DNA from: a virus
DNA: 28,367 nucleotides
Virus record (IMG/VR): IMGVR_UViG_3300049216_000037
Coordinates: 1-28,367 of that record
Strand: one strand, 5' to 3'
Part shown: one piece after another, positions 1-28,367 of the stretch
Layout of the letters: every line of letters starts with the position of its first letter
How positions within the stretch are numbered: position 1 is the stretch's first letter
Notes under the pieces: model-generated
The model's input: the letters and a program-made list of their open reading frames with translations, nothing else
Told to the model about the DNA's origin: nothing
Database searches by the model: none
Position numbers and translations under genes: made by a program

Positions 1-50
1 GTTGCAGCTTGCTTTTTAAATGCTTCAAAATCGAATAATTGCTTTTCCAT
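1..50 (-). CDS. Transposase N-terminus, IS256-like (partial)
   Basis: Sixteen codons are visible on the minus strand from an ATG at 50-48. They read MEKQLFDFEAFKKQAA and run off the left edge. IS256 (mutator-type) transposases of Bacteroidota typically begin with a short acidic start followed by an F-D-F-E-x-F-K pattern, which is what I see here. The catalytic DDE domain would be outside the window, so the family is a recognition from the N-terminus only. The gene points away from the phage genes. If the family is right, the enzyme cuts and joins DNA at the element ends for copy-out transposition. Confidence 0.45.
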   Translation of the reverse strand, partial: MEKQLFDFEAFKKQAA

Positions 51-94
51 TGTTTATCAGTTTAAATTTACGAAAATTTTAAACTGACACACTT
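1..94 (-). mobile_element. End of an IS256-family-like insertion sequence
   Basis: The first 94 bases look like the terminal part of an insertion sequence that continues beyond the left edge. It carries the start of a transposase reading outward (minus strand from base 50). Between that start codon and the next gene lies an AT-rich leader ending in AAACTGACACACTT (81-94). Read inward this is AAGTGTGTCAGTTT, which resembles the terminal inverted repeat of IS256-type elements as I remember them. The boundary at about 94 is inferred from this resemblance and from the fact that glycosyltransferase coding sequence begins immediately afterwards. The other end and the target duplication lie outside the window. 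Confidence 0.5.
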
Positions 95-95
95 A

Positions 96-1196
96 GTGGA
101 ATACTCTCTACCCTTGGTAAAGGGCGGTAATGGTTGCGACTTCCATCGCGTCGAAATGCCGCTACTCTTTGCCGGTCTCGATATCCTCAATACCCCTTTT
201 GAAACTAGAGAAGCAGCCTATGCAAATTGCAAGGTTGCATTCTTTAGTAGGGATGCAGGTACGATAATGCCGGAGCTATTAGAGGCCCGCAAGCGCTACG
301 GCTTTAAGATCATCGTAGACGTAGACGATTGGATGGAGCTAAGCCCCACGCATGTCCTATATGACGGATGGAATAAGTACAAGATATGGGAGCGGTTTAA
401 AGCCCTGCTCCCGTTGGCCGATGCCCTGACGGTAACGACGCAAAGACTTGCTGACAGAATGTTAGCCGAAAAATGGCACACCAATATTTTCGTCATCCCC
501 AATGCCATGCCGTTTAAGGAATGCGAATACGAGCAGGTGAACCAATTCCTCTTTAAGGACTACCACGAAGGCGAGGAAACCCGCTTCATTTGGGGTGGTG
601 GCGTTACACACTACAGGGACATAAAGAAGAATCTTTCCGGCATATTCCGCAAGTTCCCCAACCTCAACTTCTCAATGGCGGGTTATAATGACTCTACCGA
701 GAATTCAAAGACTTTCTGGGATAAGATGGAGAGACTTTGCAGCAACAACCTGCATAATCCCCGTTACGAGAGGATCTGCACAAAACCGGTTCACAGCTAC
801 GCTACAAGTTGGGACTATCAGGACGTTGCATTTGCACCGTTGGATGGTAGCGATTCTTGGAATTGGTTCAAAAGCTCATTGAAGGTTTACGAAGCAGGTG
901 TAAAGAAAATTGCTTGTATCGCTTCTGCCTGTCCTCCCTACACCGACTCAAACGCTGACGGGGTGACTTATTGCAAAACGTCAGCCGATTGGGACAATGC
1001 GGTTAGGAAGCACAAAGATTTAGCGTATGCAAGAGAGCAGGGCGTGAAGCTGTACAACTGGGTAAAGCAGTACCGCAACCTCGAAACCATAAACAAATTC
1101 AGGCTCCAATGCTTCGATTTCATCCACAGGGGAGGCAACGCCCTGGATGCACCCACCTTCGAAGAATTCCTAAACCTCAAAAACGAAACGGTATGA
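96..1196 (+). CDS. GT4-like glycosyltransferase, possibly 5'-truncated
   Basis: A 366-residue protein of the phage/bacterial glycosyltransferase group with a GT-B fold. Visible landmarks are NGCDFHRVEMPL near residues 12-23, a VDVDDW acidic strand near 73-79, NIFVIPNA near 130, and a C-terminal donor-site stretch FKSSLKVYEAG near 256-266 whose Glu is the usual sugar-nucleotide ligand. It probably transfers a sugar to a phage or host surface molecule or to modified DNA; the acceptor cannot be read from sequence. The only usable start is GTG at 96, two bases after the presumed insertion-sequence end, and no RBS is seen. The natural N-terminus, likely only a few residues longer, may therefore have been removed. 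The stop overlaps the next start (ATGA). Confidence 0.75.
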   Translation: MEYSLPLVKGGNGCDFHRVEMPLLFAGLDILNTPFETREAAYANCKVAFFSRDAGTIMPELLEARKRYGFKIIVDVDDWMELSPTHVLYDGWNKYKIWERFKALLPLADALTVTTQRLADRMLAEKWHTNIFVIPNAMPFKECEYEQVNQFLFKDYHEGEETRFIWGGGVTHYRDIKKNLSGIFRKFPNLNFSMAGYNDSTENSKTFWDKMERLCSNNLHNPRYERICTKPVHSYATSWDYQDVAFAPLDGSDSWNWFKSSLKVYEAGVKKIACIASACPPYTDSNADGVTYCKTSADWDNAVRKHKDLAYAREQGVKLYNWVKQYRNLETINKFRLQCFDFIHRGGNALDAPTFEEFLNLKNETV

Positions 1197-1633
1197 ATAC
1201 AGAAAGATACCGGCAGATAAAAGAGCAATACGAGCAATTGAAATTTGCCAAGAACTATGACCACCTAAAGGAGAGCATTGAAGGCCCGATAAGACCCCAA
1301 ACAATCGAGGCCATTACCAATTGCATTAATAACAGGTGGAGGCTCAATTTTAGCTATATAGGCGATAAAGAAACATCCCCCGGCAGGCGTTGGATAGAGC
1401 CGTATTGCTACGGGATATCAAAGTTCACAGGTAATACCCTGCTTCGGGGGTTTGTTTACCAAGGAACAAGTGTATCAAACCATGAGCCTATGTGGCGGAC
1501 GTTTCGGCTTGACAGAATTTTGAGTACTGCTGTACTATCAAAGACGCCGTTTAACAGACCCCAACCCGACTTCAACCCTAACGGCGATGGATTGTTAAGC
1601 GCTATTATATTGATGATTCAATTCCCCGACTAG
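1193..1633 (+). CDS. WYL-domain-like protein
   Basis: 146 residues, starting at the ATG that overlaps the glycosyltransferase stop (ATGA at 1193-1196); an in-frame upstream start at 1109 lies inside that gene and is ignored. The N-terminus (about 1-45) is polar and helical. The remainder matches the WYL fold: a strand with NFSYIG near 62-67, RWIEPYCYGISKF near 75-87, LLRGFVYQG near 93-101 and WRTFRLDRI near 112-120. WYL domains bind ligands such as nucleic acids or nucleotides and occur in regulators, often of phage defence. No DNA-binding helix-turn-helix is evident here, so this would be a stand-alone WYL sensor. Its stop overlaps the end of the convergent gene and is followed by a terminator. 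Confidence 0.6.
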   Translation: MNTERYRQIKEQYEQLKFAKNYDHLKESIEGPIRPQTIEAITNCINNRWRLNFSYIGDKETSPGRRWIEPYCYGISKFTGNTLLRGFVYQGTSVSNHEPMWRTFRLDRILSTAVLSKTPFNRPQPDFNPNGDGLLSAIILMIQFPD

Positions 1634-1914
1634 CTCCTTTTCTTAGGAGCTTTTTTATTGGGGTCTTTGGCTCTTTTTTGTGCCTCTGCTCTTGCCTTAG
1701 CTCTACCGGGTTGCTCATTCTCACCTAAAGCACCTGCCTTGTGCAACATTCTTGTATCCAAAAACATTTCCATCTCTTGCTCTGGTACTGGGTGTTCCGT
1801 ACAGTACTTCATTAACAACACTTCCATAAACTCTTTACGGCTCCTGTAGTCGGCTGCTGCATGGAATTCCAGCACATTTAAATAGGTTTCGCCGAGGTCT
1901 AATTGTATTCTCAT
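1630..1914 (-). CDS. Ribbon-helix-helix-like small regulator candidate
   Basis: 94 residues from the ATG at 1914, chosen over the upstream codon at 1941 because MRIQLDL then forms the N-terminal strand. The pattern is MRIQLDLGETYLNVLEFHAAADY, then RSRKEFMEVLLMKYCTEH: strand, helix, turn, helix. This is the layout of Arc/MetJ/CopG-type ribbon-helix-helix DNA-binding proteins, which bind as dimers with the strand in the major groove. The last 25 residues are very basic (KKAPKKRS end). The upstream region holds TGCAT palindromes that could be its operator. The assignment rests on pattern and length only; an unrelated small phage protein is possible. It converges with the WYL-like gene, overlapping by 4 bases. 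Confidence 0.5.
   Translation of the reverse strand: MRIQLDLGETYLNVLEFHAAADYRSRKEFMEVLLMKYCTEHPVPEQEMEMFLDTRMLHKAGALGENEQPGRAKARAEAQKRAKDPNKKAPKKRS
1632..1656 (+). terminator. Rho-independent terminator after the WYL-like gene
   Basis: A 7-bp stem AGCTCCT (1632-1638) and AGGAGCT (1645-1651) with a 6-base loop is followed by a run of T to 1656. It ends plus-strand transcription. It overlaps the stop codon of the WYL-like gene and the last codons of the convergent minus-strand gene; no T run follows on the minus strand, so it should work in one direction only. Confidence 0.7.
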
Positions 1915-1989
1915 AAGAGCAAAAATAGGCGTTTTTGGCATATTTCCTACCTATCCCTTCTTTTCCCATCGCCTTGGCTGTCAAATCTA

Positions 1990-2036
1990 TATGCATTAAT
2001 GCATAAGATATATACGCAACATCTTGCATTCTGCAT
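1990..2036. promoter_or_regulatory. TGCAT palindrome cluster, candidate operator
   Basis: A perfect 16-bp palindrome TATGCATTAATGCATA lies at 1990-2005, and two further TGCAT copies lie at 2025-2029 and 2032-2036. Four TGCAT in 45 bases in the gap between the RHH-like gene (minus) and the helicase gene (plus) is what an operator for a dimeric repressor looks like. The two right-hand copies fall between the -33 and -7 boxes of the candidate helicase promoter. Function is inferred. Confidence 0.4.
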
Positions 2037-2054
2037 ATAACGTACGTACATTTA
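2024..2054 (+). promoter_or_regulatory. Candidate Bacteroidota promoter for the helicase gene
   Basis: TTG at 2024-2026, a 20-base spacer, then TACATTTA at 2047-2054. This differs in one base from the Bacteroidota -7 consensus TAnnTTTG, at near-consensus spacing. It would start a transcript around 2061 with a leader of about 115 bases before the helicase ATG. The leader contains the palindromes GTGGG/CCCAC (2100-2117) and GGCGATATCGCC (2153-2164). Confidence 0.3.
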
Positions 2055-2129
2055 TGTATTGCTAAGGCGTAGCGCTTTAGCCGCTCATTGAAATATGGAG
2101 TGGGTTTGTTTCCCCACATTTATTAGAGA

Positions 2130-2137
2130 CGAAAGTA
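2130..2137 (-). promoter_or_regulatory. Candidate minus-strand -7 box
   Basis: Minus-strand TACTTTCG differs in one base from TAnnTTTG. It would start a transcript near 2123 that runs through the TGCAT cluster towards the RHH-like gene at 1914, with a leader of about 200 bases. No good -33 box is seen, so this is weak. Confidence 0.25.
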
Positions 2138-2152
2138 AACAAATTTTTAATC

Positions 2153-2164
2153 GGCGATATCGCC
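2153..2164. repeat. Perfect 12-bp palindrome before the helicase start
   Basis: GGCGATATCGCC is perfectly self-complementary and ends 13 bases before the helicase ATG (2178). It could be a regulator-binding site or a small hairpin that affects translation start. It lies outside the TGCAT cluster and has a different sequence. Confidence 0.4.
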
Positions 2165-2177
2165 TATAAAAACAATT

Positions 2178-3677
2178 ATGGCAAACAGTATAGTATCAGA
2201 AGCGGCAAGCATTCCCGGAGCCGCCTCTAAACCTAAGAAAACAAAAAACGGTAATACGGGGAAGCTACCCGCTAAGCCGGTATTACAGGTAGCAAAAAAG
2301 AAAGAGGTAGAAGCCTTGAAGGTGGAAACGCTTCAACAACTGCTGACCATGTTACCAGAGGGTGTTGAGTTCGGAGCCAAGCTGGAAGATGGCTCACATA
2401 AGAAGCCCACCCAAAAGGATTACTTGGTTAAAACCATCCGCATCCTTTTGAGGATTGTTGAAAACAACAACATCGGGCTATGCAGCCATAACGAGCAGAT
2501 TTATCTATTCAAAGGGAGCCATTGGAAGGCCATAAGCTCAAACGACTTTGAAAAGTTTCTCTGTCAGGCGGCAATAAAAATGGGTGTTGAGTCTACCACG
2601 GCTGAAATCTACGGTTTCAAGAAGCAGCTTGTAAAGCAGTTTTTGAGTACCGCCAACCTGACAACCCCGAAGCGGCTTAACAAATGCACCCTGATAAATC
2701 TACGCAATGGCACCTATCAGGTATGCGCGGATAACAGTAGCCTTCGGTCAGTTGCAAAGGAAGATTTCCTAACCTATCAGCTTCCCTTCGACTATGACCC
2801 CAAAGCCGAAGCCCCGGAGTTTATGAAGTACCTAAACAAGGTTCTACCGGAGAAGGAGCTACAAACGGCATTGGCTGAGTTTATGGGATATGTCTTTGCA
2901 AAGGATTTGAAGTTAGAAAAATGTCTCTTGTTATATGGAAGCGGAGCAAATGGTAAAAGCGTATTCTTCGAAATCATTAACGCGCTTTTGGGCAAAGACA
3001 ACGTTTCGAACTTCTCATTATCTGACCTGAATAAGGAGTACAACCGGGCACAGATTGCCGATAAGCTCCTTAACTACGGCAGCGAGATAAACAAATCCAT
3101 CGAAGGTGATAGATTCAAGCAGTTGGCTTCGGGTGAGCCTACACAAGCGAGGATGAAGTACAAAAATGCCGTCACCATTACGGACTATGCGCGGCTCATG
3201 TTCAATTGTAATGAGCTTCCTTCAACGGCTGAACAGACAGAGGCTTATTTCCGCCGCTTCCTTATCATCCCCTTCAAAGTCACCATTAAGGAAGGCGAGA
3301 GGGATGCAACCCTAGCTCAGCGGATAATTGAGAAAGAGTTGTCAGGGGTCTTTAACTGGATGCTGAAAGGTTTAAAAAGCATCTTGAAGAATCAGCGCTT
3401 TGTCGAAAGCAAGGTAATCAGCGACATCCTAAAGACCTATAAGGAGGAATCCGATACAGTGTTCCAGTTTATAAAGGATTTCAGCTATAGCCCCTCCAAG
3501 AATCAGAAGCAAACCTTTATCGAGGTCTACGGTGCATACACGGACTACTGCCAAAATTATGGCTTTAGACGCCTGACTAGCATCGCCTTTAGTAAGAAGA
3601 TGAGGGAACACAAGTTCGAAACTCATCGCGGGACCGGCGGAATCAAAGAAATCTACATCGAAGTTAAAAAAGTTTGA
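2178..3677 (+). CDS. D5/P4-type phage helicase (primase-helicase C-terminal type)
   Basis: 499 residues. Domains in order: a basic, low-complexity start (1-50), a D5_N-like domain (about 90-230), then an SF3 helicase/AAA+ core. The core has Walker A GSGANGKS near residues 254-261, a Walker B-like strand LLNYGSEI near 296-303 and the sensor motif FNCNELP near 342-348. A C-terminal winged-helix-like segment (about 430-499) follows. The family unwinds DNA at the phage or plasmid origin as a hexamer. No catalytic primase (AEP or TOPRIM) domain is visible, so priming must come from another protein. It stands alone behind a 260-base control region and is followed by a large inverted repeat. Confidence 0.88.
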   Translation: MANSIVSEAASIPGAASKPKKTKNGNTGKLPAKPVLQVAKKKEVEALKVETLQQLLTMLPEGVEFGAKLEDGSHKKPTQKDYLVKTIRILLRIVENNNIGLCSHNEQIYLFKGSHWKAISSNDFEKFLCQAAIKMGVESTTAEIYGFKKQLVKQFLSTANLTTPKRLNKCTLINLRNGTYQVCADNSSLRSVAKEDFLTYQLPFDYDPKAEAPEFMKYLNKVLPEKELQTALAEFMGYVFAKDLKLEKCLLLYGSGANGKSVFFEIINALLGKDNVSNFSLSDLNKEYNRAQIADKLLNYGSEINKSIEGDRFKQLASGEPTQARMKYKNAVTITDYARLMFNCNELPSTAEQTEAYFRRFLIIPFKVTIKEGERDATLAQRIIEKELSGVFNWMLKGLKSILKNQRFVESKVISDILKTYKEESDTVFQFIKDFSYSPSKNQKQTFIEVYGAYTDYCQNYGFRRLTSIAFSKKMREHKFETHRGTGGIKEIYIEVKKV

Positions 3678-3686
3678 AGGGAACCA

Positions 3687-3730
3687 AAAATTGATCACTT
3701 CAATCACTAGTGACCAGAGTGATCAATTTT
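3687..3730. terminator. 13-bp inverted repeat: terminator or operator
   Basis: AAAATTGATCACT (3687-3699) and AGTGATCAATTTT (3718-3730) are perfect complements around an 18-base loop, ten bases after the helicase stop. The ends A4 and T4 make it terminator-like on both strands. The loop itself holds a second perfect palindrome, TCACTAGTGA (3704-3713), so ATCACT/AGTGA half-sites repeat across the element. That is more than a simple terminator needs, and a protein-binding role is possible. Confidence 0.5.
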
Positions 3731-3772
3731 CCCCAAAAACAAAACATTTTCAAAACCTCTAAATCACAGATC

Positions 3773-3964
3773 ATGGCATACATCGTAGTGACTTACCATT
3801 TCGAGAAGCCCTACTACTTCACCGAATTTGAAGGAGAGGGATTTAATATAACAATGAAAAAGGAGGACGCTAAAACCTTTGACAGGTTGCTACCCGCCTT
3901 TCTCGCCTCGATCAAATACCGCAAGCTATCCAAGATGCGGACTACAGTAATCGTTAAAAAGTAA
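3773..3964 (+). CDS. Small hypothetical protein
   Basis: 63 residues from ATG 3773 (MAYIVVTYHFEKPYYF...), ending in a basic TTVIVKK. I choose this start because the longer reading from GTG 3710 begins inside the large inverted repeat. Alternating hydrophobic and polar residues suggest a small beta-rich protein. No family is recognised. It sits between the helicase and the secreted protease-like gene, five bases before the latter, so the two are probably co-transcribed. Confidence 0.55.
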   Translation: MAYIVVTYHFEKPYYFTEFEGEGFNITMKKEDAKTFDRLLPAFLASIKYRKLSKMRTTVIVKK

Positions 3965-3969
3965 CCCCA

Positions 3970-4461
3970 ATGAAAAAGTTAATCCTTGCGCTCCTTATGG
4001 TTCTTACCCTATTCACCGCGACTGCTAAGCAGCCGATTGATTCAACTCACGCCTCTACCTCTATATCCATTGCTTTCAAGGCCAACGCCCATAGTTCTCT
4101 AGTGGTAGTACCGCTCACTCTTAACGGTCATGTTGCCTACTTCCTTGTGGATTGCGGCAGCGAAATGACCATACTAGAGCAAAGCACAGCGGATGCCTTC
4201 GGGTTTTCCATCGATGATTCCGAAGATGCCGCAAATATTGATTGGTCCGGGCATTCGGTTGCCGTCAATAACGCGAAGTACGCAACTATCCAGATCGGCG
4301 ATATAAAAGCTGGAACAGATATCAAAGTAGCTAACATACGCGCCTTACTGGGTGCCATATCCGGCAGAGTGAAAGCGAACATTGTCGGAATAGTCGGCGC
4401 TGACACGCTGAAAAAGTACCATTTGGTAATCGATTATTCAAATAACACAATCCATAACTAA
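3970..4461 (+). CDS. Secreted retropepsin-like aspartic protease (DCG variant)
   Basis: 163 residues. Residues 1-19 form a clear signal peptide (MKK, a hydrophobic core, then ATA-K as a likely cleavage site), so the protein should be exported to the periplasm. The mature part has the layout of bacterial retropepsin-like proteases: a VVVPLTLNGHVAYFLVD strand pair leading into D61-C62-G63-S64, and a C-terminal GIVGADTLKKYHLVIDY segment near 137-153 typical of this family. These enzymes act as dimers with one catalytic Asp each. The usual motif is D-T/S-G; here Cys takes the middle place, so activity is uncertain. It is unusual cargo for a phage and may be a lysogenic-conversion gene. Confidence 0.7.
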   Translation: MKKLILALLMVLTLFTATAKQPIDSTHASTSISIAFKANAHSSLVVVPLTLNGHVAYFLVDCGSEMTILEQSTADAFGFSIDDSEDAANIDWSGHSVAVNNAKYATIQIGDIKAGTDIKVANIRALLGAISGRVKANIVGIVGADTLKKYHLVIDYSNNTIHN

Positions 4462-4486
4462 GTTTTTAACAAAAGGGAGTAGTCCG

Positions 4487-5044
4487 ATGCCCGTATCAAA
4501 TGAGGACAAAAATAAATTAAGTATTATGAAAGCAATTATTGCAACCGCAAGCATCCCCGGTAAAGTAGGGAGCAAATTTATCGCCACTACCAAGAAAATG
4601 GCAAAACCTAAAGACCCGGTATTAGTATCGATGGGTAAGCATTTTTGTAGGGACTTTAAGGCGCATGAAATCAATAGCTTTGGAGTTGAGTCTCTTTATC
4701 GGGCAATAGATTCCATTTTTATAGATTATTTTATGACCTATGAGCCAACCGGCGAAGCCCAAGAGGAAACCGTTATAAGAGCAGCAGCACAGGTTTTCCC
4801 TATTATCTTCGATGCATTACATGAAATATTCGATTCCTTAGATGAAAGTAAGGAGCCGCAACCCAATGTTATCAGCAAGATGTTGCGGGCCTATGATGCT
4901 AACAACACGATAACGGTAAACTTAGGTGGCGTTGAACAGAGCCACACGGTTAAGAAGATGTGGGAATATAAAGATTGGGAGGATTTAGAATCTATCGCAG
5001 CGGCAACGATAGACCACGCTGCGAAGAAAATCAAGAAAATTTAA
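4487..5044 (+). CDS. Hypothetical protein, 185 residues
   Basis: Starts at ATG 4487 behind AAAAGGGAG, one of the few Shine-Dalgarno-like sequences in the window. The N-terminal 45 residues are basic. The centre is acidic and helical (DSIFIDYFMTYEP and IIFDALHEIFDSLDES). The C-terminus is basic and helical (DHAAKKIKKI). No signal peptide or membrane segment is seen and I do not recognise a family. It is the last gene of the plus-strand arm and is closed by the bidirectional terminator 19 bases downstream. Confidence 0.6.
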   Translation: MPVSNEDKNKLSIMKAIIATASIPGKVGSKFIATTKKMAKPKDPVLVSMGKHFCRDFKAHEINSFGVESLYRAIDSIFIDYFMTYEPTGEAQEETVIRAAAQVFPIIFDALHEIFDSLDESKEPQPNVISKMLRAYDANNTITVNLGGVEQSHTVKKMWEYKDWEDLESIAAATIDHAAKKIKKI

Positions 5045-5062
5045 ACACCTGTCAGCAAAAAC

Positions 5063-5089
5063 AAAGCCCCTCCAAATGTGAGGGGCTTT
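5063..5089. terminator. Bidirectional terminator between the two arms
   Basis: AAAGCCCCTC (5063-5072) and GAGGGGCTTT (5080-5089) form a perfect 10-bp stem with a 7-base loop. T-rich tracts follow on both strands (TTCTATTTT on plus; TTTGTTTTTG on minus). It lies between two converging genes ending at 5044 and 5096, so it should stop transcription from both sides. Confidence 0.85.
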
Positions 5090-5095
5090 TCTATT

Positions 5096-5461
5096 TTATT
5101 TTGTTCGGGTTGTCCGGCTTACATCAATTTCGTTATCTCTGTTTAACCTTGCGCTGTAAGCATAGCCGTTTGAGGCTTCATATACAAATGCCGGAGCAAT
5201 AGCGGGGAATCCAGCTTGCTTGTGGAGTTGTTGCAAATCAGCAATTACATCTTTCTTAATTGCTATCATGGTTTTATCTGCATTGTTCTTTTCTTGTCCA
5301 ATCGTAACTAGCTCCATTGTGAGTAGGAAAGTTTCACCCTCCCTATCCTTTTTCTTCAATACCTCTACTTCGTTACGGGCTTCTTGCTCCCTTGCAGATA
5401 ATATGTCAATCTTTTCACACTGTTTTAGGTACTGTAGTATTTTGGCTTGTTGATACTCCAT
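5096..5461 (-). CDS. Coiled-coil hypothetical protein
   Basis: 121 residues from the ATG at 5461 (MEYQQAKILQYLK...). The longer reading to 5491 is rejected because a perfect -7 promoter box covers 5489-5496, so the mRNA should start near 5482. Residues about 10-95 are strongly helical and charged with heptad-like spacing, typical of a coiled coil. The last 30 residues (PAFVYEASNGYAYSARLN) look beta-rich. No family is recognised. It is the last minus-strand gene, separated from the lysis genes by a terminator and equipped with its own promoter, so it may be expressed independently of the late genes, for example in the lysogen. Confidence 0.6.
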   Translation of the reverse strand: MEYQQAKILQYLKQCEKIDILSAREQEARNEVEVLKKKDREGETFLLTMELVTIGQEKNNADKTMIAIKKDVIADLQQLHKQAGFPAIAPAFVYEASNGYAYSARLNRDNEIDVSRTTRTK

Positions 5462-5488
5462 ATGAATTCGGTTTAAGTGTTTAGGCGG

Positions 5489-5496
5489 CAAAGGTA
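5489..5496 (-). promoter_or_regulatory. Bacteroidota -7 promoter box
   Basis: Minus-strand TACCTTTG is a perfect match to TAnnTTTG. It lies 28 bases before the ATG at 5461, leaving a leader of about 20 bases. No clear -33 TTG is found at the expected spacing, which lowers confidence. The box also supports a Bacteroidota host. Confidence 0.5.
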
Positions 5497-5534
5497 CAAA
5501 TTTCCGTCAGATCCTCCGGTTTCCCGATTGGACA

Positions 5535-5569
5535 CAAAAAAGGCCGTAAACTCTTTAGAGTATACAGCC
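5535..5569 (-). terminator. Terminator after the lysis genes
   Basis: On the minus strand GGCTGTATACTC (5569-5558) pairs with GAGTTTACGGCC (5553-5542) with one mismatch and one G-U pair around the loop TAAA. A run of seven T follows (5541-5535). It ends the long late transcript about 25 bases after the holin stop. Confidence 0.75.
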
Positions 5570-5593
5570 GTTTTCGTCGGGTGCGAGAAACCA

Positions 5594-5893
5594 TTAAAGC
5601 AATAGTTTTATCTTTTTCAGTAACCCTTTGTAAAGCGTGTCAATTATCACCATACCGAGCATACCGATTGTAAAGGATAGGACACAGATATAGTTTATCC
5701 CAATGTTCATTTTCTCAGCTATAGCAGGGGTGCAATAACCGGCAACAACGCTCCCAATAAATACCTGCCTCACTGCATCCCAAAGTTTGCTTTTGGTATG
5801 CAAGGCCCATACGAGAGCGCCTATCAGCCCATTCAATGCCCATTTCCACGCTATACCTAATTGTTCCATGAGACTAAGAATTTCATTTTTCAT
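5594..5893 (-). CDS. Putative holin, three membrane segments
   Basis: 99 residues with hydrophobic segments at about 18-33, 44-63 and 68-90 and a very basic C-terminus (GLLKKIKLLL). Size, three membrane spans and position six bases after the endolysin gene fit a phage holin that permeabilises the inner membrane to release the endolysin. The second segment contains Gly, Cys and Pro and is less hydrophobic. The family is not recognised by name, so the role rests on topology and context. A second small membrane protein at 7104-7358 could be its partner or antiholin. Confidence 0.65.
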   Translation of the reverse strand: MKNEILSLMEQLGIAWKWALNGLIGALVWALHTKSKLWDAVRQVFIGSVVAGYCTPAIAEKMNIGINYICVLSFTIGMLGMVIIDTLYKGLLKKIKLLL

Positions 5894-5899
5894 TAAGCA

Positions 5900-6439
5900 T
5901 TAGTTGAAAGAAAAGGAATTGGCTCGACTAAGCCATTGAGATAAGAAGACATGATCTTCGGGATGAGATTGTACAACCGCCTGATAAAAGGCTATGCGCT
6001 CCCCTTTCATGGAATTGAAGAAGCACTCACCACACGCGCCGTTAATACCGGCTAGTGTAGCCGGGCCTACAATACCATCTTGAGGAAGGTTTAATATTTT
6101 CTGTGCATGTTTCACGGGTACAGACATACCGGCATTGACGCCCCAGTCTACGAGATAATTTGCGATACTCTGGTTTTGGATTTGGTCAGCCTTAACCTCA
6201 TTCCATTCATTGCATTTATAAAAGCACTCAACCATCGCCTCTAGTGCTGTATCGCTGTGCAAGCTGTGTGGGAAGTCTGGTTTGCTCTTGTGAGCATCAA
6301 CTAAGGCCCATCCTTGCCATTTAGGGTAATTATTGCGGGATATTCCCTCCCACGTTTCCCCGCCGCTATCGGCTGCCTGGTTGGCGTATCCCCCCTCTTG
6401 CTGAATGAGGATAGGGAAAAATTCTACGAAACTAGCCAT
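5900..6439 (-). CDS. Endolysin, GH108 family muramidase
   Basis: 179 residues. The N-terminus matches glycoside hydrolase family 108: Q-EGGYANQAADSGGETWEGI with the likely catalytic Glu at residue 15. The region around 100-115 (YLVDWGVNAGMSVPVKHAQ) continues the lysozyme-like fold. Residues about 117-135 (LPQDGIVGPATLAGI) form the start of a peptidoglycan-binding domain common in this family. The enzyme cuts the glycan backbone of peptidoglycan at lysis. No signal peptide is present, so it needs the holin. Its ATG shares one base with the stop of the upstream methyltransferase fragment (TAATG), which suggests coupled translation. Confidence 0.9.
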   Translation of the reverse strand: MASFVEFFPILIQQEGGYANQAADSGGETWEGISRNNYPKWQGWALVDAHKSKPDFPHSLHSDTALEAMVECFYKCNEWNEVKADQIQNQSIANYLVDWGVNAGMSVPVKHAQKILNLPQDGIVGPATLAGINGACGECFFNSMKGERIAFYQAVVQSHPEDHVFLSQWLSRANSFSFN

Positions 6440-6900
6440 TAATTAAATATTAGTTGTGGTTCATATTCAGCAATCCGTTTGCGGGACTGCTCGAAATAGT
6501 CAGGGTCTTTTTCAATGGAGATATAATTGCGGTTGCTATTCAGACAGGCTATAGCCGAAGCTCCAGAGCCGCCGAATAAATCGAGGACTGTTTCGCCTTG
6601 GATTGATATATCCTCAATTATTTTCTGAAATAGTTCAACCGGCTTTTCGTTTGGATGTATCAGCGAACCGGGAGAAACCCTTTGAAATCTATAAACAGAC
6701 TTAGGGCGCTTTCCTTTAAACTCATATTTTCCTTTGGTCGCATAAAGTGCTAATTCGTGTTGTGGTGCAAAGGAGGCTTTAAGGTCTCCCATTCCGTGGA
6801 CTGCTTTGTCCCATACGATTTGACTTTTTACATTAAAGCCAGCCTCTTTAATCTCATTCAGGAACGCGTCTTGTACATCCCATCTGTAAAAGCAAATCAA
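6439..6900 (-). CDS. DNA methyltransferase, C-terminal fragment
   Basis: The second part of a beta-type DNA methyltransferase separated from its start by a one-base shift. Read from about 6900 it has ICFYRWDVQDAF, then HPNEKPVELFQKI near residues 82-94 and the SAM-binding motif LDLFGGSGASA (FGGSG at 109-113), closing with a typical RNYISIEKDPDYFEQSRKRI. The catalytic DPPY lies in the other fragment, so this part alone cannot methylate. The only start is a TTG at 6900, which I doubt is used. Removing one G from the G8 tract just upstream would join both parts into about 224 residues. It precedes the endolysin with a TAATG overlap. Confidence 0.85.
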   Translation of the reverse strand: MICFYRWDVQDAFLNEIKEAGFNVKSQIVWDKAVHGMGDLKASFAPQHELALYATKGKYEFKGKRPKSVYRFQRVSPGSLIHPNEKPVELFQKIIEDISIQGETVLDLFGGSGASAIACLNSNRNYISIEKDPDYFEQSRKRIAEYEPQLIFN

Positions 6901-7114
6901 TCTCCCCCCCCTTCAATTTGTCAAACGCTGGCTTAATCCATTCGATAAAGGGCGTCTTATCGTTCAATATCTTCTTGAACCTTTTATGATTTTCAGTCCA
7001 GCAGGACTGAAAATCTATGCCGTAGGGAGGATCTGTAACTATAAGATCAATACTTTCATCTGGTATATTCTTCATTACATCCAAGCAATCACCTAAAATC
7101 AACCTATTGTCCAT
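6854..7114 (-). CDS. DNA N6/N4 methyltransferase, N-terminal fragment
   Basis: Begins MDNRLILGDCLDVMKNIPDES and carries the catalytic motif IV DPPYG at residues 28-32. It matches the other part through FIEWIKPAFDKLKGG and then runs out of frame at a G8 tract, ending with a non-homologous tail (about 20 residues) at 6854. Motif order (DPPY before FxGxG) marks a beta-class adenine-N6 or cytosine-N4 enzyme. Phages use these to protect their DNA from host restriction. The 5' end overlaps the upstream membrane-protein gene by 11 bases. In the state seen here the enzyme is off, unless ribosomes or polymerase slip at the tract. Confidence 0.85.
   Translation of the reverse strand: MDNRLILGDCLDVMKNIPDESIDLIVTDPPYGIDFQSCWTENHKRFKKILNDKTPFIEWIKPAFDKLKGGEIDLLLQMGCTRRVPE
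6904..6911 (-). repeat. G8 homopolymer in the methyltransferase gene
   Basis: Eight consecutive G on the coding (minus) strand follow TTGAA. With eight G the frame reads K-G-G-E-I-D and enters the dead tail. With seven it reads K-G-G-R-L-I-C-F-Y and continues into the SAM-binding half. This is the layout of a slipped-strand phase-variation switch. A sequencing error in the homopolymer would give the same picture. Confidence 0.75.
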
Positions 7115-7358
7115 TCTTGTTTTTCATTATTCCTTGTACAAATGTTCCTATATTCTCAACCGATATAGCGCCGTAGCCAATCGCGGCGAGGCTAACCAAT
7201 CCTTTGAAAATATACTCGGGTACTGTCTTTCCGGTGAATTGGTTTATAAAAGCAATCGCGATTATTACCATTGTCACAAGCAACGCCATTATCCTCTTAC
7301 TAGAGGCATCCGGGGAATTGCTTAACAGTTTGCCGATATAGGAAGCAAATCTTTTCAT
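7104..7358 (-). CDS. Small membrane protein, possible holin or antiholin
   Basis: 84 residues with two membrane segments, about 23-40 (IMALLVTMVIIAIAFI) and 49-68 (YIFKGLVSLAAIGYGAI), a basic amphipathic N-terminus and a basic C-terminus (MKNKNGQ). Small two-span proteins with a SSKR motif just before the first span are common near lysis genes of Bacteroidota prophages and are often called holins. The gene overlaps the methyltransferase start by 11 bases and its own ATG shares one base with the stop of the preceding gene. A holin, antiholin or superinfection-exclusion role is possible. Confidence 0.55.
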   Translation of the reverse strand: MKRFASYIGKLLSNSPDASSKRIMALLVTMVIIAIAFINQFTGKTVPEYIFKGLVSLAAIGYGAISVENIGTFVQGIMKNKNGQ

Positions 7359-7627
7359 TAACTCACAATCGTAACGTTCAATTTAGACGCGGTGAAAGTG
7401 AAAGGGAAAGTATTATCACCATCCCAACCCGTATAATCAGAGCCGGTAATAGAAACGTTGCCGCTGTCCACTTTGGTAGTAGATGCAGGCGAAGTAGCCA
7501 CAGCGCTAAGCTCCCAATAGAGAACAGCTTTATCATTCAGATTATCGCTAATCAATCGTACACCCAAAGTATTTGCATGGGGTGCATTCATTTTATACGC
7601 CACAGGCGTGATATTTTTCGTTGTCAT
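7358..7627 (-). CDS. Small putative fibre-associated protein
   Basis: 89 residues, beta-rich, with no signal peptide or membrane span. It ends TGWDGDNTFPFTFTASKLNVTIVS, a mix of aromatic, Thr and Asn typical of a small virion beta-domain. It lies nine bases after the fibre gene and shares one base with the next gene. I do not recognise a family; a fibre-associated or chaperone role is inferred only from position. Confidence 0.55.
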   Translation of the reverse strand: MTTKNITPVAYKMNAPHANTLGVRLISDNLNDKAVLYWELSAVATSPASTTKVDSGNVSITGSDYTGWDGDNTFPFTFTASKLNVTIVS

Positions 7628-7636
7628 TTTAAAAGT

Positions 7637-8788
7637 TTAGAGGTTAACCCATGCCGTACCATTATAGTAGGACATTTGATTTAAATCTGTGTCGTATACT
7701 TGTGCTCCCGCTGGTACGCTGAGAGCTAGTTTATCCGCGGTCGCATAAAGCGGGGGAATAAATGCACCAGTGCTGCTTGTTATTCTTGTATTATTTGTAT
7801 TTCTTATATAGATGTCACCAGCACTCGAAAACGCATCCAAATAAGAATTGCCGTCTGCATATCCAAAAAGATGAAAACCTGTGGAACTGCTTTCACTAAT
7901 AATAAATGCATCTCCATTAACTTTAATACCATTACCAGTTACAAATCCTCCAAAAGAGGTGCTGTTTACGTATAAGCTCCCAGACACATATTCACTTCCT
8001 ATTACCTGTAAATTCAGGGGATTACCTATATCCGTTGTAGTTCCAATAAGAATATTTCCCGTAGATGGCGCTACCATTAGAGCAGGCCCGCTACCACCTA
8101 TAACCGTCAATGTCTGGGAAACAGGTTCCCAAGTAAAATTAGAATCTCCTGCAAATGCACCACCTTCGGCATACTGAATAGAATTATCAGAACCTCCGGG
8201 AGTACCACCGCCTCCCCCTCCGCTATATTGCGGAATGTTAAGCGTGTTACCTGATAACGTCGCGGCTCCGCTACTTCCTGTAGTTGTTAAGGTTAACGCT
8301 CCCTGATATTGGGGAACGTTGAGGACATTGGAGACGAAGGTAGCTGCTCCGCTAGTCCCTGAATGGGTTAGCGAAATAGCGGGTTGTATCGTACCGCCAA
8401 ACCACGTATTGAGAACGCTTGCACCGGGAAGAAAATAATTTGGCGCTGCTGTAGCGTTGGTATCATTACCCCAAATGTAAAACGCTCCCGCATTTACGAG
8501 AGACAGAGCAAGAGTACCCGCGTCTATGATAGGACTGCCGGATACGCTAAGCAAACTACCGGGAGCAGAAAGCCCCACGCTAGTTACTGTGCCTGATCCG
8601 GGAGTTCCCGAAGATGAACCATAGAGGCCATCTGATCTAATAGAAAGCGTGTTACCGCTTGCAGCCGAAACCTCAACGTTTAGAATTAAAGGACTACATA
8701 CGCTGCCATCCCCACTATGAGAGACTGTAGCGCTGTCATCTATTACTAAACAGGATTGGCACCCGCCATTATAAGAATATGTGTTCAT
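7637..8788 (-). CDS. Tail fibre protein
   Basis: 383 residues, rich in Gly, Ser, Thr and Asn. An N-terminal module (about 1-55, with SGDGSVCSPL and SGNTLSIRSDGLY) is shared with the neighbouring gene. The middle has short repeats ending LNVPQY and LNIPQY (about 150-190), a Gly-rich linker (about 190-200), then a beta-helix-like stretch. The C-terminal VPAGAQVYDTDLNQMSYYNGTAWVNL is the standard closing motif of many phage fibre and appendage proteins. It probably trimerises and contacts the host surface. The ATG shares one base with the stop of the upstream tail gene. Confidence 0.75.
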   Translation of the reverse strand: MNTYSYNGGCQSCLVIDDSATVSHSGDGSVCSPLILNVEVSAASGNTLSIRSDGLYGSSSGTPGSGTVTSVGLSAPGSLLSVSGSPIIDAGTLALSLVNAGAFYIWGNDTNATAAPNYFLPGASVLNTWFGGTIQPAISLTHSGTSGAATFVSNVLNVPQYQGALTLTTTGSSGAATLSGNTLNIPQYSGGGGGGTPGGSDNSIQYAEGGAFAGDSNFTWEPVSQTLTVIGGSGPALMVAPSTGNILIGTTTDIGNPLNLQVIGSEYVSGSLYVNSTSFGGFVTGNGIKVNGDAFIISESSSTGFHLFGYADGNSYLDAFSSAGDIYIRNTNNTRITSSTGAFIPPLYATADKLALSVPAGAQVYDTDLNQMSYYNGTAWVNL

Positions 8789-9948
8789 TATACGAATTGA
8801 ATTTGTTGCCTAACTCCCCCAACGGAGAAGTAAAGATTTGTGCCGTCTGTCTCTAGTGCGCCATTTACGGGAGTGGTAGGAAGCGTTATAGGCGCAAGTG
8901 TTAAAGCACCGTTTACTTGAAGCTGATAACCGTTGTCGGTTTGAGTACCGAGCAAACAGTTTCCACCGTCTAGGGTGAATGTGCCACCAAAGCAAGAGAA
9001 ATTACCGCCTTCGATTGCAAAATTGTTCGTAATCGTAAAAGGAGCAGTAGTAAAAAATCCACCAAGTTCTACAAGTTTAAAAAGATAGGATTCCGTTGAT
9101 ACAAATAATCCTCCGTCCTCAAACTCTAATATTGCGCCTGACGAATCATTGATATTTAAACCGCCTACGATAATCAAATCATCCCCATTCCATTCAAAAT
9201 TCGGGTCAGTAGTGAGTGTATTACCACTGCTACCAAAAGCAATTAACCCTGTAGGTATAGAGGGAACGCCTGTTCCACCGCTGGTATATAAGCCATCATC
9301 TAAGACTAGCAGGGTATTACCAGACCTTGCCGAAACGTTTACGTTGCCTATAAGAGGACTACAAACGGCTCCGTTACCAGAGAAATCAATTGTAGTGCTA
9401 TTTTCATAATGCAGATTAGAGATACAATTATCCCCGCAATCGCTGCCGTTAGAACCGTAGCTATAATTATTTCCCGGAATGCAGGATTTAAAAGGAGCGT
9501 CACACCATCCAAAGGTCATTGGAATAGTAAACGTGAAATCCGCTTGCCATCCTGAAACCCCGTCATCCTTGAATTGAACAAAAGGCTTTAGCTGAACATC
9601 CGCCAAAGCCGCAAGCTGATAAACATCTGTAGCAATCCTGAGAACATCCCAAAAGATGCTTCTTATATTGCTGTGGACTTCCGCCGTATTATCCTCATCC
9701 GGATTAACTAAGTCGCCAATCGTAATCTGTACCGTTTGCCTGACTGAGTTAAAAGTTTGGTAGGAGTTTAACGGGAATACAGCCGGTTGAACCTCAAGAA
9801 ACATCAACGGGTAATTCTCCACAGTCGTAACGTCAAAGTCATAAAGCTGACCTTCCCGGAAGCTGTTAATTTGGCCGTGGTTTCTGGCTATGTTTGCGAA
9901 CGCTTCAACTATCTGTAGATAGGTGCCATTCTGAAAATTAATTCCCAT
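8788..9948 (-). CDS. Tail protein with fibre-like C-terminal half
   Basis: 386 residues from ATG 9948 (MGINFQNGTYLQIVEAF). A longer reading to 9987 is false because its first 13 codons are tRNA sequence. Residues about 1-150 are a compact alpha/beta domain (NSVRQTVQITIGDLVNPDED) ending in a Cys-rich loop around 150-185, resembling a tail-completion or terminator protein. The second half repeats the fibre gene's module (SGNGAVCSPL, SGNTLLVLDDGLY) and ends with a fibre-type LQVNGALTLAPITLP and NLYFSVGGVRQQIQFV. It therefore looks like a fusion of a tail-tip structural domain with a fibre. Function is inferred from layout. Confidence 0.65.
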   Translation of the reverse strand: MGINFQNGTYLQIVEAFANIARNHGQINSFREGQLYDFDVTTVENYPLMFLEVQPAVFPLNSYQTFNSVRQTVQITIGDLVNPDEDNTAEVHSNIRSIFWDVLRIATDVYQLAALADVQLKPFVQFKDDGVSGWQADFTFTIPMTFGWCDAPFKSCIPGNNYSYGSNGSDCGDNCISNLHYENSTTIDFSGNGAVCSPLIGNVNVSARSGNTLLVLDDGLYTSGGTGVPSIPTGLIAFGSSGNTLTTDPNFEWNGDDLIIVGGLNINDSSGAILEFEDGGLFVSTESYLFKLVELGGFFTTAPFTITNNFAIEGGNFSCFGGTFTLDGGNCLLGTQTDNGYQLQVNGALTLAPITLPTTPVNGALETDGTNLYFSVGGVRQQIQFV

Positions 9949-9960
9949 GTATTGTAATTG

Positions 9961-10051
9961 CTGCGGAAGATGGATTTGAACCACCACGGGAAAGATTGCT
10001 CAATCCCACTACTGAGACAAAGTAGCGTGTCTGCCGTTTCACCACTCCACA
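9961..10051 (-). tRNA. Class II tRNA, leucine-type body, apparent anticodon GUC
   Basis: A 91-base cloverleaf can be drawn on the minus strand. The acceptor is TGTGGAG (10051-10045) with TTCCGCA, all seven pairing with two G-U, and the discriminator is G. The D arm GTG-AAACGGCAGA-CAC is as in bacterial leucine tRNAs. The anticodon arm is CTACT-TTGTCTC-AGTAG, the variable arm is long and contains GATT/AATC, and the T arm is GGTGG-TTCAAAT-CCATC. The loop gives anticodon GUC, which belongs to aspartate, and an unusual U at position 37. CCA is not encoded. The gene sits between the spanin-like gene and a tail gene and would have to be cut out of the late mRNA. Confidence 0.8.
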
Positions 10052-10056
10052 GGATG

Positions 10057-10593
10057 TTATAGTTTAATACTCCACTTCAAAAACTTGAAGCCTACGAATA
10101 GCACAAGAGCCAAACCGCCGACCACATAGATATACCACGGGATACCACCCGTTTTACTGACAACCTTCGAGGCTGTCTGTACATTGGTTTTAACATGGGC
10201 TTGGGTAGCCTGTGAGACATGCCCGCTATCCAGAGTCACACTTGAGCCTGATTTCTCGCTTATGCTGTCAGCGTGGAATTTGATTGAGATAAGCTGACTA
10301 TGGTTACCATTCGCTACAGCATCCTTTACCAGAGCCGCAAAGGGATCATTGGTAGGCGCGTTGTAATGATAGCTTGCTGAGTCAACATGCTTAACGTCTC
10401 CGTTGGAGTAGTCAAACTCTACATCTACGCCCTTGGCCTCATAGTATTTGTATTGCGCCGTATCCCGGCTGACAAAAGAGCTGTCCTTGTGAGTGACAAT
10501 AGAGCTATCCGTTTTTACATGACTGCTCGTAATGTTCTTATGAACAGAACAGGAAGCCAGAAACAGGAGGAATATTAGGATAAGGTTTTTCAT
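10057..10593 (-). CDS. Lipoprotein with C-terminal membrane anchor, u-spanin candidate
   Basis: 178 residues. The N-terminus is a lipoprotein signal (MKNLILIFLLFLASC, lipobox LASC with the acylated Cys at 15). Residues about 20-145 are polar, Ser/His/Asp-rich and periplasmic. Residues about 153-171 (WYIYVVGGLALVLFVGFKFL) form one membrane span followed by a basic tail. A lipid anchor in the outer membrane plus a C-terminal inner-membrane span is the topology of unimolecular spanins such as T1 gp11, which fuse both membranes at lysis. The gene lies away from the holin and endolysin, so another envelope role is possible. Its ATG shares one base with the upstream stop. Confidence 0.6.
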   Translation of the reverse strand: MKNLILIFLLFLASCSVHKNITSSHVKTDSSIVTHKDSSFVSRDTAQYKYYEAKGVDVEFDYSNGDVKHVDSASYHYNAPTNDPFAALVKDAVANGNHSQLISIKFHADSISEKSGSSVTLDSGHVSQATQAHVKTNVQTASKVVSKTGGIPWYIYVVGGLALVLFVGFKFLKWSIKL

Positions 10594-11216
10594 TAGATAG
10601 GATTATAGAGGTAGAAGGCTTTTGCACAATCAAAACAATCGCTAGAAAGGGAACCAAACCGCCTTCCCCTACTCAGATTGACCGAAGTAGTATATTGGTT
10701 AGGATGAGGCGCAATGTCATCGATTGTTACAATCCGGAAGTAAGCCGGGAATAAAGAGGTGTTGGCCAAAAGGTAATTAGAAAGCTGCTGAGTAAACATT
10801 TCAGCGTTCTGCTTTGCATAAGCCTGATAACTTTCTAGGATATCCAGCGGGGCCGGTTGACTTGTATCGCTACTCTGCGAGGACAAACCCTTATTCATCA
10901 TCTTGTAGGTAGTGTACAACGGCAAATCCCGCAGCACAACCCATTTAAGTGCTGGCTTTATATAGACTTCAATGAGATTAATTTCATTCTGGTTTAGCGG
11001 GGTGCCTCCCGAAACATTATTAACCGTATCATAAATCTTATTTTGCAAGTCAACGTATAACCCAGTCCCTAACGTCGGCAACATATACTTCTGTTGACAA
11101 AGCATTATGATGGGTTTGATTATTTTCATGTCTACATTTTCATTAACTACGCCTTCCTCTTTTAAAGAGGCTTCGCTAAGAAACTGCACATTGTATGTTT
11201 GCGGGTTAAACGGCAT
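10593..11216 (-). CDS. Head-tail connector-like protein (DUF6712-like)
   Basis: 207 residues. The start (PFNPQTYNVQFLSEASLKEEG) and the central helical part (PIIMLCQQKYMLPTLGTGLY, then KPALKWVVLRDLPL) resemble a Bacteroidota phage family I associate with DUF6712, found between capsid and tail genes. The family presumably acts as a neck or head-completion protein. There is no signal peptide or membrane span. The C-terminus holds two Cys (SSDCFDCAKAFYLYNPI). The gene overlaps the end of the cytosine methyltransferase gene by 11 bases. The role is taken from gene context. Confidence 0.55.
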   Translation of the reverse strand: MPFNPQTYNVQFLSEASLKEEGVVNENVDMKIIKPIIMLCQQKYMLPTLGTGLYVDLQNKIYDTVNNVSGGTPLNQNEINLIEVYIKPALKWVVLRDLPLYTTYKMMNKGLSSQSSDTSQPAPLDILESYQAYAKQNAEMFTQQLSNYLLANTSLFPAYFRIVTIDDIAPHPNQYTTSVNLSRGRRFGSLSSDCFDCAKAFYLYNPI

Positions 11217-12108
11217 TGTATATTGTCTTTTCTGTTAGTTCAATTGCTTTAAAAATCTCCAAGGCTATTTGCGGTACAACCGCGTTACCAAAAGCTTTTA
11301 TACTTTCCCTTCTCCATTCGAAAAAGGGGATGTTATCCAATCGGAAGGGAAGCCCATCATTTCCGCGCAAAAGCGGGGATTCAGTTGGGAAGTCTGCCCA
11401 GGTTGACCGTTGGCCAACGCGTGTGCTGCATTCGCCAGAATTCCAAATTGTTTCTTTGGGTTGGTTCTCGTTACTCCACCTTTCGCATCGCTGAGGGTTG
11501 GAATTGGTAGAAGATTCGCCGCCAAGTAATGCGTAAGGCTCATATCCTTCAACCATCCCTTCGAGAATCCCTCTATTGTTGACTTGCGGAAATTGGTTAT
11601 TCCGCGACAATCCGAAACTGTGACAGTAGGCAACAAAGAAGATCCTTTCACGCCTATGTGGGGCATCGAGGCCGCAAGCTGGAAGTAATACCGGGAATAC
11701 TTCGTATCCCTCAGCTTCCAAGTCAGAGCACACCTGCTCGAATACCATACCGTTGTCCCAATTAACGATGCCGCGAACATTTTCCCCCACAACATAGCGG
11801 GGTTTAATCTCTCGTATCGCTCTAAGCATTTCAGGCCAGAGGTAACGACTGTCTGCCGTACCTTTTCTTCTTCCTGCTTGACTGAACGGCTGACAAGGAA
11901 AGCCGCCGGAAAGAAGGTCAATTCTTCCCCTGTGAATATTGAAAGCTGTGTCGATAATGTTTTCATAGGATATGGATTCCGGGAAATGGTGTTTCAATAC
12001 CCTCTGACAAAACGGGTCAATCTCACAGTGAAAGACATTCTCCCATCCCATTTGCTTCGCCGCATAATCAAACCCACCTATACCAGAGAATAAGGAAGCG
12101 TGTCTCAT
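11206..12108 (-). CDS. dcm: C5 cytosine-specific DNA methyltransferase
   Basis: 300 residues with all main motifs in order: I (LFSGIGGFDYA, 6-16), IV with the catalytic Cys (GGFPCQPFS, Cys72), VI (ENV, 109-111), VIII (HRRERIFF, 151-158), a target-recognition region (about 165-255), and IX/X (RRESIKAFGNAVVP, ending at 279). The enzyme transfers a methyl group from SAM to C5 of cytosine in a short site, which usually protects phage DNA from restriction. The target cannot be read from sequence. It lies inside the structural operon, 59 bases after the metallophosphoesterase gene. A 222-codon ORF is nested in its +1 frame. Confidence 0.93.
   Translation of the reverse strand: MRHASLFSGIGGFDYAAKQMGWENVFHCEIDPFCQRVLKHHFPESISYENIIDTAFNIHRGRIDLLSGGFPCQPFSQAGRRKGTADSRYLWPEMLRAIREIKPRYVVGENVRGIVNWDNGMVFEQVCSDLEAEGYEVFPVLLPACGLDAPHRRERIFFVAYCHSFGLSRNNQFPQVNNRGILEGMVEGYEPYALLGGESSTNSNPQRCERWSNENQPKETIWNSGECSTRVGQRSTWADFPTESPLLRGNDGLPFRLDNIPFFEWRRESIKAFGNAVVPQIALEIFKAIELTEKTIYNAV
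11298..11966 (-). CDS. Nested out-of-frame ORF inside the cytosine methyltransferase gene
   Basis: 222 codons without a stop, entirely inside the methyltransferase gene in its +1 frame, from ATG 11966 (MKTLSTQLSIFTGEEL). It is far longer than nearly all other shadow frames in the window. The translation has recognisable features: LTWKLRDTKYSRYYFQLAASMP in the middle (about 82-103), LLPTVTVSD and LPIPTLSDAKGG blocks, and a C-terminus LNPRFCAEMMGFPSDW (about 196-211). From memory, phage and bacterial proteins annotated as hypothetical or as methyltransferase-associated carry the same LPTPT and LNPxFVExMMGFPxxW blocks. This suggests a conserved overlapping gene. Expression and function are unknown; it could also be a by-product of conserved methyltransferase codons. 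Confidence 0.45.
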   Translation of the reverse strand: MKTLSTQLSIFTGEELTFFPAAFLVSRSVKQEEEKVRQTVVTSGLKCLERYERLNPAMLWGKMFAASLIGTTVWYSSRCALTWKLRDTKYSRYYFQLAASMPHIGVKGSSLLPTVTVSDCRGITNFRKSTIEGFSKGWLKDMSLTHYLAANLLPIPTLSDAKGGVTRTNPKKQFGILANAAHALANGQPGQTSQLNPRFCAEMMGFPSDWITSPFSNGEGKV

Positions 12109-12167
12109 CGCATTAATTCGACTATAGGCGTCTTCCCATTATTCAATACCACAGCAGAAGCTAAGAT

Positions 12168-12758
12168 TCACCGTTTAGCGTTATCCTTGGCATATGCAAA
12201 GGCTAATTGCTTATCATCTATGCCGCAACCCGTTTGTACACCGAATATGGTGCCTGTCCGGGAAGCATAATATTCTACACCTGCTTTGGTGTGTACGTGG
12301 CCGCTTACTACATTCATCCGCTCATCTTTGCAGCGCTTGAAAGCGTCTCCAATAGAGCCATGCGTATAGAGCACGCCATCGATCATAATTTCATCTACAA
12401 ACTCCCACGGTGAACCAATCACTTCGGCAAAGTCCCTAAGCCAGCGTTTCGATATACCAGACTTAAAAGCTCGTTTGGCTATTCTGAGGTCATGATTTCC
12501 CATTGTTACCGTAGCTTTAGGAAAGGCTTTATACCACGGCTGCAAATGCTCAATGGCTGAATCTAGTTCCTCAACCTGTCCCATCAAATCAGGGTCATGG
12601 TCATGGTAAGATGTAGCCGCGAAGTCTATCAAATCGCCAATGAAGATTACCCGATTACATTTGTACTTCTTATACAAGTCCTGATTGAACCGTAGGTAAT
12701 CTTTCCTCTCGAATGGTGTATGAAGGTCACCAACAACCAAAATATTCGTTGTAGTCAA
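12168..12758 (-). CDS. Calcineurin-like metallophosphoesterase
   Basis: 196 residues with the full metallophosphoesterase set: GDLH (10-13), GDLID (41-45), GNHD (87-90), a TH-G motif near 132-134 and GHVH (153-156). These residues bind two metal ions and hydrolyse phosphoesters. The substrate may be a nucleic acid, a nucleotide or a phosphoprotein; phage members of this family are often thought to act on DNA ends or nucleotides. The start lies directly next to the portal stop (12759). A role in late DNA handling is possible, but nothing in the sequence fixes the substrate. Confidence 0.88.
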   Translation of the reverse strand: MTTTNILVVGDLHTPFERKDYLRFNQDLYKKYKCNRVIFIGDLIDFAATSYHDHDPDLMGQVEELDSAIEHLQPWYKAFPKATVTMGNHDLRIAKRAFKSGISKRWLRDFAEVIGSPWEFVDEIMIDGVLYTHGSIGDAFKRCKDERMNVVSGHVHTKAGVEYYASRTGTIFGVQTGCGIDDKQLAFAYAKDNAKR

Positions 12759-14102
12759 TTAGTTCTGTCCGTTTGGGTTATCACCTGCCGCATCTGCATC
12801 GGCGCCGTTCTTATTGGCTCCGGGACCTGCTGCAACTTCTTTATCTGTGGTATCGAGCTTGGGGATTGTATCCTGTTCGCTAATTGGCTTGTCGTTTGGC
12901 GCTATTTCAGCAGTCTTAATCAAACCCTGTTTAACCAGGTTCTCCCTGATTTCCGTTTGGGTCATCTGAGACGCCTTCAATACTTCGTCAGTGAAATACT
13001 GATCAATTGGCTCCATCGGCAAAATATCCAAGTCGCAACCGGGGAACGTTGCTTCTAATAGCTTGTTCACTATGCGCAATAAAACCTGTTGATTTGGTTT
13101 GACGTAGGTATTCTGGAAGATTTGCAAACCTTGGGAATACTCCGTAGCTACACCGAGCTTACCGCTTTGCTGCTGTCCGAAGATGGAGGGCGTGGTAACT
13201 TGGTGGCCGGTGAATATGTTGCTTACCGTGGCCTCTTGGACAGCTAGATAACGGTTGTTGGCGTCATTCTGAGCTATAGGAGTAATGACCGTATCCGCTA
13301 CACCATCTGACCAATTGACTACAATTCTACCCGCATTGCCGCTGCCGGTGAAGGAGTCAATAAAATTCCTTTCAATAGTGTCTTTCTGTTCTTGGGTAGG
13401 GTTACCGCCTTTAATGCTGATAAGCATCGAAGGGGCCATACCGTTTTTAATCTCCTGTAGGTTATAATTGGCTATCTCGCATTGAGCTTCGATATAAGGC
13501 AGCGCGGCGACATACTCAGGAATGGCGTACCAATCTCTAGTTTTCGTGCCGTTGTAAACATAAATGCTTGTAGCTGTCGGCTTCTTCGGATTGTAGATTT
13601 CAAATGTATCAACCTTTACCCTCTGGTAATTGTACCAATCCTTCGCATACTTGAGTTTGCTTGCCGTGGCGTCATAGCGGAACTTCTCATATTGGGCGTA
13701 GATCACACCCGCAACTTTCTCGCCTGTCATATTGGCTATAATCTCCAATGCGAAACCGCCGAAGATCAAATAATCCAAAACAATCTTGGAAAAGATATCT
13801 TGGAAGCTCTCGCCAAACTCATTACAGTTATTTAGGAAGGCTGTGAGCTTCTTATTCTTACTTTTGGAGTAAAGACCATTAGCCACAATTTCATGCGCCT
13901 TACGATCTATAATAGCGCCATGCAGCGCTGAGCCGCAATACATCTTCCACAGGAATTGAGGATATTTATTATCGTCGCCCCATGTAAGGTAGCCGCCGGA
14001 AGCCTTTACTTCCCTACTTGTAGGAAGCACATAGCTTGGAGATATAAGAGAAAAAGAAAAGGGCATCGGCTTGTTAGCCTCTGCATTCAAGAGAGAGTCC
14101 AT
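12759..14102 (-). CDS. Phage portal protein
   Basis: 447 residues. The N-terminal part (about 35-110: GGYLTWGDDNKYPQFLWKMY, then GSALHGAIIDRKAHEIVANG) is the portal entry typical of Bacteroidota phages. The central region has the stem/crown pattern (PSMLISIKGGNPTQEQKD and the segment after FTGSGNAGRIVV). Residues about 305-345 (TPSIFGQQQSGKLG) resemble the channel-helix region of portals. The C-terminal 50 residues are acidic, Asn/Gly/Ala-rich and probably disordered. The portal forms the dodecameric DNA gate of the capsid and docks the terminase. It is placed downstream of the capsid gene, the reverse of the common order. Confidence 0.85.
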   Translation of the reverse strand: MDSLLNAEANKPMPFSFSLISPSYVLPTSREVKASGGYLTWGDDNKYPQFLWKMYCGSALHGAIIDRKAHEIVANGLYSKSKNKKLTAFLNNCNEFGESFQDIFSKIVLDYLIFGGFALEIIANMTGEKVAGVIYAQYEKFRYDATASKLKYAKDWYNYQRVKVDTFEIYNPKKPTATSIYVYNGTKTRDWYAIPEYVAALPYIEAQCEIANYNLQEIKNGMAPSMLISIKGGNPTQEQKDTIERNFIDSFTGSGNAGRIVVNWSDGVADTVITPIAQNDANNRYLAVQEATVSNIFTGHQVTTPSIFGQQQSGKLGVATEYSQGLQIFQNTYVKPNQQVLLRIVNKLLEATFPGCDLDILPMEPIDQYFTDEVLKASQMTQTEIRENLVKQGLIKTAEIAPNDKPISEQDTIPKLDTTDKEVAAGPGANKNGADADAAGDNPNGQN

Positions 14103-14104
14103 AA

Positions 14105-14515
14105 TTAATTGTTAGTGGCGGGATTCTTCCAAACGGTAATAGGGGTTGGCGTGCTCTGGTAAGTGGTAGGCTCATATATGACGCCTGTTACCTCTAGCTT
14201 CCCCGTCTCGCATTCATTCAGACATGAAGGGTCTAACACGCTGTCAGGATTCGCATAAGCCGTATAATGATATTGACCCTTGTACTTGAGCAATACTTCA
14301 CCTTGAGAAGGATCTGGAGTACCGCTGCCGATTTCATCCACACAAAAGAGTTGATATCTTTCAGGGGATGGGCTTTTATCCTCGACTATAGCGAAAAATT
14401 CAGCGTTACTCTGTACATCTGTAAACTTGAGCAGATAAGTCTTTGTGTGAACACATTGCCTTTCTCTGAGCGTCAATACAATCTGATTTTTCGTATTCTG
14501 TCTGATAATTATCAT
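14105..14515 (-). CDS. Small virion-region protein
   Basis: 136 residues, mainly beta (MIIIRQNTKNQIVLTLRERQ, then YLLKFTDVQSNAEFFAIVED), with a C-terminal segment ETGKLEVTGVIYEP and a Pro/Thr-rich tail. No signal peptide or membrane span is present. It has its own upstream repeat element (14549-14596) and ends two bases before the portal start. The fold pattern and position suggest a minor head or tail component of Bacteroidota phages, but I do not recognise the family by name. Confidence 0.6.
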   Translation of the reverse strand: MIIIRQNTKNQIVLTLRERQCVHTKTYLLKFTDVQSNAEFFAIVEDKSPSPERYQLFCVDEIGSGTPDPSQGEVLLKYKGQYHYTAYANPDSVLDPSCLNECETGKLEVTGVIYEPTTYQSTPTPITVWKNPATNN

Positions 14516-14548
14516 CTGCTAAGGGGTGCTTAGCATGTACTAAGCCTC

Positions 14549-14596
14549 TATTAGTATGTAGAAAAAACAGAAGAAACACGCAACATATGGTACAAC
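14549..14596 (-). promoter_or_regulatory. Repeated two-box element, copy A
   Basis: Minus strand: GTTGTACC (14596-14589), 27 bases, then CTACATACTAATA (14561-14549), which ends 33 bases before the ATG at 14515. The same two boxes at the same spacing occur before the scaffold gene, and a third copy with the first box inverted occurs before the tail chaperone gene. It is probably a late promoter or regulator site; it does not match TAnnTTTG. Confidence 0.5.
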
Positions 14597-14628
14597 AAAA
14601 AAGCCCTCTCATAGACATGAGAAGGCTT
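14597..14628 (-). terminator. Terminator after the virion protein at 14663-15184
   Basis: Minus strand AAGCCTTCTCAT (14628-14617) pairs with ATGAGAGGGCTT (14612-14601) over 12 positions with one G-U pair around the loop GTCT, then T4 and TTG follow. It stands 35 bases after the stop of the upstream gene and directly before repeat copy A, so a transcription unit ends and another begins here. Confidence 0.8.
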
Positions 14629-14662
14629 GAACCAATTATGAAAATCGAAGAAAGAAGAAATC

Positions 14663-15184
14663 TTAGGAGGCCGGGGTAAGGAGAGCGGGAATTAGACCCG
14701 ATGGCACAAAAAGATGAGGAAAACTTTCACCACCATTTGCAATGGTGTATTTGTATCCGTTGAAGTCATCGATTTTAGTACCCGTTTCAGCGGAACCGGT
14801 TGTAACATTCAGACCCTTATCAGAGCCATACAGAACATAATCGCCGTCATTCTCTTGAACGATGACAACTACATATCCTTGGGAAAGGATTGCAAGCTCT
14901 GTTCTTTTATTAGCGTCCAACCGCGTAAGCTGAAACGTAATAGAGGGGGCATAGTAACTTACTCCGTTTGCATCGTTAACCGTGTTGGTCTCCGTAGCTG
15001 CCGTAGTGAATTTGCGAGGCTGATACTGATAGAATTGCTTTCCCGTGGTCATAGTAATAGATACTACAGTACCGCCGGAAGAAACAACGTCTACATCCTC
15101 ATAGTTGGCGACGTAAATGGATTGTACACCACCCTGACCGTCACGGCAATCAGTAGGAAAACTCTGTGTAAGTGCGCAAGGCAT
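14663..15184 (-). CDS. Virion structural protein, possible tail tube
   Basis: 173 residues, almost entirely beta-strand-like with many Thr, Val, Ser and Tyr (VVSITMTTGKQFYQYQPRKF, then SITFQLTRLDANKRTELAILS). Size, lack of signal peptide, and an isolated unit with its own terminator right after the capsid gene fit an abundant virion protein: a tail tube protein or a head decoration protein. Residues about 120-145 (YVLYGSDKGLNVTTGSAETG) resemble the loop region of tube proteins. The exact role is not certain. Confidence 0.55.
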   Translation of the reverse strand: MPCALTQSFPTDCRDGQGGVQSIYVANYEDVDVVSSGGTVVSITMTTGKQFYQYQPRKFTTAATETNTVNDANGVSYYAPSITFQLTRLDANKRTELAILSQGYVVVIVQENDGDYVLYGSDKGLNVTTGSAETGTKIDDFNGYKYTIANGGESFPHLFVPSGLIPALLTPAS

Positions 15185-15214
15185 GGATATAATTATTTAA
15201 AATGAATAGAAGGA

Positions 15215-15241
15215 AAAAGAAGCCGTATTTAGCGGCTTCTT
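15215..15241 (-). terminator. Terminator after the major capsid gene
   Basis: Minus strand AAGAAGCCG (15241-15233) and CGGCTTCTT (15225-15217) form a perfect 9-bp stem with a 7-base loop followed by T and CC. It lies 15 bases after the capsid stop. It probably makes the capsid mRNA end here, with partial read-through to the next gene. Confidence 0.8.
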
Positions 15242-15255
15242 AATTATATCTACAA

Positions 15256-16188
15256 TTACGCGTTCTTATACTGCGTAATTTGCTGAGGCCTTTTATACTG
15301 AGTACCGAGTTTGAACTTACAAGTACCTTGCAAAAGCTGATTGAAAGGATTCCACAGCATACGCAATTCAGCATTTTCCTCAACAACGTCAGTACCCATT
15401 ACAAGGTTATCCGCGTTGGTCAGATACATCCTATTAGTACCATCGAGGCCGTGAACGGCAGTCAGGATAATAGAGCTATAGCCCGGATAAGGAATCTCAA
15501 ACGAAGGATCAACGCCGTCCTTAAAGTAGTTGAAGAAATTTGCATTCCTCAAAGCGGTCTGATATTTAATGAAAACATCAAAACCCATAAACAACCTTAC
15601 ATTCGGCTTATCGATAATCTGTAAAGGACATGCAGCATACATAGCATCTACAATAGCCAATACGTTGGAAACGGTAATGGAAGTAGCTGCACTTGTGTTG
15701 CCGGCAACGGTGGAACCGCTGGCTTCGTCGATGATCTTAATAAGACCGTCGAAATAGCTGAGGTTGTTTGTACCGCTGTTAGTGTCACCCTGCCACAAAG
15801 CAACTTCATTGGCAAGAGAGATTTTGCTAATCCACAAACCCATCAATACTTCTTCGAAAGGAATCTCAGTAGTCCAAGAACCTTTACTAAGCTGCAAACC
15901 GGTATAGTAAGCATCCAAATCTTCCAAACACCATGACTTGTCAACCTTAATAGGCCCAATAAACAAATCACGCTGACCCAAAGTAGTGTCACCAAGCGGG
16001 TTAAAACCACACGCTTGAGATTGGAAAACAACGGCATCATCCAGGGTATTGATAGACTGACCGTTTTTAATGCCCAAACGGACATCAATAAGTTTGGCGG
16101 TTTTAGCGCCTGCAATAGCCTGTACTACGAGAGGGTACGGCGCAAGTTGGTCTATATAGTTGGGTAGACCGGATACATTAAAAGCCAT
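15256..16188 (-). CDS. Major capsid protein
   Basis: 310 residues. It starts AFNVSGLPNYIDQ and shows a typical HK97-like course: an N-terminal arm, then an E-loop-like segment with CGFNPLGDTTLGQRDLFIGP (about 60-80), a long helix with WISKISLANEVALWQGD (about 118-135), and an A-domain with NVRLFMGFDVFIKYQTAL (about 197-214). The gene follows scaffold and protease genes, the standard maturation trio. No separate delta domain is visible; the scaffold is a separate protein. It is followed by its own terminator, as expected for the most abundant virion protein. Confidence 0.85.
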   Translation of the reverse strand: MAFNVSGLPNYIDQLAPYPLVVQAIAGAKTAKLIDVRLGIKNGQSINTLDDAVVFQSQACGFNPLGDTTLGQRDLFIGPIKVDKSWCLEDLDAYYTGLQLSKGSWTTEIPFEEVLMGLWISKISLANEVALWQGDTNSGTNNLSYFDGLIKIIDEASGSTVAGNTSAATSITVSNVLAIVDAMYAACPLQIIDKPNVRLFMGFDVFIKYQTALRNANFFNYFKDGVDPSFEIPYPGYSSIILTAVHGLDGTNRMYLTNADNLVMGTDVVEENAELRMLWNPFNQLLQGTCKFKLGTQYKRPQQITQYKNA

Positions 16189-16215
16189 TTTCTAAAGGAT
16201 ATTTAGGATTTGTAA

Positions 16216-17253
16216 TTAAGAGTTTGTGCGAAGGGAATGGAGTAGCTCCAAACCTTTATCCGCCTTCCGGAACTTTGCCGGAGCAACATGAGCGGGGATT
16301 TCTTCTATCTGAGATTTTGCAGCGGGAAGGTTTGCTATCTTCTCAACTGTAGCTGTTACCGCACTCATCTGAGTAGATTGCGAGGTAAGCAGCGATTGGA
16401 GAGCGCCAATTACAGCTTGTAGGTCGGCAACTGCCTGACATACCGGAGCTAGTTTAGCGTCTATAAGATCGTTTACATCTACTGTGGCGGCTGCTGTGGT
16501 AGGGGTTTCGCTGTCGAAGTCCTCATTAGAGGGACTATCAGCAACTTCAACATCCCCACCGCTTCCGGCATTAGGTGTAACGTCATCGGAAACATCATCC
16601 ATTGTTTGCTTAGACATATCTACGGAGTCTGCATCCATCGTTACCGGGGAGCCGTCTTCCGTCATGTCTTCATGTTTGGCGTCAGCAGGTGGCCCGGCTG
16701 GGTCAATCTTCTTTTTCCAAGCTGTTTCTATCGCGCCTTTAACCTTACTTAGGTCATCGGCATTATAAAGAGCTTCATTTGCTGGCTTATGGATGTAATT
16801 CCATGCAGCGCGGATATGTTCAACGGTATCGATTGGATACCTGTGTACCTTGTCTGATCTGTAGCCGGGATCGGCATAGTCTACTTCGCCGTATGGCTTC
16901 TGCGTCTTATCCGTTTTAGCTTGGAGTTGCTTAACCGGTTTATCTTCCTTGGCAGGCTTCGTAATTACCGTAACGGCGGAAACAACCCCGTTATCAATTG
17001 TAAAACTGTCGCCGTCAGCCGTTTTGTATTCGCCGTCAGCAACCTTAATTTTATTACCCTGACCGCTGGTTACATAAACCGGCTCGCCTTTGGTAATTTG
17101 GTCGCCATCATAGGAAATCAAAGACCCGTTTTCGAGCTTCTGATTAGCGAATTGTTCATTAGACTTTTGTTCCAATACTTCGCGTACCTCTTGGGATAGC
17201 TTCTCATCGGACAAAAATGCTTTTGTTTTAATTGCGAATTCGTGAAGGGTCAT
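16216..17253 (-). CDS. Scaffold protein with DUF6582-like domain
   Basis: 345 residues. Residues about 122-190 match the DUF6582-type domain: YADPGYRSDKVHRYPIDT, then HIRAAWNYIHKP and KGAIETAWKKKID. Residues 195-255 are acidic and Ser/Thr/Asp-rich, probably disordered. Residues 260-310 (DVNDLIDAKLAPVCQAVADL) form a coiled coil. The C-terminal 30 residues are basic (PAKFRKADKGLELLHSLRTN). Long, disordered and coiled with a basic capsid-binding tail is typical of scaffold proteins removed by the prohead protease. Position between protease and capsid agrees. Copy B of the two-box element lies 38 bases upstream. Confidence 0.75.
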   Translation of the reverse strand: MTLHEFAIKTKAFLSDEKLSQEVREVLEQKSNEQFANQKLENGSLISYDGDQITKGEPVYVTSGQGNKIKVADGEYKTADGDSFTIDNGVVSAVTVITKPAKEDKPVKQLQAKTDKTQKPYGEVDYADPGYRSDKVHRYPIDTVEHIRAAWNYIHKPANEALYNADDLSKVKGAIETAWKKKIDPAGPPADAKHEDMTEDGSPVTMDADSVDMSKQTMDDVSDDVTPNAGSGGDVEVADSPSNEDFDSETPTTAAATVDVNDLIDAKLAPVCQAVADLQAVIGALQSLLTSQSTQMSAVTATVEKIANLPAAKSQIEEIPAHVAPAKFRKADKGLELLHSLRTNS

Positions 17254-17291
17254 TATAAAAAAGGGAATTGTAGGCAGTCGGGGAGACTACC

Positions 17292-17339
17292 TATTAGTAT
17301 GTAGAAAAAGAGGAGAAAAAAAGCACCAAATGGTACAAC
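17292..17339 (-). promoter_or_regulatory. Repeated two-box element, copy B
   Basis: Minus strand GTTGTACC (17339-17332), 27 bases, then CTACATACTAATA (17304-17292), identical in both boxes and spacing to copy A. The first box starts inside the stop codon of the protease gene and the second ends 38 bases before the scaffold ATG. It probably starts or regulates the scaffold-capsid transcript. Confidence 0.5.
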
Positions 17340-17971
17340 TAAGCGCCGATCTTTTTTAGGAAGTCGGAAACCAATTGGCATAACTCTAAATCGGTGGGTT
17401 CATCCGCTGCCATCTGAGTTTTTGGCACAAGATCAAAAAAGCCTTCAATGCTGAATCCGTTGAATGTGCCGTTTTGTACGTCAGCCCAAACGTCAGCGTT
17501 GTCAATCTTCATGGAGCCAAACCAAGTACCATCCGGGAGAGTTGGGAAACTGGAAGGAGCATTAATACCCCTATTCTGATCTATAATGAAGGATTCAAAC
17601 AAATAGCAGCCGGGAGCTTTGCCGTCAGCGCCATGCTCTAGGTTGACGTTGGTAGCCTGCTGGGTACGCGCATACTTCTGCACAATTTGTACAATATCCT
17701 CCTTTGTCGCCGTGGCATAATATTCCCCGTATGGCGGCTGATTCCTGTAGATGAGGATGCCGGGAATGAGAATAGGACCGGAGACAATCTGCTGTGCTTC
17801 GTCTTGTACGGCATATTTTACTGGCTGTGGCTGCTCAGCGAATTTGAGGAAGTCTTTCTCAATTGCTGGCTTCGCTACCAGAGATATACAAACCACGCCT
17901 GTTTCATCGTTGTTATTGTCTTCGTCTATCGTAAGCTCATATATAGGGAGCTTCTTTAAAGGTGTGTTCAT
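17339..17971 (-). CDS. XkdF-like prohead protease
   Basis: 210 residues. The central part (QIVSGPILIPGILIYRN, then YYATATKEDIVQIVQKY) is typical of the XkdF/phage serine protease group. The likely catalytic His is 113 in NVNLEHG, and the likely Ser is 174 in FNGFSIEGFF near the C-terminus. The N-terminal 40 residues (YELTIDEDNNND and ISLVAKPAIEKDF) are the usual leader of this family. It would cleave the scaffold and capsid precursor during prohead maturation. Position directly before the scaffold and capsid genes supports this. It overlaps the downstream promoter-like element by one base. Confidence 0.8.
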   Translation of the reverse strand: MNTPLKKLPIYELTIDEDNNNDETGVVCISLVAKPAIEKDFLKFAEQPQPVKYAVQDEAQQIVSGPILIPGILIYRNQPPYGEYYATATKEDIVQIVQKYARTQQATNVNLEHGADGKAPGCYLFESFIIDQNRGINAPSSFPTLPDGTWFGSMKIDNADVWADVQNGTFNGFSIEGFFDLVPKTQMAADEPTDLELCQLVSDFLKKIGA

Positions 17972-17976
17972 AGGAT

Positions 17977-20127
17977 TTAGATTATCGATGCTTGTTGATA
18001 TCCTTCCACACGCTGTTGCGCTGCTGTTATGTCTGATTCCAAAACATAAACACGGGTAGGACCATTAGAAATTTGAGAATTGATTTGATTAATGCTATTA
18101 GGGTTTAACGTCGTTACACTGGCTGACGAAGGAAGGACAGGCCCGCTATAAGAGCCACCCCCGGAAGTTGTAAGACTTGCCACACTACTAGAGCTAGAGG
18201 ATCCGCTGCTACCGCCTCCGGGGACGTTGGCAGAATTGAGCAGCTTTTCAGCGCTTGCGATATCGGCCACAACGGTTGCAATGCTTGCAGCAATGGCCGC
18301 AATGTTGCCGGGGAAAGGAATGTCAGAAGCCGCCGCCGTAGCCTTGGCAATTGCCACACCCGCGCTAATAGCAATCTGAGCCAAACCGAGAGCCTTGGAA
18401 GCAATCGTATTTTGTGCTCCCATCTGCTCGATAGATGAGTTTATCTGTCCTAAGCTGCTGGCAATTTGGCTATATGCCGCTAACTCAGCGTTACGGGTTG
18501 CAATCCTGTCTTTGCTGTTCTGCTCAAGGGCTTTGGTGTAGTCCTGATCCGTAAGCAACCCAGTATCATAGGCAGCATTTAAAAGCTGTTTATCCTGATC
18601 GAGGGCTTTCAACCTGTCCTGATAGGAAACGTTGTTATTGTTTAGGATAATCTGCCTGTCTTTGGCAAACCATTCGGACAGAGTTTTACTGCCTTCTTGA
18701 AAGCCTTTCTCTTCTATGCCTGCAATATTGGCCGCGTGCTGTTTTGCAAGCGCCTCTAATTCGGCATCTAATTCTTTTTGGTTGGAAATGGTGAGCTTTG
18801 CCGCCTCGACAACCTTATTATACTTGGCATCTTCGGCGGTAATAGCAGCTTGGGTACGTTCCCCCTCACTCCTTTCCGAAGAAACTAGATACTCCTGCTC
18901 CATCGTTTGAAGCTCTTGTACCTGCTTTTGCGTGTCCTGCTTAATTTTATCCTGCCGGTTAAGATGATCGGCATACGCTTTGGCATCCCTTTCATCTTCC
19001 TCCTGTCCCGCCTTATCCTGGATGGCAAGTAACCCCCGCTGATAAGCAGCGGTGAGGTTTGTACTGTCCAAATGGTACTTCTGCAGGGCTGCAAGGCGCT
19101 TTTGGTAATCGAGGGTGAGAGCGTCTTCCTGCTGCTGTTCGGCAGTCTCCCCTATCTCCTTTACCTTAATGATAAATGCCTGTTCACCTGCTAAGGCTTC
19201 TAGCTGACGTTGGGAAAGCTCTTGAGCATTCTTTAAGTCGCGGGCCTTAGCGTCATTCTGTAATTCTTCTAATTTATCTTGAGCGGCTTTTACAATATCC
19301 TGCTGTTTGGCAATGCTATTGTTGAGGCCATCAATTACCGCCTTGTTCTTATCGCTGTCATCCTTCAAAAAGGCTGCTGTAGCGGCTTTCTGCTGTGCGT
19401 TAAGCTCATCTAAAGTCTCTTGCGCTGTCTTTATCCTTTGCCTAGCTCCATTTTCCTCAACGGCAGCAATTTGGTCTACAGAAGCACCCACAGCCTTGGC
19501 CCGGCTCTTTAAAAGCTCCGTTTGCTCATTTACGCTGTCCGTAATATACTTATCCCTTGCTTGCAGCTTGTCGAATTGGTCATTAACCAGCTTCAACGCA
19601 TCGGCAACGGATTTGGATGTATCAATAAGGCTATATAGCGCGTAGCCGATACCTGCCAATGCAGCACCGACAATGAAACCCTCCGGGCCTAACAACCCAA
19701 GGGTTGAGGTAAAGTTGCGCAAGGAAAGACCTTGGCCGTCTACAACCCTACCCAAGTCAGTGAATGCAATTCTCTGCTGAGCTAAGGAGCCTAACATATT
19801 TTGGTTAGCCGATTGGAAAACCGCTTGGTTTTGCTGGGTAGCTGCCGCAAATTGCTGGGTAGCTGCCGTAGCCGACTGCATACCCACGGTAATTTCATTT
19901 GCATTCGCTTCTACAGCCGCTTGCAATTCCTTCAAGCTCTCGGTATACCTACCAGAGATTGCAATAGCTTCTTCATTCGTGAAATTAAAGCGCTCCCCTG
20001 CATCGGTTGCCTTATTCTCCGATGAGACAAGGGAGTCAACCTGCTGTGCAAGGTCTCCAACGCTTTTTACAGCGTTGGAGGTATCGACGGTGACCGTCTG
20101 GATTATATTATTTGTAACGTCAGCCAT
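17977..20127 (-). CDS. Tail tape measure protein
   Basis: 716 residues. The N-terminus (about 1-130) is helical and Gln/Ala-rich. A hydrophobic glycine-rich segment follows at about 134-168 (LLGPEGFIVGAALAGIGYALY). Residues about 190-560 are long coiled coil. A second membrane-like segment lies at about 575-640 (ALGLAQIAISAGVAIAKATA and IAAIAASIATVVADIA), before a Ser/Gly-rich C-terminus. Length and layout are typical of tape measure proteins that set tail length and enter the host membrane during DNA injection. At about 0.15 nm per residue it implies a tail near 100 nm. It is followed by the protease gene. Confidence 0.82.
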   Translation of the reverse strand: MADVTNNIIQTVTVDTSNAVKSVGDLAQQVDSLVSSENKATDAGERFNFTNEEAIAISGRYTESLKELQAAVEANANEITVGMQSATAATQQFAAATQQNQAVFQSANQNMLGSLAQQRIAFTDLGRVVDGQGLSLRNFTSTLGLLGPEGFIVGAALAGIGYALYSLIDTSKSVADALKLVNDQFDKLQARDKYITDSVNEQTELLKSRAKAVGASVDQIAAVEENGARQRIKTAQETLDELNAQQKAATAAFLKDDSDKNKAVIDGLNNSIAKQQDIVKAAQDKLEELQNDAKARDLKNAQELSQRQLEALAGEQAFIIKVKEIGETAEQQQEDALTLDYQKRLAALQKYHLDSTNLTAAYQRGLLAIQDKAGQEEDERDAKAYADHLNRQDKIKQDTQKQVQELQTMEQEYLVSSERSEGERTQAAITAEDAKYNKVVEAAKLTISNQKELDAELEALAKQHAANIAGIEEKGFQEGSKTLSEWFAKDRQIILNNNNVSYQDRLKALDQDKQLLNAAYDTGLLTDQDYTKALEQNSKDRIATRNAELAAYSQIASSLGQINSSIEQMGAQNTIASKALGLAQIAISAGVAIAKATAAASDIPFPGNIAAIAASIATVVADIASAEKLLNSANVPGGGSSGSSSSSSVASLTTSGGGSYSGPVLPSSASVTTLNPNSINQINSQISNGPTRVYVLESDITAAQQRVEGYQQASII

Positions 20128-20137
20128 TTTTGTTTGA

Positions 20138-23100
20138 TTAGGTCGCTAAGGTTATGTCTATGACGCTGGTTGTACCGTAAGTCTGTGAGGTGAACGTTTT
20201 TGTACCTGTAAAGCCAGCGGCTACCGGAATTGTTTGAGTAAATGCACCCGTTAAGTACAAGTTGGAAGCGCTTGTTGGGCCTACGCTAAAGTTCACCGCT
20301 ATTGTACCTGTGAAGGCTGTGTGATATCCGGAAATACTTGCACCTGTGCTAAGAGAGCCACTAGTAAAGCCCGCAATACCTGTTATACTGCTGATCGTTG
20401 CGCCGGGCCTGTTATTGCTAAGGTTGACGGTTGGCGGTTCTGGCTGCACGTTGACAGAAGCAGGAGAGCCGGGAAGCATCGAACAAGTGAAAGGAACGGT
20501 TTGAGCGCCTGCCGTGGATATAGTTGTTGATTGATGCGCACCGGCTGTGTCAATAACGTTTACGACTTCTCCAACAATAGCATTGCTAAGAGAGACAACA
20601 ACGGAAACGCTACCAAACGGATTGGCACCGGCATTAAATACGCCGCTTTGACCGCCTGTAATCGGGAAATTTGTCCCGGATGTGTGTACAGAGCTAACAC
20701 CACCAACGGTAACACCTGTGATCGTATCGGTAAGGCTTGTTCCACCGCTCACCGTCAGGGTAACAGGGGAATCAATAATTATACTCATCGTATCCGTTAC
20801 ATTACCCGGTTGTACCTCAGCTTGCAGCACGTAAGTACCGGTAATCAATCCGCTGACGTTGGTATTCATCGATGATGGAGAAGAAATAGTAGCCGAATTC
20901 GGGCCGCTTATCTGGCTCCATGCATAGGAAGTGATACAACCCGTAGAACCGGAAGCGGATACAGAAGTTGAAGAAGCCGGGAACAACAAAATTTGGTCTG
21001 TACCTGCATTTGCCACAGGAGGAACAGCAACAACATTGACCGTATCGGTTACGCTGCCGGGCTGTACAGTAACTTCGACAACATATGTGCCCTGATTGAC
21101 GAAATTAAAGGTTGTGTTCTGGGATGTAGACGAGCCAAAGGATGAGCCAGAAGGTCCGGATAAAACACTCCATGTATAACCCGTGATACAGCCGGTAGAG
21201 CCGGAAGCGCTAAGGTTAACGTGTCCATTACACAATGCCGTTGACTGATCGGAACCAGCGTTGGCAACCGGAGGATTGACGGTAATAGTCGTAGTCGCGG
21301 TACTGCCTCCGGGCAGTACTGACACTTGGAGAACATAAGTTCCCGCATTCGTGAAGTTGAAAGCTGTGTTTTGGGAGCCTGCCGAAGTGAAGGAGCCGCC
21401 CGCAGGACCAGACACAATAGACCATAAGTAAGCCAGTGGGTCTCCTGTGCTGCCCGATGCAGAAACATTGACAGTACCAAGGCATAATTGAAGGCTCTGG
21501 TTAGCGCCTGCATTCGCCGTTGGTGGAAAGATGATGTACGGAGAGTTTACCTGCTGATACGGCAGCCTAATAAGCTCGACTTGGGTAGTGCTGCTTCTGT
21601 CCGCTGCATAATCTATAATTTGGTTGATCTTGTAGTTAGTGCCCTGAATGTGGATGACGTTGGAAAGGTCAAGCGTGTTCATGTCAACGCTATTGAGCTT
21701 GACATAACCCGTCCACAGCTTCGCTTGGTTGTCTATGATTTCGTTTAACTGATTCTCCCAAAAATAGGTGAAGTAGTTCGGCAGGTTAGGCGGATATGCA
21801 GCCGGAAAGAACAAACCCAACGGAGGACCAAACAGCATATCAATTGTTGGATTGGTGAAGCTGTCCAAATGATTCAAGCAAGGGTATTTGGTGAAATTCT
21901 CCGAAACCTCAGCACCGCCCACATAAGTATAATTAAAACTGTTTGAGCTATTCTGGATAGGTGTGCTTTGCAGGCTCCAAGTCTCACCACCGGGGGTAGG
22001 GATATAACCCTGATAAAACAGAATTCGAGGATTCACCCCTACAGGAGAACGGGTAACATTGTTGTCACTGCTCTGATAGATGGCAGGAATTGTTTTACTA
22101 TTGTTTGTGACATACGTAAAAACGTCATTGGTGGCGTAGAAGGTGCCATTGACAGCGCCGCCGCTTCTGCCGGTTACAGGCGTCAATAACTCAATACTAT
22201 ATTGATTGATTACACCAACAATAGTGTAAAGATTCCCCCAATAGAGGATCTGACCGTTTTGGCGGGCCTTTGCGAAGCCTTCACCGGATGGAGCAGGTTG
22301 GTTATGACCCGTTACATAGTTGTTATATCCGCTCACTGAAATAATATTCAGGCTCGTATTGAGGATTTCAACCGTGGATTCTGAGTTGTAGCGGGCGTTA
22401 GTTGCTTGAACTGGAACCGTAGGACTAAAAACAGAATCACTCAGCACATCTAATTGTGTCGTTGCGAAGTCATAATTGACCGCTAAAAGGTTTTGTCCGT
22501 AGATCGAGCCATAAAGAGAGGTATACTGCTTGTTCCACCAATCGCTATCTTGCCTGTAGGTATACAGGAAAGTATTGTTTTGCAGGTTTGGAAGCGGCTT
22601 AACAGAAATGGTTTGGTTATAATCTACCTTGTTGCTCCAATCCAAAACGGTTGTATCGCTAAAATATTCGTCTCTTGTGAAAAAGTTGAGTTGATAGGGG
22701 TTGCTCTCATCCTGCTCAACGTAAAGGTTGAACAACCGGCATATTGAAGTAATGAAGTCAATCTGATTAACGTTCTTTAAGCAAAAGTTCTGATAGGTGA
22801 GCTGTGAATAGTCTAGGATGTTCGTGTATGAAATGCTCATCTGTGGTGCCGGAGCCTCAACGCCATTACAAATACCTAGTTCGGTTGTACCCGAAGTGTA
22901 AGCACCTGCACCATGCACAATAAACATATCCGGATTGTCCGTAGACGAAAACGCGTTTATGCTCACCTTCAAATACTGTCCCACACTGATAAATACAGGA
23001 ATATTTGAAAGCGAAGCTGAGCTAATTTGCGCCTCATTAGGCGGAAAAGGACCGGGCCTATTTGTACGCGTATCCCAGACGCCCTCCCAATAACCAAAGT

Positions 23101-24193
23101 TGGCAAAAGGAACGGTGATTGTCTGGGTATTGGTCGAAACTAGCGTTCCACCCGAAGAATATACTTCAAAGTTTACATAAATCTGCTGCTCACTATTGGT
23201 AATTTCAAGATTGGTATGGAGCGGGGTAAAAATATAGTAGTAGGAGAAATTGACGTTGAAAGAGTATACACCCGATAATGACGGGATAAACTCCATGAGC
23301 GTTCCGTTGTACAGACTTTCAGGGTCTAAAACAACGTCATTATATATATAGAGCTTCGTACCCCCGCCTCCTGTGTTGATCGAAGGCGTTTGCATGGAGC
23401 TTTCCGCCAAATTGGTGGTAACAATGCTCTGATTGCCGTCAACAATAATATTTCCCTCCTTAAAAGGGCATACAAGGCGCTTAAAGTAATCGGAATTGAT
23501 AAAATCGCTCTGGTATGTGAAGCCTGCCGCCTGAAAAATTAAGTCCCAATACTGCTTTGCATACAGCGCGGGCCTCATATCTGAGAGATAAAACGCGGTT
23601 GTATTCACGCTGTCATGGGTGCCGTAGTCAATCAGAGGGTATAAAAAGGTGGTGCAAGGTGGCACTTCCCATGTAGATTGTATCGTTATCGGGTCTACCG
23701 TATGGGTAAAACCGCTTGTCAAGCTGTCCGGAATGTCCTCTAAGCGGTATGCGTTGCCTGTAATGGCGTTATTGCCGCTCAGAATGGCAGCAAAAGCCGT
23801 TAGCGGGCTGCTAAGCTGGATATCGTAGGAAATGAGACCGTTGGTTATAGAGGCGTCCACTAACTGAGCATATCCGTCAAAGACAACCATGCTATCCTTT
23901 ATCACCGTAGCTTTAATCCTCTTTTTCGGGTTGTAGTTGGTGGCAATGTTTGGAGCAGCAGGATTAAGCTGCACTTCGAGAAGCCCACTGCTCCGGATAT
24001 CGAAGTAATAATTGAACAGGTAATTATTATTGACAGTTCCCGGCAGGGTAAGCGTCTTGGAATAGGATGAGCCATTACTAGCAATGTCCTTAATGTCATG
24101 GATGACGTAAGTAATCGCTAGATTGGAATTGTCGCTAAGATCGGCTTCAAATCCCTCCAGGAACAACCGGGTTGTTTGTACTGCTTCGCTCAT
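20138..24193 (-). CDS. Large tail protein with PKD/Ig-like domains
   Basis: 1351 residues. The first 500 residues resemble the tail-tip/hub proteins of Bacteroidota phages (SSYSKTLTLPGTVNNNYLF, then FDGYAQLVDASI and YDIQLSSPLTAF). The middle is a long beta-rich region. Residues about 888-1142 hold three tandem PKD/REJ-like domains of about 85 residues, each beginning with ANAGxDQ and carrying SASGSTG, W..xSGP and GTYVxxVxVxPG. The C-terminal 200 residues contain further Ig-like, Thr/Ser-rich repeats. PKD domains bind carbohydrate or act as spacers, so this protein probably contacts the host surface. The start shares one base with the upstream stop. Confidence 0.72.
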   Translation of the reverse strand: MSEAVQTTRLFLEGFEADLSDNSNLAITYVIHDIKDIASNGSSYSKTLTLPGTVNNNYLFNYYFDIRSSGLLEVQLNPAAPNIATNYNPKKRIKATVIKDSMVVFDGYAQLVDASITNGLISYDIQLSSPLTAFAAILSGNNAITGNAYRLEDIPDSLTSGFTHTVDPITIQSTWEVPPCTTFLYPLIDYGTHDSVNTTAFYLSDMRPALYAKQYWDLIFQAAGFTYQSDFINSDYFKRLVCPFKEGNIIVDGNQSIVTTNLAESSMQTPSINTGGGGTKLYIYNDVVLDPESLYNGTLMEFIPSLSGVYSFNVNFSYYYIFTPLHTNLEITNSEQQIYVNFEVYSSGGTLVSTNTQTITVPFANFGYWEGVWDTRTNRPGPFPPNEAQISSASLSNIPVFISVGQYLKVSINAFSSTDNPDMFIVHGAGAYTSGTTELGICNGVEAPAPQMSISYTNILDYSQLTYQNFCLKNVNQIDFITSICRLFNLYVEQDESNPYQLNFFTRDEYFSDTTVLDWSNKVDYNQTISVKPLPNLQNNTFLYTYRQDSDWWNKQYTSLYGSIYGQNLLAVNYDFATTQLDVLSDSVFSPTVPVQATNARYNSESTVEILNTSLNIISVSGYNNYVTGHNQPAPSGEGFAKARQNGQILYWGNLYTIVGVINQYSIELLTPVTGRSGGAVNGTFYATNDVFTYVTNNSKTIPAIYQSSDNNVTRSPVGVNPRILFYQGYIPTPGGETWSLQSTPIQNSSNSFNYTYVGGAEVSENFTKYPCLNHLDSFTNPTIDMLFGPPLGLFFPAAYPPNLPNYFTYFWENQLNEIIDNQAKLWTGYVKLNSVDMNTLDLSNVIHIQGTNYKINQIIDYAADRSSTTQVELIRLPYQQVNSPYIIFPPTANAGANQSLQLCLGTVNVSASGSTGDPLAYLWSIVSGPAGGSFTSAGSQNTAFNFTNAGTYVLQVSVLPGGSTATTTITVNPPVANAGSDQSTALCNGHVNLSASGSTGCITGYTWSVLSGPSGSSFGSSTSQNTTFNFVNQGTYVVEVTVQPGSVTDTVNVVAVPPVANAGTDQILLFPASSTSVSASGSTGCITSYAWSQISGPNSATISSPSSMNTNVSGLITGTYVLQAEVQPGNVTDTMSIIIDSPVTLTVSGGTSLTDTITGVTVGGVSSVHTSGTNFPITGGQSGVFNAGANPFGSVSVVVSLSNAIVGEVVNVIDTAGAHQSTTISTAGAQTVPFTCSMLPGSPASVNVQPEPPTVNLSNNRPGATISSITGIAGFTSGSLSTGASISGYHTAFTGTIAVNFSVGPTSASNLYLTGAFTQTIPVAAGFTGTKTFTSQTYGTTSVIDITLAT

Positions 24194-25410
24194 TATAAAA
24201 GCTGGGTATAGTCTTGTATGCTTGTTTGAACCGTCAGAGTCAGTGTATAAGGGCGCTGATTCACGTTCTTATTGATAACGTAGCTGTCCTGATTGACGTT
24301 AATAGCCTGAATGATGCCGTTTTGATCTTGCATGTACACGGCCGGGGATTGGAACAGACCTTTTAGAAACAATACGTCCTGATCCGCTAGGAAATCAGTT
24401 GAAATAACAATCTGATCGTTGACCGCCGTATAAAAAGGCATCGTTTGATGGTCGTAAGTCTTTTGGTTCACCGTTCCGGTTGAAGTTGGAATACCCAAGG
24501 GCCTCTTGTAGGTGCTTTGGGTCATATTCGACGTTATAACCGCCTTCTTCGTGAAATACCATGAGTTAAACTCCCCGAATTCCCCCAACCAATAGAGTTT
24601 GTAGGAATAAGGTGCAAGGCGTCCACAATTTTCAAATACCTGATACCAGATTGTTTGAGAGACAGGAGAACCGCCGTTAGTCATAGTGATAGTGTAATAT
24701 GCAGCATCCGTGAAATCTATATACGCTGAAAGCTCCGGCATACCTGTAGCAACGTTGACCGTACCGACATAAGAGGGGATTGTTGAGGCTATAGTTTGAT
24801 TCCTAATGAAGGTTTTCGTAGCGTCATAGGTAAAAATCTGTATATCTGCTTCCGCCTGCTGATAGAAATGCAACCAACTGTGCATGTCTGGGTATGCCGG
24901 GAGCATGTAACTAGACCCGTTTGGATTGCTCAGCAGAAATTGTTTGCTCGAAGTCGATAATACATAGTTGCTCAAATTGGTTTGTAGGCTTTCGGTATAG
25001 GTTAGAGAGCTATTAATTGCGGTGAGAGCCGATGAACTTGGCCCGTAAGCCGTGGAAACAAACGTGCTCCCTGACATGTATTCGTCGTAAAACTTCAATT
25101 GTAGGACAGCCGATGAGTGTGGACACTGATTAAATATTGGAACTGTTATGGTAGTCGAGCCGGAGACGGGAAAATCATAGGTCACAAAGCTATTAGCGAT
25201 ATTCAGGAGATTGAATACGCCAAAAGAGGTGGAAGGCTCCGGAAATGCCGTCAAGGTACAAGCATACCCGCTGTTAACGAATAGGTCAGCTTTGTATTTG
25301 TACTCTGTAACCCCGCTAACCGCAACGGTAGTCCCGGAGCAAACGTAGAAGTTGTTATTTCCTGCTGACAGGAGACTAGCCGTAGGCTGGCTAATTATTG
25401 TAAGGCTCAT
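24193..25410 (-). CDS. Putative distal tail protein
   Basis: 405 residues, beta-rich, starting SLTIISQPTASLLSAGNNN. The second half has WLGEFGEFNSWYFTKKAVI (about 273-291) and PYTLTLTVQTSIQDYTQLL at the end, with a conserved-looking aromatic and Asp pattern of tail baseplate proteins. No signal peptide is present. The gene lies between the gp10-like gene and the large tail protein, sharing one base with the latter (TAATG), so the two are probably made together and form part of the tail tip. No named family is recognised. Confidence 0.55.
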   Translation of the reverse strand: MSLTIISQPTASLLSAGNNNFYVCSGTTVAVSGVTEYKYKADLFVNSGYACTLTAFPEPSTSFGVFNLLNIANSFVTYDFPVSGSTTITVPIFNQCPHSSAVLQLKFYDEYMSGSTFVSTAYGPSSSALTAINSSLTYTESLQTNLSNYVLSTSSKQFLLSNPNGSSYMLPAYPDMHSWLHFYQQAEADIQIFTYDATKTFIRNQTIASTIPSYVGTVNVATGMPELSAYIDFTDAAYYTITMTNGGSPVSQTIWYQVFENCGRLAPYSYKLYWLGEFGEFNSWYFTKKAVITSNMTQSTYKRPLGIPTSTGTVNQKTYDHQTMPFYTAVNDQIVISTDFLADQDVLFLKGLFQSPAVYMQDQNGIIQAINVNQDSYVINKNVNQRPYTLTLTVQTSIQDYTQLL

Positions 25411-26025
25411 TTATCGCAAAGTCGTTTTGAACATTGGGGTTTGGATGGAAAGCAATGAAGCGGCTACGGCATTGGAGACAACCTGCCCGGTAACGGCGCT
25501 AATGGCTTCGGCCATTGCTTCCGCCAAGCTGCCATCTATGGTATCGAGTATGTGTAAGCCGGGGAAGCCGTTTTTCTGAATACTTTTCGCTATCGCCCAT
25601 GCTAGTTTGGTTTGCTGCTCTAATATGCCGCCGCGCTTGAACTGTCCTAATTTGTTGCGCTGCTGCTCAAACCGGAACCCACGGCTAAACCTACCGAGAG
25701 TGTTTTTCCGGGCTGTCTGATTTGGCTTAATGTTCCGGCTCTGAATCCATTTAAGGATTGCTTGCATAGGTGGTTGGCGACTATCAGCAGCGCGGCCACT
25801 GTCAACCCATTTTAGGTACTCATTGCCAAGGATGGACATTGAGACCTGTTGACCGTTGTATTCAACCTGAAACTGTATGCTCTTATAGAGACTGCCGGAG
25901 GCCAACTTATCAGCCGAAGCCAAGGAAGCCTTAATTTGGTCGGTAATCTGCTGACCATACACCGCGAAAACGGCAAACAAGGCTTCCGCCAATTCAGTTT
26001 CGATATCTAGTTTACTTCCGGGCAC
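25411..26025 (-). CDS. HK97 gp10-like tail completion protein candidate
   Basis: 204 residues from a GTG at 26025. The N-terminal helix (ETELAEALFAVFAVYGQQITDQIK) and the sequence YLKWVDSGRAADSRQPP (about 69-85) followed by ILKWIQSRNIKP are typical of HK97 gp10-like neck or tail-completion proteins. Residues 105-140 are basic, and the C-terminus is helical (AEAMAEAISAVTGQVV). The GTG lies inside the end of the frameshift ORF (14-base overlap). The stop is adjacent to the next ATG (TAAATG). Confidence 0.6.
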   Translation of the reverse strand: MPGSKLDIETELAEALFAVFAVYGQQITDQIKASLASADKLASGSLYKSIQFQVEYNGQQVSMSILGNEYLKWVDSGRAADSRQPPMQAILKWIQSRNIKPNQTARKNTLGRFSRGFRFEQQRNKLGQFKRGGILEQQTKLAWAIAKSIQKNGFPGLHILDTIDGSLAEAMAEAISAVTGQVVSNAVAASLLSIQTPMFKTTLR

Positions 26026-26350
26026 TCTGGATTAATTCGTTTTCGCGGTTGCGTTTATCTTTCAGGTAACATAGGTGGTTGAGAAATTCGATAATCTTCA
26101 TGTCATAAACTTGGTTATGCTTCAGGAGGTCACCACCCGCTAAGGCATCTACACAGCTAACCCAACCCCACTTCCCATTGAAATAATCCGCTCCCGAAGT
26201 CGGTTTATCATTCGCGCCTGGTTGTCGTTGGCCGGTCGCGTCTGGTTCAAAGTCGTTAAAGCTGAGGTTATCTTCTCCTGTATCTCCACTTTCAAAAAGT
26301 CCTTGGTAATCGCTGTGTAAAGCTGCCCGACTAAGCAAAAAAAAAGACAA
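26012..26350 (-). CDS. Tail assembly chaperone -1 frame extension
   Basis: An ORF in the -1 frame of the chaperone gene. Its own start (TTG at 26350) is probably not used. Its C-terminal part (GKWGWVSCVDALAGGDLLKH, then KIIEFLNHLCYLKDKR) looks like real protein, whereas the overlapping part of the 0 frame ends in an unremarkable tail. A slip at the T9 run would fuse residues 1-187 of the chaperone to about 108 residues of this frame, giving about 295 residues. This mirrors the G and GT pair of many tailed phages, in which the longer form binds the tape measure. Confidence 0.65.
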   Translation of the reverse strand: MSFFLLSRAALHSDYQGLFESGDTGEDNLSFNDFEPDATGQRQPGANDKPTSGADYFNGKWGWVSCVDALAGGDLLKHNQVYDMKIIEFLNHLCYLKDKRNRENELIQSARK

Positions 26351-26898
26351 ATAGCGTTTGCATCTTGGTACAACATATTTTGATACAGGTTGGCGCGGGT
26401 TGCGCTTATTGGCGTTTCCATATATTTTTCAACGCTTGGGAACTTCTGTAGGCCATCTTTCTCTAATTCCAATTGCTTTTCCGTCTTTTCAATGACAGGA
26501 AGGAGAAAGGCAGCACAAACACTAGGTAGATTATTCACTATATCTATTTCGACCTTAACACTATCATCCGAATCCATGAATTGGCCCGTATTGAGGTCGG
26601 CAATATTACCTATCAGTTTATAAACTTTTCCTCCGATCGTATAAAACTCTTTTAGGGGAGCATCCGGGGGAGTTTTGAGGAAGTCCAACCGTTGATTAAT
26701 CTGCCAAAACTCTGAAATCGGACAATGATAGGCTTTAAGCTGCTCGTAAGTGATCCCGGCAAGCAACGCTAATATTTTAAGCGTCTTCACCATTGGGGTC
26801 AGTCTGGTATTGTCCGTAATCATATGAATTGCTATAAAGTCAGCAATCGTAATGCTGTCCCAATTGTCCTTAAATTTTAGGTCTCTTAGATGCTCCAT
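26149..26898 (-). CDS. Tail assembly chaperone (short form)
   Basis: 249 residues. It begins MEHLRDLKFKDNWDSITIADFIAIHMI, then LKILALLAGITYEQLKAYHC and a DFLKTPPDAP/YTIGGKVYKLI/DLNTGQFMD course. I recognise this layout from tail assembly chaperone-like proteins of Bacteroidota phages. They keep the tape measure soluble until the tail tube is built. A second frame opens at a T9 run (26337-26345), suggesting a GT-type longer product. The ATG directly follows the third two-box element, with no room for a leader if transcription starts there. The gene lies between the terminase and the tail genes. Confidence 0.65.
   Translation of the reverse strand: MEHLRDLKFKDNWDSITIADFIAIHMITDNTRLTPMVKTLKILALLAGITYEQLKAYHCPISEFWQINQRLDFLKTPPDAPLKEFYTIGGKVYKLIGNIADLNTGQFMDSDDSVKVEIDIVNNLPSVCAAFLLPVIEKTEKQLELEKDGLQKFPSVEKYMETPISATRANLYQNMLYQDANAICLFFCLVGQLYTAITKDFLKVEIQEKITSALTTLNQTRPANDNQARMINRLRERIISMGSGVGLAV
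26337..26345 (-). promoter_or_regulatory. Slippery T9 run, candidate -1 frameshift site
   Basis: The coding strand reads CTT TTT TTT TGC in the chaperone frame. The heptamer T TTT TTT at 26344-26338 fits the X XXY YYZ rule for -1 slippage. After the slip the ribosome reads TTG CTT AGT and continues to the stop at 26012. No downstream pseudoknot was worked out. The run is also prone to sequencing error. Confidence 0.55.
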
Positions 26899-26937
26899 AT
26901 TAGTATGTAGAAGAAATTGTAAAAAGTGTGTTGTACC
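26898..26937 (-). promoter_or_regulatory. Repeated two-box element, copy C (first box inverted)
   Basis: Minus strand GGTACAAC (26937-26930), 19 bases, then CTACATACTAATA (26910-26898). The second box is identical to copies A and B; the first is the reverse complement and closer. The last A of the second box is the first base of the chaperone ATG. It lies directly behind the terminase stop at 26939. Confidence 0.45.
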
Positions 26938-26938
26938 A

Positions 26939-28267
26939 TTATCTTTTAAGGAAGCTGAAAGTTTGGCTCCCTTGGGCCTGAGCTAAGTTGTACTCAACGG
27001 CAGCTACAAAGCAATCTCGTATATCGTCATGGACCGGAGAGTCCGAAGTAACCTGCTCAATAAACTCCCTATTCCAATGCGGGCTTTCAACCAAGCAAAT
27101 CTTACCGCTCTCTACAAGGCCGGAAATGGCGTTTAAGCGGGTGATCTTATCGAGCTTGTTGTTGTCCTTCTGTGCTATTACGTTAAGGCTTGTTTCAGCC
27201 TTTAATTGCTGTATAATAGGTAATCCCGAAGCCTTCGGTTCTATGATGATCCGGGAGCTTGGGGTATAGCCTTGGGCGGCTGTCCAATCCTTTACATGCC
27301 GGACAAGTCGGGGAAACTCATACCGCACACAAGAGACACCCGTAATATAAAGGACGTTGCCAATCTTGGCACATGCTAGGATGGCGCTGGGGTCTCTGTT
27401 CGTCTTGGCCGTAAATGCCGTATCCGCGAAGAAGTTGATAATGGGTTTGCTCTTGGTGCAAAGCTCCGTAAACTGCCATTGGCTAATCTTGGGGAACCAA
27501 TCCGGTTTCAGGATGGCGCTTTCCTCATCGTTGGGAGCCTGCATATACTGGGTAAGAAACGTCCTTGTACCTAACCTGACCCGTTCCGCCTCAATAGTCT
27601 CCCGTTTCAGCCTATGAGGGTCCATAAGCCCGTCAACGTAGAATTCTGCTAGGTGAGCAGGCTTCAAATTACCGTGAACCTCAGCAGGTAGACAAATATG
27701 GTCGTATCCTTCCTCTCCAAGGCTCAGCAGGTAGCTAGTAACGTCCTGTGGGTGCAATCGCTGCTGAATTAGGACGGTTACGGCAACCTCCTTATCGGCC
27801 TTACGGGTGAATAGCTGCTTTCCTATCCAATCGTTGACGTTTTTACGTTCAACTTCGCTATCAGCCATTGCAGGGTTTTGCGGGTCATCCATAATCAGGA
27901 TGAGAGCATGGTTACCGGTGGGAGAGCTACCAACGGAGAAGGATTTACGAAAGCCTCCGTTTCTGTTCTCGTAGAAGGTCTTATTATCCTGTGTCTCCTT
28001 AATGGAGATGTGAGGGAAATACGCTTGGAACTTGTTGCTCTTAATAAGCTCCCTGCTGCTATTGGCTTGCGCTGCCGTTAAATCCTGACTGTGCGCCGTA
28101 GTAATAAAGGTAATGGTAGGATCAACAACCCAACACCACACAGGCCGCATTTTAGAAACAATCGTACTCTTGGTTGTACCGGGGGTGACGTTTAGAATCA
28201 GATCCTTTTCCTTCTTCCGCCTGTCCCTGATTCTGTAGGTAATATCTTGTAGCTTCCCTGAGATGGC
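26939..28267 (-). CDS. terL: Large terminase subunit, 5'-truncated by an insertion sequence
   Basis: 442 residues remain. Open reading starts at GCC 28267, right after an in-frame TAG (28270-28268) that belongs to the insertion-sequence border. No ATG, GTG or TTG occurs until ATG 28150, which lies after the Walker A motif NVTPGTTKST (residues 27-35 of the remnant). Walker B is ALILIMDDP (about 121-129) and the coupling motif is TVLIQQRL. The nuclease domain has the acidic residues in FFADTAF, IIIEPKASG and DDIRDCFVAAVEYNL. The family packages DNA with ATP and cuts it. From ATG 28150 the product would lack Walker A, so the gene is almost certainly inactive here. Confidence 0.88.
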   Translation of the reverse strand, partial: AISGKLQDITYRIRDRRKKEKDLILNVTPGTTKSTIVSKMRPVWCWVVDPTITFITTAHSQDLTAAQANSSRELIKSNKFQAYFPHISIKETQDNKTFYENRNGGFRKSFSVGSSPTGNHALILIMDDPQNPAMADSEVERKNVNDWIGKQLFTRKADKEVAVTVLIQQRLHPQDVTSYLLSLGEEGYDHICLPAEVHGNLKPAHLAEFYVDGLMDPHRLKRETIEAERVRLGTRTFLTQYMQAPNDEESAILKPDWFPKISQWQFTELCTKSKPIINFFADTAFTAKTNRDPSAILACAKIGNVLYITGVSCVRYEFPRLVRHVKDWTAAQGYTPSSRIIIEPKASGLPIIQQLKAETSLNVIAQKDNNKLDKITRLNAISGLVESGKICLVESPHWNREFIEQVTSDSPVHDDIRDCFVAAVEYNLAQAQGSQTFSFLKR

Positions 28268-28270
28268 CTA

Positions 28271-28367
28271 ATTTCCACGGACAGAAAAATCTCTTAAATT
28301 TAGAGATTAATTATGGATCCGAAAAAGCCAAAAGAGAACCGACGCAGGTATGATGCTGACTTCAAGA
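28271..28367 (+). mobile_element. Start of an IS3-family-like insertion sequence
   Basis: The terminase reading frame ends abruptly near 28268 and is replaced by non-phage sequence: TAATTTCCACGGACAG, an imperfect palindrome TCTCTTAAATTTAGAGA (28290-28306), and a transposase start at 28313 that reads outward. This is the left end of an insertion sequence continuing beyond the window. The precise border (28268-28272) is inferred from where terminase similarity ends. Confidence 0.55.
28313..28367 (+). CDS. Transposase OrfA N-terminus, IS3-like (partial)
   Basis: Eighteen codons from ATG 28313 read MDPKKPKENRRRYDADFK and run off the right edge. A basic start followed by RRxYDxxFK is the usual beginning of IS3-family OrfA, which carries the helix-turn-helix that binds the element ends. 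Only the N-terminus is seen, so other families with a similar start (for example some IS66 OrfA) are not excluded. It faces away from the phage genes. Confidence 0.5.
   Translation, partial: MDPKKPKENRRRYDADFK

Follow-up and report, generated by a model that had tools for sequence, protein, structure and literature searches.

The methyltransferase locus of a viral genome from IMG/VR (record IMGVR_UViG_3300049216_000037), analysed here as a window of 28,367 nt, very probably specifies, in overlapping reading frames, a C5-cytosine DNA methyltransferase of two subunits, in which alpha would be the catalytic polypeptide and beta would carry the target-recognition domain (TRD) and motif IX. The beta ORF starts with an ATG at 11966, ends with a stop codon at 11298-11300 on the minus strand, and lies entirely within alpha in the +1 register. 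A first-pass annotation had reported this 222-codon ORF inside a methyltransferase gene with exact coordinates, and the two residue blocks that it quoted, one of LPT type and one towards the C-terminus, are both present in the translation. The features of the locus, all on the minus strand, are as follows, with the evidence for each in parentheses.

11206-12108, minus: alpha, putative large subunit of a C5-cytosine methyltransferase, 300 aa (PF00145, phrog_363, AF2/Foldseek match to M.HhaI)
11298-11966, minus: beta, nested +1-frame ORF of 222 aa, probable TRD and motif IX subunit (phrog_1008, selection tests, conserved nesting)
11890-11904, minus: alpha motif IV, GFPCQ, including the catalytic cysteine C72, overlapped by beta (translation; P71, C72 and Q73 invariant)
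11644-11664, minus: alpha motif VIII, APHRRER, residues 149-155 (translation; A149, H151, R153 and R155 invariant)
11359-11580, minus: alpha residues 177-250, predicted disordered and poorly conserved filler at the expected place of the TRD (AF2 pLDDT <50; identity comparison)
11667-11729, minus: beta residues 80-100, conserved hairpin ALTWKLRDTKYSRYYFQLAAS (AF2 pLDDT about 90; W83, L97 and neighbouring residues conserved)
11610-11636, minus: beta repeat module 1, LLPTVTVSD, residues 111-119 (translation; module count)
11487-11513, minus: beta repeat module 2, LLPIPTLSD (translation; module count)
11337-11384, minus: beta motif IX, LNPRFCAEMMGFPSDW, residues 195-210 (profile alignment to M.HhaI 268-296; PF00145 positions 269-296)
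11269-11289, minus: alpha motif X, GNAVVPQ, 3' of the beta stop (G274 and N275 invariant)

Portal, DUF6712 and metallophosphoesterase genes are the phage neighbours of the pair, and a scan of neighbouring ORFs recognised no restriction endonuclease. The window also holds a D5-like primase/helicase (2178-3677; DUF5906, D5_N) and a GH108 endolysin (5900-6439) which, with the terminase and portal genes, identify the contig as a tailed phage. A small predicted protein at 3970-4461 matches the retroviral-type aspartyl protease families PF13975 and PF13650.

The chance of finding the +1 frame open had been put at (61/64)^222, but that null is inappropriate, as the codons here are not free to vary independently of the alpha protein. 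When the alpha protein and its codon usage were held fixed and synonymous codons were shuffled 2,000 times, 6.17 stops were expected in the +1 frame over the beta span, none was observed, and 0 of the 2,000 shuffles was free of stops. The +2 frame was unremarkable under the same shuffles (18 stops observed, 19.9 expected). Judged by these sequence counts, the beta ORF is a real gene.

The alpha frame matches phrog_363 in a profile search (E 2.3e-68), and its catalytic domain resembles that of M.HhaI both by profile and by predicted fold. It carries motifs I-VIII and X. The earlier statement that the methyltransferase frame has all catalytic motifs has to be corrected, as the PF00145 match of alpha is limited to profile positions 1-181 of 324 and motif IX (LNPRFCAEMMGFP) sits in the beta frame instead; neither the profile match nor the translation places a motif IX in the alpha frame of the window. 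Alpha is not, in other words, a full-length PF00145 single chain with the TRD and motif IX together. In the AF2 model, confidence is high over most of residues 1-170 and in the C-terminal helices, residues 177-250 are disordered, and alpha is predicted to be without a folded TRD of its own. In the TRD overlap, the identity of close pairs was.365 for alpha and.492 for beta. An alpha-frame block over the same bases as beta motif IX, WxxFPTQxPVCxGDDGLP (window 11337-11384), is conserved in many alphas and is easily mistaken for a methyltransferase motif, and it appears to be largely a shadow of that motif.

Beta matches the PHROGs profile phrog_1008 over residues 12-173 (E 4.6e-25); of the two curated libraries tested, Pfam gave a sub-threshold match only and NCBIfam gave no match. 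By profile, the C-terminus of beta falls on the motif IX region of M.HhaI (residues 268-296), and the sub-threshold PF00145 match places the same segment at positions 269-296. Eleven of the 12 PDB matches of the beta profile are to M.HhaI at motif IX, each of them weak (E about 0.9) and confined to one short motif. Between the N-terminal half and motif IX are repeats of the form LPTPxxxD, which by pattern count number 1-6 per protein among beta relatives and two in the window. AF2 modelled beta by itself with low confidence (mean pLDDT 60, pTM 0.27); the better parts of the model are the motif IX helix and the hairpin at residues 80-100, which has the only well-predicted strands. Because of this poor model, the assignment of the TRD to beta is based on its position, on the domain that alpha is missing and on motif IX, and we regard beta as the probable TRD and motif IX subunit.

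Codon positions 1, 2 and 3 of beta correspond to positions 2, 3 and 1 of alpha. Among 54 independent pairs, alpha third positions were the fastest to change outside the overlap (.455 in the N-terminal part,.496 in the C-terminal part) and were slower over motifs IV-VIII (.314). At motif IX the pattern was inverted, with the beta wobble position the fastest (.247 vs.154; 35 vs 9 pairs). Over the TRD the alpha-frame alignment is poor at 45-85% identity, and the substitution count was redone there on beta-frame alignments; aligned in this way, the beta wobble position was dominant in 23 of 23 pairs and the similarity of beta exceeded that of alpha in 49 of 54. In distant pairs, beta-frame identity was.404 over motifs IV-VIII and.649 over motif IX, against.273 and.254, respectively, from synonymous shuffles. 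Beta is thus conserved beyond the level that alpha forces, which is contrary to the refuting outcome that the first-pass annotation had named, homologues no more similar than methyltransferase conservation requires. The control +2 frame had a smaller excess (.348 vs.261), which reflects the double constraint on the DNA. These substitution and identity patterns indicate that each frame encodes a protein, alpha being the dominant frame in the catalytic part and beta in the TRD and motif IX part, and that beta is under selection at the protein level. Were the +1 ORF an untranslated by-product of the codon composition of alpha, some similarity between beta frames would still be expected, as an identity of 27% over motifs IV-VIII arises in the shuffles by themselves; this explanation has a negligible probability and is ruled out by the lack of any stop-free shuffle, the inverted substitution pattern at motif IX and the behaviour of the beta wobble position throughout the TRD pairs.

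The +1 register was found in 140 of 140 usable relatives selected by beta, a set that is biased to open +1 frames; only the window and a set selected by alpha are free of that bias. The latter comprises 78 alphas gathered by the alpha profile without reference to beta. A long +1 ORF is present in 78/78 of these genes, motif IX is in their own frame in 0/78, and a pattern search located it in the +1 frame in 72, the remaining six being variants or truncated. Stops in the +1 frame of homologues had been named as evidence that would count against a conserved pair; instead, beta is open in every intact relative. Among PF00145 genes of other genomes, 19 that were un-nested had motif IX in their own frame and +1 ORFs of 139 codons or fewer, and seven that were nested all lacked an own-frame motif IX; the automatic patterns missed some cases in this survey, and unmatched cases were read by eye. 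Eight more distant phage records are likewise nested, including coliphage K1G, Pseudomonas PMG1, Vibrio Baybae and Rhodobacter RcJoli. According to the taxa given in the records, the source genomes of the relatives belong to Bacteroidota, Bacillota, Pseudomonadota, Chloroflexota, Acidobacteriota, Patescibacteria and others. In a Gammaproteobacteria sample, beta matches occurred in 10 of 274 genomes, and M.EcoHK31I was not identified among them. Nesting thus appears to be universal for the alpha/beta family as sampled.

Sequencing or assembly error, with two frameshifts splitting a normal gene, was also considered, and three loci (L063, L080 and L088) do appear frameshifted. These copies seem to be broken, the two frames being fused or truncated by a frameshift within the TRD region. 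Error has almost no chance of being the general explanation and is ruled out by the recurrence of the arrangement in independent genomes and in finished phage records from many hosts. In one relative (L011, BK068099.1), beta alone is annotated and alpha, open over the same DNA, is uncalled.

Alpha with its motifs I-VIII and then beta with the TRD and motif IX could also be read as one split enzyme, and in phrog_116 both parts occur in a single chain in that order. Programmed ribosomal frameshifting in the overlap might therefore fuse the catalytic half of alpha to the TRD-motif IX half of beta, with no separate beta being made. We consider this unlikely. A frameshift fusion would be without motif X, and the N-terminal half of beta is itself conserved beyond the level forced by alpha. 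The beta ATG is conserved as well: 124 of 131 loci have a beta-frame ATG between 20 and 80 nt upstream of the PCQ codons, against 21% expected, a contrast that is inflated by the choice of these loci for an open beta. An in-frame stop precedes the ATG at a median of 27 nt upstream. In taxa that use Shine-Dalgarno sites, 67% have a site of this kind inside alpha that precedes the beta ATG, against 31% expected (18 loci); the remaining, mostly Bacteroidota loci do not. Together the ATG, the upstream stop and the Shine-Dalgarno-like sites favour independent initiation of beta over frameshifting.

The beta gene of M.EcoHK31I is likewise nested in its alpha gene in a different frame. In this E. coli enzyme, which recognises YGGCCR, the large polypeptide has motifs I-VIII and X and motif IX is on the small one (PMC3404938). 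The window pair is alike in both respects, with a large subunit that lacks motif IX and a second polypeptide that carries it, although we infer the translation of the window beta from selection. The TRD of M.EcoHK31I, unlike that of the window, which is apparently in beta, is predicted to be in the large subunit; because this published location is itself only a prediction, we describe the window pair as working like M.EcoHK31I and not as a strict member of the same type. M.EcoHK31I also comes from a restriction-modification system, whereas the scanned neighbours of the window pair included no recognised restriction gene. M.AquI (alpha/beta) is another C5-methyltransferase in two subunits, but it is split in the variable region, and its small subunit carries motif X as well as motif IX. 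The single-chain PF00145 enzymes M.HhaI and M.HaeIII share the catalytic fold of alpha and the motif IX of beta, and differ in that a single chain, read in one frame, holds both the TRD and motif IX.

The annotated members of phrog_1008 ("DNA methyltransferase") include K1G ORF30, a "Mte8-like protein" (profile E 1.3e-55), and LEYRA_62 of Paenibacillus phage Leyra (E 8.2e-74), both of which are nested, like the window beta, in the +1 frame of a C5-methylase. Both genes of the pair are annotated in K1G and in the Paenibacillus phages. Members of this family are named only as methyltransferase or methylase-like, and their subunit role and nesting are left unexplained in those records. C5-methyltransferase ORFs that overlap totally in another frame were published as striking in the streptococcal phages MM1 and 5093 and in Tn5252 (PMC5601072). 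The nested ORF of MM1 and 5093 is in the +1 register like the window beta; unlike in the window, however, motif IX (RKLTPRECWRLQGFP) is retained by the long frame, and the nested ORF, at about 142 aa, is shorter and lacks this motif. The overlapping ORFs of MM1 and 5093 are thus a related but distinct class. This second class of nested +1 ORF is seen at 7480-8637 of L307 (MM1) and 6067-7026 of L308 (5093), and the nested ORF of MM1 (SLSDILEEEVDERYFLS) resembles the stretch that follows motif VIII in classical enzymes. Searching the literature for accounts of such a pair as a single system turned up the streptococcal overlap (PMC5601072) and the two-polypeptide M.EcoHK31I (PMC3404938). The nested split arrangement is therefore already known from a few methyltransferases, but it is much commoner in phages than their annotation indicates; its breadth, the selection in two frames and the gain and loss of repeat modules are its points of interest.

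Unrelated nested genes do exist in phage methylase genes, as in the HNH ORF of the ShiLan insertion (PMC11855218), and beta could by the same token be a separate regulator or anti-defence protein that overlaps the methyltransferase by happenstance. This is improbable, slightly more so than frameshifting, given that motif IX is on beta, that alpha is without motif IX wherever beta is nested, and that alpha has no folded TRD. Of the two roles first suggested for the +1 product, a conserved partner of the methyltransferase is strongly supported, and a separate regulator or anti-defence protein is not. In the sequences compared beta is always nested, and because it carries the motif IX missing from alpha, it is most plausibly a component of the enzyme.

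In the proposed two-subunit enzyme, alpha (frame 0) would bind AdoMet and provide the catalytic Cys72, motif VIII and, at its C-terminus, the motif X helix, and beta, translated in the +1 frame from its own internal ATG, would form the small domain, with target recognition by LPTP-type modules and motif IX. One mRNA would give both polypeptides, and the enzyme assembled from them would methylate a specific sequence. Its role would most likely be to protect phage DNA from host restriction, self-protection being likely because the pair is surrounded by phage genes and the ORFs scanned included no recognised restriction endonuclease. Assembly of beta with alpha, recognition of DNA by the modules, methylation and the anti-restriction role are all deductions from this arrangement. 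The pair likely originated by two compensating frameshifts that moved the original TRD-motif IX segment out of frame; the C-terminal half of beta would then be the old frame, the middle of alpha would be filler, and the N-terminal half of beta would have been overprinted on alpha.

Two relatives (L002 and L004) have 97% DNA identity except for a net insertion of 135 nt that contains one LPTP module and leaves both frames open. Module exchange may thus alter specificity. It is possible, although we hold this only tentatively, that the LPTP-type repeats of beta are interchangeable target-recognition modules that are gained and lost as whole cassettes keeping both frames open. If so, phages would change or widen their methylation specificity in the +1 frame, and the disordered filler of alpha would absorb the change.

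Phage annotation often omits one gene of the pair: Porphyromonas phage phage018a has beta only, and most other records read have alpha only. If the two-subunit reading is true, a methylation test on alpha expressed by itself would be falsely negative. The alpha/beta family is a good natural test case for two proteins selected at once in two frames of the same DNA, and for changes in target recognition under a two-frame constraint.
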